Assembly: GCA_017458125.1 (NCBI GenBank)
Contig: JAFTGB010000028.1
Coordinates: 1 to 64,000 of the forward strand
Length of the DNA: 64,000 bases
Source of the DNA: Prevotella sp.
GTDB taxonomy: Bacteria; Bacteroidota; Bacteroidia; Bacteroidales; Bacteroidaceae
Reading direction: 5' to 3'
Of the stretch, positions 1 to 64,000 are shown in pieces. The notes below the pieces were generated by a model. That model was not told where the DNA came from and did no database searches. It worked only from the letters and a program-made list of their open reading frames with translations. Position 1 is the stretch's first letter, and each line of letters opens with the position of its first letter. Position numbers and translations under genes: made by a program.

Positions 1-2
1 AT

Positions 3-23
3 CAATTTTCAATTATCAATTAA
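3..23. repeat. Heptamer tract (3 units)
   Basis: Three 7-bp units, CAATTTT, CAATTAT and CAATTAA, precede the first promoter. This is one of many period-7 tracts in the window, each with its own unit sequence. Confidence 0.6.
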
Positions 24-28
24 TTTTG

Positions 29-36
29 TACCTTTG
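29..36 (+). promoter_or_regulatory. Bacteroidota -7 box, TACCTTTG
   Basis: TACCTTTG matches the Bacteroidota TAnnTTTG consensus and lies 17 nt before the ATG of the sugar-kinase-like gene. A second match, TAATTTTG, directly precedes it. Confidence 0.7.
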
Positions 37-53
37 CACCAAAATTTGCAGCT

Positions 54-896
54 ATGATACTCATTGCAGACAGCGGAAGCACCAAGACAGACTGGGTGCT
101 GCTCAACAAGACCGACGGCAGCACCGTCGCGTCTGTCCACACGGCAGGCATCAACCCCGTACACCAGTCGGCACCCGACATCCGCAACACCCTCGACACA
201 CTGAAAGCGCAGCTGCCCGCAGCCTGCACGCCAACGGCCGTACGCTTCTACGGCGCAGGCTGCACACCACAGCACGCACCGCTCATGGGCACCCTGCTGC
301 AAGAGGTGTTGGGCGCGCATGACGTGCAGGTGGAGAGCGACCTCATGGCTGCAGCCCACGCACTCTGCGGCCGACAGGAGGGCATAGCCTGCATACTGGG
401 CACGGGCGCCAACAGCGGGTTGTACGACGGCAGCCGGATGGTGCAGAACACACCCGCACTGGGCTACATCTTAGGCGACGAGGGCAGCGGTGCCGTCTTA
501 GGCCGCCTGTTCATGAACGCCATTTTCAAAGACCCGGCCTTTGCCGCCGTGCGTGACGACTTTCTGGCACAGCAGCAGCTGACCATGGCCGACATCATCC
601 GGCGCGTCTACCGCGAACCCATGGCCAACCGTTTCTTAGCCTCGGTGTCGCTCTATGTCGGGCAGCATATAGACAACGAGCTGCTGCACAAGCTGGTGGT
701 AGACAATTTCCGCCAGTTCTTCCGCCGCAACGTGGCTCCCTACCGCCGGCCCGACCTGCCCGTCCACTTTGTGGGTTCCATGGCGCACCACTATCCCGAC
801 CAATTAGCCGAGGCCGCCCAGACCGAGGGCTTCAGCGTGGGGCGTGTGGTGAGGAGTCCCATGGATGGTCTCATCAGTTATCACACAGAAGAGTAA
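54..896 (+). CDS. BadF/BadG/BcrA/BcrD-family ATPase, N-acetylglucosamine-kinase-like
   Basis: This cytoplasmic protein of 280 aa belongs to the ASKHA superfamily. An N-terminal phosphate-binding motif DSGSTKTDW lies at residues 6-14, LGTGANSGLYDG near residue 115 and GDEGSGAVLGR near residue 143, in the order found in BadF/BadG-type ATPases and eukaryotic-type N-acetylglucosamine kinases. In Bacteroidota these stand-alone members are usually annotated as GlcNAc kinase-like and would feed amino sugars into central metabolism, but the substrate cannot be read from the sequence. The ATG follows a TACCTTTG box. The next gene is co-directional 46 nt downstream, with no obvious terminator between them. 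The family is secure; the sugar substrate is inferred. Confidence 0.85.
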   Translation: MILIADSGSTKTDWVLLNKTDGSTVASVHTAGINPVHQSAPDIRNTLDTLKAQLPAACTPTAVRFYGAGCTPQHAPLMGTLLQEVLGAHDVQVESDLMAAAHALCGRQEGIACILGTGANSGLYDGSRMVQNTPALGYILGDEGSGAVLGRLFMNAIFKDPAFAAVRDDFLAQQQLTMADIIRRVYREPMANRFLASVSLYVGQHIDNELLHKLVVDNFRQFFRRNVAPYRRPDLPVHFVGSMAHHYPDQLAEAAQTEGFSVGRVVRSPMDGLISYHTEE

Positions 897-942
897 TGTC
901 CAAGAATATACATTACTGTTAATTTCAATCATTATTTAATTT

Positions 943-3021
943 ATGTTCAAACCACTGTTCAATCAGCGCAAGGCTCTGCGCTTCCGCCAGTTCACGCGGA
1001 AGCGTTGGGCACTCTTTGCCTGTCTGGGACGCGTCGTGACCATCGGCGTGCTGAGCGTGGCCACACTGGAGTCTGCCAGTGCCGCCACCGACGACATCAG
1101 CACAAAGGCCGAGAAGACCGACGACGGCCAGCCGGACAAGGAGGCCACACTCGACGATGTCGAGGTCACGGGCTCACGCGCACCGCTTGCTTTGGGGCAA
1201 GCCGCGAGAATGGTAACGGTACTGACGCGCGACGACATTCAGGCGGCGCCAGTGCAAAGTATTAACGATTTGCTGAAGATGGCCGTCGGCGTTGACGTGC
1301 GCCAGCGCGGTCCCATCGGTGCCCAGACCGACGTGGGCATCCGTGGCGGCACCAGCGAGCAGATGACCATCCTGCTGAATGGCATCAACATCTGCGACCC
1401 GCAGACGGCACACAACGCCTTCGACCTGCCGTGCGACGTCAGCGACATTGTGCGCATCGAGGTCTTAGAAGGTCCTGCGGCCCGTGTCTACGGCACCTCG
1501 TCGATGGCTGGAGCTGTCAACATCGTCACCACCCCCTTAGCTAAGAAGGGGGCGGACAAGAAGGGGCTGAACGTGCGCTTGGAAGGCGGCTCGTTCGGTT
1601 ATCTTCAGGCAGCGGCCAGTGCCCGGCTCTCAGCGCTAAACTCCCAGCTCTCCGCGTCCTACACCCGCAGCGACGGCTACAGCAGGGCCAAGAGCGGAGC
1701 CCTGAACAGCGACTACAGCGGCGGCAAAGTCTTCGTGCAGGGCACCATCCCCCTCAACCCTCAATGCGACGCCACACTCGCAAAGCGAGAACCCTCAACC
1801 TTCAACCCTCATCTCACCTGGCACGCCGGACTCAGCGCAAAGGGCTTCGGCTCCAACACGTTCTACAGTGCCAAGTACGACGAGCAGTTCGAGAAGACCA
1901 TCAAGTTTTTCGCCGCCCTGCAAGGCAACATCCAGTGCGGAGGGCTGCATGTGAGGCCCGCCGTTTACTGGAACCGGGGCTACGATCGCTTTGAGCTCAT
2001 CCGTGGCAGCGAGGCCAAGGTGCCCTTCAACCACCATCGCACCGACGTTTTCGGCGTGAACCTGAACAGCTGGTTCGACTGGCTGTTGGGCCGCACGGCC
2101 TTCGGTGCCGAGTTCCGCAACGAGGACATCGTCAGCACCAACTTAGGCGAACCGCTCACCGAAGCCTTCAGCCACTACAAGGCGGGTCTGAACCGCTCGA
2201 ACCTCTCGCTGCACTTGGAGCATAACATTCTCCTGAAGCGGTTCACCCTGTCGGCTGGCTTCATGGCCGTCAAGAACACCTGGAGCGAGATGCCTTTCAA
2301 GGTCTACCCCGGCATTGATGCCAGCTACCGTATAGGCAACCACTGGAAGGTGTACGCCTCGTACAACACGTCGCTACGCATGCCGTCGTTCACCGAACTG
2401 TACTACAGCGTGGGCGGCCATAAGGCCGACAAGCACCTGAAACCCGAAGAGCTGCATGCCGTCGAGGGAGGCTTGAAGTACGAGTCGCACCTGCTGTCGG
2501 TGAAGGCCGGCGTGTTCCACCACCACTCGCGCAACCTCATCGACTGGGTCATGGACACGCGTGAGGCTGAGCCCGTATGGCAGAGCGTCAACCTCACCCG
2601 CGTCAATACCTTGGGATTTGAGACCTCGGCAACGCTCAACACCCGACACGCCACGCTCAACGTCTCCTACTGTCACCTGTACCAAAGCAAGGACCAGCCC
2701 GAATACCTGCAGTCGCAATACTCGCTGGAGTACCTGCGCCACAAAGTGTCGGCTCAGCTGCAAGTTAGGCTGACCGAGCGTCTGCTGCTGTCGCTGCACT
2801 ACCGCTTTCAGGACCGCATGGGTTCCTACACCGACACCAGCGGCACGGTATGCAACTACCACCCCTACTCCATCGTTGACGGCAGGGTGGCATGGACGGC
2901 TGCCGACTGCTGCACGCTGTACGTGGAGGGCAACAACCTGCTGAGCCACCGCTACGTGGACTACGGCAACGTGCCGCAGCCAGGGCTGTGGCTCATGACG
3001 GGCATAAAACTGGAACTGTAA
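943..3021 (+). CDS. TonB-dependent outer-membrane receptor, BtuB-like
   Basis: A 692-aa outer-membrane receptor. A long basic N-terminus (residues 1-25) leads into a hydrophobic signal ending near SASAA. A TonB-box-like segment DDVEVTGSRAP follows near residue 72, then a plug with GIRGGTSEQMTILLNGI and EVLEGPAARVYGTSSMAGA, and a barrel to the C-terminus. The N-terminal style (FTRKRWALF, RVVTIGVLSVA) and plug resemble Bacteroidota receptors annotated as vitamin B12/cobalamin receptors. No cobalamin riboswitch is visible in the 46-nt leader. The protein ends GIKLEL rather than in the usual aromatic residue. Residues 270-292 are encoded by a period-7 repeat tract and look like an in-frame insertion in a loop. 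The B12 substrate is an inference; a siderophore or metal complex is also possible. Confidence 0.82.
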   Translation: MFKPLFNQRKALRFRQFTRKRWALFACLGRVVTIGVLSVATLESASAATDDISTKAEKTDDGQPDKEATLDDVEVTGSRAPLALGQAARMVTVLTRDDIQAAPVQSINDLLKMAVGVDVRQRGPIGAQTDVGIRGGTSEQMTILLNGINICDPQTAHNAFDLPCDVSDIVRIEVLEGPAARVYGTSSMAGAVNIVTTPLAKKGADKKGLNVRLEGGSFGYLQAAASARLSALNSQLSASYTRSDGYSRAKSGALNSDYSGGKVFVQGTIPLNPQCDATLAKREPSTFNPHLTWHAGLSAKGFGSNTFYSAKYDEQFEKTIKFFAALQGNIQCGGLHVRPAVYWNRGYDRFELIRGSEAKVPFNHHRTDVFGVNLNSWFDWLLGRTAFGAEFRNEDIVSTNLGEPLTEAFSHYKAGLNRSNLSLHLEHNILLKRFTLSAGFMAVKNTWSEMPFKVYPGIDASYRIGNHWKVYASYNTSLRMPSFTELYYSVGGHKADKHLKPEELHAVEGGLKYESHLLSVKAGVFHHHSRNLIDWVMDTREAEPVWQSVNLTRVNTLGFETSATLNTRHATLNVSYCHLYQSKDQPEYLQSQYSLEYLRHKVSAQLQVRLTERLLLSLHYRFQDRMGSYTDTSGTVCNYHPYSIVDGRVAWTAADCCTLYVEGNNLLSHRYVDYGNVPQPGLWLMTGIKLEL
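1751..1818. repeat. Heptamer tract inside the BtuB-like gene
   Basis: Two perfect CCCTCAA units (1751-1764), a 26-bp interruption containing a small hairpin (CTCGC AAA GCGAG), then ACCCTCA, ACCTTCA, ACCCTCA and TCTCACC. The tract is read in frame and codes for a Pro/Asn/Thr-rich loop. Confidence 0.6.
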
Positions 3022-3032
3022 AAGTAAAGGAT

Positions 3033-3067
3033 GACGGCCAGCTGCTTAGAATTTGTAGCTGGCCGTC
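3033..3067. terminator. Hairpin between convergent receptor genes
   Basis: A perfect 11-bp stem (GACGGCCAGCT paired with AGCTGGCCGTC) with a 13-nt loop spans the 24-nt gap between the two convergent receptor genes and reaches into the last codons of the minus-strand gene. The U-tract is weak on either strand, so it may be a factor-assisted or bidirectional terminator. Confidence 0.45.
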
Positions 3068-5280
3068 AGACTTATGGTAATCGGACGGATGAAGGACCCC
3101 GCCGTCTTGTAACCCACGAGTTTGTTGATGTCGGTAATGGTGTTGGCGTCTCTGATGGTTCCGCTGGCTCCCGACTGGTTCAGCAGGTTGGTGACGCTCA
3201 AGGCGAGGGCGAGTCGCTTGGTAGCCTGCCAGTCCACGCCGGCAAAAGTCTCCCAGTGGCCGTTGAAGTAGACGTTGTTGGCCAGCGAAGCATACTGACG
3301 GCTGTAGTAGCGTGCACTCAGCCACAGGCGCCAGTCGCCTAACTGGTAGCTGGGGTCGAGCTCTAACATGACCTTCGACATGCCCGTGACGAACTTGTCG
3401 CTGTAGTCAAGCGTCATCTTCGACGCGTCGCTGAACGTGAGCGTTACATTGTAGTCCCGGTAGCGGGGCTCCTGGTAGGTAGCCATCACGTGCATGGAGA
3501 AGTTGCCAAACGTGGCATTGGCATCGGCGGTGACATTCAGCGTACCTATGTTGTAGTTGATGTTCTTGCCCTGTGTTTCGCTGACGCCTTTCACCTGTTT
3601 GGTGAAGATTTCCGTGGCACTGATGTTCTGACAGGTTACATAGCCCACCATGAGCGAGGCGTTAATCCATGAGGTGACGTAGTTGACGCCGCCTCGCATG
3701 AAATGCTTGACGTACGGCAAGTCGGTGGGCATCGTGTCGAAAGTGTACTCTTCCATACGCCGCTGCAAGCGACTGTAGAGATACTCGCCTTTCAGGAAGA
3801 GGTTGGGCACCAGCTGATAGCTGGCACGGGCCACGCCGATGAAGTTCAGCTTGGTGCGCTTGTGCTCGGTGACGGTAGCGGTGCCGTCGTTCAGCGTGAA
3901 CTTGTCGTGGCGCTGGTTGTTGGTTTGACCGTCGTTGTCAACAGCTACATCGTAGTTGCTGCAAAACAGGTCGGTGCGCAGTCCGTAGTAAAGGCTCAGC
4001 TTGGGCGTCACCTGCCAGTCGTCGATGGCGAAAAGGCTTATGTAGTGGTCGCGGCCACGGCCGAACTGGGCTATCAGGTTGTAGCCCCACTGCCGCTGAC
4101 CGTTCAGCAGCAGACGCTGCGGGTCGTCCTGGACGGTCTGCGCAATGTTGACGTCGGTGCCGAGGAGTTGCTCATAGAAGAACCAATAGCTCAGCCCTAT
4201 GTTGGTGGTGTGTCCCTGGCTCTTCCGCACCAGTTCGCTCTGCACCATCGTCTCAAAGACATCATACTTGGAGTTGAGCATCACGCGCCGCTGCATCAGC
4301 CCGCTGTAGCTCTTGCCGTCGGCGGTGGTGACGGCACGGCCCTGTGCGTCGCGCCCGTTCTCGATATTGTCGATGCCCGCCTCCATAATACCGGCACTGA
4401 GCATGTTCTTTGTCCCCGTCACATGCAGACGGGTGTCCAGACTCCATCGCGGACTCAGCCGGTTGACCATGCGGAAGTTCAGGTCATGGACGGTGAACTT
4501 GTTCTGGTCGTTGTAACTGACGGGCGTGATTTGTCCCGTCAGCAAATCCATATAGTCAAACGACACGTCAACAGGCATGTAGGAGTCGCGCCCGAGACGG
4601 AAGCCGTTCAGCGGACTCACACTGCCGTCGCCGTTGTAGATGAAGGGACCGCGGTTGCTGCCCGACAATCCCTCGCTGGCTACGGTGAGTTTATAGAGCA
4701 GCGAGGCCTCCGACTGTCCCCAGCGGCGGGTCACGCCGGCCTTGTAGATGCGGGTCCTGTTGACAAACGTGGTGTGCTTGGGATGGACCGACGTAGGGTC
4801 GAAATAGCCGTAAGCACCGGTGGTGAAGTACCAGCCCTTGCCTAACGGGCCGTTCACGTTCAGGTCGAAGTTGATAAGTCCGTCATTGTTGGTCTTGGCG
4901 GCCATGGTGCCATGCAGCGTGTCAGTGCCTAATGCGGTGTAGCTGTCAACGGAGAAGCCAAGCACCTCGGTGCGCAACAGCGTCTCCTCGATGCCCTTGA
5001 GGTCCATGCTGCCGTAGCTGCTTCCGCCCACCCAGTGGGAGTAAGGCAAGATGGGGCCCGGCATGGCACTGACGGGCATGCCGTCTTCCATGATCATGGT
5101 GCCGCCAGCCTCGGCGGGCAGTCCGATGGGGATGTCGCGCGGCTTGACGGTAGCCGAGGCATCAAGCATGACATTACGGTCGTGTTTCTCCATAGTCTGG
5201 GCCACTTTGGCGGTGTCGGCTTGCTCTGCGTAAACCGTCCCCGCAGCCATCATGGCCATAAACAAAATGATGTTTCGCAT
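3046..5280 (-). CDS. TonB-dependent receptor/plug protein, partner of COG0523 metallochaperone
   Basis: A 744-aa outer-membrane protein with a signal peptide (about residues 1-18, MAAGTVYA), a plug-like region containing EDGMPVSAMPG and YGSMDLKGIEETLLRTEVLG, and a long beta-barrel ending in the canonical aromatic terminus TISLTASYKF. No N-terminal carboxypeptidase-like domain is present, so it does not look like a SusC. It lies 35 nt downstream of, and in the same direction as, a COG0523 GTPase with a His-rich segment, suggesting one operon for transition-metal (probably zinc) acquisition. It converges with the BtuB-like receptor, leaving cobalt/cobalamin as an alternative cargo. The receptor family is clear; the substrate is inferred from context. 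Confidence 0.78.
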   Translation of the reverse strand: MRNIILFMAMMAAGTVYAEQADTAKVAQTMEKHDRNVMLDASATVKPRDIPIGLPAEAGGTMIMEDGMPVSAMPGPILPYSHWVGGSSYGSMDLKGIEETLLRTEVLGFSVDSYTALGTDTLHGTMAAKTNNDGLINFDLNVNGPLGKGWYFTTGAYGYFDPTSVHPKHTTFVNRTRIYKAGVTRRWGQSEASLLYKLTVASEGLSGSNRGPFIYNGDGSVSPLNGFRLGRDSYMPVDVSFDYMDLLTGQITPVSYNDQNKFTVHDLNFRMVNRLSPRWSLDTRLHVTGTKNMLSAGIMEAGIDNIENGRDAQGRAVTTADGKSYSGLMQRRVMLNSKYDVFETMVQSELVRKSQGHTTNIGLSYWFFYEQLLGTDVNIAQTVQDDPQRLLLNGQRQWGYNLIAQFGRGRDHYISLFAIDDWQVTPKLSLYYGLRTDLFCSNYDVAVDNDGQTNNQRHDKFTLNDGTATVTEHKRTKLNFIGVARASYQLVPNLFLKGEYLYSRLQRRMEEYTFDTMPTDLPYVKHFMRGGVNYVTSWINASLMVGYVTCQNISATEIFTKQVKGVSETQGKNINYNIGTLNVTADANATFGNFSMHVMATYQEPRYRDYNVTLTFSDASKMTLDYSDKFVTGMSKVMLELDPSYQLGDWRLWLSARYYSRQYASLANNVYFNGHWETFAGVDWQATKRLALALSVTNLLNQSGASGTIRDANTITDINKLVGYKTAGSFIRPITISLTASYKF

Positions 5281-5315
5281 AATCTTTACTCTTCGGTAAT
5301 GAGGGTTGACCGCTA

Positions 5316-6527
5316 TCAGACTAAGCAGAAGTCCAGGTCGCGGGTTATTTGTTCTTTGTCTAAATGCTGACCAATGAATACGAGCTTCTGCATGCGGTCG
5401 CCATACTGGTCGTCCCAGTCGCGGCGCAGTTGCGGGTTCTGCATCATCAGCTGTTCGAGTTCATCCTGAGGCATGGTGGCATACCACTGGCCGGCATTGC
5501 GCAGCGACACCTGACGACCGGCCTGCTCAAAGACGTAACACACCTCTTCTTCACCCTTGAAGTAGCAGATGCCCTTGGCACGGATGATGCTCTTGGGCCA
5601 CTTGCGGGCCACAAACTCGTCGAAGAGCCCGAGGTTCAGCGGGCGACGGGCATAGTAGACAAAGGTGCCGATGCCGTACTCCTCGGCCTCGCCCTCGTCG
5701 TGGTCGTGGTGATGATGGTGGTGATGCCCTTCGTGCCCGTCTTCGTGTTCGTCATCGTGTTCGTCATCGTTTTCGTTTTCGTCTTCGTGCTCGGAGGAGC
5801 CTTCTATCTCCTGTATCCATGCAGCAGAGGTGGCCACTTCGTCAAAGTTGAATTTCTCGGTATAAATCAGCTTGTCCAAGTCTACGTCGCAGTAGTCGCA
5901 CTCCATGATGTCGGCCTTGGGCTGGATAGCCCGGATAATCTGCCGAACCTCGGCCAGTTCTTCCTTTGAAACCTCGGAGGCCTTGTTGAGCAGGATGGTG
6001 TTGCAGAACTCTATCTGCTGGATGACCAGGTTCTCGATGTCTTCCTCGTCGATGTTCTTACGCAGCAGGTCGCTGCCATTGCGGAACTCGTCGCGCATGC
6101 GGAGCGCATCGACCACGGTGACAACGCTGTCGAGCTGCAGGAAGCCGTCCTTGATGTAGTCAGGCCCCAGCTGGGGAATGCTGACAATGGTCTGGGCTAT
6201 GGGACCGGGTTCGCAGATGCCGCTGGCCTCAATGACGATGTAGTCGAAGCGGTGCATGGCCAGGATGTCCTGCAACTGCTTGACCAGGTCCATCTTCAGC
6301 GTGCAACAAATACAGCCGTTCTGCAGGGCCACCAACGAGTCGTCCTGTTGGCCGACCACCCCACCTTTCTCAATGAGGTCTGCATCAATGTTCACCTCGC
6401 CGATGTCGTTGACGATGACGGCAAACTTCACTCCTTTCTCGTTCTGAAGGATGCGATTGAGCAACGTGGTCTTGCCACTGCCTAAGTAACCCGTAAGCAG
6501 CAGGACGGGAACATTCTGAATTTTCAT
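5316..6527 (-). CDS. COG0523 (CobW/ZNG1-type) GTP-binding metallochaperone
   Basis: A 403-aa G3E-family GTPase that delivers a metal to client proteins at the cost of GTP. The P-loop GYLGSGKTT is at residues 13-21, the diagnostic metal-binding CxCC motif (GCICC) at 71-75, and a CobW C-terminal domain follows. Between the domains (about residues 243-282) lies a very acidic and His-rich segment with a run of seven histidines, typical of Zn-handling members. It is the first gene of a probable operon with the receptor 35 nt downstream. A TTACCTTTG promoter lies about 50 nt upstream. Zinc is the best guess because of the His tract and receptor partner; cobalt for B12 is the alternative. No Zur box was identified with confidence. 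Confidence 0.88.
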   Translation of the reverse strand: MKIQNVPVLLLTGYLGSGKTTLLNRILQNEKGVKFAVIVNDIGEVNIDADLIEKGGVVGQQDDSLVALQNGCICCTLKMDLVKQLQDILAMHRFDYIVIEASGICEPGPIAQTIVSIPQLGPDYIKDGFLQLDSVVTVVDALRMRDEFRNGSDLLRKNIDEEDIENLVIQQIEFCNTILLNKASEVSKEELAEVRQIIRAIQPKADIMECDYCDVDLDKLIYTEKFNFDEVATSAAWIQEIEGSSEHEDENENDDEHDDEHEDGHEGHHHHHHHDHDEGEAEEYGIGTFVYYARRPLNLGLFDEFVARKWPKSIIRAKGICYFKGEEEVCYVFEQAGRQVSLRNAGQWYATMPQDELEQLMMQNPQLRRDWDDQYGDRMQKLVFIGQHLDKEQITRDLDFCLV

Positions 6528-6576
6528 ATTTTTCTTCTCTTTTTTCCTTTAGTTTCTTCAACTGTTTTTCGGTCGG

Positions 6577-6584
6577 CAAAGGTA
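6577..6584 (-). promoter_or_regulatory. -7 box, TACCTTTG (minus strand)
   Basis: CAAAGGTA on the plus strand reads TACCTTTG on the minus strand, about 50 nt upstream of the COG0523 gene start. Confidence 0.7.
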
Positions 6585-6630
6585 ATCAATTTCCAGCAAA
6601 GTACCAAAAATGTCCTACTTAATATTCTAA

Positions 6631-6756
6631 TTACTGACCCCACCCCCAGCCCCTCCCCTACATGGGAGGGGAGTAGCTATCGCCTTGGCCGTCGCAAGGG
6701 ACTCCGTAGGGTATTCCCCTCCCATGTAGGGGAGGGGCTGGGGGTGGGGTCAGTAA
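6631..6756. repeat. Large inverted repeat, 45-bp arms, 36-nt spacer
   Basis: Left arm 6631-6675 and right arm 6712-6756 are reverse complements at 44 of 45 positions. The arms are strongly strand-biased (C-rich left, G-rich right), starting TTACTGACCCCACCCCC. The 36-nt loop is unrelated. It lies in the 529-bp gap between the GlsB-like gene and the COG0523 gene, both on the minus strand, and has no coding capacity of its own. It has the size and shape of a small non-autonomous palindromic element; no flanking target-site duplication was evident. Confidence 0.75.
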
Positions 6757-6865
6757 CTCCCTTTTTATTCTGAACAGAGTTGTTTACATCAGCGACAAGT
6801 CCAGAGAACACCGGGGACAAAGCCGGAAAACATGGGCGACAAACAGGGAAAAGCCCGTACTTAGT

Positions 6866-6975
6866 GTAGGATTTTCCGTAGTTCTTGTGAAATTCTCCGT
6901 AATTCATGCCAAATTTTTCCGTAATTCTAACGATGAATTACCGAAAAAATTGATAGGAACTACGGAGAAATAAAC
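6866..6975. repeat. Nested imperfect palindrome of TCCGTARTTC units
   Basis: Three forward units of TTnTCCGTARTTC type (near 6871, 6892, 6914) face two inverted ones (6935-6948 and 6957-6970). The inner pair matches at 13 of 14 positions and the outer pair at 12 of 14. The rest of this gap (6757-6865) holds no gene I can support. Confidence 0.5.
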
Positions 6976-6985
6976 AGAAAGGAGC

Positions 6986-7027
6986 AAAAAAAGCAGCGTC
7001 TTCAGCCTGTTCAGCCGAAGACGCTGC
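6986..7027 (-). terminator. Rho-independent terminator of the GlsB-like gene
   Basis: On the minus strand a perfect 11-bp stem GCAGCGTCTTC/GAAGACGCTGC (with further GGC/GCC pairing in the loop) is followed by seven Ts. It starts about 30 nt after the stop codon of the GlsB-like gene. Confidence 0.85.
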
Positions 7028-7056
7028 CAAAATCCGTACTAAAGAGTATACATGAA

Positions 7057-7296
7057 TTACTTTTTAATCAGCGAGGCTACCCAGAGTATAGCCACGGCAC
7101 CGATGATGGCCGTGCCCAACTGTCCGAGAACGCCGCCCCACGAGATGCCCAGCGCATCGAAGAGCCAACCGCCCAACACTCCGCCAAAGAGTCCGAGCAC
7201 AAGGTTCATAATGAAGCCGAAACCGCCACCTTTCATCAGCTTGCCGGCACAGAAACCTGCCAGACATCCGATAATAATTGATCCGATAATTCCCAT
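7057..7296 (-). CDS. GlsB/YeaQ/YmgE-family stress-response membrane protein
   Basis: A 79-aa, very hydrophobic, Gly-rich protein (MGIIGSIIIGCLAGFCAGKL at the start) with three short membrane segments and the small-residue GxxxG-like packing of the GlsB/YeaQ/YmgE (transglycosylase-associated) family. Members are inner-membrane proteins linked to general stress or envelope homeostasis, with no enzymatic activity assigned. The length equals the family norm. It is monocistronic: a TACCTTTG box lies about 45 nt upstream and a strong intrinsic terminator immediately downstream. The family call is secure; the molecular role is unknown. Confidence 0.88.
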   Translation of the reverse strand: MGIIGSIIIGCLAGFCAGKLMKGGGFGFIMNLVLGLFGGVLGGWLFDALGISWGGVLGQLGTAIIGAVAILWVASLIKK

Positions 7297-7340
7297 AATT
7301 CTTTACGTTTAACCAATAAGTTGTTCTTTCTCTTCGGCTG

Positions 7341-7348
7341 CAAAGGTA
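7341..7348 (-). promoter_or_regulatory. -7 box, TACCTTTG (minus strand)
   Basis: TACCTTTG on the minus strand, about 45 nt upstream of the GlsB-like start codon. Confidence 0.7.
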
Positions 7349-7425
7349 AGCATTTTCTCTGATTTCTGCAAACCGGGCCTTATAATTTTCCTGACTTCGA
7401 CGATGCGTCATACAAAAAAAATGTG

Positions 7426-7433
7426 TAACTTTG
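7426..7433 (+). promoter_or_regulatory. -7 box, TAACTTTG, close to the start codon
   Basis: TAACTTTG ends only 8 nt before the ATG at 7442, so the transcript probably has almost no leader. It also argues against an upstream in-frame ATG at 7403, which would lie before the promoter box. Confidence 0.65.
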
Positions 7434-7441
7434 CACCCGTT

Positions 7442-10400
7442 ATGATGAAAAAAGTTGTATTATGTTTGATAGCCGTGGCCTGCACATCAGGAGTGCTGGC
7501 CGCTGAGGTCAGCGAAGACCAGGCTATGGAGAAGGCCAGGACTTTCCTGGCACAACAGTTGAGCGGCACACGCCGTGCTGCAGCCAACCTGACATTGCAC
7601 CCGGCACCGACAGGCATCCGGCAGTTGCATGCCTTCAATGCCGACGACGGCGGCTTCGTCATCGTGTCGGCCAGCGACCGCACGGAGAGCGTGCTGGGCT
7701 TTTCCACCACCGGCCGTTTAGACGGCACAATGCCGCCCGCCATGCTGGCACTGATGCAGAGTCTGGGCGACCAGATAGCCGACGTGGAGCAGGGCGACGC
7801 CGGTGACGGTCTGGACTTGCCGGAAGGCTTCCTGAGCGTGAGGGCGTCAGTAGATCCGCTCATTCCGTCGAAGTGGGGGCAGGAATATCCTTACAACAAC
7901 CTGACGCCGACCGCTGAGAACAACGAGGGGAAGACCGTCCACTGTCCTACGGGCTGTGTGGCCACGGCCATGGCCATGGTCATGAAGTATTACGAGTGGC
8001 CGCAAGGTCCCACGGCGGCTCTGCCCGCCACAGCGCAGCAGGCGGCCTTGCCTGCCGTGACCTTCGACTGGTCCTCGATGACCGACACCTACAGCAGGCA
8101 GTCGCCGAAGGCAGCGTGCGATGCCGTTGCCACGCTGATGCAGTATTGCGGCAGTGCCATCAAGATGAACTACGAGTGGGACCTGTCGATGTCAGACACA
8201 GCACCCTGCGCTTTCGGTCTGATACGCTACTTTGGCTATGACAGCGAGACGATACTGATGACGCGCCGTCCGTTTGTGACGGAGTGGGAGTGGCAGGACC
8301 GCATCTACCAGGAACTGGCCGACAAGCGCCCCGTCATCTGTGGCGGTGACGGTCATGAGTTTATCATTGACGGCTATAAGAGCGGCGACTATTTCCACAT
8401 CAACTGGGGATTTGACGGCGACAAGGATGCCTACTTCCAACTGTCCATAGCCGAGAATTACTCGACGAAAAAGAAGGCGGTAGAATATTTCCCTTACGAC
8501 ATGCTGACGGGCGTACAGCCCACCAAGAAGCCCTACACTCAGGAGGAAGTTCTCAAGACACTGGGCTTGATACTGACTGACGACACCCCGCTGGAACTGC
8601 AGCGCACGGGCGACAGCGACTTCCCGGAAGTGAAAGTACGCATGACGGTCAAGAACTATACCAGCGAGGTACGCACCAACACCTTCGACTCGGGGCTTGG
8701 ACTCTTCGATAAAGACGGCAAGCTGCTGAAGGTGAGCGAGGCCTCTACCGGCAATGAGCTGAAGCATGATGCATGGCTCGAAGACCAGCGCGTAGGCATG
8801 GCCTTCGGACAGGGGCTCCCCGACGGGCTCTACACGCTAACTCCCGTCAGCCGTGTGACAGGAAGTAGCGAGTGGCTGAGCAACGACGATGTCAGGAGCA
8901 TCTACATCATAGCCGACATCCGTGGCGGGAAACTGACGCTGTCCGTCCGTCCACGCGACTTCCAGTTGAAGGTAAACAGCATCAACTTCTCGGGCAGCAT
9001 GACCACGGGCAGCGAGGTGACGGCAGTGGCTAACGTCACCAACCGCAGTGCCTACGACTTTGACGCCATACTGATCCTGGCAGCCGACAGAAGCGGAAAG
9101 CTGGATGGTGCAAAGACACTGCGCCAGCAGTTCCAGCCCATTCCGGCAGGAAAGACCGTTGACGTTACTTTCAAGTTCACCGTCAACGAGCCTGACACGT
9201 ACCAGGCCTGTCTGGTTTATGACATCTTCATGCTGGGCGAGCGGGTACCGATGACCATCGCCGCTGCCGAGGCAAAGGGCAGTGACGACGTGGCACTGGA
9301 GAAAGATGTGGAACTGAAGAACACACGGCTCATCGAACAGACTGACGAGACCAAGCATTTTGAACTGGAGGGCCGTGAACTGAGTGGCTTTGTCACAGTC
9401 AAAAACCCAAGTGCTGCGAATGCCTACGAGGGTGCTTGCGAAATCAACCTCATGGTGTCCTCCGTGACGGCTGACGGGCGGGAAGAAAATGAACTGGCGG
9501 AAAACCTGTTCAAAGGGACCGTCGCCCTGGCTCCCGGCGAAAGCAGGCAAATTCCCGTCGCCTACAACCAACTGGAGCCCGACAGGACGTACAGCCTAAC
9601 TGCGTTTTGCTCGTATAACAATGACCTCGCCAACGATCCGACTTTTGTCAGCATGACGCTGAAGACCACTTACGGCATCACTGCCTACAAGGCCGACCGC
9701 TCCTTTGTATCCTATGCCAAGACAGACCATTTCACCGTCCCGGAAGATGCCTTGGCGGTTGAGCTGGACCATACCGGTGTGACCAAGGTGACGCCCAACG
9801 CCAACCCCAACTGTCTGTACTTCATAGACGATAGCATGGCAAAGCCCGAGGGACTGGAGAACAGCAATGTCATCGTCTACTCCAACAGCGAGTTTATAGC
9901 CGAGACGCTGACGCTGGCCGACGGCTACGGCTTCATGGCTCCCTACGAATTCAAGGCCAAGAGCGTCAGCTACCGGCGCGTCTTCACCGAGGCTGAGCAA
10001 AACAGCTACACCACCATGGTGCTGCCCTTCGACGTCGAGAAGTGTGAAGCCGGTGGCGAGCCGTGTACGCTGGAGCTGTTGCAGTTTGGCGGCGACATGG
10101 CAGGCAAGGCCTATTTCTCCCCCGTCCAGGGAATGCCACAGTTCGGACTGCCTTACCTGGTGCGCCTGAACACTGCCACGTCGCAAAAGGATGCCGTCGT
10201 CTTCTCGGCCAAGGACCAGGTGATTTGTGACACCATCACGGCGCTTGCTGCCGGCCGCTACGAGATGAAGGGCACCTACGTGAAGGAGCAGTACACCCAG
10301 CGAGAGAGCTTCAACTTTGCCGATGGCAAGGGCGGCTCCGTCATTCCGCTGACCACCACCGGTACTCCGTTCCGGGCCGTCATCCAAGCCATCGGCATGC

Positions 10401-10573
10401 CTACCAACTACGAGTGGCTGGCCATCGATACCACGACTCTTACAGCCATTGATGCTCCACGGTACACACCCGCCGACAGCGCACAGCCCTATTATAACCT
10501 GAACGGTCAGCGCGTGGACATGCCCCGACAGGGTGTCTACATCAGAAACGGCAGGAAAGTAGTGATGAAATGA
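7442..10573 (+). CDS. Secreted C10-family (streptopain/interpain-type) cysteine protease
   Basis: A 1043-aa secreted protease. The signal peptide covers about residues 1-21 (ending VLAAE), followed by a propeptide with the family's FVIVSASDRTESVLGFS segment. The catalytic domain carries Cys172 in CPTGCVATAMAMVMKYYEWP and His305 in GGDGHEFIIDGY, followed by the HINWGFDG tryptophan motif, all as in SpeB and Prevotella interpain. About 650 residues of beta-rich accessory domains follow, and the protein ends with PYYNLNGQRV...GVYIRNGRKVVMK, a tail shared with other secreted proteins here and likely a sorting signal. It is much longer than SpeB (about 400 aa) and somewhat longer than interpain. 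The start is 7442 because an upstream ATG lies before the -7 box. The role is probably extracellular protein degradation. Confidence 0.9.
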   Translation: MMKKVVLCLIAVACTSGVLAAEVSEDQAMEKARTFLAQQLSGTRRAAANLTLHPAPTGIRQLHAFNADDGGFVIVSASDRTESVLGFSTTGRLDGTMPPAMLALMQSLGDQIADVEQGDAGDGLDLPEGFLSVRASVDPLIPSKWGQEYPYNNLTPTAENNEGKTVHCPTGCVATAMAMVMKYYEWPQGPTAALPATAQQAALPAVTFDWSSMTDTYSRQSPKAACDAVATLMQYCGSAIKMNYEWDLSMSDTAPCAFGLIRYFGYDSETILMTRRPFVTEWEWQDRIYQELADKRPVICGGDGHEFIIDGYKSGDYFHINWGFDGDKDAYFQLSIAENYSTKKKAVEYFPYDMLTGVQPTKKPYTQEEVLKTLGLILTDDTPLELQRTGDSDFPEVKVRMTVKNYTSEVRTNTFDSGLGLFDKDGKLLKVSEASTGNELKHDAWLEDQRVGMAFGQGLPDGLYTLTPVSRVTGSSEWLSNDDVRSIYIIADIRGGKLTLSVRPRDFQLKVNSINFSGSMTTGSEVTAVANVTNRSAYDFDAILILAADRSGKLDGAKTLRQQFQPIPAGKTVDVTFKFTVNEPDTYQACLVYDIFMLGERVPMTIAAAEAKGSDDVALEKDVELKNTRLIEQTDETKHFELEGRELSGFVTVKNPSAANAYEGACEINLMVSSVTADGREENELAENLFKGTVALAPGESRQIPVAYNQLEPDRTYSLTAFCSYNNDLANDPTFVSMTLKTTYGITAYKADRSFVSYAKTDHFTVPEDALAVELDHTGVTKVTPNANPNCLYFIDDSMAKPEGLENSNVIVYSNSEFIAETLTLADGYGFMAPYEFKAKSVSYRRVFTEAEQNSYTTMVLPFDVEKCEAGGEPCTLELLQFGGDMAGKAYFSPVQGMPQFGLPYLVRLNTATSQKDAVVFSAKDQVICDTITALAAGRYEMKGTYVKEQYTQRESFNFADGKGGSVIPLTTTGTPFRAVIQAIGMPTNYEWLAIDTTTLTAIDAPRYTPADSAQPYYNLNGQRVDMPRQGVYIRNGRKVVMK

Positions 10574-10643
10574 AAACGGCGGCTTTTGCCAACTCTACCT
10601 TACATTATTTATAATGGTTAGCAAAAAAGTGCTAAATGTTCTA

Positions 10644-10664
10644 TACTCAATGTTCAATGTTCAA
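10644..10664. repeat. Heptamer tract (3 units)
   Basis: TACTCAA, TGTTCAA and TGTTCAA in register, just upstream of the pgk promoter. Confidence 0.5.
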
Positions 10665-10674
10665 TGTTTTTTCG

Positions 10675-10682
10675 TACCTTTG
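10675..10682 (+). promoter_or_regulatory. -7 box of pgk, TACCTTTG
   Basis: TACCTTTG about 63 nt upstream of the pgk ATG, leaving an AT-rich leader. Confidence 0.75.
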
Positions 10683-10745
10683 TGGTTCAGAAAAGACAAA
10701 TGACTAAATAGTAATATTGAAAATCATTAAATTGTAAATTACATT

Positions 10746-12017
10746 ATGACTATCAACGAAATGAACTTTGCCGGTAAGAAGGCAATCGTACGTGTAGACT
10801 TCAACGTACCCTTAGACGAGAATGGTAAGATAACCGACGACACCCGCATCCGCGGCGCACTGCCCACGCTGAAGAAAATCCTGGCTGACGGTGGTGCCAC
10901 GATCATCATGTCGCACATGGGTAAGCCCAAGGGCAAGGTGGACATGAAGAAGAGTCTGGGCCAGATTCGCGAGGCCGTGGAGAAGGCATTAGGCGTTCCC
11001 GTGGCTTTCGCCCCCGACTGTGCCAAGGCCCAGGAGGCTGCAAAGAACCTGAAGATGGGCGAGGCCCTGCTGCTGGAGAACCTGCGCTTCTATCCCGAGG
11101 AGGAGGGCAAGCCCGTAGGTGTCGAGAAGGGTACTCCCGAATACGACGAGGCCAAGAAGGCCATGAAGCAGAGCCAGAAGGAGTTTGCCAAGACGCTGGC
11201 CAGCTATGCTGACTGCTACGTGATGGACGCCTTCGGCACCGCTCACCGCAAGCACGCCTCAACGGCTGTCATCGCCGACTACTTCGATGCAGACAACAAG
11301 ATGCTGGGTCTGCTGATGGAGAAGGAGGTACAGGCCGTCGACAACGTGCTCTCGAACATCAAGCGCCCGTTCGTAGCCATCATGGGTGGCTCAAAGGTAT
11401 CGTCGAAGATTGGTATCATCGAGAACCTGTTAGGCAAGGTAGACAAGCTCATCCTCTGCGGTGGCATGACCTACACCTTTGCCAAGGCTCACAACGGCGA
11501 GATTGGTGACTCTATCGTTGAGTTGGACAAGCTCGATGTAGCACTGGGCGTAGAGGAGCTGGCCAAGAAGAACGGCGTAGAGCTCGTCTTAGGTACCGAC
11601 TGCACCGCCACCAACGGTCTCGACTTCGACACCATGACCGTGAAGCCCGGCTCAGAAATCATCAACTGCCCCAGCAACAAGGTTCCCGCCGGTTTCGAGG
11701 GTGTCGACGCCGGTCCTGAGAGCCAGAAAGCCTTCAAGGAGGCCATCAAGGACGCCAAGACCATCCTGTGGAACGGTCCTGCCGGCGTCTTCGAGTGCGA
11801 CGACTTCACTGCTGGCAGCCGCGCCATTGGCGATGCCATTGCAGAAGCTACCAAGGAGGGTGCCTTCTCGCTCATTGGCGGTGGCGACTCTGTGGCTTGT
11901 GTCAACAAGTTCGGACTGGCCGACCAGGTGAGCTACATCTCTACCGGCGGCGGCGCACTGCTTGAGGCTATCGAGGGCAAGGTGCTTCCCGGTGTGGCAG
12001 CTATCAAAGGTGAATAA
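10746..12017 (+). CDS. pgk: Phosphoglycerate kinase
   Basis: A 423-aa cytosolic glycolytic enzyme that transfers phosphate between 1,3-bisphosphoglycerate and ADP. The N-terminal substrate loop [10 protein letters not shown], the segment SHMGKPKG, the hinge/ADP-binding [11 protein letters not shown] and the C-terminal catalytic loops NGPAGVFE and GGGDSVAC are all present. The length fits the slightly long Bacteroidota form. It appears to be transcribed alone from the TACCTTTG promoter; the lipoprotein gene 118 nt downstream may be read through. The last codons (AAIKGE, stop) form part of a 43-bp tandem repeat that extends past the gene. Confidence 0.97.
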
Positions 12018-12105
12018 GCTTTGATAAGGTGCAAAAAAAGCAGCTATCAAAGGTGAATAAGCTTTGATAAGGTGCAAATAAAACAGCTATCAAAGTTGAA
12101 TGAAT
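11998..12105 (+). repeat. 43-bp tandem repeat across the pgk stop codon, with embedded hairpins
   Basis: Copies at 11998-12040 and 12041-12083 differ at only two or three positions, and a third partial copy starts at 12084. Each full copy holds a perfect 8-bp inverted repeat, TATCAAAG/CTTTGATA, around a 9-nt loop containing the TAA. The hairpins have no U-tract. Because each copy carries the end of pgk, the array looks like a local duplication of the gene's 3' end. Confidence 0.85.
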
Positions 12106-12135
12106 TTAAGAAGTTAATAAAAGAAGGTGAAAAAG

Positions 12136-13038
12136 ATGAAATATCTTTTTATTCCTACACTGATGGTCGCACTGCTGGTAACAGCGTGCGGCCATCGTGC
12201 TAACAATGGCACGAACGGAGACGGCGACTCCACCGCTGTCGCCACCAGTTTCCTGACCGACAGCATCAGCATAGAGAGCGAAGACTCTATGGCCATCATC
12301 AAGGTCAGCGTCCAGTGGCCCACCAGCGGCAACGACTCTCTGGTGACAGCCATCCGCAAGTACGTGTGCGAAGAGCTGCAAAGCAGCCTGATACAGGAGG
12401 GAGAGCCCGAGTTCAAGTATTACGACGACGGACAGGAAGCCGTCCAGGCACTTGTCGACACCGCGTATAACGAGTTGACCGCCGCGTGGAAAGAATCGAA
12501 AGGCAACGGCATTCCCACCGACACGCCCTATGGATGCTACGTGAAGATTAACAAACTGGAAGAGACTGACCAGTATGTCACCTACATCGCCAACCACGAA
12601 GGTTTTCAGGGAGGTGCCCACGGCTATGCCGCGTCGTCATACCAGACCTTCCGCAAGCGCGATGGTCTGCGCATTGGCTATCAGACGAAGTTCAACCGGG
12701 AGACGGAGCAGTTCGAGAAGCAGAACCAGAACCTGTTCAAGGACCCCCAGTCGCCCAAACTCGCCCAGCTCATCAAGGAGGGCGTGCGCAGCTACTTCAA
12801 GGAGTGTGGAGAGAACGTGGCCACCGATGAAGCCCTGTTAGAAGAACTCATCGGTGTGAATAGTGCGGACAGCATCCCCCTGCCCAGCAATGCGCCCAGC
12901 TTCACCAAGAACGGGCTGGCGTTCGTCTATCAGCAGTACGAGATTGCGTCATACGCCGTAGGCATGATCAACTTCGACGTTCCCTACGACAAGATACGTC
13001 CGCTGCTGACCAAAGAAGCCGCTGAGCTGATAAAATAA
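12136..13038 (+). CDS. DUF3298-containing lipoprotein (RsiV-like fold)
   Basis: A 300-aa predicted lipoprotein: MKYLFIPTLMVALLVTACG gives a lipobox with Cys18. After a low-complexity Thr/Asp linker comes a DUF4163/DUF3298-type domain with the characteristic HEGFQGGAHGYA motif. Related folds occur in RsiV, the lysozyme-sensing anti-sigma factor, but no anti-sigma segment is present here, so regulation of that kind should not be assumed. An in-frame GTG nine bases upstream is an alternative start; the ATG gives a better signal peptide and follows AAGAAGG. The protein probably sits in the periplasm, anchored to a membrane. Confidence 0.8.
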   Translation: MKYLFIPTLMVALLVTACGHRANNGTNGDGDSTAVATSFLTDSISIESEDSMAIIKVSVQWPTSGNDSLVTAIRKYVCEELQSSLIQEGEPEFKYYDDGQEAVQALVDTAYNELTAAWKESKGNGIPTDTPYGCYVKINKLEETDQYVTYIANHEGFQGGAHGYAASSYQTFRKRDGLRIGYQTKFNRETEQFEKQNQNLFKDPQSPKLAQLIKEGVRSYFKECGENVATDEALLEELIGVNSADSIPLPSNAPSFTKNGLAFVYQQYEIASYAVGMINFDVPYDKIRPLLTKEAAELIK

Positions 13039-13058
13039 AACGATTACGTTTAAAAATT

Positions 13059-13086
13059 GTAAATGGCAAATCGTAAATCGTAAATT
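13059..13086. repeat. Heptamer tract (4 units)
   Basis: GTAAATG, GCAAATC, GTAAATC and GTAAATT in the gap after the DUF3298 gene, running up to the next promoter. Confidence 0.6.
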
Positions 13087-13091
13087 ATTAG

Positions 13092-13099
13092 TATCTTTG
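13092..13099 (+). promoter_or_regulatory. -7 box, TATCTTTG
   Basis: TATCTTTG 29 nt upstream of the 84-aa gene. It probably drives the four-gene set through the zinc dehydrogenase. Confidence 0.65.
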
Positions 13100-13128
13100 C
13101 ATCACGAAAACCATTCAAACAAACGAAT

Positions 13129-13383
13129 ATGAGCAAGAAATTTGTGATTGGAGACCGCACCAAGGACGAGTGGATCTCCGTGCTGGACAGAGCAAACAAG
13201 AAAATTGAGTTTACCAACCACCTCGCATCAGCCAAGGAATTCAAGGGTTTCGAGGATACCAAGGCTGAACTGAAAGCGCTGCAGGAGGAAACTGCGGGTT
13301 ACTTCAACGACCTGCAGGTCTACATTCTGGACGACGACAACAAGGCTCACCGTCCCGACGAGCGCGACATGATGCCGTGGTAA
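13129..13383 (+). CDS. Hypothetical protein, 84 aa
   Basis: I do not recognise this family. It is a small, charged, soluble protein without signal peptide or membrane segment. Predicted mostly helical (residues 10-70), it ends in a conserved-looking acidic/basic tail HRPDERDMMPW. It has its own TATCTTTG box and is the first gene of a co-directional series leading into an aldo/keto reductase 39 nt downstream, separated by a heptamer tract. It could be a small partner of that pathway or an independent housekeeping protein. Codon usage matches the neighbours, and the start has no in-frame competitor. Confidence 0.7.
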   Translation: MSKKFVIGDRTKDEWISVLDRANKKIEFTNHLASAKEFKGFEDTKAELKALQEETAGYFNDLQVYILDDDNKAHRPDERDMMPW

Positions 13384-13411
13384 GTAAAGAGTGAAGAATT
13401 AAGAATTTGCT
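13384..13411. repeat. Heptamer tract (about 4 units)
   Basis: GTAAAGA, GTGAAGA, ATTAAGA and ATTTGCT fill the short gap before the aldo/keto reductase gene. Confidence 0.45.
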
Positions 13412-13422
13412 ACCGCTCACAG

Positions 13423-14370
13423 ATGAAATATCGCAAATTAGGAAAGACAGGGATAGAGGTGTCGGAGCTGGGCTTCGGCGCCTCTTCTTTGGGTGGGGTG
13501 TTCCACAGCTTCAATGAGAACCGTGGCATCGACGCCGTCTTTGCCGCCGTGGAGGCTGGCATCAACATCATTGACGTGTCGCCCTACTACGGCCACTACA
13601 AGGCAGAAACCGTGTTAGGCAAGGCTCTGAAGGACATACCGCGCGACCGTTTCTTCCTGTCGACCAAGGTGGGCCGCTACGGAAAGGACGGCGTGAACAC
13701 GTGGGACTATTCGGCCCGCCGCGCCAAGGAGAGTGTCTATGAGAGTCTGGAGCGTCTGCACATCGACTATATCGACATCATCAACGTGCACGACATCGAG
13801 TTTCAAGGACGTATGGAGGGCGGACTGCAAAAGGTGGTCGACGAGACCCTGCCGGCCCTGCACGAGCTGAAGGCTGAAGGCGTGGTGCGCCATGTGGGCA
13901 TCACCGACCTGCAGTTAGAGAACCTCCAGTGGGTCATCGAGCACGCGGAACCGGGAGCCGTTGAGAGCGTGATGAACTTCTGCCACTACTGCCTCTGCGA
14001 CGACAAACTCACCGACTATCTCGACTTCTTTGAAGAGCGCGGCATTGGAGTGCTGAGTGCATCGCCATTCTCGATGGGACTGCTGACGGAGCGCGGCGTA
14101 CCCGACTGGCACCCCGCACCCAAAGCACTGGTGGAAGTATGCCGTCAGGCGGCTGACTACTGCAAAGAGAAGGGATACCCCATAGAGAAACTGGCCATGC
14201 AGTTTGCCTGTTCCAATCCTCGCATCGCCTCCACGGTGTTCAGCACTACACGACCGGAAGCCATCAAGACCAACCTGTCGTACATAGAGGAGCCGATGGA
14301 CGAGACGCTTGTCCGGGAAGTTCGCAACATCATAGGCAACCAACAGCGCGTCAGCTGGGCCAACACTTGA
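13423..14370 (+). CDS. Aldo/keto reductase, sugar-dehydrogenase-like
   Basis: A 315-aa NAD(P)-dependent TIM-barrel oxidoreductase. The catalytic tetrad is visible: Asp and Tyr in NIIDVSPYYGH, Lys in FFLSTKVGRYG and His in IDIINVHDIE. The sequence resembles the L-galactose/L-fucose dehydrogenase branch rather than the general reductases. It stands 15 nt upstream of an amidohydrolase-2 gene and a zinc alcohol dehydrogenase, which suggests sugar to lactone oxidation followed by lactone hydrolysis. The sugar is not determined; L-fucose, L-galactose and D-arabinose are all possible. Family confidence is high, substrate confidence low. Confidence 0.88.
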   Translation: MKYRKLGKTGIEVSELGFGASSLGGVFHSFNENRGIDAVFAAVEAGINIIDVSPYYGHYKAETVLGKALKDIPRDRFFLSTKVGRYGKDGVNTWDYSARRAKESVYESLERLHIDYIDIINVHDIEFQGRMEGGLQKVVDETLPALHELKAEGVVRHVGITDLQLENLQWVIEHAEPGAVESVMNFCHYCLCDDKLTDYLDFFEERGIGVLSASPFSMGLLTERGVPDWHPAPKALVEVCRQAADYCKEKGYPIEKLAMQFACSNPRIASTVFSTTRPEAIKTNLSYIEEPMDETLVREVRNIIGNQQRVSWANT

Positions 14371-14385
14371 GTCAGTTCATAGTTT

Positions 14386-15297
14386 ATGAGTCCTATCATC
14401 GACGCACACGCCCACTTGTGGCTGAACACAGACACCGTGGTGAACGGTTCCCCCATTCACCAGCTGGAACCCAACCGCAGTCGCTCGCTGTTCTTCGGCG
14501 AGGAGCGGCAGATGCTGCCGCCTTTTATGACCGACGGCCAGAATACGGCAGAGCGCTTCCTCTCGAACATGGATTATGCGCAGGTGTCAGCAGCCGTCAT
14601 CACTCAGGAGTTCATTGACGGACTGCAGAACACGTATCTGCATCAGGTGCAGGAGCGCTGGCCCGACCGCTTCTTCTGCTTCGGCATGCCGGAGTTGAGG
14701 AAGGCTGGGTTCCTCGATGAAGCCAGAAGCCTCATCTGCAGCGGATTTAAGGGCATCAAGGTTCCTGCCGCGCGGTTGCCGCAGCAGTTCCTGACAGAAG
14801 AGATGATGAGTCTCTTCCTCGAGATGGAAGTGCACGGGACGATTCTTGGCATTGAGCTGATGGACGGCGACGCCCAGGTGGGGCAGATGAAGGAAGTCCT
14901 GCAGGAGTGTCCCAACCTGAAAGTGGCCATCGGTCACTTCGGCATGGTGACGCGACCAGAATGGATGAGCCAAATCAGACTGGCCCACCATAAGAATGTC
15001 TACGTCGAGAGCGGCGGCATCACATGGCTCTTCAACGACGAATTCTACCCCTTCCCCTCAGCCATACGGGCCATCAAGCAGGCTGCCGACGAGGTGGGAA
15101 TGGAAAAACTGATGTGGGGCTCGGACTATCCGCGCACCATCACGGCCATCACCTACCGCATGTCGTACGACTTTGTGACAAAGAGCAAGGAACTGACCGA
15201 CGACGAGAAACGGCTGTTTCTCAGCGACAACGCCAAGCAGTTCTTCGGCTTTAGCCAGCTGAAAGAGCTGCCCTACATCAAAAACATGAGTGAATAG
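14386..15297 (+). CDS. Amidohydrolase family 2 protein (possible sugar lactonase)
   Basis: A 303-aa TIM-barrel metal-dependent hydrolase. The N-terminal metal motif IIDAHAHLW, a central VAIGHFGM and the C-terminal WGSDYPRT identify the amidohydrolase-2 family, which includes L-fuconolactonase and decarboxylases such as ACMSD. No signal peptide, so cytosolic. Placed directly after an aldo/keto reductase and before a zinc dehydrogenase, a lactonase role is the simplest reading, but a decarboxylase or other hydrolase cannot be excluded. The start ATG has no better upstream alternative. Confidence 0.82.
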   Translation: MSPIIDAHAHLWLNTDTVVNGSPIHQLEPNRSRSLFFGEERQMLPPFMTDGQNTAERFLSNMDYAQVSAAVITQEFIDGLQNTYLHQVQERWPDRFFCFGMPELRKAGFLDEARSLICSGFKGIKVPAARLPQQFLTEEMMSLFLEMEVHGTILGIELMDGDAQVGQMKEVLQECPNLKVAIGHFGMVTRPEWMSQIRLAHHKNVYVESGGITWLFNDEFYPFPSAIRAIKQAADEVGMEKLMWGSDYPRTITAITYRMSYDFVTKSKELTDDEKRLFLSDNAKQFFGFSQLKELPYIKNMSE

Positions 15298-15322
15298 TAA
15301 CAGAAATCATTATTATAATAAG

Positions 15323-16342
15323 GTGAAAGCAATACAGATTACCGAACCACGAGTGATGAAGGTCGTGGAGATGGACCGCCCCAGCTGCGGTGCCAACGAA
15401 GTATTATTGAAGATAGAGTACGTAGGTTTCTGCGGCAGCGACCTGAACACCTACCGCGGTCTGAACACGATGGCCAAGCCCCACGTCATTCCCGGACATG
15501 AAATTGGTGCTGAAATCATAGGCATGGGACCTGACGTTCCCAACACCCTGCGCAAGGGGATGAAGGTGACGGTGAACCCCTACACCAACTGCGGCGTATG
15601 CCCTGCCTGTCGCAGCCGCCGCTATAACGCCTGCGAGCACAACGAGACGTTAGGCGTGCAGCGCGACGGTGCCATGCGCGAGTACATCGCACTGCCCTGG
15701 CAGAAGATTATCCCCGTGGGCGACATCACTACCGAGCATGCCGCACTGATAGAGCCGATGAGCGTAGGTTTCCACGCCGTCAGCCGTGCCCAGGCCGTCG
15801 ACACCGACGTAGTCATGATTATTGGCTGCGGCATGGTGGGCGTGGGTGCCGTCATCCGCTCGCTGTTGCGCGGTGCCAAGGTCATCGCCTGCGACGTGGA
15901 CGACGAGAAGCTGAAGATTGTGAAGCAGCTCGGTGCCGACTTCACCATCAACACCGCCACGGAGAACGTACACGAGCGGCTGATGGAGCTGACGGACTCT
16001 ATGGGGCCGAACATCGTCATCGAGGCTGTGGGCTCACCCCAGACCTACCAGATGGCTGTCAACGAGGTCGCATTCTGCGGCCGTGTCATCTGCATCGGCT
16101 ACTCGAAGAAAGACGTAGAGTTCACCACCAAGTATTTCGTACAAAAGGAGCTTGACATTCGCGGTTCACGCAATGCACTGCCCGAGGACTTCGACGGTGT
16201 CATCCGTTATCTGAAGAAATACAACCCGCCTTACAACGTGCTGACCTCCGGAATTGTCAGCCCCGAGGAGGCCGAGGAGGCCATGAAGCAGTGGGATGCC
16301 AACCCCGCCAAGGTGTTCCGCATCCTTGTTAAGTTTGCATAA
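15323..16342 (+). CDS. Zinc-dependent alcohol/polyol dehydrogenase (MDR family)
   Basis: A 339-aa medium-chain dehydrogenase. The catalytic zinc site is in YVGFCGSDLNTYRG and PGHEIGAE; the structural zinc site has four Cys in NCGVCPACRSRRYNACE; the NAD-binding motif is IIGCGMVGVGA. The closest family types are L-idonate, galactitol-phosphate and L-threonine-like dehydrogenases. I prefer the GTG at 15323 because homologues begin VKAIQITEP-like; an ATG at 15290 would add 11 residues and overlap the upstream gene by 8 nt. As the last gene of the set, it may act on a later intermediate of the same sugar pathway. Confidence 0.88.
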   Translation: MKAIQITEPRVMKVVEMDRPSCGANEVLLKIEYVGFCGSDLNTYRGLNTMAKPHVIPGHEIGAEIIGMGPDVPNTLRKGMKVTVNPYTNCGVCPACRSRRYNACEHNETLGVQRDGAMREYIALPWQKIIPVGDITTEHAALIEPMSVGFHAVSRAQAVDTDVVMIIGCGMVGVGAVIRSLLRGAKVIACDVDDEKLKIVKQLGADFTINTATENVHERLMELTDSMGPNIVIEAVGSPQTYQMAVNEVAFCGRVICIGYSKKDVEFTTKYFVQKELDIRGSRNALPEDFDGVIRYLKKYNPPYNVLTSGIVSPEEAEEAMKQWDANPAKVFRILVKFA

Positions 16343-16357
16343 CGACAGACACAAAGC

Positions 16358-18424
16358 ATGAGTGAACATAAGAATCCGTTCCTGGAACCCTACGGGACGC
16401 CGCACGACACGGTGCCCTTTAACCGTATACGCTTAGAGGACTTTGAGGAAGCCTTCATGGAGGGCATACGGCGCGACAACGAGCAGATAGAGAAAACCAT
16501 CAACAACCCGGAGAAGCCCACCTTCGACAACACCATCATCAACACCGAGGAGGACGAGGGCTACTACGACCTGCTGAGCCGTGTCAGCACAGTGTTCTTC
16601 AACCTGCTGTCAGCAGAGACCAACGATGAAATGGACGCGCTGGCACAGAAGATGCAGCCCATCCTGACACAGCACTCGAACGACGTGCGGCTGAACCCGC
16701 GACTCTTTGAGCGCATACGTCAGGTGCACCTGCACCACCGGCGGCTGACTGCCGAGGAGAAGCGCCTGCTCGACAACTGCTATGAGGGTTTTGTACGCAG
16801 CGGCGCACTGCTTGACGACGAAGGCAAGGAGCGGCTACGCCAGTTGACGGAGGAAGCCTCCATGCTCTCGCTGCAGTTCTCGCAGAACCTGCTGAAGGAG
16901 AACAAAGCCTTCACGCTCGACATCACCGACGAGGCACAGCTTGACGGGCTGCCCGAGACGGCGCGCGAGGCGGCCGCTTTGACCGCCAAGGAGCAAGGCA
17001 AGCAGGGATGGGTGTTCACCTTAGACATACCCAGCTACTCGCCTTTCATGACCTACTCCACCCAGCGCGAGCTGCGCCGCCAGATGTATATGGCCCGCAA
17101 CACGATGTGTACGCATGACAATGCTGAGAACAATCTCGACATCTGCAAGCGGCTCATCAACCTGCGCCGCGAGATAGCCCAGCTATTAGGCTTCAAGACC
17201 TATGCCGACTACGTGCTGAAACACCGCATGGCATCCAATGCCCGCAACGTCTACCGGCTGCTGGACGACCTCATCGACGCCTACAAGCCCACGGCTTTCA
17301 AAGAAAGAGAGGAGCTGAGGAAACTTGCTTCCAAGCACATTTCACCCAACGAAAAGATGCAACCCTGGGACATTCCCTTCTACTCGCACAAGCTGCAAAT
17401 GAAGAAGTACAACCTGGATGCCGAAATGCTCAGGCCTTACTTTGAATTGTCGCAGGTCATCAAGGGCGTGTTCGGACTGGCCAACCGCCTGTATGGCATC
17501 ACATTCCGCGAGAACAAGGACATCCCTGTCTATCATCCCGACGTCAAAGCGTATGAGGTGTTCGACCGCGACGGCTCCTATTTAGCCGTCTTCTACGCCG
17601 ACTTCCACCCGCGCAAAGGCAAGCAGGGCGGTGCCTGGATGACGGAGTACCAGGGACAGTTCATTGACCGGAAGGGCGAGAACGTACGTCCACATGTGTC
17701 GGTGGTGATGAACCTGACCAAGCCCACCGAGGACAAGCCGGCTCTGCTGACGCTGAGCGAGGTGGAGACATTCCTCCATGAGTTTGGCCATTCGCTGCAT
17801 GGCATGTTCGCCAACACCCGCTTCGAGAGCCTCAGCGGCACCAACGTGTGGTGGGATTTCGTGGAACTGCCGTCGCAGTTCATGGAGAACTACGCCATAG
17901 AAAAGGAGTTCCTGCGCACTTTCGCCTTCCATTACCAGACGGGAGAGCCGCTGCCCGACGAACTGATACGCCGCATCGTCAGGAGTCGCAACTTCATGGC
18001 AGCAACAGCCTGCCTGCGACAGGTCAGCTTCGGACTGCTCGACATGGCTTACTATACGATGCGCGAACCTTTCACCACCGACATCATCCCGTTTGAAAAG
18101 AAGGCATGGCAGAAAGCCATCCTTGGCGAACAGCTGACGGACACGTGCATGACGGTGCAGTTCTCCCACATCATGGCCGGGGGCTATGCTGCCGGCTACT
18201 ACAGCTACAAATGGGCCGAGGTGCTCGACGCCGATGCTTTCAGCGTGTTCAAGCGCCACGGCATTTTCGACGAGAAGACGGCCCAGTCGTTCCGTGACAA
18301 CATACTTAGCAAAGGTGGCACCGAACACCCGATGACGCTCTACAAGCGCTTCAGGGGTGGCGAACCAACCATAGACGCACTATTGAAACGAAATGGTATC
18401 AAACGAGAAACAAAGAAAATTTGA
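16358..18424 (+). CDS. dcp: M3-family zinc metallopeptidase (peptidyl-dipeptidase Dcp-like)
   Basis: A 688-aa thimet-oligopeptidase-fold enzyme. The zinc motif HEFGH spans residues 474-478, within ETFLHEFGHSLHGMF, and the C-terminal substrate-binding block GGYAAGYYSYKWAEVLDAD is typical of the family. There is no signal peptide, so it probably trims peptides in the cytosol. The length fits Dcp. It begins 15 nt after the dehydrogenase stop. The 3' end overlaps the dCMP deaminase gene by 32 nt, so translation of the two is probably coupled. Confidence 0.93.
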   Translation: MSEHKNPFLEPYGTPHDTVPFNRIRLEDFEEAFMEGIRRDNEQIEKTINNPEKPTFDNTIINTEEDEGYYDLLSRVSTVFFNLLSAETNDEMDALAQKMQPILTQHSNDVRLNPRLFERIRQVHLHHRRLTAEEKRLLDNCYEGFVRSGALLDDEGKERLRQLTEEASMLSLQFSQNLLKENKAFTLDITDEAQLDGLPETAREAAALTAKEQGKQGWVFTLDIPSYSPFMTYSTQRELRRQMYMARNTMCTHDNAENNLDICKRLINLRREIAQLLGFKTYADYVLKHRMASNARNVYRLLDDLIDAYKPTAFKEREELRKLASKHISPNEKMQPWDIPFYSHKLQMKKYNLDAEMLRPYFELSQVIKGVFGLANRLYGITFRENKDIPVYHPDVKAYEVFDRDGSYLAVFYADFHPRKGKQGGAWMTEYQGQFIDRKGENVRPHVSVVMNLTKPTEDKPALLTLSEVETFLHEFGHSLHGMFANTRFESLSGTNVWWDFVELPSQFMENYAIEKEFLRTFAFHYQTGEPLPDELIRRIVRSRNFMAATACLRQVSFGLLDMAYYTMREPFTTDIIPFEKKAWQKAILGEQLTDTCMTVQFSHIMAGGYAAGYYSYKWAEVLDADAFSVFKRHGIFDEKTAQSFRDNILSKGGTEHPMTLYKRFRGGEPTIDALLKRNGIKRETKKI

Positions 18425-18818
18425 CCTGCGCTATCTGCAGATGGCCCGCATCTGGGCACAGAACTCCTACTGCCAACGGCGGCAGGTGGGAGCACTGGTG
18501 GTAAAGAACGGCATGATTATCAGCGATGGCTACAACGGTACGCCGAGTGGCTTTGAGAACGTATGCGAGGACGACAACGGCTTGACCAAGCCCTATGTGC
18601 TGCACGCCGAGGCCAACGCCATCACCAAACTGGCACGCAGTTCCAACAACTCCGACGGCTCTACCATCTACATCACGGCATCGCCCTGCATCGAGTGTGC
18701 CAAGCTCATCATCCAAGCCGGCATCCGCCGTGTGGTCTACGGCGAGAAGTACCGGCTGACCGACGGCATCGAGCTCTTAGAGCGGGCCGGAATAGAAGTG
18801 GTTTACCTCGGAGAATAA
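18393..18818 (+). CDS. Deoxycytidylate (dCMP) deaminase, ComEB-like
   Basis: A 141-aa zinc-dependent deaminase that converts dCMP to dUMP for thymidylate synthesis. Zinc ligands are His71 with the proton-shuttling Glu73 in HAEANAI, and Cys99 and Cys102 in SPCIEC. DGYNGTPSGFENVCED is the typical nucleotide-binding stretch. The size matches bacterial dCMP deaminases. It overlaps the end of the M3 peptidase gene by 32 nt. It is followed by an 8-bp tandem repeat array and then the S41 protease gene. Confidence 0.93.
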   Translation: MVSNEKQRKFDLRYLQMARIWAQNSYCQRRQVGALVVKNGMIISDGYNGTPSGFENVCEDDNGLTKPYVLHAEANAITKLARSSNNSDGSTIYITASPCIECAKLIIQAGIRRVVYGEKYRLTDGIELLERAGIEVVYLGE

Positions 18819-18820
18819 CG

Positions 18821-18892
18821 GAATACCGTCATCCCGAAATACCGGAATACCGAAATACCGGAATCCCGAAATACCGGAATCCCGGAATACCG
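18821..18892. repeat. 8-bp tandem repeat array, nine units of RAATACCG type
   Basis: Units in order: GAATACCG, TCATCCCG, AAATACCG, GAATACCG, AAATACCG, GAATCCCG, AAATACCG, GAATCCCG, GAATACCG. The array starts 3 nt after the dCMP deaminase stop and fills nearly the whole gap to the S41 protease gene. Its unit is 8 bp, whereas the other spacer tracts here have 7-bp units. Confidence 0.85.
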
Positions 18893-18915
18893 AAAAAAAT
18901 AAAAAGAAAACAACA

Positions 18916-20571
18916 ATGCCAAACAAAAAGAACAACCGTTTCACGCCTCTGCTGATGGCCATCTGTGTCGTGGTGGGCATCCTGATTGGCACGTTCTATG
19001 CCAACCACTTCTCGGGCAACCGGCTGAACATCATCAACTCCAGCAGCAACAAGCTGAACAACCTGCTGCACCTCGTTGACGCCAAATATGTGGACACCGT
19101 CAATGTGAACGACCTTGTCGAGAAAGCCATCCCCCAGATACTGGCCGAGCTGGACCCCCACTCTGTCTACATCGCCGCCAAGGACGTCCAGATGGCTAAC
19201 GACGACCTGCGGGGCTCGTTCTCTGGCGTGGGCATCGAATTCACCATCCGCCATGACACGCTACACGTTCAGCAGGTCATCCACAACGGCCCGGCCGAGC
19301 GTGCCGGACTCATTGCGGGCGACAAGATTGTCATGGTGGACGGCAAGCCTTTCACCGGCAAGACGCTCACCAACGAGGAAGCCATGCACCGGCTGAAAGG
19401 TCCGAAGGACACCAAGGTCAAGTTGGGCATCGTGCGTTTTGGCGAGAAGAAAATCAGGGACTTTGTGGTGACCCGTGGCGAAATTCCCACCAAGAGCGTC
19501 ACGGCTGCCTACATGCTGGACAGCAAGACGGGCTACATACGCATCAAGAACTTCGGCGAGAACACCTACCCGGAACTGCTTATCGCACTGGCTAAGCTGT
19601 CGCAGCAGGGTTTCCGCAACCTCACCATCGACCTGCGCGGCAACACTGGCGGCTACTTGCAGTCGGCCGTTCAGATAGCCAACGAGTTTCTGCCTAAGGG
19701 CAGACTCATCGTCTATACCCAGGGGCGCAAGTCACCACGCCAGGACTACCGCAGCGACGGCCGCGGCTCCTACCAGAAGATTCCGCTCGTCGTGCTCATC
19801 GACGAAGGGTCGGCTTCAGCGTCGGAAATCCTGGCCGGAGCCATTCAGGACAACGACCGCGGCACCATCATCGGGCGTCGCTCCTTCGGCAAGGGTCTGG
19901 TACAGGAGCCCATGGCCTTCAACGACCAGTCGGTGATACGCCTGACCATTGCCCGCTACTACTCGCCCTCCGGACGCTGCATTCAGAAGCCCTACACCTC
20001 CGGCGACAATAAGAACTACGAGGAAGACCTGCTGACACGCTACGAACACGGCGAGTTCTTCTCGCAGGACAGCATCAAGCACGAGGGCCCCGCCTACAAG
20101 ACCAGCATCGGTCGCCCTGTCTACGGCGGTGGCGGCATTACGCCAGACATCTTTGTCGCCGAAGACACTACCGACGTCACCTCCTACTACAAGCAAGCCT
20201 CGGTCAGCGGACTGATTATCCAGTTTGCCTTTGACTATACGGACAACAACCGCCAGAAGCTGAGCCAGTACAACAGCATGGAGGAGCTGTCTAAGTATCT
20301 GACGAAACAGAACATCGTGGACAAGTTTGCCACCTATGCCGAACAAAAGGGTCTCAAGCGCCGCAACCTGATGATTCAGAAGTCGCACAAGCTGCTGGAG
20401 CGCTACGTCAGCAGCCGCATCATCTACAACATGATGAGCGAGGAGGCCTGGATGAAGTATCTGAACAGCGACGATCCCACCATAGGCGAAACCCTCAAGA
20501 CGTTCAACGAGGAGAAGGCCTTCCCCGCCGCACCCGCCAAAAAAGAAGAGAAGACAAAGACTGCTGCCTGA
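18916..20571 (+). CDS. S41-family C-terminal processing peptidase with PDZ domain
   Basis: A 551-aa serine protease of the Ctp/tail-specific type. A membrane segment at about residues 11-27 anchors or exports it. A PDZ domain lies at about 85-165 (VIHNGPAERAGLIAGDKIV). The catalytic dyad is Ser301 in DEGSASASEILAGA and Lys326 in RRSFGKGLVQ. DLRGNTGGYLQSAV is a further family block. Such enzymes trim or degrade periplasmic proteins from their C-termini. The ATG follows a short A-rich leader. The next gene begins on the base after its stop codon, implying co-translation. Confidence 0.93.
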   Translation: MPNKKNNRFTPLLMAICVVVGILIGTFYANHFSGNRLNIINSSSNKLNNLLHLVDAKYVDTVNVNDLVEKAIPQILAELDPHSVYIAAKDVQMANDDLRGSFSGVGIEFTIRHDTLHVQQVIHNGPAERAGLIAGDKIVMVDGKPFTGKTLTNEEAMHRLKGPKDTKVKLGIVRFGEKKIRDFVVTRGEIPTKSVTAAYMLDSKTGYIRIKNFGENTYPELLIALAKLSQQGFRNLTIDLRGNTGGYLQSAVQIANEFLPKGRLIVYTQGRKSPRQDYRSDGRGSYQKIPLVVLIDEGSASASEILAGAIQDNDRGTIIGRRSFGKGLVQEPMAFNDQSVIRLTIARYYSPSGRCIQKPYTSGDNKNYEEDLLTRYEHGEFFSQDSIKHEGPAYKTSIGRPVYGGGGITPDIFVAEDTTDVTSYYKQASVSGLIIQFAFDYTDNNRQKLSQYNSMEELSKYLTKQNIVDKFATYAEQKGLKRRNLMIQKSHKLLERYVSSRIIYNMMSEEAWMKYLNSDDPTIGETLKTFNEEKAFPAAPAKKEEKTKTAA

Positions 20572-21066
20572 ATGACCAAGGAAGAACTGCGCCGCCACAT
20601 CAGGAGCCTGCACCCGATGGTCAAGCTCCAGCAGCACCCCCGCATAGCGGCAGCACAGACGGTAATGCTCTACTGTGCTCTGCCTGACGAGGTGCAGACG
20701 CTGCCACTCATCAGCCGTCTGGCCAGCGAAGGCAAGACGGTGCTGCTGCCGCGCGTGACCAGCGACACGCAGATGGAGCTGCGCCGCTATACGGGAAAGG
20801 GCGACCTTGAGCAGGGAGCCTTCGGCATAATGGAACCCACGGGACCGCTCTTCGACGACTATGCCCACATCGACGTGGCCGTTGTTCCGGGCGTGGCTTT
20901 CGACCGCCAGGGGCACCGCTTAGGGCGAGGCAAGGGTTACTACGACCGTTTCTTCGCGCGCGTTCCTTTATATATATATAAGATAGGGGTTTGCTTTCCC
21001 TTCCAGATAGTCGACACGCTGCCCACCGATGCCCACGACATCGCGGTGGACAGCGTCATCTTCTGA
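20572..21066 (+). CDS. 5-formyltetrahydrofolate cyclo-ligase
   Basis: A 164-aa enzyme that converts 5-formyl-THF to 5,10-methenyl-THF using ATP. The phosphate-binding loop LGRGKGYYDRF and the VPGVAFD segment identify the family. It is slightly shorter than the usual 180-200 aa, with a compact N-terminus beginning MTKEELRRHIRSLHPM. It directly abuts the S41 protease gene. An AT-dinucleotide run in the codons for VPLYIYKIG is a local simple repeat. It ends 5 nt before the convergent DUF721 gene. Confidence 0.9.
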   Translation: MTKEELRRHIRSLHPMVKLQQHPRIAAAQTVMLYCALPDEVQTLPLISRLASEGKTVLLPRVTSDTQMELRRYTGKGDLEQGAFGIMEPTGPLFDDYAHIDVAVVPGVAFDRQGHRLGRGKGYYDRFFARVPLYIYKIGVCFPFQIVDTLPTDAHDIAVDSVIF

Positions 21067-21071
21067 ACAAC

Positions 21072-21362
21072 CTATCCGAAACGGATGTCCGTAATGACCT
21101 GAGCGTCCACCGCCTCATTCAGCTGTTGCACCAGCTCTTGCCGCCTCATGCTCAAGTCGGCCCGCAATGCCGGGTTCGACAGTCGCACATACAGCGTCTG
21201 GTTGTAGATGTAGCTATTCAGCGTGTAGCGGGCGACGACCTCGCCAGTCACCTCCGGCCACGCCTCCACCAGCCGCTTCTGCAGCAGCGGTGTCTCCAGT
21301 CCCTGTTCACGCATCAAGCGCAGGATGAGGTCCTTTACTGGTTGTACGTCGCGTTTGAACAC
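21072..21362 (-). CDS. DUF721 (DciA-like) protein
   Basis: A 96-aa protein with the DUF721 signature: an N-terminal helix (MFKRDVQPVKDLILRLMREQ), then VEAWPEVTGEVVARYT and the strand-rich LYVRLSNPALRADLSMRRQELVQ. DUF721 proteins include DciA, the helicase loader/operator of many bacteria lacking DnaC. It is transcribed with recF 47 nt upstream, which supports a replication or repair role. The size is typical for Bacteroidota. It is not formally separable from other DUF721 members. Confidence 0.85.
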   Translation of the reverse strand: MFKRDVQPVKDLILRLMREQGLETPLLQKRLVEAWPEVTGEVVARYTLNSYIYNQTLYVRLSNPALRADLSMRRQELVQQLNEAVDAQVITDIRFG

Positions 21363-21371
21363 CTTTGTTTA

Positions 21372-21406
21372 TGTACTATTTGACTATATACGATGTACTA
21401 TTTGAC
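21372..21406. repeat. Heptamer tract (5 units)
   Basis: TGTACTA, TTTGACT, ATATACG, ATGTACT and ATTTGAC occupy the gap between recF and the DUF721 gene. Confidence 0.5.
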
Positions 21407-21409
21407 ATC

Positions 21410-22519
21410 TTATTCTTTTATTTCGCCGTCTTCCACATGGAATATCTTGTAGTCCATGGTGCTGTTGCTCAGTATCTGGTCCAGATGGTCGCGGTTGGTG
21501 TCCGTTATAAATATCTGGCCGAAACTGTCGCCTGACACCAAGCGCACGATCTGCTCCACGCGGCCGGCGTCCAGTTTGTCGAAGATGTCATCCAGCAGCA
21601 GCAGCGGCGTGGTCTGCGACGACGTGCGCTTCAGGAAGTCAAACTGCGCCAGCTTCAGGCTCATCACGTAGGTCTTGTTCTGTCCCTGCGAACCCTCGCG
21701 CCGCATCTGGTGCCCGCCTAAGGTAAACTCCAGGTCGTCACGGTGCACGCCGTGCAGCGAGTAGCCCACGGCACGGTCTTTCGCCCTATCGCGCTGTATA
21801 ACGTCCAACAGCGGTCCACGCTGGCAGTGCGACACGTAGTTCAGCCCCACCTGCTCATGGTCTTGCGAGATGCGGCGGTAGTAGTCCTGGAAGACGGGCA
21901 CCAGTTCCTCCACAAAAGCATTCCTGCTCCTGTAGACGGCCTCGCCCTCCACGGCCATCTGCTCCTCCCATATCTGCATCAGTGCCGCGTCGGGCTCCCG
22001 GTCTTCCATCTTCAGCAGCGTGTTGCGCTGCTGCAACGCGTTGTTGTAACGCCCCAAGTGAACCATGTACTGACGGTCATACTGCGAGATGACCATGTCC
22101 ATCAGTCGCCGCCGCTCCTCACTGCCACCGTCGATGAGCAGCGAGTCGGCAGGCGACACCACCACCAAGGGTATCAGCCCGATGTGCTCCGACAGCCGCT
22201 TGTACTCCTTCTTGTTGCGCTTGAAGTGCTTCTTCTGCCCCCGCTTGATACCGCAGGAGATGAGCAGCGCAGCGTCGTCGCCGTTGTCCGGCTCCTCGTA
22301 CACTCCCTCCACCAGGCAGAACGGCTCGTCGTGCCTTATCACCTGCGAGTCAATGGGATTAGAAGCCGAACGGCAGAACGACAGGTAATAGATGGCATCC
22401 AGCACATTCGTCTTCCCCACTCCGTTCCGGCCTATCAGGCAATTCATCTTCGGCGACAAGTCCAACGTTGCCTCCCGAATATTCTTGTAATTGAGTATCG
22501 TCAGCCTCCTGAGTATCAT
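21410..22519 (-). CDS. recF: DNA replication/repair protein RecF
   Basis: A 369-aa SMC-like ATPase that helps load RecA at gapped DNA. Walker A is GRNGVGKT (residues 30-37), the ABC signature-like region is RREGSQGQNKTYVMSLKLAQ, and Walker B is PLLLLDDIFDKLD. The start is set at the ATG giving MILRRLTILNYKNI; an upstream in-frame ATG lies before the promoter box at 22528-22535 and is unlikely. The leader is then only about 8 nt. It is followed by the DUF721 gene in the same direction. Confidence 0.95.
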   Translation of the reverse strand: MILRRLTILNYKNIREATLDLSPKMNCLIGRNGVGKTNVLDAIYYLSFCRSASNPIDSQVIRHDEPFCLVEGVYEEPDNGDDAALLISCGIKRGQKKHFKRNKKEYKRLSEHIGLIPLVVVSPADSLLIDGGSEERRRLMDMVISQYDRQYMVHLGRYNNALQQRNTLLKMEDREPDAALMQIWEEQMAVEGEAVYRSRNAFVEELVPVFQDYYRRISQDHEQVGLNYVSHCQRGPLLDVIQRDRAKDRAVGYSLHGVHRDDLEFTLGGHQMRREGSQGQNKTYVMSLKLAQFDFLKRTSSQTTPLLLLDDIFDKLDAGRVEQIVRLVSGDSFGQIFITDTNRDHLDQILSNSTMDYKIFHVEDGEIKE

Positions 22520-22527
22520 TTCGTATG

Positions 22528-22535
22528 CAAAGGTA
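22528..22535 (-). promoter_or_regulatory. -7 box of recF, TACCTTTG (minus strand)
   Basis: TACCTTTG on the minus strand ends 8 nt before the recF ATG at 22519, leaving little or no leader. It is divergent from the promoter of the TPR gene. Confidence 0.7.
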
Positions 22536-22576
22536 CAAAAATTCATTAAAAACAAAAAAATCTTTAATCTTTATAG

Positions 22577-22584
22577 TACGTTTG
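22577..22584 (+). promoter_or_regulatory. -7 box, TACGTTTG
   Basis: TACGTTTG fits TAnnTTTG and lies 41 nt upstream of the TPR-protein ATG. Confidence 0.6.
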
Positions 22585-22625
22585 CACGCGATTTGTGTAT
22601 AGACAACTCAATAAAAAACAGAATA

Positions 22626-23279
22626 ATGGCAAACAAAACACAACAGCAGGCTGCCGCTCAAGAGCAGCAGGTCTCCAAGACCGAGGCTTTCTTCGAGAAA
22701 TACAAGAAAGCCGTCATCATTGCAGTGGTTGCTATCATAGCAGTCGTTGTATGCGCAATCCTTCTGAACAACTATTACTTCCAGCCCCGTCAGCAGGAAG
22801 CCAGCACCGAACTGGCCAAGGCACAGGAAATGTTTGGCAACGAGCAGTTTGACAAGGCACTTCCCGCATTCCAGAAGGTGGCCGACGACTACAGCTCTAC
22901 CGATGCCGCCAATCTGGCACAGCTCTACATCGGACTCTGCCAGGCCAAGCTGGGCAAGTGGCAGGAGGCTGTCAACGCCCTGGAAAGCTTCAGCACGCGC
23001 GACGACCAGATGATCAGCCCCGCCGCTGAGGGTGCTCTGGGCAATGCCTACGCTAATCTCAACCAGCTCGACAAGGCCGTGGAGCACCTGAAGAAGGCTG
23101 CCAAGATGGCCGACAACAACTCCCTCTCGCCCACGTTCCTCATCCAGGCCGGCCAGATTCTCGAAAGCCAGGGCAAGAAAGCTGATGCACTGAAACTGTA
23201 TCAGGAGATTAAGGAGAAATACTTCAACTCCATGCAGTACCAGACCATCGACACCTACATCGAGCGCGTCTCCGAGTAA
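22626..23279 (+). CDS. Tetratricopeptide-repeat protein with one N-terminal membrane segment
   Basis: A 217-aa protein. A Gln/Ala-rich cytoplasmic tip is followed by a membrane segment at residues about 29-50 (AVIIAVVAIIAVVVCAILL), then three or four TPR-like repeats, with the rest probably in the periplasm. The layout recalls YfgM-type ancillary SecYEG/BAM proteins (one TM plus TPRs), though this is inferred from architecture only. It is followed 12 nt later by ribH, an arrangement common in Bacteroidota. The start ATG is chosen because upstream in-frame codons precede the promoter. Confidence 0.85.
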   Translation: MANKTQQQAAAQEQQVSKTEAFFEKYKKAVIIAVVAIIAVVVCAILLNNYYFQPRQQEASTELAKAQEMFGNEQFDKALPAFQKVADDYSSTDAANLAQLYIGLCQAKLGKWQEAVNALESFSTRDDQMISPAAEGALGNAYANLNQLDKAVEHLKKAAKMADNNSLSPTFLIQAGQILESQGKKADALKLYQEIKEKYFNSMQYQTIDTYIERVSE

Positions 23280-23291
23280 ACCTTGACTGCT

Positions 23292-23762
23292 ATGGCTACC
23301 AAAAACCTGTCAGAATACAACGTAGACAAAGTACCCGACGCGTCGAACATGATCTTCGGCATCGTCGTGGCCGAGTGGAACCCAGAGATAACGGGAGCAC
23401 TGCTTGAGGGCTGCACGTCGACACTTGAGCGTCACGGCGCACTGCCCGAGAACATCCATGTAAAGACCGTTCCCGGCAGTTTTGAACTCGTCTACGGCGC
23501 CCACCAGATGACACTCAATGGCGGCTACGACGCCGTCATCATCCTTGGCTCCGTCATCCGTGGCGAGACACCACACTTCGACTACATCTGCCAGGGCGTC
23601 ACCGCAGGCATAGCCCGCCTCAACGCCACAAGCCCCGTCCCCGTGGTCTTCGGACTGCTGACCACCGACAACCTCCAGCAGGCGCAAGACCGCTCCGGAG
23701 GCCGGCTCGGCAACAAAGGCGACGAGTGCGCCGTGGTAGCCATCAAGATGGCCAAGTTCTAA
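23292..23762 (+). CDS. ribH: 6,7-dimethyl-8-ribityllumazine synthase
   Basis: A 156-aa enzyme of riboflavin synthesis that condenses 5-amino-6-ribitylaminouracil with dihydroxybutanone phosphate; it forms icosahedral or pentameric assemblies. Family blocks: [16 protein letters not shown] near the N-terminus, [12 protein letters not shown], the phosphate-binding [18 protein letters not shown], and [12 protein letters not shown] use the ATG at 23292 rather than an in-frame TTG nine bases upstream. It is probably co-transcribed with the TPR gene and followed by a strong intrinsic terminator. Confidence 0.96.
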
Positions 23763-23770
23763 GCCAACAC

Positions 23771-23816
23771 CAATCGGGCGCCCGCCAGTTGACGGGCGCC
23801 CGATTGATGTTTTTTC
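23771..23816 (+). terminator. Rho-independent terminator after ribH
   Basis: A 16-bp GC-rich stem (CAATCGGGCGCCCG paired with CGGGCGCCCGATTG, one mismatch near the loop), a 4-nt loop and a T-rich tail, starting 8 nt after the ribH stop codon. Confidence 0.9.
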
Positions 23817-23861
23817 ACCAAAAGATTTCCCCTCGATAAGTTACTGATTTCCAACGCCGTG

Positions 23862-23968
23862 GAATTTCATGCCCCGCGGCACTGAATTTTATGCCCCGCG
23901 GCACCAAAAAGTATCAGCCGTTTTGGTAAATCGGATAATCAAATTTGGAGCCGCGAGGCATCAAATTC
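23862..23968. repeat. Two direct and one inverted copy of a 21-22-bp GAATTT..GCCCCGCGGCAC unit
   Basis: Copies at 23862-23882 and 23884-23904 are nearly identical and 22 bp apart. An inverted copy at 23947-23968 matches the second at 19 of 22 positions. The 312-bp gap between ribH and the antitoxin-like gene otherwise holds the ribH terminator and nothing else I can support. Confidence 0.6.
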
Positions 23969-24074
23969 GCCACCATCGCTGATGCTTTTTACCATCGCCG
24001 CCCATATTATTCCATCGTGCCGCTGATCATATCAGTAATTTCCGCCTGCTTAGTATATGCAACATCATACATTA

Positions 24075-24329
24075 TTACAACGAGTTAAGCCATTTTTCCA
24101 TTTCTTCTTTATCAGAGAAACGAGTGTACTCCCCTCTTTCATACTGCTGCTTTGATTCATCAATGCGCCTGAAGAACTCATCCTTGCTCATCAGTGTAGG
24201 GTCGTTCTTCTCCTTCACCAGCTTCTTGGCATAACGGGTAAGGCGCTTCATCAGCGGTTCGCTGTCAGCTATGGCGCCAATGCTCTGCCATAGTTCGGTA
24301 TTCATTGCGTTCAACTGTACTGCTGTCAT
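24075..24329 (-). CDS. Antitoxin-like small protein, 84 aa
   Basis: A small acidic/basic, helix-rich protein: MTAVQLNAMNTELWQSIGAI followed by a Lys-rich helix and a C-terminal region EEMEKWLNSL. The pattern (short N-terminal strand, two helices, a DEFFRRIDESKQQYERGEY-like middle) resembles Bacteroidota proteins annotated as type II antitoxin-like, which normally precede a RelE/ParE toxin. No toxin follows here; instead a Fic gene diverges from it 110 nt away. It could be an orphan antitoxin, a remnant of a lost pair, or a Fic regulator. An internal ATG (MNTELWQ) is an alternative start. No clear -7 box precedes it. Confidence 0.55.
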   Translation of the reverse strand: MTAVQLNAMNTELWQSIGAIADSEPLMKRLTRYAKKLVKEKNDPTLMSKDEFFRRIDESKQQYERGEYTRFSDKEEMEKWLNSL

Positions 24330-24426
24330 AACATCTCATTTCATTTGAATTGATTGCAAAATCAAGCATATTTCCCGAAATAACAAAATCAAAACAGAAA
24401 GTTTTGGCCATTTAAGGATTATTGCT

Positions 24427-24434
24427 TACTTTTG
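24427..24434 (+). promoter_or_regulatory. -7 box, TACTTTTG, 5 nt before the Fic ATG
   Basis: TACTTTTG ends just 5 nt before the ATG at 24440, implying a leaderless transcript if this box is used. Confidence 0.55.
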
Positions 24435-24439
24435 CATCG

Positions 24440-25219
24440 ATGTTTGAGAAAAAGACAGCAGAATATGAGCGCATCCGCAAGGAGTATCAGGAACTGATAG
24501 CCGACAGGATGGGACAGCAGCAATGGATGGAGTACAACGAAATTCTGTTCTCCACCCATTCGTGTGCTATCGAAGGTAACTCGTTCAGTGTCGACGACAC
24601 GAGAATACTTCGCGAACAAGGCATGGCCATGATACCCGTCGGACATTCGCTGCTTGAGTGTACGGAGATGGCCGACCACTTCAGAGCCTTCGACTTTATG
24701 ACCAGTCACCTTAAACACCCGTTCAATGAGCAGTTGCTCAAGGACGTCAACCGCTTAGTTACCGAGCACACGCTGGGCTACCGCGTACCGGGAGCCATAG
24801 CCGGTGACTACACCACTGAAGACATGGCTGCCGGCGATACCGTTTTTGGCGACCACGAAACACTGATAGCCAGGGTGCCCGAGCTAATGGAAAAGACGGA
24901 AAAGGCCTTAAGCGACGGGCTGCACCCCATGATTGTGGCAGCTCGCTGGCACGGCTACTTTGAATACCTGCACCCCTTCCGTGACGGCAATGGCCGGACG
25001 GGGCGCCTACTTTCCAACTTCATCCTCATGAGAGCTGGCCATCCGCTGCTCATCATCGAGTTGAAAGACCGCGCTGAGTACATCAACGCCCTCAAGCTCA
25101 TCAAGGCGGAAGGGTCGGATGAATTTCTGGGGGCTTTCTTCTTCAAAACGGCCATGCAGCGGATGAAAAGAGAAATGGAGCAGAAGCGGAAAAATACGCT
25201 GCCTATGCTATTCTTCTAA
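24440..25219 (+). CDS. Fic-domain protein with N-terminal self-inhibitory helix (class II)
   Basis: A 259-aa Fic enzyme, a family that usually transfers AMP or another phosphate-linked group to proteins. The catalytic loop HPFRDGNGRTGR begins at His178 and fully matches HPFxxGNGRxxR. Upstream, SCAIEGN at residues 41-47 fits the inhibitory (S/T)xxxE(G/N) motif, with Glu45 expected to block the ATP gamma-phosphate. That places it in class II, where the inhibitory helix is on the same chain N-terminal to the Fic fold, so a separate antitoxin is not required. The start is the ATG just after TACTTTTG. Target proteins are unknown. Confidence 0.9.
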   Translation: MFEKKTAEYERIRKEYQELIADRMGQQQWMEYNEILFSTHSCAIEGNSFSVDDTRILREQGMAMIPVGHSLLECTEMADHFRAFDFMTSHLKHPFNEQLLKDVNRLVTEHTLGYRVPGAIAGDYTTEDMAAGDTVFGDHETLIARVPELMEKTEKALSDGLHPMIVAARWHGYFEYLHPFRDGNGRTGRLLSNFILMRAGHPLLIIELKDRAEYINALKLIKAEGSDEFLGAFFFKTAMQRMKREMEQKRKNTLPMLFF

Positions 25220-25240
25220 GACACACTAACCGCAACGAAA

Positions 25241-25993
25241 ATGAAATTCATCAGTTGGAACGTTAACGGGCTGAGGGCTTGCCAGAGCAAGGGCTTCAGC
25301 GAGGTGTTCACGCAGTTGGACGCCGACTTCTTCTGCCTGCAGGAGACGAAGATGCAGGAGGGACAGCTCGACCTGCAATTTGAGGGCTACCAGTCATTCT
25401 GGAACTATGCCGAGAAGAAAGGCTACTCGGGCACGGCCGTCTACACGCGCCACCAGCCGTTGAGCGTCAGCTACGGCATGGGTATCGACGAGCACGACCA
25501 CGAGGGACGTGTCATCACGCTTGAGATGGCAGACTTCTTCCTGGTGTGCTGCTACACGCCCAACTCGCAGGACGGTCTGCGACGCTTGGACTACCGCATG
25601 AAGTGGGAGGACGACTTCCGCCATTACCTCCAGCAGTTAGACGCCCGGAAGCCCGTCGTGCTGTGCGGCGACCTGAACGTGGCCCACGAGGAGATAGACC
25701 TGAAGAACCCCAAGACCAACCGCCAGAATGCCGGTTTCACCGACGAGGAGCGCCAGAAGTTCACCTTACTGTTGAATAGCGGATTCATCGACTCCTTCCG
25801 CACGCTGTACCCCGAACAGGTCACCTACTCGTGGTGGTCGTACCGCTTCCAGGCCCGCCAGAAGAATGCCGGCTGGCGCATCGACTACTTCGTAGCCTCC
25901 GAGCGGCTGCGCAGCCGCATCAGCGATGCCAAGATACACACCGACATCATGGGCAGCGACCACTGTCCTGTGGAGTTAGACCTGAACCTTTAA
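25241..25993 (+). CDS. xth: Exodeoxyribonuclease III
   Basis: A 250-aa AP endonuclease/3'-5' exonuclease of base-excision repair. Family blocks: MKFISWNVNGLRAC at the start, FCLQETKMQ (metal-binding Glu), CCYTPNSQ, LCGDLNVAHEEIDLKNPK, GWRIDYFVASERL and the C-terminal catalytic GSDHCPVELDL. The length is standard. It starts 21 nt after the Fic stop in the same direction and may be co-transcribed. Confidence 0.96.
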   Translation: MKFISWNVNGLRACQSKGFSEVFTQLDADFFCLQETKMQEGQLDLQFEGYQSFWNYAEKKGYSGTAVYTRHQPLSVSYGMGIDEHDHEGRVITLEMADFFLVCCYTPNSQDGLRRLDYRMKWEDDFRHYLQQLDARKPVVLCGDLNVAHEEIDLKNPKTNRQNAGFTDEERQKFTLLLNSGFIDSFRTLYPEQVTYSWWSYRFQARQKNAGWRIDYFVASERLRSRISDAKIHTDIMGSDHCPVELDLNL

Positions 25994-26059
25994 GAGGCAA
26001 AGTAATGAATTTTACGTTAAAAAGTCAAAACAAAAAACAGCACGTACCCGTTTTTAGCT

Positions 26060-26067
26060 TATCTTTG
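26060..26067 (+). promoter_or_regulatory. -7 box, TATCTTTG
   Basis: TATCTTTG 58 nt upstream of the Ala-rich lipoprotein gene. Confidence 0.65.
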
Positions 26068-26125
26068 CACGCAATAACACATATAAACACTTAACATTTT
26101 AATTAACTAAAAAATTAGAGAAAGT

Positions 26126-26713
26126 ATGAAAAAGACCCTTTTAGCAGTGATGGCTGTAGCTGCCATCAGTTTCACTTCGTGTGGCAACAAGCAACAGCAG
26201 GAAGTACCCGTTGACGAGGTAGCCGTTGAGAACATCGACTCGCTGGCTAACGTAGAAGCCACTGCAAGCATCAGCGCACTGACCGAGCAGATTGAGGCCA
26301 AGGATGTCAACAAGCTGAAGGAAGCCGTTGCCGCCGTGCAGGCCAAGATCAGCGAACTCATCAAGACCAACCCCGAGCTGGCCAAGGAGTACGTGGCTAA
26401 GGTGCAGGCTTTCCTGAAGGAGAATGCCGACAAGGTGAAGGCCGTCGTTGGTAACAACGCTGCCGTCTCTGCCGCCATTGCCGCTGTTGCCGACGCTGAG
26501 CCCCAGAGCATTGTGAACGGTCTGATGGAGAAGGTTGGCGACACCGCCGAGGAGGCTAAGGACGCTGCCGTCGACGCTGCTCAGGAGAAGGTGGACGAGG
26601 CCAAGGCTGCCGCCGAGGAGAAGGCCAACGAGGTGAAGGACGCTGCCAAGGAGAAGGCTAACGAGGCCATTGACAATGCAGCCAGCGACGCCAAGAAGGC
26701 ACTGGGACTGTAA
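26126..26713 (+). CDS. Ala/Lys/Glu-rich helical lipoprotein
   Basis: A 195-aa predicted lipoprotein. The signal MKKTLLAVMAVAAISFTSCG gives a lipid-modified Cys19. After an acidic linker the protein is almost wholly helical; the last 60 residues form LEA/apolipoprotein-like 11-residue repeats of the type EKANEVKDAAK, rich in Ala, Lys and Glu. Such repeats form amphipathic helices that may coat membranes or bind other helices. No enzymatic motif is present. It has its own promoter and is closed by an intrinsic terminator that overlaps the conserved element upstream of the next operon. The function is unknown; an envelope-associated role is inferred. Confidence 0.75.
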   Translation: MKKTLLAVMAVAAISFTSCGNKQQQEVPVDEVAVENIDSLANVEATASISALTEQIEAKDVNKLKEAVAAVQAKISELIKTNPELAKEYVAKVQAFLKENADKVKAVVGNNAAVSAAIAAVADAEPQSIVNGLMEKVGDTAEEAKDAAVDAAQEKVDEAKAAAEEKANEVKDAAKEKANEAIDNAASDAKKALGL

Positions 26714-26755
26714 GAGTTTATAGTTTAGAGTTAATAGTTTAGAGTTTAAAGTTTA
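26714..26755. repeat. Heptamer tract (6 units)
   Basis: GAGTTTA, TAGTTTA, GAGTTAA, TAGTTTA, GAGTTTA and AAGTTTA in exact 7-bp register directly after the lipoprotein stop codon. Confidence 0.75.
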
Positions 26756-26766
26756 GACTCGAAACA

Positions 26767-26807
26767 GACTTTCACTGAACGAAACAGCCGGTTCGCTGAA
26801 TAGATTT
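26767..26807 (+). promoter_or_regulatory. 41-bp conserved element with two TTCRCTGAA repeats, copy 1
   Basis: TTCACTGAA at 26771-26779 and TTCGCTGAA at 26792-26800 are 21 bp apart start to start. The second repeat ends 28 nt before the -7 box. Copy 2 upstream of the VTC gene matches at 37 of 41 positions with identical spacing. Two direct 9-mers two helical turns apart fit the way LytTR regulators bind. This copy also overlaps a terminator hairpin. Confidence 0.65.
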
Positions 26808-26827
26808 CGCGAACCGGCTCTTTTTTT
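26786..26827 (+). terminator. Rho-independent terminator after the Ala-rich lipoprotein gene
   Basis: A perfect 11-bp stem (AGCCGGTTCGC paired with GCGAACCGGCT), a 12-nt loop, then C and seven Ts. The T-run ends 1 nt before the next promoter box. Confidence 0.85.
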
Positions 26828-26828
26828 C

Positions 26829-26836
26829 TACCTTTG
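26829..26836 (+). promoter_or_regulatory. -7 box, TACCTTTG, of the first beta-helix gene
   Basis: TACCTTTG 40 nt upstream of the ATG and 28 nt after the second TTCGCTGAA repeat. Confidence 0.75.
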
Positions 26837-26876
26837 CCTCATCATTAAGAATATTAACTTAAAAATAGGCAAAGAT

Positions 26877-28649
26877 ATGAAAAAGACTTTGATTTCCACC
26901 CTGCTCGTCGGCCTGATGACCATCGTAACGGCATGCACCAAGGACGACACGTTTGAAACCTACAGCAGTTCAAACAACAACAGCAGCAACAACAGCAGTA
27001 GCAGCGCAAGCAGCAACAACGCAAGCGACGCAGCCAGCGGCAACCTGGCCACGTTCACCGTCAGCATCGACAAGACGACGGCAGAACCCACCACCGGCGT
27101 GGCCACCGCCTACTACCCCGAGGACGAGGACAACATGGCCAACAACAGCTTCGCCACGCAGGTGGCCATCGACCTGTCGGCACCCGAGGCCAAGACCGAG
27201 AACGGCGTGACCATCACCGTCAACGGCGGCCACGTGACGGCCGACCACGGCGAGACCACGGGCATCTGCTACTACGTCACCGGTACGACCGCCAACGGTT
27301 CGCTGACCATTCTTGGCGAGAAGAAGTACGAGGTCGTGCTGAACAATGTCAGCATCACCAACCCCGACAGTGCCGCCCTCAACCTGCTGAGCAAGAAGCG
27401 CGCCTTCGTCGTGCTGGCCGACGGCACCACCAACACGCTGACCGACGGCACCACGTCGCAGAACGACCACAAGGGCACCCTCTACGCCAAGGGCAAGCTG
27501 CTCTTGAACGGCAGTGGCAAACTGGAAGTCTACGGCAACTACAACAACGCCATCCACTCGGCTGACTACATCATCTTCAACACCGGCAACAACGTCTACG
27601 CCAAGTCGACGGCCAACAACGGCATCAAGGCCAACGACGGCGTCATCATCAACGGCGGCGTGCTGAACGTGGAGGTGTCGGCAGCAGCGGCCAAAGGCAT
27701 CAACTGCGAGTCGGACATCACCGTCAACGGCGGGCGTACCACCGTCATCACCACTGGCAACGGAGCCTGGGACACCGAGGACTTGGAGGCCAAGGGTGCC
27801 GCCGGCATCAAGAGCGACATGAACCTGACCGTCAACGGCGGTGAGCTGTGGCTCAAGAGCACGGGCACGGGCGGCAAGGGCATCAACGTCGACAGCGAGG
27901 CTTACTTCAACGGCGGCAACACCTACATCGTCACCGAGGGCGGACAGTTCAAGGCCAACAACGACACGGCATCGCCCAAGGGCATCAAAGTGGACGGCGA
28001 CATCGACATCAGCGGCGGCAGCATCTGGGTGCGCACCACGGGATACAACGGCGAGGGCATCGAGTCGAAGAGCACGCTGACCGTCAGCGGCGGCGAGGTG
28101 GCCTGCTACACCTACGACGACGCCCTCAACTCGGCTGGCGACATGACCATCAGCGGCGGCTACGTCTACGCTCAGGCACGCAACAACGACGGCATCGACG
28201 CCAACGGCAACTGCTACATCAAGGGCGGCTTCGTCTTCGCCGTCAGCGCAGGCGGTCCCGAGGTGGCCATCGACGCCAACACCGAGGGCGGCAAGAAGCT
28301 CTACATACAGGGCGGCACCATCGTGGCCTTAGGCGGACTGGAGCAGGGTTCGCAGCTCTCGCAGTCGTGCTACCAGACATCGTGGAGCAGCAACACATGG
28401 TATGCCCTGCAGTACGGCAACACCACCTTTGCCTACAAGACGCCGTCCAGCGGTGCCACGGGCATGGTTGTCTCGGCTTCCTCCACCCCCACCCTGCTGT
28501 CGGGTGTGACGGTCAGCGGCGGCACCACCTACTTCGGCGGAGTAGGCACCATCGGCGGCACCGTCAGCGGCGGCAGCAGCGTCTCGCTCTCGTCCTATTC
28601 GGGCGGCGGCATGGGCGGCGGCATGGGCGGCGGTCCCGGCTGGCGGTGA
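26877..28649 (+). CDS. Cthe_2159-type carbohydrate-binding beta-helix lipoprotein
   Basis: A 590-aa surface-type lipoprotein (lipobox ending MTIVTAC, Cys20). A Ser/Asn linker (about residues 28-55) leads to a long parallel beta-helix built of repeats such as GIKANDGVIINGGVLNVE, GIKSDMNLTVNGG, GINVDSEAYFNGG and GIESKSTLTVSGG. This is the Cthe_2159/DUF4353 pattern; the Clostridium thermocellum prototype is a calcium-containing beta-helix that binds cellulose and pectin-like polysaccharides. The C-terminus is a Gly/Met tail ending GGGPGWR. It is first in the operon downstream of the conserved 41-bp element. A surface adhesin or glycan-binding role is inferred from the family. Confidence 0.88.
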   Translation: MKKTLISTLLVGLMTIVTACTKDDTFETYSSSNNNSSNNSSSSASSNNASDAASGNLATFTVSIDKTTAEPTTGVATAYYPEDEDNMANNSFATQVAIDLSAPEAKTENGVTITVNGGHVTADHGETTGICYYVTGTTANGSLTILGEKKYEVVLNNVSITNPDSAALNLLSKKRAFVVLADGTTNTLTDGTTSQNDHKGTLYAKGKLLLNGSGKLEVYGNYNNAIHSADYIIFNTGNNVYAKSTANNGIKANDGVIINGGVLNVEVSAAAAKGINCESDITVNGGRTTVITTGNGAWDTEDLEAKGAAGIKSDMNLTVNGGELWLKSTGTGGKGINVDSEAYFNGGNTYIVTEGGQFKANNDTASPKGIKVDGDIDISGGSIWVRTTGYNGEGIESKSTLTVSGGEVACYTYDDALNSAGDMTISGGYVYAQARNNDGIDANGNCYIKGGFVFAVSAGGPEVAIDANTEGGKKLYIQGGTIVALGGLEQGSQLSQSCYQTSWSSNTWYALQYGNTTFAYKTPSSGATGMVVSASSTPTLLSGVTVSGGTTYFGGVGTIGGTVSGGSSVSLSSYSGGGMGGGMGGGPGWR

Positions 28650-28716
28650 CTGACCGACCTGCGCCCTGCGCCTTTTCTCATGCATAACTGGTTCCTATTA
28701 TTAAACAGCATCGACA

Positions 28717-29103
28717 ATGAAAAAAATGATTATCCTGAGCCTCCTCACCGCCCTGACCACGGGCCTGAAGGCGGCAGACTACAGCCACCTGGTGTTCACC
28801 CTGACCGATGGCACCACCCAGAGCATCACCTCCACGGGCCTGAACCTCACCTTCACGGATGGCAACCTGACGGCAACGAGTGGGACGACCACCCTCACCA
28901 TCCCCCTCACTTCCCTGACGAAGATGGAATTCTCTAACGACGGCGCCACCGCCATCAGCACCCTGAAGGCCGACGTCACCATAGACGAGAACACGGAGGT
29001 CTACGACCTCAACGGCCGCCGCGTGCCGACCGGCACAGCACTGCAGCGCGGCGTCTACATCATCAAGAGCAACGGACAAACCACTAAAGTACAAATCCGA
29101 TGA
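28717..29103 (+). CDS. Small secreted protein with C-terminal GxYIxxNGxTxKVxIR tail
   Basis: A 128-aa protein with a signal peptide (residues 1-19, ending GLKAA). The body is Thr-rich beta sequence containing FTDGNLTAT and IPLTSLTKMEFS. The C-terminus carries YDLNGRRVP and GVYIIKSNG, like the tails of the C10 protease and RCC1 protein in this window. The N-terminal half resembles the region after the signal of the next protein (TLSDITSMTTD), hinting at a shared module. It sits between the two beta-helix genes and overlaps the next by 4 nt (ATGA), so translation is coupled. I know of no named family; it may be a secreted accessory of the flanking adhesins. Confidence 0.72.
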   Translation: MKKMIILSLLTALTTGLKAADYSHLVFTLTDGTTQSITSTGLNLTFTDGNLTATSGTTTLTIPLTSLTKMEFSNDGATAISTLKADVTIDENTEVYDLNGRRVPTGTALQRGVYIIKSNGQTTKVQIR

Positions 29104-31031
29104 GACAGACACTCCTTACCATAGCCGCCCTGCTGCTGACCGGCATAGCCGCAACAGCACAAACGCTGAACGTCACCGTGGGCAACGTCACCTATCAGTT
29201 TCCGGCTAACCAGACGGGCGAGATGAACTTCACCGGCGGCTCTACGCTCACCGTCATGGGCAAGACGTTCACCCTGAGCGACATCACCAGCATGACGACC
29301 GACGAGACGGCCGTCACCGACAACCTGGTCAGCATCGTCTACGACGGCACGACGGCCAAGGTCAGCGTGGCGGGCAACGTAGCGCAGTACGTGGAGGCCA
29401 CCGTCAGCGGTGCCCACGTCACCATAGTCCAGAGCAACACCGCCGCCGTTGACGACGACGAAATCACCTACCAACTGAGCGGCAGCAGCAGCGACGGCTC
29501 GCTAACGCTGGACGGTTCCTACAAGTGCACCGTCTCGCTGGCTGGCGTGACGCTGACCAACCCCGGCGGTGCCGCCATCAACATCACCAACTCGAAGCGC
29601 ATACAGCTCAGCGCCAAGAAGAACACCGTCAACACGCTGACCGACGCGGCTGGCGGCTCGCAGAAGGCCTGCATCTACAGCAAGGGCCAGCTGCAACTGC
29701 AAGGCAACGGCACGCTCAGCGTGGCCGGCTACACCAAGCACGCCATCAAGAGCGGCGACTACATCACGGTGAAGAACCTGACACTCAACATCACGGCGGC
29801 AGCCGGCGACGGCATCAACTGCGAGGAGTATTTCCAGATGAAGAGCGGCACGGTGACCATCAGCGGCGTCAGCGACGACGGCATACAGTGCGACCTGGGC
29901 GGCACCGCGTCGACGGGTGAGACCACCGACCACGAGGACGAAGACTCGGGCAACATCTACTTAGAGGGCGGCACGCTCAACGTCACCGTGACGGCTACGG
30001 CGGCCAAGGCCGTCAAGAGCGAGGGCGACATGCGCGTCAGCGGCGGCGACATCACCTGCAAGACCTCGGGCGGCGGCTCGTGGGACACGGACGACATGAA
30101 GACGAAGGCTGCTGCCTGCATGAGTGCTGACGGCAACATGACCATCAACGGCGGCACACTGACGCTGACCAGCACAGGAGCCGGCGGCAAGGGCATCAGC
30201 GTGGACGGCACACTGACCGTCACCGACGGCACCGTCAACGTCAACACAAGCGGCAACGCCGTGGTGGCCTCCAGCTCGGGCACCATCTCGACCGTCTCCA
30301 ACTCGCAGCAGCTCGACCGCTACACCAGCGACTACAAGTCGCTGCCCAAGGGCATCAAGGCTGACGGCGCCATCGCCATCAACGGCGGCACGTTCAACAT
30401 CATCACCAAGGGCGCCGGCGGCGAGGGCATCGAGTCGAAGACCACGCTGACCATGACCGACGGCTACGTCTACGCCTCGACGGCCGACGACGGCATCAAC
30501 TGCAGCAGCACCATGACCATCAGCGGTGGCCACATCATGGTCAGCTCGTCGGGCAACGACGGACTGGACGCCAACGGTAACTTGAACATCACGGGCGGCA
30601 ACATCTTCTCGGTATGCGCCGGAGGTGCCGAGGTCGGACTGGATGCTGCCGAGCAGTACAAGCTGAACATCACAGGCGGCAACATCGTGGCCATCGGAGG
30701 GTTTGAGAAAGGAGCCAACGTGTCGGGCGGCACGGCCAAACAGGCCAGTTCCTACACCAAGGGAGCATGGTACGCCCTCTACAACGGCAGCGACACGGCC
30801 TTCGCCTTCAAGGTGCCAAGCAACAGCAGCATGGGCGACAAGCTCGTCGTCTACACCACCGGCACACCGTCGCTCAAGACGGGAGTCACCGGCAGCGGCG
30901 ACGCCTTCTGGAGCGGCAACGGCTACAGCAGCGCCACCGGCGGCTCGACGGTATCGCTCAGCGAGTACAACAGCAACAGCGGCAGCGGTCCCGGTGGCGG
31001 TCCTGGCGGCGGTGGCGGATGGGGTCACTGA
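29100..31031 (+). CDS. Second Cthe_2159-type carbohydrate-binding beta-helix protein
   Basis: A 643-aa secreted protein with a signal peptide (MRQTLLTIAALLLTGIAATA) but no lipobox. After a short N-terminal module comes a Cthe_2159-type beta-helix with repeats such as GINCEEYFQMKSGTVTISG, GISVDGTLTVTDG, GIKADGAIAINGGTFNI and GIESKTTLTMTDG. It ends in a Gly-rich tail, GPGGGPGGGGGWGH, parallel to the other protein's tail. Ca2+ and polysaccharide binding are known for the prototype; the ligand here is unknown. The two proteins are diverged paralogues, one a lipoprotein and one not, suggesting different anchoring. Confidence 0.87.
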   Translation: MRQTLLTIAALLLTGIAATAQTLNVTVGNVTYQFPANQTGEMNFTGGSTLTVMGKTFTLSDITSMTTDETAVTDNLVSIVYDGTTAKVSVAGNVAQYVEATVSGAHVTIVQSNTAAVDDDEITYQLSGSSSDGSLTLDGSYKCTVSLAGVTLTNPGGAAINITNSKRIQLSAKKNTVNTLTDAAGGSQKACIYSKGQLQLQGNGTLSVAGYTKHAIKSGDYITVKNLTLNITAAAGDGINCEEYFQMKSGTVTISGVSDDGIQCDLGGTASTGETTDHEDEDSGNIYLEGGTLNVTVTATAAKAVKSEGDMRVSGGDITCKTSGGGSWDTDDMKTKAAACMSADGNMTINGGTLTLTSTGAGGKGISVDGTLTVTDGTVNVNTSGNAVVASSSGTISTVSNSQQLDRYTSDYKSLPKGIKADGAIAINGGTFNIITKGAGGEGIESKTTLTMTDGYVYASTADDGINCSSTMTISGGHIMVSSSGNDGLDANGNLNITGGNIFSVCAGGAEVGLDAAEQYKLNITGGNIVAIGGFEKGANVSGGTAKQASSYTKGAWYALYNGSDTAFAFKVPSNSSMGDKLVVYTTGTPSLKTGVTGSGDAFWSGNGYSSATGGSTVSLSEYNSNSGSGPGGGPGGGGGWGH

Positions 31032-31070
31032 CTTTCGCTGAACGAAACAGGCACTTCGCTGAATAGATTT
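31030..31070 (+). promoter_or_regulatory. 41-bp conserved element with two TTCRCTGAA repeats, copy 2
   Basis: TTCGCTGAA at 31034-31042 and 31055-31063, again 21 bp apart, with the second ending 28 nt before TACCTTTG at 31092. It shares 37 of 41 bases with copy 1 but lacks the terminator hairpin, so the conservation is not explained by termination. It begins at the stop codon of the preceding gene. Confidence 0.65.
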
Positions 31071-31091
31071 TGAAATGACGGGAGCAAGTCC

Positions 31092-31099
31092 TACCTTTG
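31092..31099 (+). promoter_or_regulatory. -7 box, TACCTTTG, of the VTC-domain operon
   Basis: TACCTTTG 28 nt upstream of the VTC gene ATG, with copy 2 of the 41-bp element upstream. It probably drives the genes from the VTC protein through the LytTR regulator. Confidence 0.75.
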
Positions 31100-31127
31100 T
31101 AACAGAATCATAAAAACAAACCAGCTT

Positions 31128-31871
31128 ATGAACACGTTACTAAGGGGATTTGCTCCCATCACATTGGAAGAGATGAGCAGTGTCAAGCTCATGAACCGCA
31201 CTGACACCAAGTTCGTCACCACCATCAGCAAACTGCAGCAGCTGTTGCAAATGGCCCAGAAAGACTACTACATACAGGAGATTGACGGCCAGCGCAACCT
31301 GGAGTACGACACCACCTACTTCGACACCCTGCACTTCGACATGTACTGCCAGCACCAGCACAACCACGCCAACCGCCAGAAGATACGCTTCCGCACCTAC
31401 TGCATCAGCGGCCTGCAGTTTATGGAGGTGAAGACCAAGAACAACCACGGACGCACGAAGAAAAGCCGCATCAGGGTGACGGACATGAACGTCAACGACC
31501 GCGAGAAGCGCGAGTTCTTAGGCCAGAACCTGCACTACGGCGTAGACACGCTGCAACCCGCACTGAACAACCACTTCTCGCGCATCACGCTGGTGAACAA
31601 GGCCAAGACCGAGCGTCTGACCATAGACAGCCACCTGACGTTCCACAACCTGGTGAACGGCAAGGACAAGGAGATGGGGCCGCTGGTCGTCGTCGAGCTG
31701 AAACGCGACGGACGCGTGCCCTCCCCCATTCTGGAGATGCTGCGCCGGCTGCACATCCATCCGCACGGTTTCTCCAAATACTGCATGGGGTCGGCACTCA
31801 CCAACCCGCAGCTGCCCTGCAACCGCTTCAAAAGCAAACTAATAGAAATCAACAAGATAGTCAACAGCTAA
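31128..31871 (+). CDS. VTC-domain (polyphosphate-polymerase-like) protein
   Basis: A 247-aa soluble tunnel-fold (TTM-related) protein. Charged tunnel residues expected of VTC domains are in place: Arg24 and Lys28 in NRTDTKFV, Lys85-x-Arg87-x-Arg89 in KIRFRT, Glu100/Lys102/Lys104 in EVKTK, Lys111 in GRTKKSRI, Arg163 in ERLTID, Glu190/Lys192 in VVELKRDG and Lys217 in GFSKYCMG. In yeast Vtc4 this domain makes polyphosphate from ATP. Bacterial homologues next to a DUF4956 gene are widespread but functionally undefined. It starts a run of tightly spaced genes. Catalytic ability is plausible; the true product is unknown. Confidence 0.88.
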   Translation: MNTLLRGFAPITLEEMSSVKLMNRTDTKFVTTISKLQQLLQMAQKDYYIQEIDGQRNLEYDTTYFDTLHFDMYCQHQHNHANRQKIRFRTYCISGLQFMEVKTKNNHGRTKKSRIRVTDMNVNDREKREFLGQNLHYGVDTLQPALNNHFSRITLVNKAKTERLTIDSHLTFHNLVNGKDKEMGPLVVVELKRDGRVPSPILEMLRRLHIHPHGFSKYCMGSALTNPQLPCNRFKSKLIEINKIVNS

Positions 31872-31898
31872 TATTCACCCATCATAACACGACAACAC

Positions 31899-32567
31899 AT
31901 GACACACGACATATTCTCCACAGCATTCGGCGACACACTGGTACGGTTCTTCATCTGCCTGCTCGTCAACTGGTTCATCGTACACTTCCTCTACTTCAAG
32001 AAAGGCAAGCGCCGCGACTTCTACTTCACCTTCGTCATCATCTCGGTGGCCATCTACTTCCTCGTCTACCTCATGATGGGCATGGACCGCGGCAAGGCCA
32101 CCATGGGCGTGGGACTCGGACTGTTCGGCATCTTCAGCATCATGCGCTACCGCACCGACTCCATGCCCGTGCGCGAGATGACCTACCTCTTTGTCGTCGT
32201 ATGCCTGGCAGTGGTGCACGCCATGGCCTCGCCCATAGAAACGGACGGCACACCGCTACTCAGACTCGTCATCATCGACATCATCACCATACTGACCATC
32301 GTCGTCTTCGAGCAGACACTGAGGCAGGACGCCTCGAAACTGGTGCAGTACGACCGCATAGAGCTCATCAAGCCCGAGCGGCGTCAGGAGCTGGTGGCCG
32401 ACCTGCACGAGCGCACTGGACTGGACGTGCTGAACGTCGAGATTGGCGCCATCGACTTCCTGCACGACACGGTGGTGCTGCGCGTCTACTACAAGTCGGG
32501 TAGCCACAAGAAGAACGATATTGACAACATGATAAAAATAAAAAGTTCCAACTATGCAAGCATCTAA
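31899..32567 (+). CDS. DUF4956 membrane protein
   Basis: A 222-aa protein. About four membrane segments lie in residues 10-120 (LVRFFICLLVNWFIVHFLYF; a second near 40-60; GVGLGLFGIFSIMRYRTDS; YLFVVVCLAVVHAMA), with a cytoplasmic C-terminal domain of about 90 aa. The RYRT motif between segments is typical of DUF4956. This family is repeatedly found beside VTC-domain genes, as in bacteria where CotH or Cthe_2159 proteins are also linked. A natural reading is a membrane partner, perhaps a channel or anchor, of the VTC protein 27 nt upstream. It overlaps the next gene by 14 nt. Confidence 0.88.
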   Translation: MTHDIFSTAFGDTLVRFFICLLVNWFIVHFLYFKKGKRRDFYFTFVIISVAIYFLVYLMMGMDRGKATMGVGLGLFGIFSIMRYRTDSMPVREMTYLFVVVCLAVVHAMASPIETDGTPLLRLVIIDIITILTIVVFEQTLRQDASKLVQYDRIELIKPERRQELVADLHERTGLDVLNVEIGAIDFLHDTVVLRVYYKSGSHKKNDIDNMIKIKSSNYASI

Positions 32568-33303
32568 AATCCTTTTAACCGTACTGACGGCCGTCGTCAG
32601 CCTGCCCCTTATGGCTCAGAGCGAAGGGGGACTGCTGGTGAACGTCGAGGCCGAGAAGAAGATTAACAAGCAGCTGAGCATCGGCGTGGACGCCGAACTG
32701 CGTACCCGCAACAATTTCAAGACCATAGACCGCTGGAAGTTCGGCGTGGGTGCCAGCTACAAGCTGACCAAGTGGCTGAAGGCCGACGCAGGCTACAACC
32801 TGCTGAACACCAACTTCCGCGAGGACTACAACTACAAGTCGTCGGGCGACGTCAACAAGTGGCGGCCTGCCTACTGGGGCATCAAGCACCGCGTCTACGC
32901 CGCACTGACGGGCAGCTACAAGTTCGACAACGGCATCAAGCTGTCGCTGCGCGAACGCTGGCAGTACACCTACCGCCCGGAGAAGACCGTGCAGCGCTGG
33001 GACTACGACAACGAGGAGTGGGAGGACAAGGTGCGCTCGGCCCTGGGCAAGAACCAGCTGCGCTCGCGCCTGCAGGTGGAGTACGACCCTAAAGGTGCGC
33101 TCTTCACGCCCTACGCCAGCATGGAGCTGTACCACTCGTGGAGCATCGAGAAGATACGCTACACCATAGGCACCGACATCAACCTGAGCAAGCAGCACAC
33201 ACTGGGCGTCTTCTACCGTTTCCAGAACATGAAGAACGTGGATGCCGACGACTACGATCCCGACATGCACTACTTAGGCGTGGGCTACAAATTTAAGTTC
33301 TGA
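32554..33303 (+). CDS. DUF2490 outer-membrane-type protein
   Basis: A 249-aa protein with a signal peptide (ending SLPLMAQS) and a beta-strand-rich body ending in the aromatic terminus HYLGVGYKFKF, as expected for an outer-membrane barrel. Repeated patterns such as WLKADAGYNLLNTNFRED and KLSLRERWQYTYRPE fit DUF2490. It overlaps the DUF4956 gene by 14 nt, so the two are probably translated together. Its role, perhaps export or surface display for this locus, is inferred only from context. Confidence 0.82.
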   Translation: MQASKILLTVLTAVVSLPLMAQSEGGLLVNVEAEKKINKQLSIGVDAELRTRNNFKTIDRWKFGVGASYKLTKWLKADAGYNLLNTNFREDYNYKSSGDVNKWRPAYWGIKHRVYAALTGSYKFDNGIKLSLRERWQYTYRPEKTVQRWDYDNEEWEDKVRSALGKNQLRSRLQVEYDPKGALFTPYASMELYHSWSIEKIRYTIGTDINLSKQHTLGVFYRFQNMKNVDADDYDPDMHYLGVGYKFKF

Positions 33304-33336
33304 TACAATTTCCCGCTGTTTCAAACGTTTATAATA

Positions 33337-34566
33337 ATGAATAGAAACTACTGGATGAGACAACAGTCGAAATACGAGAACATGGCATACGTGGCACTGT
33401 GGGGACTGCTCTTCGCAGCCCCCGTGCTCAGCCTCTTCATCCGTACGGCGCAGGACTCCACGCTCACTTTCGACTGGCACGAGGTGCTCATGGTGTGGCG
33501 GCAGTTGGCCATATTCCTGCTGCTGTTTCTCATTCACAATTTCCTGTTGGCACCCCTGCTGGTCTACAGGCAGAAGCGCATGCTCTACTTCTCGCTCACC
33601 ACAGCCATGCTGGCCTGCTTCCTGTTCTTCCAGTGCAGCAGCCGCCCCGACGGCATGCAGCACCAAGCCATGCACGACATGGCGCAGCACCAGCCCATGC
33701 ACGACGGGCCGCGGCCCCACAGCGAGGACGGCTTCGACCACGACGGTGACGGCTTCGACCACGAGCCGCCGCCCTTCGAGCACGACGGCCATGACGCCCG
33801 GTTCGACGAAGAACCCAACGGGCGCAAGGACTTCATGGACCGGCGCCGCCACAAAGGTCCTCCCGGCTTCATCGGACGGCACGACATCATCTCCGTCATC
33901 ATCCTCTTCCTCATGCTGGGCATGAACGTCGGCATCAAGCTCTACTTCAAGACACGGCTTGACCAGAAGAAGATGGACGCACTACAGAAGGAGAACCTGG
34001 AACAGCAGCTGGAATACCTGAAGTACCAGATCAACCCGCACTTCTTCATGAACACGCTGAACAACATCCACGCACTGGTGGACATAGACCCCGAGAAGGC
34101 CAAGGACACCATACTGGAACTGTCGAAGATGATGCGCTTCATACTCTACGAGGGCGACAAGAACGGGGTGCCGCTGACGCGCGAGTTCGAGTTCATACGC
34201 CACTACGTCACCCTCATGCGGCTGCGCTACACCGACAAGGTGAAAATCAGCGTCGACCTGCCCGCCGAGGCTCCCGACAAACTCATACCGCCGCTGATGC
34301 TCATCACCTTCATCGAGAACGCCTTCAAGCACGGCATCAGCTACCAGCGCGAGTCGTTCATCAGCGTCAAGGTGGGCATCGAGCACGAGCGGCTGCGCTT
34401 TGAGTGCCGCAACTCGAAGGCCGACAAGCCGAACCAAGAGAAAGGCGGGGTAGGACTCGCCAATGTCAAACAACGTTTAAACTTACTTTATGGCAACAAC
34501 TTTACGCTAAACATACAAGACGAACCCGACATCTACAACGTAGAACTCAACATCCCACTCACATGA
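33337..34566 (+). CDS. LytS/YehU-type sensor histidine kinase with His/Asp-rich periplasmic loop
   Basis: A 409-aa inner-membrane kinase. Three membrane segments lie in residues 20-100 and a fourth near 190-207. Between TM3 and TM4 is a periplasmic loop of about 80 residues with some ten His, about fourteen Asp and several Met (for example FDHDGDGFDHE), a likely divalent-metal-binding sensor. The cytoplasmic half has the His_kinase domain with phospho-acceptor His235 in QINPHFFMNTLNNIHAL, and an ATPase domain with FIENAFKHGI and GGVGLANVKQRL. Its stop overlaps the start of the LytTR regulator (ATGA), so the pair is a cognate two-component system. The signal is unknown; a metal cation is inferred from loop composition. 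Confidence 0.92.
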   Translation: MNRNYWMRQQSKYENMAYVALWGLLFAAPVLSLFIRTAQDSTLTFDWHEVLMVWRQLAIFLLLFLIHNFLLAPLLVYRQKRMLYFSLTTAMLACFLFFQCSSRPDGMQHQAMHDMAQHQPMHDGPRPHSEDGFDHDGDGFDHEPPPFEHDGHDARFDEEPNGRKDFMDRRRHKGPPGFIGRHDIISVIILFLMLGMNVGIKLYFKTRLDQKKMDALQKENLEQQLEYLKYQINPHFFMNTLNNIHALVDIDPEKAKDTILELSKMMRFILYEGDKNGVPLTREFEFIRHYVTLMRLRYTDKVKISVDLPAEAPDKLIPPLMLITFIENAFKHGISYQRESFISVKVGIEHERLRFECRNSKADKPNQEKGGVGLANVKQRLNLLYGNNFTLNIQDEPDIYNVELNIPLT

Positions 34567-35309
34567 TACGATGCTTAGCCATTGACGACGAGCCGTTAGC
34601 GCTCCAACAGATAGCTGCCTACATAGGCAAGGTGCCGTTCCTCGAACTGGCCGCACAGTGCCAGAGCGCCATAGAGGCACGGCAGTTCTTAGAACACGAC
34701 ACGGTGGACGCCATCTTCTGCGACATCAACATGCCCGACCTCAACGGCATGGACTTCGTCAAGTCGCTCGTCGTGCCGCCCCTCGTCGTGTTCACCACGG
34801 CCTACGCCGAATATGCCGTCGAGGGCTTCCGCGTCAACGCCGTCGACTACCTGCTGAAGCCCTTCGGCATGCAGGACTTCCAACGCGCCGCCCTGCGGCT
34901 GAAGGAGCGCATGGACTCCTCCCCCACACCACCCACAACGCCCACCTCCCCCACAACCCCCACACCCCCCATCCCAAACGACGACACCCTGTTCCTCAAG
35001 ACGGAGTACCGCATCGTCAAGGTCAGCATCAGCGACATCCGCTACGTCGAGGCCATGAGCGAATACCTGAAGGTGTGGCTTGACAGCGAGCAGAAACCCA
35101 TCATCACCCTGCTGTCGATGAAGAAGATGGAGGAGCGGCTGCCCGACTGCTTCATGCGCATACACCGCTCCTACATCGTCAACCTGAAGAAAATCCGCGA
35201 GGTCAACAAGAACCGCGTCATCATGGATGCCGACACCTACCTGCCCGTCGGCGACATGTATAAGGACACCTTCCAGGCTTACCTCGACACCAAGTTCTTA
35301 GGAAAATAG
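34563..35309 (+). CDS. LytTR-family response regulator
   Basis: A 248-aa regulator. The receiver domain (residues 1-118) starts MIRCLAIDDEPLALQQI and carries phospho-acceptor Asp54 in CDINMPDLNG; a conserved Thr-Ala-Tyr and Lys (YLLKPFGMQ) follow. A Pro/Thr linker at about 119-139, encoded by C-rich low-complexity DNA, joins it to a LytTR DNA-binding domain (SDIRYVEAMSEYLKVWLDSE ... FMRIHRSYIVNLKKI). LytTR domains bind pairs of 9-10-bp direct repeats about 21 bp apart, which matches the element upstream of the first beta-helix gene and the VTC gene. The start is the ATG overlapping the kinase stop. Confidence 0.93.
   Translation: MIRCLAIDDEPLALQQIAAYIGKVPFLELAAQCQSAIEARQFLEHDTVDAIFCDINMPDLNGMDFVKSLVVPPLVVFTTAYAEYAVEGFRVNAVDYLLKPFGMQDFQRAALRLKERMDSSPTPPTTPTSPTTPTPPIPNDDTLFLKTEYRIVKVSISDIRYVEAMSEYLKVWLDSEQKPIITLLSMKKMEERLPDCFMRIHRSYIVNLKKIREVNKNRVIMDADTYLPVGDMYKDTFQAYLDTKFLGK
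34918..34976. repeat. C-rich low-complexity tract encoding the LytTR interdomain linker
   Basis: A CCCACA/CCCCCA-type repeat with rough 7-bp periodicity, read in frame as Pro/Thr/Ser (PTPPTTPTSPTTPTPP). It separates the receiver and LytTR domains. Confidence 0.5.
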
Positions 35310-35321
35310 GAGTTTAAGGAA

Positions 35322-35990
35322 ATGATGAAGAAAACCATTCTCTGGGCACTGGCCGCCATGCTGGCCCTGCCCGCCACCGCACAGACCTACGGCCGTCCCC
35401 ACACGTCGCGCTACGACCGATACCCGTATGCGCCGACACGCACCTATGCCGCGAGGCGCTTGGACAACTACTTCGGACTGCGCCTCGGTGCCAACATAGC
35501 AAGCATCAGCAGCGGCGACGTCGACTTAGACACCAACGCACGGGCTGGCCTGTACGTCGGTGCCGTCTTCGGCACGCAGTTGGCCTACTACTCGCCGGTA
35601 TGGTTAGAGATTGGCGTCGGCTACTCGGAGAAGGGCGGCACCACCAACGGCACCACCGGCGAGGTGAAGTACCGGCTGGGCTACCTCCAGGCACCCATCA
35701 CCGTCAAATACAGCATCGGCGTGGGCAACGTGCGCATACAGCCTTTCCTCGGCGGCTACCTGGCCGTGGGCGTGGCCGGGAAGGCCAAGGACTACGCAAC
35801 AAGGCAGCAAAAGGAGGTGTTCGACGTCTTCAAGCGCTTCGACGGCGGCCTGCGCCTCGGCTGCGGTCTGGAGTACCAGATGCTCTACGCCGAGGTGGGC
35901 TTCGACTTCGGACTGGCCAACATCAACAAGGACAACTTCGACACGGCCCACAACCGTGCCCTCCTCCTCACCGCCGGTGTCAACTTCTGA
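35322..35990 (+). CDS. Outer-membrane beta-barrel (PorT-like) protein
   Basis: A 222-aa protein with a signal peptide (MMKKTILWALAAMLALPATAQ). The mature part has about eight amphipathic strands, including YFGLRLGANIASISSGD, WLEIGVGYSEKGG and LRLGCGLEYQMLYAEVGFDFGL, and a terminal LLLTAGVNF with aromatic end, matching the small OMP_b-brl_2/PorT-like barrels of Bacteroidota. It lies 12 nt after the response regulator and may be the last gene of that transcript. A specific partner cannot be named. A large hairpin element follows. Confidence 0.82.
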   Translation: MMKKTILWALAAMLALPATAQTYGRPHTSRYDRYPYAPTRTYAARRLDNYFGLRLGANIASISSGDVDLDTNARAGLYVGAVFGTQLAYYSPVWLEIGVGYSEKGGTTNGTTGEVKYRLGYLQAPITVKYSIGVGNVRIQPFLGGYLAVGVAGKAKDYATRQQKEVFDVFKRFDGGLRLGCGLEYQMLYAEVGFDFGLANINKDNFDTAHNRALLLTAGVNF

Positions 35991-36084
35991 ACGCCCAACG
36001 TCCTGTTACCTCAAAGAGTCAGGTTCCCCGTGGCAAAAGTAAGAATAAATTACCAAAAAGCCTCAAGAACATCACCAAAATCGT

Positions 36085-36155
36085 AAAGTGTGCCAACGGC
36101 AGGCACACAGTGTGCCTGCACTGGGCACACAGTGTGCCCACCGTTGGCACACTTT
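36085..36155. repeat. Three-way-junction palindrome between convergent genes
   Basis: An outer 15-bp perfect stem (36085-36099 with 36141-36155) encloses two near-perfect palindromes, CAGGCACACAGTGTGCCTG (36100-36118) and GGGCACACAGTGTGCCC (36123-36139). The transcript would fold into a cloverleaf-like shape on either strand. It sits between the convergent barrel and glmM genes, so it may act as a bidirectional terminator, although T-runs are short. Confidence 0.75.
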
Positions 36156-36215
36156 TCAATGACCATGATGCCGACAACTGTCAGCGGTCGCTTTTGTCCG
36201 TTTTTCGGTAAATTG

Positions 36216-37628
36216 TTACTGCAAATCGTAGACCACCTGCATGAGCTGCTTGCCCAACTCGTCGGCAGCCTCCATGGTGGGCGCCTCGCTGTAGACGCGG
36301 ATGATGGGCTCGGTGTTCGACTTGCGCAGGTGTACCCAGCGGTCGGGGAAGTCTATCTTGACACCGTCGATGTCGTTGACCTGAGCCTGCGGGTCACCCG
36401 AGTACATCTCCTTGACACGCACCAGTATGGCGTCGACATCCGTCTCCGGCGTCAGGTCTATGCGGTTCTTGGCTATCTGGTAGTCCGGGAACTGGCGTCG
36501 CAGCTCGCTCACCTTGCAGCCCTTCTTGGCCAGCGCGGTCAGGAAGAGGGCGATGCCCACCAAGGCGTCGCGGCCGTAGTGGCTCTCGGGATAGATGACG
36601 CCGCCGTTGCCCTCGCCGCCGATGACGGCACCCACCTCCTTCATCTTGGTGGTCACGTTGACCTCACCCACGGCGGCAGCGGCATAGTGGCCGCCGTAGC
36701 GCTCAGTGACGTCGCGCAGGGCGCGCGTTGACGACAGGTTCGACACAGTGGTCAAAGGAACGTCATTTCTCATTTCTCCTTTCTCATTTCTCATTTCCGA
36801 CAGCACATAATCAGCGACGCTGACCAGTGTGTACTCCTCGCCGAACATGGTGCCGTCCTCGCTGATGAAAGCCAGGCGGTCCACATCAGGGTCGACGACG
36901 ATGCCCAGGTCGTAGTGTCCCGTACGCATCTCACTCATGATGCCGGAAAGGTTCTTCTCCAAGGGCTCGGGATTATGGGCGAAGTCGCCCGTCACGTCCC
37001 CGTTCAGGAACTTATAGCCCACGCCCAAGCGCTCTAACAGGCGCGGCAGAATAATGCCGCCCACGCTGTTGATGCTGTCGACACACACCGTAAAGCGGGC
37101 CTTGCGGATGGCCTCGACGTCGACAAGCCTCAGGTCGAGCACCGACTGGATGTGCCGCTCGTCGAAGCTGCTGTCTGCCGTCACACGGCCCAGAGCGTCC
37201 ACCTCGGCATAGTTGAAGTCCTCAGCCTCAGCTATGCGCAGCACCTCGTTGCCGTCGGCAGCCGTCAGGAACTCGCCCTCGCTGTTGAGCAGTTTCAGGG
37301 CGTTCCACTGGCGCGGGTTGTGCGAGGCCGTAATGATGATGCCGCCGTCGGCACCGCTCATGCGCACGGCCAGCTCGGTAGTGGGCGTGGTGGCATAGCC
37401 GATGTCGATGACGTCGAAGCCCATGCCCACCAAGGTGCCGCAGACCACGTCGCGCACCATCGGTCCTGAGATGCGTCCGTCGCGCCCCACCACAATCTTG
37501 CCCGACTTGCGGGGTATGAAGGTGGCGTAGGCAGTGGTAAACTTAACAATGTCCAAGGGGTTGAGGGTGTCGCCGGTGCGTCCGCCAATGGTACCGCGGA
37601 TGCCGGAGATGGATTTAATAAGAGCCAT
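36216..37628 (-). CDS. glmM: Phosphoglucosamine mutase
   Basis: A 470-aa alpha-D-phosphohexomutase that interconverts glucosamine-6-P and glucosamine-1-P for peptidoglycan and LPS precursors. The start MALIKSISGIRGTIGGRTGD, the phosphoserine loop IITASHNPRQWN (Ser101), the metal loop DPDVDRLAF and a C-terminal sugar-phosphate site (HLRKSNTEPIIRVYSEAP) are intact. The usual VADYVLS-to-TVSNLSS joint is interrupted by about 12 extra residues (about 277-289), encoded by five CATTTCT-type heptamers on the plus strand. The insertion is in frame and in a surface-type position, so activity is probably retained. Confidence 0.94.
   Translation of the reverse strand: MALIKSISGIRGTIGGRTGDTLNPLDIVKFTTAYATFIPRKSGKIVVGRDGRISGPMVRDVVCGTLVGMGFDVIDIGYATTPTTELAVRMSGADGGIIITASHNPRQWNALKLLNSEGEFLTAADGNEVLRIAEAEDFNYAEVDALGRVTADSSFDERHIQSVLDLRLVDVEAIRKARFTVCVDSINSVGGIILPRLLERLGVGYKFLNGDVTGDFAHNPEPLEKNLSGIMSEMRTGHYDLGIVVDPDVDRLAFISEDGTMFGEEYTLVSVADYVLSEMRNEKGEMRNDVPLTTVSNLSSTRALRDVTERYGGHYAAAAVGEVNVTTKMKEVGAVIGGEGNGGVIYPESHYGRDALVGIALFLTALAKKGCKVSELRRQFPDYQIAKNRIDLTPETDVDAILVRVKEMYSGDPQAQVNDIDGVKIDFPDRWVHLRKSNTEPIIRVYSEAPTMEAADELGKQLMQVVYDLQ
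36764..36798. repeat. Heptamer tract inside glmM (5 units)
   Basis: CATTTCT, CATTTCT, CCTTTCT, CATTTCT and CATTTCC in perfect 7-bp register, read in frame on the minus strand as Glu/Met/Arg/Asn-rich sequence. Confidence 0.8.
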
Positions 37629-37632
37629 GGCT

Positions 37633-37674
37633 ATTTACGATTTACGAAGTACAATGTACGAAGTACGATGTACT
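37633..37674. repeat. Heptamer tract (6 units) upstream of glmM
   Basis: ATTTACG, ATTTACG, AAGTACA, ATGTACG, AAGTACG and ATGTACT fill the gap between glmM and the DUF4827 gene. Confidence 0.75.
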
Positions 37675-37705
37675 ATATTATTATATCTTTTTATTCTATA
37701 AAACG

Positions 37706-38380
37706 CTATTTCTCCCTCTCATACGTAATCTCGTAGAAGCAGGGATAGACGCTGGACGTGGCCTCAGCCGTGCCTTGCGAGTGGGGCACGATGAGCCGCA
37801 CCTTGGCAATCTCGTCGTCGGCCTTCAAGGGGCGTCCCACGTTGACGTAGTTCAAGGGCACCAACCAGCCGCCGGGCACCGAGCTGGACGTGTTATGGAT
37901 TAACAGCATGACACCCTCGACGAAGGATGCCGTAATGGTGGTGCCGGAACGCTTGACACTCATCTTGTCTACGAAGTTGGCTCCGTTGACATAACGCGAC
38001 AGAGCGCTGTTGTAGAAGTAGAACGGCATGCTGTTGCTGGCCAGCACCGAGTCCGCCAGGATGTTGTACTCCGTGAAGCGGCACAGCAGGTTGACGGTTT
38101 TCTGCTCTTCCAGCATGCTGCCGCAGCCCTCGCGCACAATCTGCATGTAGACGCCTGAGCGGGTGAGCCGCACAAACTCGTTCTGCGTGGTGTCGGTGGT
38201 CTCGCCCTGCGCGTTGAAGGTGGCCTCGTCAATGACCTTGATGTTCTCCTTGGTTATAAACCTGTCGATGGCACTGCGCTCCTTTTCCTTCTTATCGCGG
38301 TAGGTCTCGTAATTCTCGCAGCTGGTGTAGCAGACAAGCGTCGCCAGCAGCGTGATGAGCGGATAGATGAGTCTCTTCAT
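37706..38380 (-). CDS. DUF4827 lipoprotein
   Basis: A 224-aa predicted lipoprotein (MKRLIYPLITLLATLVCYTSC, lipobox Cys21). It has a charged helix (YETYRDKKEKERSAIDRFI) and a beta-rich domain with YMQIVREGCG, distantly reminiscent of FKBP-like peptidyl-prolyl isomerases, as noted for DUF4827 and gliding-associated lipoproteins. Catalytic residues cannot be confirmed. It lies between the DHH phosphoesterase and glmM genes, all on the minus strand. A TACCTTTG box lies about 26 nt upstream. Confidence 0.8.
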   Translation of the reverse strand: MKRLIYPLITLLATLVCYTSCENYETYRDKKEKERSAIDRFITKENIKVIDEATFNAQGETTDTTQNEFVRLTRSGVYMQIVREGCGSMLEEQKTVNLLCRFTEYNILADSVLASNSMPFYFYNSALSRYVNGANFVDKMSVKRSGTTITASFVEGVMLLIHNTSSSVPGGWLVPLNYVNVGRPLKADDEIAKVRLIVPHSQGTAEATSSVYPCFYEITYEREK

Positions 38381-38405
38381 GTTCTCGTTTTTTCCAATTT
38401 CGGCG

Positions 38406-38413
38406 CAAAGGTA
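38406..38413 (-). promoter_or_regulatory. -7 box, TACCTTTG (minus strand)
   Basis: TACCTTTG about 26 nt upstream of the DUF4827 lipoprotein gene. A heptamer tract lies just upstream of it. Confidence 0.7.
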
Positions 38414-38420
38414 CGAAAAA

Positions 38421-38448
38421 GTTTAGAGTTTATTGTTTAGAGTTTAGA
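38421..38448. repeat. Heptamer tract (4 units)
   Basis: GTTTAGA, GTTTATT, GTTTAGA and GTTTAGA between the DHH phosphoesterase and DUF4827 genes. The unit is close to that of the tract at 26714-26755. Confidence 0.7.
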
Positions 38449-38485
38449 GAATTTTAGAATGACGGCGGTTTTTTAAGGTAAATTG

Positions 38486-39520
38486 TTACTTCAGCATGTT
38501 CTCGTAAGTCTTCAGTGCTTTCTTCACCGTCTCGACGGCATCGTTCAGGGTGCCTTGCAAGCGGCCGCCGGAGGCGTTCAGGTGGCCGCCGCCGTTGAAG
38601 AACTGCTCCGCCATCTTGTTGCACGGGATATTGTCGACCGACCGCAGGCTGACCCACACCATGCCGTCGCGCTCGGTGTCCTCGCGCAGCGATATGCTCA
38701 GCTTCAGGCCCTTGATTTGCAGCGGCATGTTGACCAGCCCCTCGGCGTCGCCCTTGACGAAGCGGAAGCGCTTCTGGTCTTCACGCGACAGCGTGTAGTA
38801 GGCGGCATGCAGCCGGTCGTCCACCACGAGGCGGTTGCAGAGCACGTGTCCCACCATGCGCAGGCGGTGCTCGGAGTAGTTGTGGTAGACGCAGCGGTAA
38901 ATCTTGTCCTTGTTGATGCGCTTGGTCAGCAACTGGCTGATGATGAAATAGATGTCGGGCGTGCTGCTGTTGTACGTGAAGGCTCCCGTGTCGGTCATCA
39001 TGCCGCAATAGATGGGTCCGGCGTAGTGCTTGCCCAAGGTGTCGAAGAGTCCCATCTGCCAGACGATGCGGAACAGCAGCTCGCAGGTGGACGACATCTC
39101 GGGGTGCGACACGGAGAGCACGGCGGGCACGTCGGGCGACAGGTGGTGGTCGATGAGCACCAGCTGTGCCGGCGTGGTCGTCAGCGACTGCTCCATGTCG
39201 GCCGTCCTGGACAGGGTGTTGAAGTCGAGGCAGAACACGAGGTCGGCCACCTTCAGCAGCGTGTCCACGAAGTCCTTGCGCTTGTCGTAGCGCACAATCT
39301 TCTCGCTGTTGGGCAGCCACTGTAGGTAGTCGGGATACTGGTCGGGAACCACCATCACGGGTGCCTTCCCCATGGTGCGCAACACCTCGGCCCAGCCTAA
39401 CAGAGCGCCCAGGGCATCGCCGTCAGCGTTCTGGTGACAGCAGAGCACGATGGACTCGGCTTCATCAATGAGGGAGCGCAACTTGTTGCACTCCCCTTCA
39501 GTCATGATGTTTTCCAGCAT
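38486..39520 (-). CDS. DHH-family phosphoesterase (NrnA-type oligoribonuclease/pAp phosphatase)
   Basis: A 344-aa DHH/DHHA1 enzyme. Metal-binding motifs are HQNADGDALGALLG, VFCLDFNTLS, LIDHHLSPD and GMMTDTGAFTYN; the C-terminal substrate motif is FNGGGHLNASGG. The arrangement matches NrnA, which degrades nanoRNAs (2-4 nt) and dephosphorylates pAp. It starts 3 nt downstream of the nucleotidyltransferase stop, so the two form an operon. Confidence 0.9.
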   Translation of the reverse strand: MLENIMTEGECNKLRSLIDEAESIVLCCHQNADGDALGALLGWAEVLRTMGKAPVMVVPDQYPDYLQWLPNSEKIVRYDKRKDFVDTLLKVADLVFCLDFNTLSRTADMEQSLTTTPAQLVLIDHHLSPDVPAVLSVSHPEMSSTCELLFRIVWQMGLFDTLGKHYAGPIYCGMMTDTGAFTYNSSTPDIYFIISQLLTKRINKDKIYRCVYHNYSEHRLRMVGHVLCNRLVVDDRLHAAYYTLSREDQKRFRFVKGDAEGLVNMPLQIKGLKLSISLREDTERDGMVWVSLRSVDNIPCNKMAEQFFNGGGHLNASGGRLQGTLNDAVETVKKALKTYENMLK

Positions 39521-39523
39521 GGT

Positions 39524-40435
39524 TCAGAACAGTTTCTCGGGATAGACACCCTCGTCCACCAGTTTCTGAATGCGCTCCACGGTGGCGGCGCGGTCGGCGG
39601 CGTAGGTCACGCCAAACCACTTCGACGTGGTGTCGAGCACCTCGCAGGTGGCCGTTCCGTCGTTGATGAGTTTGTTGACCATGAGCGGAATGAAGAACTC
39701 GGCCTTCAGGTTTTCCATGTTCTTCGGGTCGCTGAGGAACTCCTTGAAGTAAGCCTCCGAGTAGTCGAAATAGTCGGGAGTGAAGCCCCACATGTTCATC
39801 GACACGGGCACGTTCTCCTCCAACGGCTGCCACTCGCCCTGCTCGTCCTTGTACTTGATGACGCCGTCGATGCGCATAATCTCGGTGCGCTCCACCACGT
39901 CGGTCAGGTGGCGCTTGTCGTCGTAGGCACAGACACCACGGGCCACGGAACCGTTCTCGGACAGCGTGTTGCACACGCGGAAGCCCACCATAGCGTACTC
40001 GTTCTTGGCACCTTCCTTCAGTCCGCTAAGGTACTTGCCTATCTGCATGAAGGCGTCGCGACCGTAGAAGTCGTCGCAGTTGATGACGCAGAACGGCTCC
40101 TTGATGACGTCCTTGCCCATGAGCACGGCGTGGTTGGTACCCCACGGCTTCTGACGGCCTTCGGGCACGGTGAAGCCCTCGGGCAGTGCGTCCAAAGCCT
40201 GGAAGCACAGCTCGCAGGGGATCTTGTCCTCATACTTGGAAAGTATCTGGGTACGGAACTGCTCCTCGAAATCCTTGCGGATGACCCACACAATTTTGCC
40301 AAAGCCTGCCTGAATGGCGTCGTAGATACTGTAGTCCATAATGGTCTCGCCGTTAGGGCCCAGACCGTCCAGCTGCTTCAGACCGCCGTAACGGCTGCCC
40401 ATGCCTGCTGCCAAAAGAAATAAAGTCGGTTTCAT
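39524..40435 (-). CDS. Sugar-nucleotidyltransferase-like protein
   Basis: A 303-aa GT-A-fold protein with the signature LLAAGMGSRYGGLKQLDGLG at residues 7-26, PWGTNHAVL and VINCDDFYGRDAF (metal-binding DD). It matches NTP_transferase-family proteins that activate sugar phosphates. Length and lack of further domains do not reveal the sugar. It is preceded by a TACCTTTG box and directly followed by the DHH phosphoesterase gene. Confidence 0.85.
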   Translation of the reverse strand: MKPTLFLLAAGMGSRYGGLKQLDGLGPNGETIMDYSIYDAIQAGFGKIVWVIRKDFEEQFRTQILSKYEDKIPCELCFQALDALPEGFTVPEGRQKPWGTNHAVLMGKDVIKEPFCVINCDDFYGRDAFMQIGKYLSGLKEGAKNEYAMVGFRVCNTLSENGSVARGVCAYDDKRHLTDVVERTEIMRIDGVIKYKDEQGEWQPLEENVPVSMNMWGFTPDYFDYSEAYFKEFLSDPKNMENLKAEFFIPLMVNKLINDGTATCEVLDTTSKWFGVTYAADRAATVERIQKLVDEGVYPEKLF

Positions 40436-40470
40436 AAACAGTGCTTGATATTAAGTTGTTTTAATGACTG

Positions 40471-40478
40471 CAAAGGTA
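40471..40478 (-). promoter_or_regulatory. -7 box, TACCTTTG (minus strand)
   Basis: TACCTTTG about 36 nt upstream of the nucleotidyltransferase gene. Confidence 0.7.
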
Positions 40479-40516
40479 GTAAAAAATTAGGTGACAAGCA
40501 ACGCAATGAAGAATAT

Positions 40517-42490
40517 TTAACACTTCAATGCCCGCATGGCATTCAGCACGGCCAACACGGTGACACCGACATCGGCAAAGACGGCGAGCCACATGGTGGC
40601 CAGGCCGACAGCAGCCAGCAGGAGCACGGCCACCTTGATGCCTATGGCCATCACGACGTTCTGGCGGGCGATGGCCAGCGTGCGGCGCGCTATGCGTATG
40701 GCCAGTGCCACCTTGGAGGGCTGGTCGTCCATCAGCACCACGTCGGCGGCCTCGATGGCGGCGTCGCTGCCCAGTCCGCCCATGGCTATGCCTACGTCGG
40801 CACGGGCCAGCACGGGGGCGTCGTTGATGCCGTCGCCGACGAAAGCCACGGCGGATGTACTATGTACTATTTTTTCCATGCAGGCCACCTTGTCGGCAGG
40901 CAGCAGGGCGGCGTGGTACTCCGTCAGCTGCAACTCGCGGGCCACCTCGGCGGCTACCTCCTGGCGGTCGCCGGTCAGCATGACGGTGCGGCGGACGCCC
41001 AACTGCGCCAGCTGGGTGATGGCAGCGGGACTGTCGTCCTTCACCTTGTCATTGATGACGATGTGGCCGGCATACCGGCCGTCGATGGCCACATGAATAA
41101 TGGTACCCGCATGCGTGCAGTCATGCCAGCGGGCACCGACGGCATCCATCAGCTTCGTGTTGCCCACGCTGACGCGGCTCTCGCCGACGCGCGCCGTGAT
41201 GCCCTGTCCGGCCACCTCCTCTACGTCGGTCACCCGGCAGCCGTCGGTAGCCTCGTCAGGGAAGGCGTCGCGCAGGGCTGCACCGATGGGATGCGTGGAG
41301 AAGTGCTCGACGTGGGCCGCCAAGTGCAGCAACTGCCGTTCGTCGCACTCTTCGGGGTGTACGGCAGTGACGGTAAACAGACCGTGCGTCAGCGTACCCG
41401 TCTTGTCGAAGACCACGGTGTCGACCTTCGACAGCACGTCCATGAAGTTGGCGCCCTTGACCAGTATGCCACGGCGCGACGCTCCGCCGATGCCGCCAAA
41501 GAAGGTCAGCGGGATGCTGAGCACCAGCGCACAGGGGCACGACACCACCAGGAACATGAGGGCACGGTAGAGCCAGGTGGGGAAAGAGGTGAGAAATGAG
41601 AGATGAGAGGTGAGAGATATGAATAGCGGGGGGACGACAGCCAAGGCTACGGCGGCCAGCACCACACAGGGGGTATAGACACGGGCAAAGCGGGTGATGA
41701 AGGTCTCGCTCTGCGACTTGTGTTCGCCGGCGTGCTCCACCAGCTCTATGATGCGCGACACGGTGCTCTCGCCGAAAGGCTTCGTCGTACGCACCTTCAC
41801 CATGCCGGACAGGTTGACACAGCCCGACAGCACCTCGTCGCCCACCGCCACCTCGCGGGGCAGCGTCTCGCCCGTCAGCGCCACGGTGTTGAGCGTGGTG
41901 GCACCCTCGGTGACGACACCGTCCAGCGGTACCTTTTCGCCAGGGCGCAGCACGATGGTCTCGCCCACGGCCACGTCGGCGGGAGCGACGACGACCGTCG
42001 TGCCGTCGCGCTCTACGGTAGCCACGTCAGGACGGATGTCCATCAGTTGCGCAATGCTCTCGCGGCTCTTGCCCTCGGCATAGCCCTCGAAGAGTTCGCC
42101 CACTTGGAAGAAGAGCATGACGAAGACAGCCTCCGGGTACTGCGTCTCGGCACCGGGCAGGAACCCGATGCAGAGGGCTCCGATGGTAGCCACCGACATC
42201 AGGAAATGCTCGTTGAAGGGGTCGCCGTGCCACAGCCCTTCGGCGGCCTCCTTCAGCGTGCCGTAGCCCGCCAACAGGTAAGGGACGAGGTAGACGGCCA
42301 GCAGCTGCCAGTCCGTCAGCGTCGCATAGTGCTCGATGAGCACGGCGGCCACTAACAGCACGGCGGCGGCGATGACGACAGCCAACTGCCCCGACATGCC
42401 GTGGTGGTGGTGATGATGATGTTCGTGATGGTGTTCGTGATGATGATGCTCACAGGAGCAACATTCATGATGATGGTGATGATGTGCCAT
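40517..42490 (-). CDS. Heavy-metal P1B-type ATPase (ZntA/CadA-like) with His-rich N-terminus
   Basis: A 657-aa metal exporter. In place of an HMA domain, the first 31 residues are His-rich with CSC-type cysteines (the protein begins MAHHHHHHECCSC). Then come membrane segments, the actuator motif TGE, the ion-binding CPC in VVSCPCALVLS, the phosphorylation site DKTGTLTHG, the HP locus FSTHPIG and the hinge VGDGINDAP. A CPC motif and His-rich tail point to Zn/Cd/Pb export. Two period-7 repeats lie in the coding sequence: residues about 291-302, just before the CPC helix, and a short one near IVHSTS. It probably protects the cell from excess zinc. Confidence 0.93.
   Translation of the reverse strand: MAHHHHHHECCSCEHHHHEHHHEHHHHHHHGMSGQLAVVIAAAVLLVAAVLIEHYATLTDWQLLAVYLVPYLLAGYGTLKEAAEGLWHGDPFNEHFLMSVATIGALCIGFLPGAETQYPEAVFVMLFFQVGELFEGYAEGKSRESIAQLMDIRPDVATVERDGTTVVVAPADVAVGETIVLRPGEKVPLDGVVTEGATTLNTVALTGETLPREVAVGDEVLSGCVNLSGMVKVRTTKPFGESTVSRIIELVEHAGEHKSQSETFITRFARVYTPCVVLAAVALAVVPPLFISLTSHLSFLTSFPTWLYRALMFLVVSCPCALVLSIPLTFFGGIGGASRRGILVKGANFMDVLSKVDTVVFDKTGTLTHGLFTVTAVHPEECDERQLLHLAAHVEHFSTHPIGAALRDAFPDEATDGCRVTDVEEVAGQGITARVGESRVSVGNTKLMDAVGARWHDCTHAGTIIHVAIDGRYAGHIVINDKVKDDSPAAITQLAQLGVRRTVMLTGDRQEVAAEVARELQLTEYHAALLPADKVACMEKIVHSTSAVAFVGDGINDAPVLARADVGIAMGGLGSDAAIEAADVVLMDDQPSKVALAIRIARRTLAIARQNVVMAIGIKVAVLLLAAVGLATMWLAVFADVGVTVLAVLNAMRALKC
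40855..40868. repeat. Short heptamer tract inside the P-type ATPase gene
   Basis: ATGTACT twice in tandem, the same unit as in the tracts near 21372 and 37633, read in frame just before the VAFVGDG hinge motif. Confidence 0.45.
41586..41620. repeat. Heptamer tract inside the P-type ATPase gene (5 units)
   Basis: GAGGTGA, GAAATGA, GAGATGA, GAGGTGA and GAGATAT in exact register. On the minus strand it encodes ISLTSHLSFLTS between two membrane segments. Confidence 0.75.
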
Positions 42491-42520
42491 AGTCTTTGTT
42501 CCTTTATTTTATTCCGGCTG

Positions 42521-42528
42521 CAAAGGTA
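42521..42528 (-). promoter_or_regulatory. -7 box, TACCTTTG (minus strand)
   Basis: TACCTTTG about 31 nt upstream of the P-type ATPase start. Confidence 0.7.
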
Positions 42529-42546
42529 CGGCAAACTTTTCGCAAC

Positions 42547-43527
42547 TCAGTTGCAAACACTGGCCAGCCGCTCGGCATCCTTACGCGCCGGCTTGCCCGT
42601 GGCCGTCATGGGCAGACGCTCCACGCTGACAATGCGGCGCGGACACCAGTAGCGCGGCAGCACGCGGCGGCAGACTGTCTGCGCAGCCTGCACGTCGCCC
42701 TGTTCCAGCAACAGCACCACCTGCTGGCCCAGCCGCTGGTCGGGGGCCTTGGTGACGATGAAGGGCACCGTCAGCAGCGGGCGCAGCAAGCGCTCCACCT
42801 CCTCGGCCTGTATCTTCAGTCCGCCCGAACAGATGACGTTGTCCTTGCGGCCTACGATGCGGAAGCGCTGGCCGTCCAGCACGGCGATGTCGTTGGTCAC
42901 CAACAGGCCGTCGTGCACGGCGGGAGCGTCGATGACGAGACAGGAGTCTGCCGTCACGCTGACGCTGACACCCTCAAGGGGCGTGTACCAGTCGCTGCGG
43001 TCGGGTCCGCTCAGTCGCCGCAGGGCGATGTGCGACAGTGTCTCGGTCATGCCGTATGTACTCCACACGCTGGTCATGGGCAGCGTGGCCAGTTCAGCGG
43101 CCAAGGCGTCGTCGATGGCTCCACCGCCGATGATCAGGTGGCGGATGGCCGTCAGCCGCTCGCGCTCTGCCGGCACCTGCAGCGTGTTCCACACCTGCAG
43201 CGGCACCATGGCGGCAAAGTCGACGGGCGTGGTGAGCATCGCCAGCGGATGACCGTCAGGCTCCACCGTCAGCAGGCGCAGTCCGCACGTCAGGGCGCGA
43301 ACCACCATCATCTTGCCCGCAATGTAGTCGAGGGGCATGCACAACAGGGCCGTGTCGCCCTCGTGCAGTCCCAAGAACCGGCAGGTGATGCGTGCCGACG
43401 CCTCCATGCACCGCTTCTCCACGAGCATGGGCTTGGGGGTACCAGTAGAGCCACTCGTCTGAACATGGACTAAAGGAGAGGGATTCCTCCATTCATCCCA
43501 AAACTCTTCTAAAGACATCTTAAGCAA
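42547..43527 (-). CDS. menE: o-Succinylbenzoate-CoA ligase (MenE-like)
   Basis: A 326-aa adenylate-forming enzyme that activates o-succinylbenzoate with CoA. The P-loop QTSGSTGTPKPMLVEK lies near residues 24-39, STYGMTETLSHIA is motif A5 and the C-terminal lysine motif MTATGKPARKDAE is present. It is short for the AMP-ligase family, as is usual for Bacteroidota MenE. It lies 22 nt after menC on the same strand, in a menB-menC-menE run, which fixes the substrate far better than sequence alone. Confidence 0.92.
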   Translation of the reverse strand: MLKMSLEEFWDEWRNPSPLVHVQTSGSTGTPKPMLVEKRCMEASARITCRFLGLHEGDTALLCMPLDYIAGKMMVVRALTCGLRLLTVEPDGHPLAMLTTPVDFAAMVPLQVWNTLQVPAERERLTAIRHLIIGGGAIDDALAAELATLPMTSVWSTYGMTETLSHIALRRLSGPDRSDWYTPLEGVSVSVTADSCLVIDAPAVHDGLLVTNDIAVLDGQRFRIVGRKDNVICSGGLKIQAEEVERLLRPLLTVPFIVTKAPDQRLGQQVVLLLEQGDVQAAQTVCRRVLPRYWCPRRIVSVERLPMTATGKPARKDAERLASVCN

Positions 43528-43543
43528 TTAGTAATTATGTTTT

Positions 43544-43578
43544 CACTATTCACTTTTCACTATTCACTACTAAGTACT
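43544..43578. repeat. Heptamer tract across the menC stop codon
   Basis: CACTATT, CACTTTT, CACTATT, CACTACT and AAGTACT. The last residues of MenC (VVNSEK) and its stop are encoded within this tract, so it has set the C-terminus of the protein. Confidence 0.7.
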
Positions 43579-44569
43579 CGCCGCGAACCTCCAAGGGCAT
43601 GGGGATGTTGTCGGTGAACAGCTGGCCGGTGCCCAAGCCCTGCGCCATGGTAATGGAGTCACCATACACGTCGCTGGCAAACTGGGCAACGGCGTTCAGC
43701 CCGACGTTGCTCTCCAAGGCAGAGGTAATCCACGTGCCGATGCACATGTCGCGGGCGATGTCTATCCACTCGCGGCAACCCGCCATGCCCCCGTGCAACG
43801 ACGGCTTCAGCACCAGGTAGCGCGGCTTGATGATGTTCAGCATCTGGCGCTTCAGGTCGGGGTCGTTGACACCTATCAGCTCCTCGTCCAACGCGATAGG
43901 CAGCGGCGACTCACGGCACAACTCGGCCATGTTGGCCCACTGGCGGGCAGCGATGGGCTGTTCGATGCTGTGCAGGGCGTACTGCGACAGCAGCTCCAGC
44001 TTGTAGAGGGCGTCCCCGAAGTCGAAGGCTCCGTTGGCGTCGACGCGCAGCTCCACGTCGCGCGGACCGAAACGCTGTCTGATGCGTTTCAGCAGTTCCA
44101 TCTCGTCGTCGAATCTGATGGCGCCAATCTTGAGTTTCACGCAGCGGAAGCCCTCTGCCAGCTTCTGCTCTATGCGGCGGCTCATCTCGTCAAACGTACC
44201 CATCCATATCAGGCCGTTGATGCGGATGCCCGTCTCGCCACGACTGAAAGGGGTGTCAAACAGGCGGTTGCCGTTGCTAAGGTTCAGCAGCGCCGTCTCT
44301 ATGCCGAAGAGCATGGACGGATAGTCGCGCAGTGCCTCGTAGTCCACCACGCCGCTACGCTCTATGTCGTCGCAGAAGCGGCGCAGCACGCTGCCATAGT
44401 CAGCGATGTCGTCGCACGACAGCTTGGGCAGCGGGGCACACTCCCCCACTCCCACGGCCGTGCCGTCCGACACAGTAACAAGCCAGCTCTTGCGCTCCAT
44501 ATACACGCCCCTGCTGGTACCCGCCGGTTGGCGGAAATGAAACACCCGTTCAGCTATATTTATTTTCAT
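43550..44569 (-). CDS. menC: o-Succinylbenzoate synthase (MenC)
   Basis: A 339-aa enolase-superfamily enzyme that dehydrates SHCHC to o-succinylbenzoate. Visible features are the N-terminal capping region with FHFRQPAGTSRGVY, the catalytic lysine region FRCVKLKIGAI (KxK), and metal-binding positions in LRVDANGAF, SIEQPIA and ALDEELIG. I start at the ATG giving MKINIAERVFHF because homologues align there; an in-frame ATG 27 nt upstream is possible. A TAATTTTG box lies about 50 nt upstream. The C-terminal tail is made by a heptamer tract. Confidence 0.92.
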   Translation of the reverse strand: MKINIAERVFHFRQPAGTSRGVYMERKSWLVTVSDGTAVGVGECAPLPKLSCDDIADYGSVLRRFCDDIERSGVVDYEALRDYPSMLFGIETALLNLSNGNRLFDTPFSRGETGIRINGLIWMGTFDEMSRRIEQKLAEGFRCVKLKIGAIRFDDEMELLKRIRQRFGPRDVELRVDANGAFDFGDALYKLELLSQYALHSIEQPIAARQWANMAELCRESPLPIALDEELIGVNDPDLKRQMLNIIKPRYLVLKPSLHGGMAGCREWIDIARDMCIGTWITSALESNVGLNAVAQFASDVYGDSITMAQGLGTGQLFTDNIPMPLEVRGEYLVVNSEK

Positions 44570-44617
44570 GGACTTTTGAATAACTGTCATAGACACGATG
44601 GATTAAAATTGCGGTTG

Positions 44618-44625
44618 CAAAATTA
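44618..44625 (-). promoter_or_regulatory. -7 box, TAATTTTG (minus strand), before menC
   Basis: TAATTTTG fits the consensus and would allow menC-menE transcription separately from menB. Confidence 0.5.
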
Positions 44626-44666
44626 CGAATAATTTTTGAAATTACCGTCTGCAATGCAGACTGCTG

Positions 44667-45524
44667 CTAAGGCACCTGCGGAAACTTGTCGAAGTCGGGC
44701 TTGCGCTTCTCCAAGAAAGCACGGCCACCCTCCTGCGCCTCGTCCAAGAAGTAGTAGAGCATGGTGGCGTCGCCAGCCAACTGCTGGATGCCAGCCTGGC
44801 CGTCCAGCTCGGCATTGAGGCCTGCCTTAATCATGCGCAGGGCAATGGGCGAACGCTCCATCATCTCCTCGGCCCAGCGGACACACTCGTCCTCCAAGTC
44901 AGCCAGCGGCACCACCTTGTTGACAAGCCCTATCTGCAGCGCCTCCTGCGCACTGTACTGGCGGCACAGGAACCATATCTCGCGGGCTTTCTTCTGACCG
45001 ACGATGCGAGCTAAATAACTGCTGCCGAACCCGGCATCGAACGAGCCGACCTTGGGACCGGTCTGCCCGAAGACGGCATTCTCGGAGGCTATGGTCAGGT
45101 CGCACACCAAGTGCAGCACATGGCCGCCACCGATGGCATAGCCGTTGACCATGGCGATGACGGGTTTAGGCAGACGGCGTATCTGCATCTGCACGTCGAG
45201 CACCGACAGGCGGGGCACACCCTCGTCGTCGATATAGCCGCCGCGCCCCTTGACGTGCATGTCGCCACCCGAGCAGAAAGCATGCTTGACGTCCTCCGGA
45301 CGCTGGCCTTCGGCCACCTCGCTCATGGCTCCCGTCAGCAGCACCACGCGGATGCGCTGCAGCTCACGGCACACGGCGAAGGCCTCCGACAGCTCCTTAG
45401 TGGTCAGCGGGGTAAACGCGTTGCGGTAGCGCGGGCGGTTGATAGAGACTTTGGCTATACCGTTGTACTCTTCTAAGCGGATTTCTTCAAACCGCCGAAT
45501 CTCTTTCCATTCTCTCTGTTTCAT
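44667..45524 (-). CDS. menB: 1,4-Dihydroxy-2-naphthoyl-CoA synthase
   Basis: A 285-aa crotonase-fold enzyme closing the naphthoquinone ring. Key motifs are [66 protein letters not shown] and the C-terminal [12 protein letters not shown], all typical of MenB. The ATG giving [15 protein letters not shown] is chosen because the longer reading frame crosses the TACCTTTG promoter and a palindromic AT-rich element. menC follows about 100 nt downstream. Confidence 0.95.
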
Positions 45525-45544
45525 ACGTTTTCTCGTTTTTGCCA

Positions 45545-45552
45545 CAAAGGTA
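45545..45552 (-). promoter_or_regulatory. -7 box of menB, TACCTTTG (minus strand)
   Basis: TACCTTTG about 20 nt upstream of the chosen menB start; it rules out the longer upstream reading frame. Confidence 0.7.
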
Positions 45553-45569
45553 ACAAATAAAAAACAAAT

Positions 45570-45645
45570 TCTGATGCTCATCACGAAAATTCTGATGGTC
45601 AGAAAAAAAATTCCCATGGTGGGAATTTTCATGATAAGCATCAGA
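45570..45645. repeat. AT-rich nested palindrome
   Basis: Arms 45570-45591 and 45624-45645 pair at 20 of 22 positions. The interior contains a second palindrome, AAATTCCCATGGTGGGAATTT-like, and CTGATGGTCAG. T-runs flank it on both strands. It lies directly upstream of the menB promoter and has no coding potential. Confidence 0.65.
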
Positions 45646-45718
45646 TTGTTTTTTCGCCATACTACTGTCACGGACACGCTTCTCACGCGCGCGCATATAT
45701 ATAGCTAAAAAACTTTTT

Positions 45719-45789
45719 AACCTACACCCACAACACCCACGACACCTTGCGTCAGTGTCGTGGGTGTTGTGGGTGTAGGTTGTTTTTTT
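45719..45789. terminator. Perfect 27-bp hairpin, probable bidirectional terminator
   Basis: A perfect 27-bp stem (45719-45745 with 45755-45781) with a 9-nt loop, followed by T7 on the plus strand and by AAAAAGTTTTTTAG on the minus strand. On the minus strand it starts 14 nt after the stop of the BACON lipoprotein gene. The stem is made of CCCACAA-like repeats. Confidence 0.8.
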
Positions 45790-45794
45790 GTTAC

Positions 45795-46271
45795 CTATAT
45801 AGCCGGTGCATAGGCAGGCTGGTCAGTCTGCTCGTCATGAACATCGTCGATGCCCTTTTTCACCTCGGCGGCCGCTTGGGTCACCTGGAGCAACACCTTG
45901 TCCGAATTGGCTGCCGTGACCGTTACAGTACACTCGCGCTTCTCCGTATTCGGGTTTGCCTCAAACTCCAACTTCAGCGTTGGAGCGCCGGAAGTGTAAT
46001 ACTGAGGTGAGACGACTATCCACCGAGGCGTGCTGCCCACACTGCTGACCGCAGTGCTCAGGTCATACAACGTCACAACCTGCTCGCCGGCCGTGGCGGG
46101 TATGGTCACCGACTGAGAATAAGTCTGCGGGTAAGAGGACGGCTGTTCACCTCCTCCGCCACCACCGCCCGACCCGCTGGGGGTATCAGGGCCATCACCG
46201 CCGCCACAGGCTGCAACGGCAAACATCGCTAACAGAGCAAAGAGATATAATACTGTTCTTTTCATCGTCAT
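45795..46271 (-). CDS. BACON-type domain lipoprotein
   Basis: A 158-aa predicted lipoprotein: signal MKRTVLYLFALLAMFAVAAC with lipid Cys, then a Gly/Ser linker (GSGGGGGGGEQPSS). One Ig-like, BACON-type domain follows (about residues 48-130: IPATAGEQVVTLYD, PRWIVVSPQYYTSG, CTVTVTAANSDKVLLQVTQAA), and a short tail. BACON domains are carbohydrate- or mucin-associated modules of Bacteroidota. The start could also be two codons downstream (MKRT). It lies 9 nt after the large RCC1/Ig-like gene, so the two form an operon ended by the 27-bp hairpin. Confidence 0.78.
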   Translation of the reverse strand: MTMKRTVLYLFALLAMFAVAACGGGDGPDTPSGSGGGGGGGEQPSSYPQTYSQSVTIPATAGEQVVTLYDLSTAVSSVGSTPRWIVVSPQYYTSGAPTLKLEFEANPNTEKRECTVTVTAANSDKVLLQVTQAAAEVKKGIDDVHDEQTDQPAYAPAI

Positions 46272-46280
46272 AGTTCCTTT

Positions 46281-49247
46281 CTAATTGATTGTTACCTTCT
46301 TACCATTCTTAATATACACGCCCTTGGCTGTCGGCTTGCTGACGCGGCGGCCCTGCAGGTCGTAATAGACATCATCGGCCTCATCCTCTAAGCTTATGCT
46401 GCCGACACCCAGCGTCTCTCCCTCTATCGAATAGCCACGGGCGGCAGACGACTTCGGTATCACCAGCCAGGCCTTGTGCCCCTCTATTTGGAAGGCACTG
46501 CCATTGGCCGCACCCCAGTACCAGCCGAAGACGTTATTCAGCGCACTGCCTGCCTTGCCGTACGACAGCTTGTAGTGATAGCCGTCGCCCGTAGTCGTAG
46601 TAGCCTCGTCGCTGCCACGCAGCAGGTTGGTGCCTGAGTATGTATCCTCACTCCAAGTACTCTTTAATTGATAAGATGAAGATTTCTTTTGACTGCCTAC
46701 CAACATAACAGGGACACCTGCAGGAATCAATTCTGAAGAACTCCCACTGGCAATTGTCGTATAGGTGAGTTTACTATTTACTGCACTTGTTACAACCTGG
46801 GCTGTCAATCCTTCTGGCACAATGAAAGCAAAATCCGAATCATAGAATGTGGCATATCCGGCAGCAGAAGTGCTTACCGTCCGTTCTATATTGTCCGCAT
46901 ACACCGTCACTTGGCACCAGTCTTCCTTACCATTCTCGGCCTCAACATTAATGAAAGTCCTACCTGGCTTCAGCCCCTGCACCACGCCATTGCTCACGGT
47001 AGCGATTGAAGGGTCGTCAGAGGACCATTTCAATGTGCCACCATAGGCCTTGGGAACGACGGTATAGTCAAGTGCCAGCTTATCGCCTCGCTTTAGCCTT
47101 ATATTTCCAGATGGGAGTTCCAGCCTAACGGGGGCATTCGCATCTTTCACCGACAAAATCTGCACAGGCGTAGTCCTATTTGTGATTGAGCCATCACCTA
47201 ATTCGCCTTCGTCATTTTCACCACATGCCCATAATGTGCCATCTTCTGTGATAAAGAAAGTCCTGTGGGCTCCTACTGAAGCATTTACAACCCCTTCGGC
47301 CATCAGATACTGTGTTGTACCTCCGATTCCTCCCCTGATTGGTCCTGCTGTCTCACCATAAGTATTTGTTCCAAAGCCCCATAGCGTACCATCTTTTTTG
47401 ATAAAGACGCTATGTCCATAGCCCTTAGCGGCAAAAACGACATCATCAGCAGCCTTTCTAATATTACCATACGTGCAATCCCATAGTGTATTGTCTTTTT
47501 TGATGGCCAAGAAACCGTTCCCTTCGGAAAAAGCAGAAACAAAAACGACATCGTCCATCAGTTTCGTTGGTGTAGCGGTAGACGAGACATTGTCTCCAAG
47601 ACACAGATTACCGTACTGATTACTGCCAAACACCCATAGTGTGCCATCGGTTTTGACAACATAGGAACTGTAATTACCTGCGGCAATCATTGCCACATTA
47701 CCCATTATTTTGCCTGGCACACTACGTTTTGATATAGACTTGTCAACTCCCAGCTGACCGTATGTATTGCTGCCACAAGTCAATAAGCTACCATCGTCCA
47801 TCAGTATTAAGGAGTGGTTTGTGCCTGTCGATATGGCTTTCGCACCAAACACTGCATAATCAGGAGACGTCTGGTTTGCATACGATTGATTTCCTAATCG
47901 TCCATCGCTGTTATAGCCAAAACCATAGACCATCCCAACATGGTTCAACAGTAATGTATGTCTCCAGCCTGCTGATGCTGCTGTAACATCGTCGAAGACT
48001 TTGCCAGGAGACAAAAGGCCTGAGGTGCTACCCATGCCCAACCGACCGTCTCCACCACTACCGCAAGCCCATAGCGAGCCATCATTCTTAACAAACATGG
48101 TATGGTTATACCCGGAAGATACTGACAAAGCACCTGTGCCGTCATCAAATTTGGTTGAGGAGGGCATGCTGTTGACAACCTTGACCTTGAAAATTCCCGT
48201 CACCCCATTAGAAGTTGTAGCACGGATAATAGTTGTTCCAAGCTTTTTGGCATACACAGAACCATCAGCGTAAGCCTTAACAGCAGATTCGTCATCTGAA
48301 CTCCATGTAACTTCTGTGGTCGCCTCTAAAGGAGTCACTACATAACGCATACTATAGGAATGGCCAGCTATCAGCATCTTTGGCATTAATATCTCTATGG
48401 CAGTTGGGGCAATGATTTTCTTCACCGTATATTTTTCCGTCAAAACCTCACTGGTCTCATAACCATCCTTATATGCAATAGCTTTCAGCGTACATACCTC
48501 GTTTATTGTGACAGGTGACGTGTATTTGATACTGCTCTTTGACGGTGTGCTTCCATTTAATGTATAATAGATGTCAGCGCCGTCTCGATTGCAGGTGAGG
48601 GCAACCTTTGTGCCTTCTAACACTTCACTACCTGAAGGACTTGCCTCCAGCACCAGTTTCTTACCCTCTTTTACCGTCACCTGGACATATACATCTGGGC
48701 CAGAGTTGTTTTGGGCAGTAATCGTTGCGGTTCCTGCCGATTTGGCCGTCAGTTTTCCATAAGCACCTACGGTAACTACATTAGAATTGCTCGTGAACCA
48801 ATCAATCTTTGCATCTCCAGAAGGCGGAAAAAACGACCAGTTAAGAGTCAACTGCTCGCCTTCCTCCATCGTTACACTGCCAGGCAGTCCTGTGATGTTT
48901 CGCGCATTGCAGGTAACATAATAGTTCAGCGTTGCTGGCACATTCCCACCAGGAGTACCATCGCTTCTGACATACAAGACGTTACAAATCACGACTTGGC
49001 TACCTGTAAAATACGAACGAATTTGGACCGTACCATTGACGGACACATAAAGATGTGGGCTATTAGAGCTAAAAGAGGCATTCATTGCCGTATATCCCAT
49101 CCTTTCGGGAGGGTCGGGTATGTTGAACTGATCGCCAACATAACCGGAATACTGTGCATTGGTGACCAATGCTAAAAATAGAAAACTAATGAATAACAGG
49201 CATCTTCTTGTGATACTTTTTACCTTTGTTTGTATTTTCTCCATCAT
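46281..49247 (-). CDS. Large secreted protein with Ig-like (BIG2), CHB_HEX-like and RCC1-type repeats
   Basis: A 988-aa protein with a signal peptide (residues about 10-32). Order: an N-terminal Ig-like region with ANATITAQN-like BIG2 features; a CHB_HEX_C-like module (IYYTLNGSTPSKSSIKYTSP) near 205-280; a BIG2 domain near 285-365; about seven RCC1-type repeats at 370-690 (SLWACGSGGDGRLGMGS, LWVFGSNQYGNLCLGD); another BIG2; and a tail YYDLQGRRVS...GVYIKNGKKVTIN. RCC1 propellers in bacteria are usually surface or effector proteins with unknown ligands. The 5' three-quarters is visibly more AT-rich than the 3' end and the neighbours, suggesting recombination or transfer. Confidence 0.85.
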   Translation of the reverse strand: MMEKIQTKVKSITRRCLLFISFLFLALVTNAQYSGYVGDQFNIPDPPERMGYTAMNASFSSNSPHLYVSVNGTVQIRSYFTGSQVVICNVLYVRSDGTPGGNVPATLNYYVTCNARNITGLPGSVTMEEGEQLTLNWSFFPPSGDAKIDWFTSNSNVVTVGAYGKLTAKSAGTATITAQNNSGPDVYVQVTVKEGKKLVLEASPSGSEVLEGTKVALTCNRDGADIYYTLNGSTPSKSSIKYTSPVTINEVCTLKAIAYKDGYETSEVLTEKYTVKKIIAPTAIEILMPKMLIAGHSYSMRYVVTPLEATTEVTWSSDDESAVKAYADGSVYAKKLGTTIIRATTSNGVTGIFKVKVVNSMPSSTKFDDGTGALSVSSGYNHTMFVKNDGSLWACGSGGDGRLGMGSTSGLLSPGKVFDDVTAASAGWRHTLLLNHVGMVYGFGYNSDGRLGNQSYANQTSPDYAVFGAKAISTGTNHSLILMDDGSLLTCGSNTYGQLGVDKSISKRSVPGKIMGNVAMIAAGNYSSYVVKTDGTLWVFGSNQYGNLCLGDNVSSTATPTKLMDDVVFVSAFSEGNGFLAIKKDNTLWDCTYGNIRKAADDVVFAAKGYGHSVFIKKDGTLWGFGTNTYGETAGPIRGGIGGTTQYLMAEGVVNASVGAHRTFFITEDGTLWACGENDEGELGDGSITNRTTPVQILSVKDANAPVRLELPSGNIRLKRGDKLALDYTVVPKAYGGTLKWSSDDPSIATVSNGVVQGLKPGRTFINVEAENGKEDWCQVTVYADNIERTVSTSAAGYATFYDSDFAFIVPEGLTAQVVTSAVNSKLTYTTIASGSSSELIPAGVPVMLVGSQKKSSSYQLKSTWSEDTYSGTNLLRGSDEATTTTGDGYHYKLSYGKAGSALNNVFGWYWGAANGSAFQIEGHKAWLVIPKSSAARGYSIEGETLGVGSISLEDEADDVYYDLQGRRVSKPTAKGVYIKNGKKVTIN

Positions 49248-49506
49248 TATACGTCCTCGTTTTTAAAAAAAGAAGAAAAGGCGTGCAACCATTCGCTACA
49301 AGTATCCTATTTCAGCATGTGAGGAAACCTCATTTTATCTGTCAAAGTACGAACGGGAACGACGCGCAATTCATTTGTTAGTAATAAAATTATATCAAGT
49401 CCCTGATGAGAGGGCAGCACATAGTACCGGCTGCAACTCCCTGAATATCATCTGTACTGTCTGTTTCTTATGCTATGTTTATTGGGTTCGACTTCTTTTT
49501 ATATAG

Positions 49507-50415
49507 TTATAGACTTTCTATTTCTTCTATCGAAAGACCTGTGTACTTGGCTATCAAGGCTGCAGCCATACCGTCATCCTTCATCTTGTGCGCATTCTCC
49601 TTAATTGCTTCGGCACGACCTTCTGCCCGGCCTTTGGCCATACCCTTTGCCATACCTTTGGCTTCGCCTTCTGCTATTCCTTTCTTGTAACTGCCCTCTC
49701 TGAGCACGCGTTCGTCAACCAATGCCATCCAGAAGTCTGAATAGGCTTGGAGCTGTGCATCGGAATAGGCCGACTTCTCAAGGATTTCAAGGGCCATACG
49801 GGTTTCGGGATTTTCCAACAATTCTTCAGGCACCTGCTGCGTGTGTTCATCTATCTCGGTCAGGAAGCGAAGCCAGAGTACGGCCATCTTCTTTTCTACG
49901 ATGGTCTTCGGTGTGAACTTCTTCAGATCGATGAATACAAAGTGGAAACCCTCAAGGACACGGTCGGTATGCTCTACGTTGACTACGGCATAGTGGTGGT
50001 AGTACTCGTCGGGGCCTACACCGTCGCCAAGGTTCAGTCCTTCGTTGACCAGGTTCAGCGAGTAGACGGGCTGGATGAGCGAATAGTCCTCACCCACGCC
50101 TGCCTGTTTGACCACAGCCTTCGATGCATTCAGTATGACGCGCTGACGGAACTCGTCGCTCCAGTAGAGCTGCATCTCGACGATGAACTCACGCCCCTGA
50201 TTGTCGTGGCAGCGCACGTCAACAATGCTATTCTTTTTACCGGGGTTCTCAGGTATCATCTCAGGAGTGGCATACTCCACGCGTTCAATCTCACGCCCTG
50301 CCTCTAAGGGCAGCAACGCGTTGAGCAGGCTCTTCACCAAGTCGGGATGTTCACCGAACAGCAGCTTGAATGTCAGGTCGGCCTTCGGATTGAGGTATTT
50401 TCCTTTTACGTTCAT
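49507..50415 (-). CDS. Rpn/YhgA-type PD-(D/E)XK nuclease (putative transposase family)
   Basis: A 302-aa protein of the recombination-promoting nuclease family. The N-terminal nuclease core has DLTFKLLFGEHPDLVKSLLN, the acidic residue in SIVDVRCHDNQG and the EMQLYW strand typical of ExK motifs. The middle is helical. The tail carries low-complexity repeats (GEAKGMAKGMAKGRAEGRAE) and a C-terminal helix ending TGLSIEEIESL. Such proteins promote RecA-independent recombination, and some defend against phages; none is an autonomous transposon. It lies in the block that separates the two men gene clusters. A TATCTTTG box lies about 137 nt upstream. The gap 49248-49506 shows no further gene. Confidence 0.88.
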   Translation of the reverse strand: MNVKGKYLNPKADLTFKLLFGEHPDLVKSLLNALLPLEAGREIERVEYATPEMIPENPGKKNSIVDVRCHDNQGREFIVEMQLYWSDEFRQRVILNASKAVVKQAGVGEDYSLIQPVYSLNLVNEGLNLGDGVGPDEYYHHYAVVNVEHTDRVLEGFHFVFIDLKKFTPKTIVEKKMAVLWLRFLTEIDEHTQQVPEELLENPETRMALEILEKSAYSDAQLQAYSDFWMALVDERVLREGSYKKGIAEGEAKGMAKGMAKGRAEGRAEAIKENAHKMKDDGMAAALIAKYTGLSIEEIESL

Positions 50416-50551
50416 ATCGCCATTTTCTGCTCATTAAGTGTACCATTCACCCAAAGACGGTCTATTCCCTTCTGAAGACGAGAGTTTAATAGATGCATAA
50501 TTGTCCGTTTTGTTAACTGCTTTCTGTAGCAGCAATTCTTGCTGCCATCGG

Positions 50552-50559
50552 CAAAGATA
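50552..50559 (-). promoter_or_regulatory. -7 box, TATCTTTG (minus strand)
   Basis: TATCTTTG about 137 nt upstream of the Rpn-type gene, divergent from the kinase promoter at 50633. Confidence 0.5.
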
Positions 50560-50632
50560 GGAATAATTTTTAAAACGGCAAAACTTTCAGCAGAAAAACA
50601 TGTTTCAATTTGTTTTATTGGCCAATTTGTAC

Positions 50633-50640
50633 TACCTTTG
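50633..50640 (+). promoter_or_regulatory. -7 box, TACCTTTG
   Basis: TACCTTTG 25 nt before the ATG of the TGS-kinase gene; the reading frame upstream of it is not used. Confidence 0.75.
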
Positions 50641-50665
50641 CGACTGTAAACCTAAAATCAGGACT

Positions 50666-52345
50666 ATGCTACAGATACGCTGCAAGAACAACAACGTCAC
50701 CAAGAGTTTCGCGGAAGGCACGTCGCTGCTGGACGTGTACCAGGAGTTTGCCGACGACATACGGCTGCCCTACCCTGTCGTGTCCGCCAAGGTCAACAAC
50801 CGGTCGCAGGGACTGAAGTTCAGGCTCTACCAGAACCGCGACGTGGAGTTTATGGATGCCCGCGAGGGCAGCGGCCACCGTGTCTACGTACGCTCGCTCT
50901 GCTTCGTGCTCTACAAGGCCACGCAGGACGTATTCCCCGGCTCCAAGCTCTTTATCGAACACTCGCTGTGCCGCGGCTACTACTGCAACTTCAAGAAGCG
51001 CACCGGCGACGTGCTGACCGATGACGACGTGGACAAAATCAGGGCGAGAATGCAGGAAATCATCGACATGGACATGCCTTTCCGACGGACGGAGGCCACC
51101 ACCGAGGAGGCCGTCAGGGTGTTCGCCGAACGGGGCTTCGCCGACAAGGTGAAGCTGTTGGAGACCAGCGGACAGGTCTATTCCGACTACTACACGCTGG
51201 GCGACACCGTGGACTACTACTACGGGCCGCTGGTACCCAGCGCGGGCTACCTGAGGGTGTGGGGACTGGTGCGCTACGAGCAGGGCCTGCTGCTGCGCGT
51301 CCCCGACTGGAACAACCCGAACCAACTGGCCGAATGGGTGGAGCAGCCCAAGACCTTCGAGCTGTTTGCCGAGAAGACGCATTGGGACATCATCATGCGG
51401 CTGTCGAATGCCGGCGACGTCAACAAGGCCATCCAGCGCGGACATGCCTCGGAGCTCATTCAGGTGAGCGAGGCCTTGCAGGAGAAGAAGATTGTGCAGA
51501 TTGCCGAAGAGATAGACCGCCGTTTCCACCGCAAGAAGAACCCCGTGCGCATCATCCTCATCACAGGACCGTCGTCGTCGGGCAAGACCACGTTCTGCAA
51601 GCGCCTGTCGGTGCAGCTGTTAGCATGCGGACTGCGACCCGTCTCGTTCTCGACCGACGACTATTTCGTCAACCGCGTGGACACGCCCAAGCTGCCTAAC
51701 GGCGACTACGACTTCGACAACATCGAGACCGTGGAGTACACGCTGTTGGAAGACCATCTGCTGCGGCTGATGCAGGGCGAGCGGGTGGAGATACCGGAAT
51801 ACAACTTCGTGACGGGCAAGCGCGAGTGGAACGGCAAGAAGCTGAAACTGTCGGGCGACACGGTGCTCATCGTCGAGGGCATACACGCCTTGAACCCCCT
51901 GCTGACCAAGAAAATCGACGACTCGCTGAAATACAAAATATACATCTCGGCACTGACCAGCATCTCGTTAGACGACCACAACTGGATACCGACACGCGAC
52001 AACCGACTGCTGCGCCGCATCATCCGCGACTACAACAAGGGAGCCTACACGGCCAAGGAGACCATCAGCCAGTGGAAAAACGTCTGCAAGGCCGAAGACC
52101 AGTGGATATTCCCCTATCAGGAGACGGCCGACGTGATGTTCAACTCGGCGCTGAACATTGAGTTTGCCGTCCTGCGCACGCATGCCGAGCTGATTCTGAG
52201 CAGCGTGCCCAAGAACTGTCCTGAGTACGCCGAGGCCTTCCGGCTGCTGAAGTTCATCCACTTCTTCCTGCCCGTCAGCGACAAGGAGATACCGCCCACC
52301 AGCATCATGCGCGAGTTCGTGGGCGGCTCATCGTTCAAATACTAA
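50666..52345 (+). CDS. TGS-domain plus uridine-kinase-like (PRK) nucleoside kinase
   Basis: A 559-aa three-part protein. A TGS domain (residues 1-62) and a ThrRS second-additional-domain-like segment (DAREGSGHRVYVRSLCF ... LFIEHSLCRGYYCNF) resemble the N-terminal half of threonyl-tRNA synthetase. The C-terminal half is a phosphoribulokinase/uridine-kinase domain with P-loop ITGPSSSGKTTFCK near residue 300, STDDYFVNR and IVEGIHALNP. This architecture is common in Bacteroidota and Firmicutes and is annotated as nucleoside kinase; the natural substrate is uncertain. Its 3' end overlaps the convergent menD gene by 11 nt. Confidence 0.9.
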   Translation: MLQIRCKNNNVTKSFAEGTSLLDVYQEFADDIRLPYPVVSAKVNNRSQGLKFRLYQNRDVEFMDAREGSGHRVYVRSLCFVLYKATQDVFPGSKLFIEHSLCRGYYCNFKKRTGDVLTDDDVDKIRARMQEIIDMDMPFRRTEATTEEAVRVFAERGFADKVKLLETSGQVYSDYYTLGDTVDYYYGPLVPSAGYLRVWGLVRYEQGLLLRVPDWNNPNQLAEWVEQPKTFELFAEKTHWDIIMRLSNAGDVNKAIQRGHASELIQVSEALQEKKIVQIAEEIDRRFHRKKNPVRIILITGPSSSGKTTFCKRLSVQLLACGLRPVSFSTDDYFVNRVDTPKLPNGDYDFDNIETVEYTLLEDHLLRLMQGERVEIPEYNFVTGKREWNGKKLKLSGDTVLIVEGIHALNPLLTKKIDDSLKYKIYISALTSISLDDHNWIPTRDNRLLRRIIRDYNKGAYTAKETISQWKNVCKAEDQWIFPYQETADVMFNSALNIEFAVLRTHAELILSSVPKNCPEYAEAFRLLKFIHFFLPVSDKEIPPTSIMREFVGGSSFKY

Positions 52346-53870
52346 GCGACTGGTAATAGTCACGGAGGGCGCACGCATCCACGTCAGCATCGGTAAAGGC
52401 TTCCAAAAGGACGGGACGGTCGCTGTCCATACGGAGCAGCTCGTCCACGGCCCGTTGCAGATGCTGCTGGTCGTGAACCTCCATATAACGGATGTCGTTC
52501 TGCTGACAGACACCTTCGGCCGAGGCAGCATGCGAGGCAGCCACCAGACCGTCGCGGGCAGGACTCTGCCCGAGTCCCGGCAGCATATTGAAGATGCCGC
52601 CGCGATGGTTGTTCATCAGCAAAATACGCAGGTTGCCACCGAGGTTCTGGTTCCACAGCGCGTTCTGGTCGTAGAAGAAACTGAGGTCGCCAAGCACGCA
52701 GACCACCTTGCCGTTGGTGACGGCGGAGAAGCCTGCCGCCGTAGACAGCGACCCCTCTATGCCGTTGACGCCACGGTTGCACCACACGGGGCGACGGGCG
52801 TAGATGTTGGCCAGACGGATGGCCGAGCTGTTGCCGTAATGGATGGGCACATCGTCTACGACCTGCTCTAAACATTTCACCACCGCCATCTGAGAATAAG
52901 GCGGCACATAGGACTCAGCATGACGGCGCACCCGCGCCACCAGGTCGTCCCACAGCCGGACGAAGGGGTGCGGCTGCTGTTCCAGCATGAAGCGCACCTG
53001 GTCGGCCACCACGTCGGCATCGCCCTGTATGACCTGCGTCAGGTTCATGAACGTGTCCGTCACCTCGCCCGTGGCATTGACCACCCACGTCTCCTTAGCC
53101 TTACGCAGGAAACGCTTCAGCCGTTTGCTGACGATGCTGCCTCCCGTGTAGAGCACGAAGTCGGGCACGTAGTCGGCATTGTCGGCCACCAAAGCCACGG
53201 CCTCGTCCAAATGGGGATTCCACGGTTGTCCGCTGATGAGCATGGGGCGCCGCGACTGCATGAACATGCGGCAGACATGGCTCAGCACATGGGGCGGAAT
53301 GTCGGCGGGCGTCAGGCTGATGACGCGCTCCTCGGGCAACTGGCCGACGCTGAAGTCGAACAGCGGCTCCGTGATGGGCACATTGATGTGGACGGGAGCC
53401 TGCCGCACCATCAGGGCTTCGTTGACCAGCCGGTTGCAGAACCACCGCTCCTCATCGTCGTGCGGCTCGGGCAGCGTCACCGCCTTGGCGACGAAACGGC
53501 CGAGGGCATCGCCCTGCGGCAGCGTCTGACCGTCCAGCTGGTCTATCCACTGAGGCGGCCTGTCGGCAGAAATGACGACGAGCGGGCGCCGCTGATAGTA
53601 GGCTTCGGCCACGGCGGGAGCCGTATTGAGCAAGGCCGTGCCGCTGGTGACGCAGACGGCCACGGGCTGGCCCAGCGCCTGCGTCATGCCTAAGGCGTAG
53701 AATGCCGCCGACCGCTCATCGGTGACAGGATAGCACCGTATGTCGGGACACTCGTTCAGGTTGTGCACGATGGGCGCATTGCGACTGCCGGGGCAGACCA
53801 CGGCATGGCGCACACCGTGAGCGACGAGCAGGGCGGTCAGTATGTTGACGTTTTCTTTATTGCTATACAT
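52335..53870 (-). CDS. menD: 2-Succinyl-5-enolpyruvyl-6-hydroxy-3-cyclohexene-1-carboxylate synthase (MenD)
   Basis: A 511-aa thiamine-diphosphate enzyme adding 2-oxoglutarate-derived succinyl semialdehyde to isochorismate. N-terminal blocks are VCPGSRNAPIVHNL, DERSAAFYALGMTQ and VTSGTALLNTAPAVAEAYY; the ThDP motif is CVLGDLSFFYDQNALWNQ followed by ILLMNNHRGGIF. It is slightly shorter than E. coli MenD (556 aa). Its start overlaps the menF stop by 8 nt, so translation of menF and menD is coupled. Confidence 0.94.
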   Translation of the reverse strand: MYSNKENVNILTALLVAHGVRHAVVCPGSRNAPIVHNLNECPDIRCYPVTDERSAAFYALGMTQALGQPVAVCVTSGTALLNTAPAVAEAYYQRRPLVVISADRPPQWIDQLDGQTLPQGDALGRFVAKAVTLPEPHDDEERWFCNRLVNEALMVRQAPVHINVPITEPLFDFSVGQLPEERVISLTPADIPPHVLSHVCRMFMQSRRPMLISGQPWNPHLDEAVALVADNADYVPDFVLYTGGSIVSKRLKRFLRKAKETWVVNATGEVTDTFMNLTQVIQGDADVVADQVRFMLEQQPHPFVRLWDDLVARVRRHAESYVPPYSQMAVVKCLEQVVDDVPIHYGNSSAIRLANIYARRPVWCNRGVNGIEGSLSTAAGFSAVTNGKVVCVLGDLSFFYDQNALWNQNLGGNLRILLMNNHRGGIFNMLPGLGQSPARDGLVAASHAASAEGVCQQNDIRYMEVHDQQHLQRAVDELLRMDSDRPVLLEAFTDADVDACALRDYYQSLSI

Positions 53871-54882
53871 TATTATATATTATACGGCGCATGGTATCGA
53901 GTTTGGCCTCCGTCTCCAGCCATTCCTCCTCCTCAACGCTGTCGGTGAGCAGTCCGCCACCGGCATAGAGGCGGTAGCCGTCCTGGAAAATGCGCATGCA
54001 GCGAAGGGTGACGAAAAGGTTGGTCTGGCCGTCAACAAACAGCGGACCCATAAACCCGCTGTAGTAGGAGCGGTCGTGAGGCTCGTGCTGCATGATGAAG
54101 CGGAAAGCCTCGCGCTTGGGCAGTCCGCAGACGGCCGGCGTGGGGTGCAGGTCGTGAAGCAGCAGTCCGACAGGCTGGCGGTCGGCAAGAGTGAAACGGA
54201 AGTCGCTGCGCAGGTGGGCCAGATGACCGGCCCGTACCGTCCGCGGTCCTTCCTCGCTGACATCGTTAGCATAGCGTTGCAGAATGCTGCTGATGTAAGT
54301 CGCCACGAAGCGCTGCTCCTGAATGTTCTTGTCGCTCCACGACACCTGGTCGGCATAGGCCATGGTACCGGCAAGGGCTATGGTCTGCCAGCGGTGGTCG
54401 TCGCCGGACAGCAGTATCTCAGGAGTGGCCGTCAGCCAAAGACCGCTGTCCTCCGTATAGGCCAGACTGACGAACATGCGCGGATAGCACTCGCAGGCAC
54501 GCTGAAACATGTCGAACGGCGAGGCGTGGCCGACGTTACGGACATCAATGCTGCGCGCCAGAACCAGTTTGCGGAAGTCGCCACTGACCAGACGGGCATG
54601 GTAATCGGTAAAAACGCTGTGATAAGTGCTGCGCGAATGGTCAGACCATTCGGACGAGCCAGACAGCGGGGACAGCCGACAGGGAACAGGCCTGCCAGAC
54701 CACTGCTCAACCGTGTCAGGGCGGATGAGCAGGACAGGATGGTCGTGTGAAGGGGAGAAAGGAACGAGCACAAAGCCCGTGCGGAGTCCTAAGTCAGAGA
54801 GCGACTGCAGGGTGTGGACTTCGCCGGAAATTAACGTACACTCCGCAGCATACGGCAACCGATAAAGTGCAAACCCCGTCAT
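53863..54882 (-). CDS. menF: Isochorismate synthase
   Basis: A 339-aa chorismate-binding enzyme that converts chorismate to isochorismate. Motifs: KLVLARSIDV, ATPEILLSGD, IALAGTMAYAD, the LHPTPAVCGLPKREAFRFI block and SYYSGFMGP, with the C-terminal YAGGGLLTDS. The start is MTGFALYRLPYAAECTLISG; the longer frame overlaps the upstream thioesterase gene in a different frame. It is shorter than E. coli MenF (431 aa), as in other Bacteroidota. It overlaps the thioesterase gene by 4 nt and menD by 8 nt. Confidence 0.92.
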   Translation of the reverse strand: MTGFALYRLPYAAECTLISGEVHTLQSLSDLGLRTGFVLVPFSPSHDHPVLLIRPDTVEQWSGRPVPCRLSPLSGSSEWSDHSRSTYHSVFTDYHARLVSGDFRKLVLARSIDVRNVGHASPFDMFQRACECYPRMFVSLAYTEDSGLWLTATPEILLSGDDHRWQTIALAGTMAYADQVSWSDKNIQEQRFVATYISSILQRYANDVSEEGPRTVRAGHLAHLRSDFRFTLADRQPVGLLLHDLHPTPAVCGLPKREAFRFIMQHEPHDRSYYSGFMGPLFVDGQTNLFVTLRCMRIFQDGYRLYAGGGLLTDSVEEEEWLETEAKLDTMRRIIYNNV

Positions 54883-55298
54883 GACCGTTTTCTCTGCTTG
54901 ATGATGTAGTTGGTGACACGCACCGTACTGATGAGTTCGCCAGCCGTATTTTTGATGTCCACCTGCCAGACGTGCAGCGTCTTGCCACGGTGCTCCAGAC
55001 GGGCGAAAGCCGTCACCGTGTCGCCCTCGCCGACGGCCTGCACATGGCTGCCGCTGACCTCGATGCCCACGCAGGCACAGCCCGGACAGAGGGATGAGGA
55101 GCCCACACCGGCCACGTTCTCGGCCAACGCCAAGGAGGCTCCGCCGCTCAGAAATCCGAAAGGCTGGCGGTTGCGCTCGTCCACCTTCATGCGCGCCATA
55201 CAAGTATTGTCCTCGGGCGTGGAAAGGAACTCCATGCCGAGGGCAGTACTCAGGTTGGGCTTGCTATTAATAATCTGATTGATTTTTTCTACGTTCAT
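54879..55298 (-). CDS. Hotdog-fold thioesterase, probable DHNA-CoA hydrolase
   Basis: A 139-aa PaaI/YbgC-type hotdog thioesterase. QPFGFLSGGASLALAENVAGVGSS holds the catalytic acidic residue region, and VEVSGSHVQ-like and TVTAFARLEHRGKTLHVWQVDI strands follow. As the first gene of the menF-menD run, overlapping menF by 4 nt, it is most simply the thioesterase that releases 1,4-dihydroxy-2-naphthoate from its CoA ester (MenI-type). The substrate is inferred from context. Confidence 0.86.
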   Translation of the reverse strand: MNVEKINQIINSKPNLSTALGMEFLSTPEDNTCMARMKVDERNRQPFGFLSGGASLALAENVAGVGSSSLCPGCACVGIEVSGSHVQAVGEGDTVTAFARLEHRGKTLHVWQVDIKNTAGELISTVRVTNYIIKQRKRS

Positions 55299-55304
55299 GA
55301 ACGC

Positions 55305-56285
55305 CTATTTAAACAGGGAATACTCTTCCACCTCCCAAGCCAGCGCACTGGCACCCAGCAGGTCCATCTCGTCCTCGGCAAGGACGGAGGTCATGAGCTT
55401 CACCTTGCCCTTGATGTTATGGAAAATGTTATTGTTGAAAGCCTCCTCTAACGGGTCGAACAGCCACTGGCCGGCATGGGTCACCGTGCCGGTGAAGATG
55501 ATGGCCTCCGGGTTGACCAACGAGGCATAACCGGCCAGTGCCGTACCTAATGTGCTGCCGGCACGGCGCATCGTCTCCTGTGCCAGGACGTCGCCCATCT
55601 TGCAGAACTCTATAACCTGCGTACAGGTCAGGTCCTGCACCTGGCGCATCATCGACGGCTCGCTGCGCTCGGCAAGCACCTCCCGGGCCGTCATCACGAT
55701 GCCTTTCTTCGAGGTATACATCTCCAAGCAGCCCTTGTTGCCGCAGCCGCACTGGCGACCGCCGACCTCCACGCAGGTGTGGCCTATCTCGCCCGTAAAG
55801 CCGTCCTGTCCCAAGTGGGGCTGGCCGTGCGAGAAGAAGCAGCTGCCCACGCCGCCTCCGAGGGTTATCAGGATGAACGTGTTCAGACCGTGGGCGGCGC
55901 CGTAGGCATGCTCGCCGATGGCACGGACGTGCGCATTGTTGCCCAACGCCACGGCCAGTCCCAAACGGTCGCGCAGCATGGCGGCCATGGGGACGATGCC
56001 CTTCCACGGCATGTTAGGCGCATTGACGATGCTACCCATCAGGAAATTGCCGCTGGGACAGCTGACGCCGACGGAGCGTATGCTCTCGTAGCCGCCGTTG
56101 CCTTCAACCAACGTGACGATGTTCTCACTCAGCCGCGAGGTGTAGTCGGCCACGTTGGGGTTGTCGCCCGTAGGAAAGCTGTCCTTGGCCAGAATGTTAC
56201 CACGGATGTCAACTACTGCCGTCGTGGTAGTCTCCATGCTGATGTCCACCCCGACAACGCGTGTCTTTACATTTTCGTTTACCAT
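55305..56285 (-). CDS. ROK-family protein (sugar kinase type)
   Basis: A 326-aa ROK protein. It begins with the phosphate-binding VVGVDISMETTTTAVVD (no N-terminal helix-turn-helix, so a kinase rather than a repressor). LITLGGGVGSCFF is present, and the ROK zinc-binding motif appears as GGRQCGCGNKGCLEMYTS. It is probably an ATP-dependent kinase for glucose, N-acetylglucosamine or another hexose. A TATATTTG box lies about 40 nt upstream, divergent from the lysS promoter. Confidence 0.88.
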   Translation of the reverse strand: MVNENVKTRVVGVDISMETTTTAVVDIRGNILAKDSFPTGDNPNVADYTSRLSENIVTLVEGNGGYESIRSVGVSCPSGNFLMGSIVNAPNMPWKGIVPMAAMLRDRLGLAVALGNNAHVRAIGEHAYGAAHGLNTFILITLGGGVGSCFFSHGQPHLGQDGFTGEIGHTCVEVGGRQCGCGNKGCLEMYTSKKGIVMTAREVLAERSEPSMMRQVQDLTCTQVIEFCKMGDVLAQETMRRAGSTLGTALAGYASLVNPEAIIFTGTVTHAGQWLFDPLEEAFNNNIFHNIKGKVKLMTSVLAEDEMDLLGASALAWEVEEYSLFK

Positions 56286-56323
56286 AGTTATATTGAACGC
56301 CTAAGAAGTCTGCTATTGAGCCA

Positions 56324-56331
56324 CAAATATA
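56324..56331 (-). promoter_or_regulatory. -7 box, TATATTTG (minus strand)
   Basis: TATATTTG fits TAnnTTTG and lies about 40 nt upstream of the ROK gene. Confidence 0.55.
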
Positions 56332-56437
56332 GGAAGAAATATGCAAACGGCCAAATTTTTGTCAAGAAATTAGCAATTATTTAACCTCGAAAAGCAAATA
56401 ATTCATAATTCAGTCGCTACAATTCACAATTATTTCG

Positions 56438-56445
56438 TAACTTTG
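56438..56445 (+). promoter_or_regulatory. -7 box of lysS, TAACTTTG
   Basis: TAACTTTG 33 nt upstream of the lysS ATG. Confidence 0.7.
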
Positions 56446-56478
56446 CACGCGTATTGTGATTTTATCAGACAATAAAAG

Positions 56479-58215
56479 ATGAATGTTTTAGAACTCAGTG
56501 AACAAGAAATCGGCAGACGCGAAAGTCTGCAAGAGCTGCGCCAAATGGGCATCAACCCCTACCCCGCAGCCGAATATCCCACGAATGCTTTTTCAACGGA
56601 AATCCGCGACTCCTTCCGCGACGAGGACGAGCCTCGTGAGGTCAGCATTGCCGGCCGCATGATGAGCCGCCGCGTCATGGGCAAGGCCAGTTTTGCAGAG
56701 CTGCAGGACTCGAAGGGCCGCATACAGGTCTATATCTCGCGCGACGACCTCTGCCCGGGCGAGGACAAGGACCTATATAACAAGGTGTTCAAGCGCCTGT
56801 TAGATATCGGCGACTTCATCGGCGTCAAGGGCTTCGTGTTCCGTACACAGACAGGCGAAATCAGCGTGCACGCCAAGGAACTGACGCTGCTGAGCAAGGC
56901 CCTGAAGCCGCTGCCCATCGTCAAATACAAGGACGGCGTGGCCTACGACAAGTTTGACGACCCGGAGTTGCGCTACCGCCAGCGCTACGTCGACCTGGTG
57001 GTCAACGACGGTGTGAAGGACACGTTCCTGCAGAGGGCAACGGTCATCCGCACCATCCGCCGCGTGCTGGACGAGGCTGGATATACCGAGGTGGAGACGC
57101 CGACGCTGCAGATGATAGCCGGCGGCGCCTCGGCACGTCCGTTCATCACCCACTTCAACGCGCTGGACCAGGACATGTATATGCGCATAGCCACCGAGCT
57201 GTACCTGAAGCGCCTCATCGTGGGCGGCTTCGAGGGTGTCTACGAGATTGGCAAGAACTTCCGCAACGAGGGCATGGACCGCAACCACAACCCCGAGTTC
57301 ACCTGCATGGAGCTCTACGTACAATATAAGGACTACAACTGGATGATGTCGTTCACCGAGAAACTCTTGGAGACGGTATGCATAGCCGTCAACGGCAAGG
57401 CTGAGCGCGAGATTGACGGCAACATCATCTCGTTCAAGGCGCCTTACCGCCGACTGCCCATCCTCGACGCCATTAAGGAGAAGACGGGCTTCGACTGCAA
57501 CGGCAAGACGGAGGACGAGATACGCCAGTTCTGCCTCACGAAGGGCATGGACGTCGACGAGACCATGGGTAAGGGCAAGCTCATCGACGAGCTGTTCGGT
57601 GAGTTCTGCGAGGGAACGTTCATCCAGCCCACCTTCATCACCGACTATCCCGTCGAGATGTCGCCGCTGACCAAGATGCACCGCTCGAAGCCGGGACTGA
57701 CCGAGCGCTTCGAGCTGATGGTCAACGGCAAGGAGCTGGCCAACGCCTACTCGGAGCTGAACGACCCGATAGACCAGGAGGAGCGCTTCGTGGAGCAGAT
57801 GCGGCTGGCCGACAAGGGCGACGACGAGGCCATGATTATCGACCAGGACTTCCTGCGCGCCTTACAATACGGCATGCCGCCGACCAGCGGCATCGGCATC
57901 GGCATCGACCGTCTGGTCATGCTCATGACGGGTAAGACCTTCATCCAGGAGGTGCTGTTCTTCCCGCAGATGAAGCCTGAGAAGAAGATTCCCCAGTCGA
58001 CCGCAGCCGAATGGGCTGCCATCGGCGTCGCCGAGGAGTGGGTTCCCGTGCTGCGCAAGGCGGGCTTCAACCTCGTCCAGAACATTCAGGGCGAGAAGGC
58101 TCAGGGCTTGCAGCAGAAGATTGGCGACATCGTCAAGAAGTACAAGCTGGAGATGCAGAAGCCCTCAGTGGATGAGGTTGCTGCCTGGATTGAAGGCGCG
58201 ACAAAAAATCCGTAA
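56479..58215 (+). CDS. lysS: Lysyl-tRNA synthetase (class II)
   Basis: A 578-aa enzyme. The OB-fold anticodon-binding domain occupies about residues 50-160 ([21 protein letters not shown]). The class II catalytic core has motif 1 near [20 protein letters not shown], motif 2 [18 protein letters not shown] and motif 3 [18 protein letters not shown]-terminal extension of about 70 aa ([20 protein letters not shown]) is typical of Bacteroidota LysS. The stop codon lies in a heptamer array that leads into gpsA. Confidence 0.96.
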
Positions 58216-58267
58216 ATCGTAAATCCGTAAATCGTAAATAGTAAATAGTAAATCGTAAATCGTCAAG
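58211..58267. repeat. CGTAAAT heptamer array between lysS and gpsA
   Basis: CGTAAAT, CGTAAAT, C, CGTAAAT, CGTAAAT, AGTAAAT, AGTAAAT, CGTAAAT and CGTCAAG. It includes the lysS stop codon and supplies in-frame TAA codons that limit gpsA to a GTG start. Confidence 0.85.
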
Positions 58268-58269
58268 AG

Positions 58270-59265
58270 GTGTACGACTGCGGACGCATAGCAATCATCG
58301 GTGGCGGAAGCTGGGCAACGGCCATAGCCAAGATAGTGGTGGGCAAGACACACCACATAGGATGGTATATGCGCCGTGACGACCGCATTGAGGACTTCCG
58401 CCGGCTGGGCCATAACCCGGCCTACCTGATGAGTGTCCGCTTCGACATCGACGAGATATTCTTCTCCAGCGACCTGAACAAGATTGTGCAGCAATACGAC
58501 ACGCTGGTGTTCGTCACCCCGTCGCCATACCTGAAGGGACACCTGAAGAAACTGAAGACACGCATCCGCGACAAGTTCATCGTGACAGCCATCAAGGGCA
58601 TCGTGCCCGACGAGAACCTGGTATGCTCGGAGTTCTTCCATCAGGTCTACGACGTACCCTACGAGAATTTAGCCTGCATAGGCGGACCGTCGCACGCCGA
58701 GGAGGTGGCGCTGGAACGCTTGTCCTACCTCACCGTGGGCTGCTTCGACCTGGAGAAAGCACAGTCGTTCGCTGACATTCTGGCCAGCGAGTACATCAAG
58801 ACCAAGACTTCGACAGATGTCATCGGCATCGAGTATTCGTCGGTGCTGAAGAATGTCTATGCCATTGCCGCCGGCATCTGCAACGGACTGAAGTTCGGCG
58901 ACAACTTCCAGGCCGTGCTGATGGCCAACGCCGTACAGGAGATGGCACGCTTCCTGAAAGTCGTCCACCCCATAGAGCGTAACATCGTGGACAGCGTCTA
59001 CTTAGGCGACCTGTTAGTGACGGGCTACAGCAACTTCTCGCGTAACCGCACCTTCGGCACCATGATAGGCAAGGGCTACAGCGTCAAGTCGGCACAGATA
59101 GAGATGGAGATGATAGCCGAGGGCTACTTCGGCACGAAGTGCATGAAGGAGATTAACCGCCACTGCCACGTCAACATGCCCATACTGGATGCCGTCTACA
59201 ACATCCTGTATGAGCGCATTTCGCCACAGATAGAAATCAAACTGCTAACAGACTCATTCAGATAA
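58270..59265 (+). CDS. gpsA: Glycerol-3-phosphate dehydrogenase [NAD(P)+]
   Basis: A 331-aa enzyme reducing dihydroxyacetone phosphate to sn-glycerol-3-phosphate for phospholipids. N-terminal Rossmann motif IAIIGGGSWATAIAK (GxGxWG-type), then VFVTPSPYLKGHL, IKGIVPDE and GGPSHAEEVAL, and the substrate helix with SSVLKNVYAIAAGICNG. A GTG start is required: an in-frame TAA in the heptamer array upstream excludes any earlier start and no ATG fits. It abuts the next gene, so they are co-translated. Confidence 0.94.
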   Translation: MYDCGRIAIIGGGSWATAIAKIVVGKTHHIGWYMRRDDRIEDFRRLGHNPAYLMSVRFDIDEIFFSSDLNKIVQQYDTLVFVTPSPYLKGHLKKLKTRIRDKFIVTAIKGIVPDENLVCSEFFHQVYDVPYENLACIGGPSHAEEVALERLSYLTVGCFDLEKAQSFADILASEYIKTKTSTDVIGIEYSSVLKNVYAIAAGICNGLKFGDNFQAVLMANAVQEMARFLKVVHPIERNIVDSVYLGDLLVTGYSNFSRNRTFGTMIGKGYSVKSAQIEMEMIAEGYFGTKCMKEINRHCHVNMPILDAVYNILYERISPQIEIKLLTDSFR

Positions 59266-59916
59266 ATGAAAAAGGACGAAAAATTTGTCATACTCATCAA
59301 CCGCGAACTGGGTTCCGGCGGACGTACCATCGGTGAGAAACTGGCCGAAAAGCTGCATGTGCCCTTCTACGACAAGGCACTGATACAGTCACTGGAGAAG
59401 AAATACAGCCTGACGACGGAAGAGATAGAACGGCTGAAAGGACAGGAGCACAACTGGTGGGCCGACCTCAAGCGCAGTATGAAGCTGATGCCGGGCTACA
59501 TTACTCCGCAGTACGTGCCCAGCATCTCGACACTGCCCGACTTCCTCATCACCGACGACATCTTCCTGGCTGAGACGGAGATACTGAAAGGCATCGCCGA
59601 AGACGGCTCGTGCGTCATTGCCGGGCGTAGCGGTTTCTTCGTGTTCCGCGACCACCCCAACCACCTGAGCATCTTGATTCAGGCCAAGAAGGAGTCGCGC
59701 ATAGCACGGCTGGTCAGGAAAAGGGGCATCACGAGCGACGAGGCGCAGAAGATCATTGACGAGGTGGACCTCGGCCGCGAGAACTACGTGAAGAAGTACA
59801 CGGGCACGTCGCGCTACGACACGCGTAACTACGACCTGGTCATCAACATGAGCGACATCACCGAAGACGATGCCGTTGACCTCATCATGGACTATATCAA
59901 CAAAAGCAATCAATAA
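59266..59916 (+). CDS. Cytidylate-kinase-like family protein
   Basis: A 216-aa P-loop-type kinase of the cytidylate-kinase-like family. It begins FVILINRELGSGGRTIGEKLA (phosphate-binding loop without the classical GxxGxGK), with IAGRSGFFVFRDHP and a DLGRENYVKKYTGTSRYDTRNYDLVIN block typical of the family. It is not the main Cmk. It begins on the base after the gpsA stop and lies between gpsA and pgi. The substrate is unknown; a nucleoside monophosphate is likely. Confidence 0.85.
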   Translation: MKKDEKFVILINRELGSGGRTIGEKLAEKLHVPFYDKALIQSLEKKYSLTTEEIERLKGQEHNWWADLKRSMKLMPGYITPQYVPSISTLPDFLITDDIFLAETEILKGIAEDGSCVIAGRSGFFVFRDHPNHLSILIQAKKESRIARLVRKRGITSDEAQKIIDEVDLGRENYVKKYTGTSRYDTRNYDLVINMSDITEDDAVDLIMDYINKSNQ

Positions 59917-59940
59917 CACCTAACAAACTACAAAAACAAG

Positions 59941-61296
59941 ATGAAAAACATCAGCTTAGACATCACAAAGGCAGCATGCTTCTTAGAAGCAGGTGCCGTG
60001 AAGGCTTTTGAGCCGAAGGTGAAGGCCGCACAGCAGGCCTTGGAAGAGGGCACGTGCCCCGGTAATGACTTCTTAGGATGGCTGCACCTGCCGAGCAGCA
60101 TCACGCCGGCATTCTTAGACGAGGTGCAGGCCGTGGCCAACACGCTGCGCGAGAAGTGCGAGGTGGTGGTCGTCGCCGGTATTGGCGGCAGCTACTTAGG
60201 TGCCCGTGCCGTCATCGAGGCTCTTGGCAACTCGTTCGCCTGGCTCATCCAGGATAAGAAAAACCCCGTCATCCTGTTTGCCGGAAACAACATCGGCGAA
60301 GACTACCTGAGCGAGATGACCGAATACCTGAAAGACAAGAAGTTCGGCGTCATCAACATCTCCAAGTCGGGAACGACCACCGAGACAGCCCTGACCTTCC
60401 GTCTGCTGAAGAAGCAGTGCGAAGCTCAGATGGGCAAGGACGTGGCCAAGGAGGTCATCGTGGCCGTCACCGACGCCAAGCGCGGTGCTGCCCGCACCTG
60501 TGCCGACAAGGAGGGATACAAGTCGTTCATCATCCCCGACAACGTGGGTGGCCGTTTCTCAGTGCTCACACCCGTGGGCCTGCTGCCCATTGCCTGCGCC
60601 GGCTTCGACATCAAGGCACTGGTTCAGGGTGCTGCCGACATGGAGAAAGCCTGCGGCAAGGACGTTCCCTTCGAGGAGAACCTCGCCGCTCAGTATGCTG
60701 CCGTACGCAACGGCCTGTATGGCGCCGGAAAGAAGATTGAAATCATGGTCAACTACCAGCCCAAGCTGCACTTCATCAGCGAGTGGTGGAAGCAGCTGTA
60801 CGGAGAGTCGGAGGGTAAGGACAAGAAGGGCATCTTCCCCGCCAGCGTCGACTTCACTACCGACCTGCACTCCATGGGTCAGTGGATTCAGGACGGCGAG
60901 CGCACCATCTTCGAGACGGTCATCTCCATCGAGAAGCCGAACCGCGAACTGCAGTTCCCCAGCGACGAGGAGAACCTGGACGGTCTGAACTTCCTCGCCG
61001 GCAAGCGCGTGGACGAGGTGAATAAGATGGCTGAGTTAGGTACCCGTCTGGCTCACGTGGACGGCGGCGTGCCCAACATCCGCATCAGCGTGCCTGAGCT
61101 CAACGCCTATTATCTGGGCCAGCTCATCTACTTCTTCGAGATAGCCTGCGGCATCAGCGGCAACGTGCTCGGCGTCAACCCGTTCAACCAGCCCGGCGTG
61201 GAGGCATACAAGAAGAACATGTTCGCCCTGCTCGACAAGCCTGGCTACGAGGCCGACTCCAAGGCCATCAAGGAGCGTCTGGCCAAGGAGAATTGA
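59941..61296 (+). CDS. pgi: Glucose-6-phosphate isomerase
   Basis: A 451-aa enzyme interconverting glucose-6-P and fructose-6-P. Signatures: [19 protein letters not shown], the phosphate-binding [32 protein letters not shown] and the C-terminal active-site block [26 protein letters not shown] with its catalytic Lys. The length corresponds to the shorter bacterial form. The last codons (KEN, stop) merge into a heptamer tract that continues into the next gene. Confidence 0.96.
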
Positions 61297-61336
61297 GAAT
61301 TGAATATGGAGAGTTGAGCATTGAAATTGAAAAATT
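61288..61336. repeat. Heptamer tract linking pgi and the HAD gene
   Basis: GAGAATT, GAGAATT, GAATATG, GAGAGTT, GAGCATT, GAAATTG and AAAAATT. It holds the pgi stop codon and the non-ATG start of the HAD gene. Confidence 0.75.
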
Positions 61337-62319
61337 CCATTCAACAGTACTTTAATAAGCACGGCTTCAGGCAGTTCAGCCCGAAAGCCGTGCTTTTCGA
61401 CATGGACGGCGTCATCTACGACTCCATGCCTAACCATGCCGTCAGCTGGCATGAGTCCATGGCGGCCTTCGGCCTCGACATGCCGTTAGAGGGTGCCTAC
61501 CTGTATGAGGGCATGCGCGGCGTGGAAACCATCAAGCTGCTGGCTCGCAACCAGTGGCAGAAGGAGCTGACCGACGACGAGGCAGCACGGATGTATGCCG
61601 CCAAGTCGCAACGGTATGCCACCTGCCCGCCTGCCCGCATCATGCCCGGCATCCGTGACGTCATGCAGCAGATCAAGGACGGCGGAATGAAGATATGCGT
61701 CGTGACGGGCAGCGGACAGCATGTGCTGTTAGACAAGCTGCAAGACGACTTCCCCGGACTGGTCACCAAAGAGCTGATGGTGACGGCCTTCGACGTCACG
61801 CATGGCAAACCTGACCCTGAGCCATATCTGATAGGTATGCGCAAATGTGGCGTGAAACCGTGGCAGACCATCGTCGTCGAGAATGCGCCGCTCGGAGTAC
61901 GCGCCGCCGCTGCCGCACACTGCTTCACCATCGCCGTCAACAGCGGTCCCCTACCCGACAAGGTACTGTGGGACGAGGGGGCCGACCTGGTGTTCCCCGA
62001 CATGGTCAGCCTCAGCACGCAGTGGGCGTCGCTCATGGCCATGACACCACAGAAGCTGACGCTCAGCCAGAAGGAGCGGTGGGAGCAGAACTATAAGGAG
62101 CTGCGCGACTTCATCATCACCCGCAAGCAACTGCCCTCCAAACACCGCAAGGAGGAGCACGACATGCTCAACTGGATGAAGTACAACAGGAAGTGCATTG
62201 CCGCCGGCAAGCTGTCTGCAGAGCGCATAAAGAAATTTCAGGAACTGATGGACATGGCTCGCCCGTTCCTGAAAGTCAATCAATATGCCTACGCTGCGAA
62301 GCAGCAGGGCAAACGGTGA
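61321..62319 (+). CDS. HAD-superfamily phosphatase fused to a helicase-associated domain
   Basis: A 332-aa two-domain protein. Residues about 18-230 are a HAD-IA phosphatase/beta-phosphoglucomutase-like domain: KAVLFDMDGVIYDSM (nucleophile Asp), VVTGSGQHV (motif II), GKPDPEPYLIGM and VVENAPLGVRAA. Residues about 245-315 read RWEQNYKELRDFI...W...R...GKLSAERIKKFQEL, the pattern of the helicase-associated (HA) domain, a putative nucleic-acid-binding module. The start is a TTG (61321, or 61327), forced by an upstream stop codon and lack of any ATG before the catalytic motif. The function is not known. Confidence 0.85.
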   Translation: MKLKNSIQQYFNKHGFRQFSPKAVLFDMDGVIYDSMPNHAVSWHESMAAFGLDMPLEGAYLYEGMRGVETIKLLARNQWQKELTDDEAARMYAAKSQRYATCPPARIMPGIRDVMQQIKDGGMKICVVTGSGQHVLLDKLQDDFPGLVTKELMVTAFDVTHGKPDPEPYLIGMRKCGVKPWQTIVVENAPLGVRAAAAAHCFTIAVNSGPLPDKVLWDEGADLVFPDMVSLSTQWASLMAMTPQKLTLSQKERWEQNYKELRDFIITRKQLPSKHRKEEHDMLNWMKYNRKCIAAGKLSAERIKKFQELMDMARPFLKVNQYAYAAKQQGKR

Positions 62320-62324
62320 TTTTT

Positions 62325-62373
62325 ATTTACGATTTACGATTTTCGATTTTCGATTTACTATTTTCAATTTTCG
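62325..62373. repeat. Heptamer tract (7 units)
   Basis: ATTTACG, ATTTACG, ATTTTCG, ATTTTCG, ATTTACT, ATTTTCA and ATTTTCG fill the gap between the HAD gene and the convergent DUF4738 gene and supply that gene's stop codon. Confidence 0.85.
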
Positions 62374-62918
62374 TCTTCCTCTATGTCGCCGTTGGTGTCC
62401 ATCTGCATATCCTGTTTGATGACCAGCTCACCCATACGCGACAGGCGGACAATGAGAGGAATGTACTCGTCGGTCTGCGGAAGTCCTACGCTGGCCCCGA
62501 ACTCCAACCAGTCACCATCGGCCTTGTCGAAGACCAGTCCCTCCAGAATGCCGGCACGGCGATAGCTTTCAGGGACATGCTCTGCGAAGCTGGACTTGGT
62601 GAACGTGCGGCGGAAGAACACTGAGCCGTCCTGGCGCGACACCGTCATCGTAAACATATTATCCACAAACTTCTGGCCCGTCTCGTCCTTCACCATCGGC
62701 AACGAGTCGGCGGGCTGACGATGAACATTCACATGGTAGGTCTTGCCTATCCACGCCACGTCGCGCTCGTCGGTATAGTCCTGCATGCGCACCGGCTCCT
62801 TGGGCTGCACCTTCACCACACGCTGCGTGATAATATCTTCACTCTGCTTCTTTTCGCCACAGGCAGCCAGCATCACGGCAGCACAGATGGCAGAAACCAC
62901 CATTAATTGTCTTTTCAT
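62364..62918 (-). CDS. DUF4738 lipoprotein
   Basis: A 184-aa predicted lipoprotein: MKRQLMVVSAICAAVMLAACGEKK gives lipid Cys20. The body has the DUF4738-like blocks VQPKEPVRMQDYTDERDVAW and KTYHVNVHRQPADSLP, then a conserved FDKADGDWLEFGASVGLPQTDEY. The start is the ATG downstream of the TACCTTTG box; the longer frame would begin before it. The last residues (Glu/Asp/Asn) and stop lie in a heptamer tract. Its function is unknown; it is probably periplasmic and membrane-anchored. Confidence 0.8.
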   Translation of the reverse strand: MKRQLMVVSAICAAVMLAACGEKKQSEDIITQRVVKVQPKEPVRMQDYTDERDVAWIGKTYHVNVHRQPADSLPMVKDETGQKFVDNMFTMTVSRQDGSVFFRRTFTKSSFAEHVPESYRRAGILEGLVFDKADGDWLEFGASVGLPQTDEYIPLIVRLSRMGELVIKQDMQMDTNGDIEEDEN

Positions 62919-62944
62919 TACTATTCTTTTGTCAAAATGTCCTG

Positions 62945-62952
62945 CAAAGGTA
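62945..62952 (-). promoter_or_regulatory. -7 box, TACCTTTG (minus strand)
   Basis: TACCTTTG about 27 nt upstream of the DUF4738 lipoprotein start. Confidence 0.7.
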
Positions 62953-63025
62953 ACAAATAAAAACGAACTGACAAAGGACTGAACAAAAAAAGACAAGTAA
63001 GTTTTGCTGTCTCCCTTTTTCTTTG

Positions 63026-63033
63026 TACCTTTG
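63026..63033 (+). promoter_or_regulatory. -7 box, TACCTTTG
   Basis: TACCTTTG 33 nt upstream of the aminotransferase ATG. Confidence 0.7.
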
Positions 63034-63066
63034 CGGGCTGTAAAAACAATAAAAATAAGTATATAC

Positions 63067-64000
63067 GATGAACTATCTTGATAGAAACGAATTTAATTTT
63101 GAACCCAGCCAGAAGGTTATCGAGGCCGTCAAGAATTTCGACCCCAAGGACTTGTGCTTCTACACCCGCATCTACGACCAAGGCAAGAAGAGCGTCATCT
63201 CCGTCCGCGTCAGCGAAATCTACGGCGTACCCGAAGAGCAGGTGCTGCTGGCCTACGGCGGTGAGGACATACTGAAGAATGCCATCCACTACTTCCTGAC
63301 CAAAGGCAACAATACGACCATCCTCATACCCGAGTTCTCCTGGTGGTACTACAACCGCGTGGCCAGCGAGTGCGGAGGCACCTTCGAGATGTACCCCCTG
63401 CACGAACAGGAGGACACCTTCGCCTACGACGTCGACGAGGTCATCGAATACACCAACCGCATCCATCCCCGCATGCTGCTGCTGGCCTCGCCCAACAACC
63501 CGACGGGCAACAGCCTGACCAGCGAGGAGATAGGGCGCATCATGGAGAATATCCCCGACGACACCATGGTGCTCGTTGACGAGGCTTATGCCAGCTTCAT
63601 CAGCACAGACACCGACTACATTGCACCGCTGGTGAACAAGTACAACAACCTCATCATCTCGCGCACACTGTCTAAGTTCTACGGACTGCCCGGACTGCGT
63701 TGCGGCTTCGGCTTCATCGGCAAGGGTCACGACCAGTTCCTCAGTTACATCAACAAATATCTGGGCTTCAACCGCTTCTCCGAGGCTGTGGCACTGGCTG
63801 CCCTCGACAGCGACGAGCACTACCGCCATGTGGCCGATGACATGGAATGGGGCCGCCAGCTCTACAAGCGCGAACTGGGCCCGTTGCCCGGCTTCAAGGT
63901 CTACAAGTCGGTGGCCAACTTCATCCTCATCAAATATCCTATAGAAATCAAGGAGGCACTGATGGAAGCTCTGAAAGTGCAGGACTACAAGATTAAGTTC
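63067..64000 (+). CDS. PLP-dependent class I/II aminotransferase (histidinol-phosphate-type), partial
   Basis: The first 311 residues of a fold-type I aminotransferase running off the window. It begins MNYLDRNEFNFEPS. YGGEDILKNAIHYF aligns with the cofactor phosphate-binding region, LLASPNNPTGNSL is the family ring-binding loop, LVDEAYASF holds the pyridine-binding Asp, and SRTLSKFYGLPGLRCGF carries the Schiff-base lysine. The pattern is that of histidinol-phosphate or CobD-like aminotransferases. There is no his operon in the window, so the substrate is open. The C-terminus is missing because of the window edge only. Confidence 0.85.

Follow-up and report, generated by a model that had tools for sequence, protein, structure and literature searches.

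A LytTR-type repeat shared by Cthe_2159 protein genes and a VTC-DUF4956 gene pair suggests a joint LytS/LytT regulon in Prevotella-type bacteria

Genes and features of the locus

We analysed a 64,000-nucleotide stretch of Prevotella sp. DNA (assembly GCA_017458125.1, contig JAFTGB010000028.1, positions 1 to 64,000 of the forward strand; hereafter the window) and describe here the locus at 26767..35990. Nine genes, all on the + strand, lie over 26877..35990, with the family matches of a profile search given in Table 1, in agreement with the gene content proposed in a first-pass annotation. The tight spacing claimed there is also evident from the coordinates, with overlaps of 4 bp between sml and cthB, 14 bp between the DUF4956 and DUF2490 genes and 4 bp between lytS and lytT.

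Table 1. Features of the locus (window coordinates)
Feature	Position	Strand	Basis or remark
LytTR-type operator 1, TTCACTGAA-N12-TTCGCTGAA, before cthA	26771..26800	+	pattern search
Terminator-like hairpin, 11-bp stem, T-run 26821-26827	26786..26819	+	takes in start of operator 1's second half-site
-7 element TACCTTTG, 28 nt after operator 1	26829..26836	+	sequence
cthA, Cthe_2159-type protein, lipoprotein-like signal (...TAC-TKDD)	26877..28649	+	PF14262 E 4.4e-53
sml, 128-aa secreted protein between the two Cthe_2159 genes	28717..29103	+	sequence
cthB, second Cthe_2159-type protein	29100..31031	+	PF14262 E 1.3e-57
LytTR-type operator 2, TTCGCTGAA-N12-TTCGCTGAA, before VTC	31034..31063	+	pattern + matrix search
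-7 element TACCTTTG, 28 nt after operator 2	31092..31099	+	sequence
VTC-domain protein, candidate polyphosphate polymerase	31128..31871	+	PF09359 E 9e-32
DUF4956 membrane protein	31899..32567	+	PF16316 E 5e-48
DUF2490 protein, probable outer-membrane barrel	32554..33303	+	PF10677 E 2e-25; also matches OMP_b-brl
LytS-type kinase	33337..34566	+	His_kinase PF06580 E 6.4e-25
LytT response regulator (REC+LytTR)	34563..35309	+	Response_reg E 1e-17, LytTR E 5e-21
OMP_b-brl_2 barrel	35322..35990	+	E 2e-16; starts 12 bp after lytT

CthA and CthB belong to the Cthe_2159 family, with PF14262 scores of 180.7 and 195.6 bits against a cut-off of 25.8. Cthe_2159 proteins bind polysaccharide and calcium. We take CthA to be a surface lipoprotein, and CthB matches PDB 4peu (also 4phb) at E 4e-9, a database entry titled only 'uncharacterized protein' that we assume to be the structure of Cthe_2159 itself. 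The N-terminal part of Sml is weakly similar to the CthB N-terminus (hhalign probability 89%, with the signal peptide inside the alignment). A role for Sml as type IX secretion cargo was not supported: although its C-terminus looks like a sorting tail, PF18962 scored 13.5 bits against a cut-off of 27. LytS joins a PF06580 kinase to a membrane part of four hydrophobic helices, the third and fourth of which are linked by a loop rich in Pro, Arg, His and Met, and LytT combines receiver and LytTR domains in one regulator, as in LytS/LytT systems.

The neighbourhood was compared by tblastn in 80 related loci, the best of at least 584 VTC matches, so that this sample leans to close kin. The set does recur in relatives, but all eight genes without the terminal barrel lie together in only 5 of the 80 loci (L007, L008, L033, L041 and L024, with LytS and LytT apart in L024). 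In 14 loci, LytS and LytT are both no more than 10 kb away from VTC, contig ends interrupting several, and DUF2490 is present in 76 of the 80. The terminal barrel, which the first-pass annotation had counted as a member, occurs in one locus and is, on this comparison, a local neighbour outside the conserved set. DUF4956 adjoins VTC in 113/113 loci inspected, and a run of VTC-DUF4956-DUF2490-LytS-LytT is also found in the distant genus g3, where LytT identity is 52-54%. In the commensal B. thetaiotaomicron, a published table lists DUF4956-DUF2490 at BT3498-99. That unrelated genes are neighbours here by chance, a reading favoured by the rarity of the whole set, is already contradicted by the g3 run, the VTC-DUF4956 pairing and the shared operator described below, and we give it almost no weight.

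Two promoters with a common repeat

Both promoters of the locus carry a 9-12-9 bp direct repeat, TTCRCTGAA-N12-TTCRCTGAA, placed 28 bp upstream of a Bacteroidota -7 element. A longer version of the shared pattern matched twice in the window against a mean of 0.00 in 100 shuffles. According to the available text of PMC6193735, LytTR repeats lie mostly 12 bp apart and just upstream of the promoter, and its definition of a LytTR system, with direct repeats of 9 bp in pairs separated by about 12 bp ahead of the target promoters, describes what is found here. The window repeats are thus arranged like LytTR binding sites and are candidate operators, with LytT as the proposed binder of both. Among the literature matches listed, no title or opening of an abstract dealt with the TTCRCTGAA repeat or with such LytTR targets in Bacteroidota.

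The shared repeat is absent from the first-pass annotation and is the key feature of the locus. The genes had been described there as one operon; the gene order stands, but VTC is preceded at 31034-31099 by another promoter that carries a regulator site of its own, and the locus is probably not a single transcription unit. The hairpin at operator 1 has counterparts elsewhere, with a stem of at least 7 at 9 of 10 unique cthA-type sites against 1.1 expected from shuffles.

The operator across related loci and genomes

In the 80 related loci the pattern gave 78 matches, some of them within genes or on the opposite strand, against one for the reversed pattern. The distance from site to -7 element was exactly 28 in 46 of the 61 sites with TAnnTTTG within 60 nt, while 22 of 83 sites (window included) had no -7 element. 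A matrix trained on 22 unique Cthe/sml-side sites, which had been collected with a pattern that drew on the two window sites, including the one before VTC, placed a site above 99.9% of the null before VTC in 49/80 related loci, 4/4 loci of g3 and 1/29 loci of other genera (the best-scoring of 128 other VTC genomes). The genes downstream of 59 sites in the 80 loci were VTC (28), cthA-type (11), sml (10), cthB (2) and others (8).

The site also follows the regulator. In 201 genomes, with up to 3 mismatches allowed and presence/absence compiled by hand from search results (as for VTC, PPK1 and Ppx below), it was found in 11 of 15 genomes with a LytT orthologue of at least 65% identity and in 7 of 186 without (p 9e-11); at 2 mismatches or fewer it occurred in seven genomes, all with LytT. 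For 20 lytT genes, hand-picked from the 45 genomes in which LytT had a match at E 1e-60, the preceding 8 kb were scanned, and the best match beat its own 10 shuffles in 19. Within the window's genome, all four Cthe_2159 genes found belong to gene runs led by the site, and the same site heads further operons elsewhere.

At the level of sequence, then, LytT orthologues accompany the 9-12-9 repeat, usually 28 bp before the -7 element, at Cthe_2159 promoters, and the same repeat stands at VTC-DUF4956-DUF2490 promoters in the window's clade and in g3. Since the site precedes both arms and tracks LytT over the 201 genomes, there is strong support for one LytT regulon made up of the Cthe_2159 surface proteins, joined in some clades by VTC-DUF4956-DUF2490, and of other loci as well, and regulation of both arms by LytT is, in our judgement, very probable. 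The suggested link of the two-component system to the surface-protein genes and VTC was thus strengthened by the shared operator, whereas the description of the locus as 'self-contained' was not, given the operons elsewhere and the 28 of 29 VTC loci of other genera that have no site.

Two other explanations bear on this conclusion. The repeat might belong to another regulator or be simply a promoter feature of the clade: LytT and the repeat are connected here by sequence comparison, and one of the seven matches in genomes without the LytT orthologue precedes a Cthe_2159 gene (G034). The repeat geometry, however, equals that of published LytTR sites, site presence follows LytT across genera, and in G110 and G150 the site heads the lytS-lytT pair itself, so that we consider this improbable. 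Alternatively, the regulon may be mainly an envelope-stress response, in which LytS senses damage or metal, surface and chaperone-like proteins and VTC are the output, and VTC is a side branch in some clades. Sites head DUF4890 protein genes in two genomes and, in four to five loci, genes for small secreted proteins resembling a Sel1-repeat protein of L008 (domain scan of L008 only); the composition of the sensor loop and the VTC genes lacking a site in other genera would also fit. Against this, no stress chaperone is constant among the genes next to the 59 sites, and we regard such a response as rather unlikely.

VTC, DUF4956 and polyphosphate

The VTC domain is full-length (110.9 bits against a cut-off of 23, profile positions 1-233 of 235). 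Among 37 VTC sequences 45 positions are invariant, including R87 and R89 of an RxR stretch (37/37), which, by the RxR pattern, may correspond to Arg264 and Arg266 of Vtc4, reported as essential in the accessible text of PMC8749416. A structure-database search gave no sequence match of this VTC protein to a solved VTC structure. VTC is the only domain listed up to E 0.1, without an SPX or DUF202 match, and the protein is therefore said to work like, rather than to be, a subunit of the eukaryotic VTC complex. DUF4956 has five predicted helices and a C-terminal beta-alpha-beta-beta domain (predicted structure, pLDDT 83, pTM 0.71).

VTC was found in 129 of the 201 sampled genomes of the family and is anti-correlated with PPK1 (both 18, VTC only 111, PPK1 only 43, neither 29; p 3e-11), also by genus majority (3, 14, 9 and 4, respectively; p 0.008). 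With a threshold of E below 1e-20, passed by 48 of 62 matches listed, Ppx was present in 10/111 VTC-only genomes versus 30/43 PPK1-only genomes. In the window's genome (88% complete), VTC is present and searches for PPK1, PPK2 and Ppx detected none. In yeast, as the consulted portion of PMC9911596 describes, the VTC enzyme feeds into a channel in the membrane that is positively charged. That the bacterial protein makes polyphosphate seems to us plausible at somewhat below even chances, and its export through DUF4956 is a more tentative suggestion. No title or opening of an abstract among the literature matches listed addressed the product of a bacterial VTC or a tested function of the VTC-DUF4956 pair.

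VTC may instead be a tunnel-fold phosphotransferase or triphosphatase with another product, e.g. a glycan or protein that is modified with phosphate at the membrane, and DUF4956 its anchor. Excerpts of two sources point in this direction, with CotH accompanying a predicted polyphosphate polymerase and DUF4956 next to the Pel polysaccharide genes of Gram-positives (PMC7112168) and Clostridium VTC-domain genes found with CotH and a glycosyltransferase (PMC2879425), as does the lack of a detected Ppx in the window's genome. The invariant RxR, likened as above to the essential Vtc4 arginines, and the complementary spread of VTC and PPK1 speak against another product, which we consider doubtful. 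LytT regulation would be unchanged with such a product.

A proposed regulon with two arms

Taken together, we lean modestly towards a LytS-LytT regulon with two arms, in which a VTC-DUF4956 polyphosphate synthase-exporter is co-induced with surface proteins. LytS would read an envelope signal, perhaps via its Pro/Arg/His/Met-rich periplasmic loop, and phosphorylated LytT would bind the paired repeats and activate transcription. Less certainly, the VTC enzyme would polymerise the phosphate of ATP at the cytoplasmic face and pass the resulting polyphosphate chain to DUF4956 as membrane partner or conduit, so that little polyphosphate would stay in the cytoplasm. DUF2490 may act as the outer-membrane part, and the ligands of the co-induced Cthe_2159 proteins at the surface would be calcium, polysaccharide or the polyanion. 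More speculatively, and rather against the odds, VTC-DUF4956 may have replaced PPK1 in Prevotella-type Bacteroidota as a minimal polyphosphate synthase-exporter; departure of the polymer from the cytoplasm would then explain the missing Ppx. In the rumen clade, LytS/LytT would tie this export to the presentation of beta-helix lipoproteins that bind calcium, and a surface polyanion and its binders would be made together.

A single sensor-regulator pair, acting through a shared switch sequence, thus appears to turn on jointly a surface-protein family and a membrane-linked candidate polyphosphate enzyme in Prevotella-type bacteria of the rumen. With operator, regulator and target list defined, a cluster of undefined purpose becomes testable at the bench. 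Were the polyphosphate reading true, this would be a second bacterial polyphosphate route, delivering outside the cytoplasm and present in organisms that are abundant in rumen and gut, and its enzyme domain is one known chiefly from eukaryotes.

Comparison with known systems

The system resembles LytS/LytTR systems (e.g. HdrR/BrsR of S. mutans, AgrA) in its REC+LytTR regulator with a PF06580 kinase, in paired 9-bp direct repeats that are spaced by 12 bp and lie immediately before the promoter and, in some genomes, in a site before the regulator's own genes. It differs in its repeat word, in the Bacteroidota-type -7 element usually 28 bp downstream and in its targets, Cthe_2159 proteins and VTC; a kinase here stands in place of the membrane inhibitor of the S. 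mutans systems. With the eukaryotic VTC complex (Vtc1/3/4) it shares the VTC domain family and the constant pairing, in the loci inspected, with a potential recipient of the product in the membrane. However, SPX and DUF202 matches are lacking, DUF4956 replaces the Vtc1-type helices, and the proposed control is transcriptional rather than by inositol pyrophosphates.

Gram-positive Pel operons likewise place a polyphosphate-polymerase-type gene and DUF4956 near surface or polysaccharide genes (PMC7112168, in part), and in Clostridium NELoc-2, so far as the text of PMC2879425 at hand describes it, a VTC gene near such genes adjoins a membrane protein of about 220 aa annotated as a tubulin/FtsZ GTPase. 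Both have CotH, whereas the window has DUF2490, Cthe_2159 proteins and a dedicated LytS/LytT pair. Finally, CthA and CthB share the Pfam domain of Cthe_2159, CthB also matching the solved chain, but they are lipoprotein-like and secreted proteins of 590 and 643 aa with Gly-rich tails, and stand under LytTR-type operators.

Gene content of the locus

Gene calling and domain search confirmed all nine genes as the first-pass annotation had named them (see table). On either side the genes seem to be ordinary housekeeping ones, presumably exonuclease III-like and LEA-like lipoprotein genes upstream and phosphoglucomutase-like and DHH-like genes downstream. The LEA-like gene (26126-26713) is present in 9 of 80 related loci and also precedes cthA2 in a second set in the window's genome. 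The small secreted protein aligns with the CthB N-terminus (hhalign 89%); this likeness suggests that the two are related through a shared interface domain.

Genes of the locus, with coordinates in the window
Gene	Coordinates	Type
cthA	26877-28649	Cthe_2159-type
sml	28717-29103	small secreted protein
cthB	29100-31031	Cthe_2159-type
VTC	31128-31871	
DUF4956	31899-32567	
DUF2490	32554-33303	
LytS	33337-34566	
LytT	34563-35309	
barrel	35322-35990	

Among 36 LytS orthologues, several membrane helices are kept (four in 23 by a simple hydropathy window), and the loop before the last helix is long and variable in sequence, with 17% Pro, 12% Arg, 7% His and 6% Met across 36 loops.

A predicted operator shared by cthA and VTC

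Comparison within the window revealed a block common to the stretches upstream of cthA and of VTC, overlooked at first pass. The window holds two copies of the pattern TTCRCTGAACGAAACAG-N4-TTCGCTGAATAGATTT, versus a mean of 0.00 in 100 shuffles, and a 9-12-9 direct repeat forms the core of this pattern. An excerpt of a published study describes LytTR sites as 9-bp direct repeats, mostly spaced by 12 bp, immediately upstream of the promoter (PMC6193735). Because the two repeats match this layout, the locus probably comprises two transcription units, cthA-sml-cthB and VTC-to-LytT, with one predicted operator each.

Searching genome contigs with VTC yielded 80 loci (the best 80 of at least 584 matches), which carry the titles Prevotella, Prevotellaceae, Xylanibacter or Bacteroidales. 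By tblastn, these contained DUF4956 (80), DUF2490 (76), Cthe_2159 genes (52), the small protein (17), LytS and LytT (14) and the barrel (1); several of the loci are truncated at contig ends. The repeat, with at most three mismatches, matched 78 times versus once for the reversed pattern. With the window included there were 83 matches, 61 with the -7 element TAnnTTTG at most 60 nt downstream: exactly 28 nt away in 46, 27 or 29 nt in six, 49 nt in one, and 0 in eight, where bases adjoining the repeat's 3' end happen to spell the element. Random 60-mers contained it in 164 of 8000. VTC followed 28 of the 59 sites with both elements in the 80 loci, a cthA-type gene 11, sml 10, cthB two and other genes eight. 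At L042, L044, L047 and L050 the other gene encodes a small secreted protein immediately upstream of VTC, which resembles the Sel1-repeat protein encoded at L008, the locus to which the domain scan was confined.

A matrix trained on 22 unique Cthe/sml-side sites, with VTC sites left out, was scored on the 250 nt upstream of VTC. It exceeded the 99.9% null in 49 of the 80 loci; under a less strict 99% null combined with a -7 element at 27-29 nt, 46 passed. Some of the 31 loci lacking a site directly upstream of VTC have one farther up, before the lead gene of the run. In the distant genus g3, perhaps Bacteroides, all four loci exceeded the 99.9% null (18.9-25.5 versus a null maximum of 13.3); none of the four had a canonical -7 element at the expected distance. 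In other genera, a matrix site preceded VTC in 1 of 29 loci, the best-scoring among 128 other VTC genomes.

Association of the site with LytT

Across 201 genomes of the same family, the repeat plus -7 pattern gave 24 matches in 18 genomes (backward control, two), and LytT orthologues of at least 65% identity occurred in 15. Both were found in 11 genomes, LytT only in four, the site only in seven and neither in 179 (p 9e-11); for sites of at most two mismatches the counts were seven, eight, none and 186 (p 3e-9). In three of the four LytT genomes that the pattern missed, the gene run is preceded by a site that fits less well or has another spacing; in G200, which has LytT, the pattern found none there. 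The 24 matches lead Cthe_2159 or sml genes (11), VTC (1), genes for DUF4890 proteins (2), an AraC-type gene near a Cthe_2159/sml locus (1) or no assignable gene (9; three mismatches in six, two in three, namely in G164, G150 and contig C72 of the window's genome). The DUF4890 proteins, both secreted and each preceded by a LytTR-type site, come from two genomes and lie at L108 6581-7216 and L113 3317-3754; the LTXXQ match of the latter is below cut-off.

Within 8 kb upstream of 20 lytT genes, chosen from 45 LytT-matching genomes, the best matrix score was higher than any from 10 block shuffles of the same region in 19 cases (G003 failed; G101, G128 and G130 were marginal). In G110 and G150 the site lies immediately upstream of lytS-lytT, a position compatible with autoregulation. 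The order VTC-DUF4956-DUF2490-LytS-LytT recurs in G121, G135 and G163, and in G032 together with a Cthe_2159 gene; the repeat at the G032 site is poor. G044 and G124 have LytT, but the matrix scan found no site at their VTC genes, which disfavours wide LytT-VTC coupling. The comparative evidence shows a predicted LytT regulon whose members are surface beta-helix proteins, with VTC-DUF4956-DUF2490 joined to it in this clade; the single regulated system proposed at first pass was right in kind.

The window's genome has a single VTC match and a single LytT match with an E-value of 1e-60 or lower. A second set on its contig C81 (L110) comprises a LEA-like gene, a site, cthA2 (586 aa), a 332-aa Cthe_2159 protein and a second LytS; no second LytT was seen on this 10-kb contig. 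All four Cthe_2159 genes found in the genome fall in site-led runs. Of its five sites, the one on C72 lacks a plausible target and may be no more than a terminator.

Terminator-like hairpins at the sites

Where the site is of the cthA type, its second half overlaps a hairpin that resembles a terminator; 9 of the 10 unique sites have a stem of at least 7 (1.1 expected). Such stems occur in 7 of 12 sml-type (1.1 expected), 3 of 9 other-type (0.2) and 4 of 28 VTC-type sites (1.5), and not at the window's own VTC site. These hairpins may insulate surface-protein promoters from upstream genes. At Cthe_2159 promoters this overlap directly precedes the -7 element, both in the window (26771-26836) and at L007, L019, L024, L033, L040, L042, L044 and L047; at L110 it was read by eye.

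VTC, DUF4956 and polyphosphate enzymes

Among the 201 genomes, VTC occurs in 129, PPK1 in 61, both in 18 and neither in 29, and in 13 of 30 genera half or more of the sampled genomes have VTC and none PPK1. Ppx is present in 10 of 111 VTC-only genomes versus 30 of 43 PPK1-only genomes, in 8 of 18 with both and in 0 of 29 with neither. Across the family, the presence of VTC is anti-correlated with that of PPK1, and Ppx tracks PPK1. No PPK1, PPK2 or Ppx was detected in the window's genome, at 88% completeness. This absence and the distribution of VTC, PPK1 and Ppx favour a replacement of PPK1 by VTC, whose product would leave the cytoplasm. The same distribution is compatible with a candidate VTC polymerase making something other than polyphosphate, which is also allowed.

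DUF4956 adjoins VTC in all 113 loci inspected, of which 33 come from other genera. In VTC, 45 positions are invariant across 37 sequences, 20 of them charged, and DUF4956 is predicted to fold into five helices plus a small alpha/beta domain at the C-terminus. In yeast, as an excerpt of a published study describes it, the VTC enzyme passes its product into a membrane channel that is positively charged (PMC9911596). DUF4956 could be the counterpart of that channel here.
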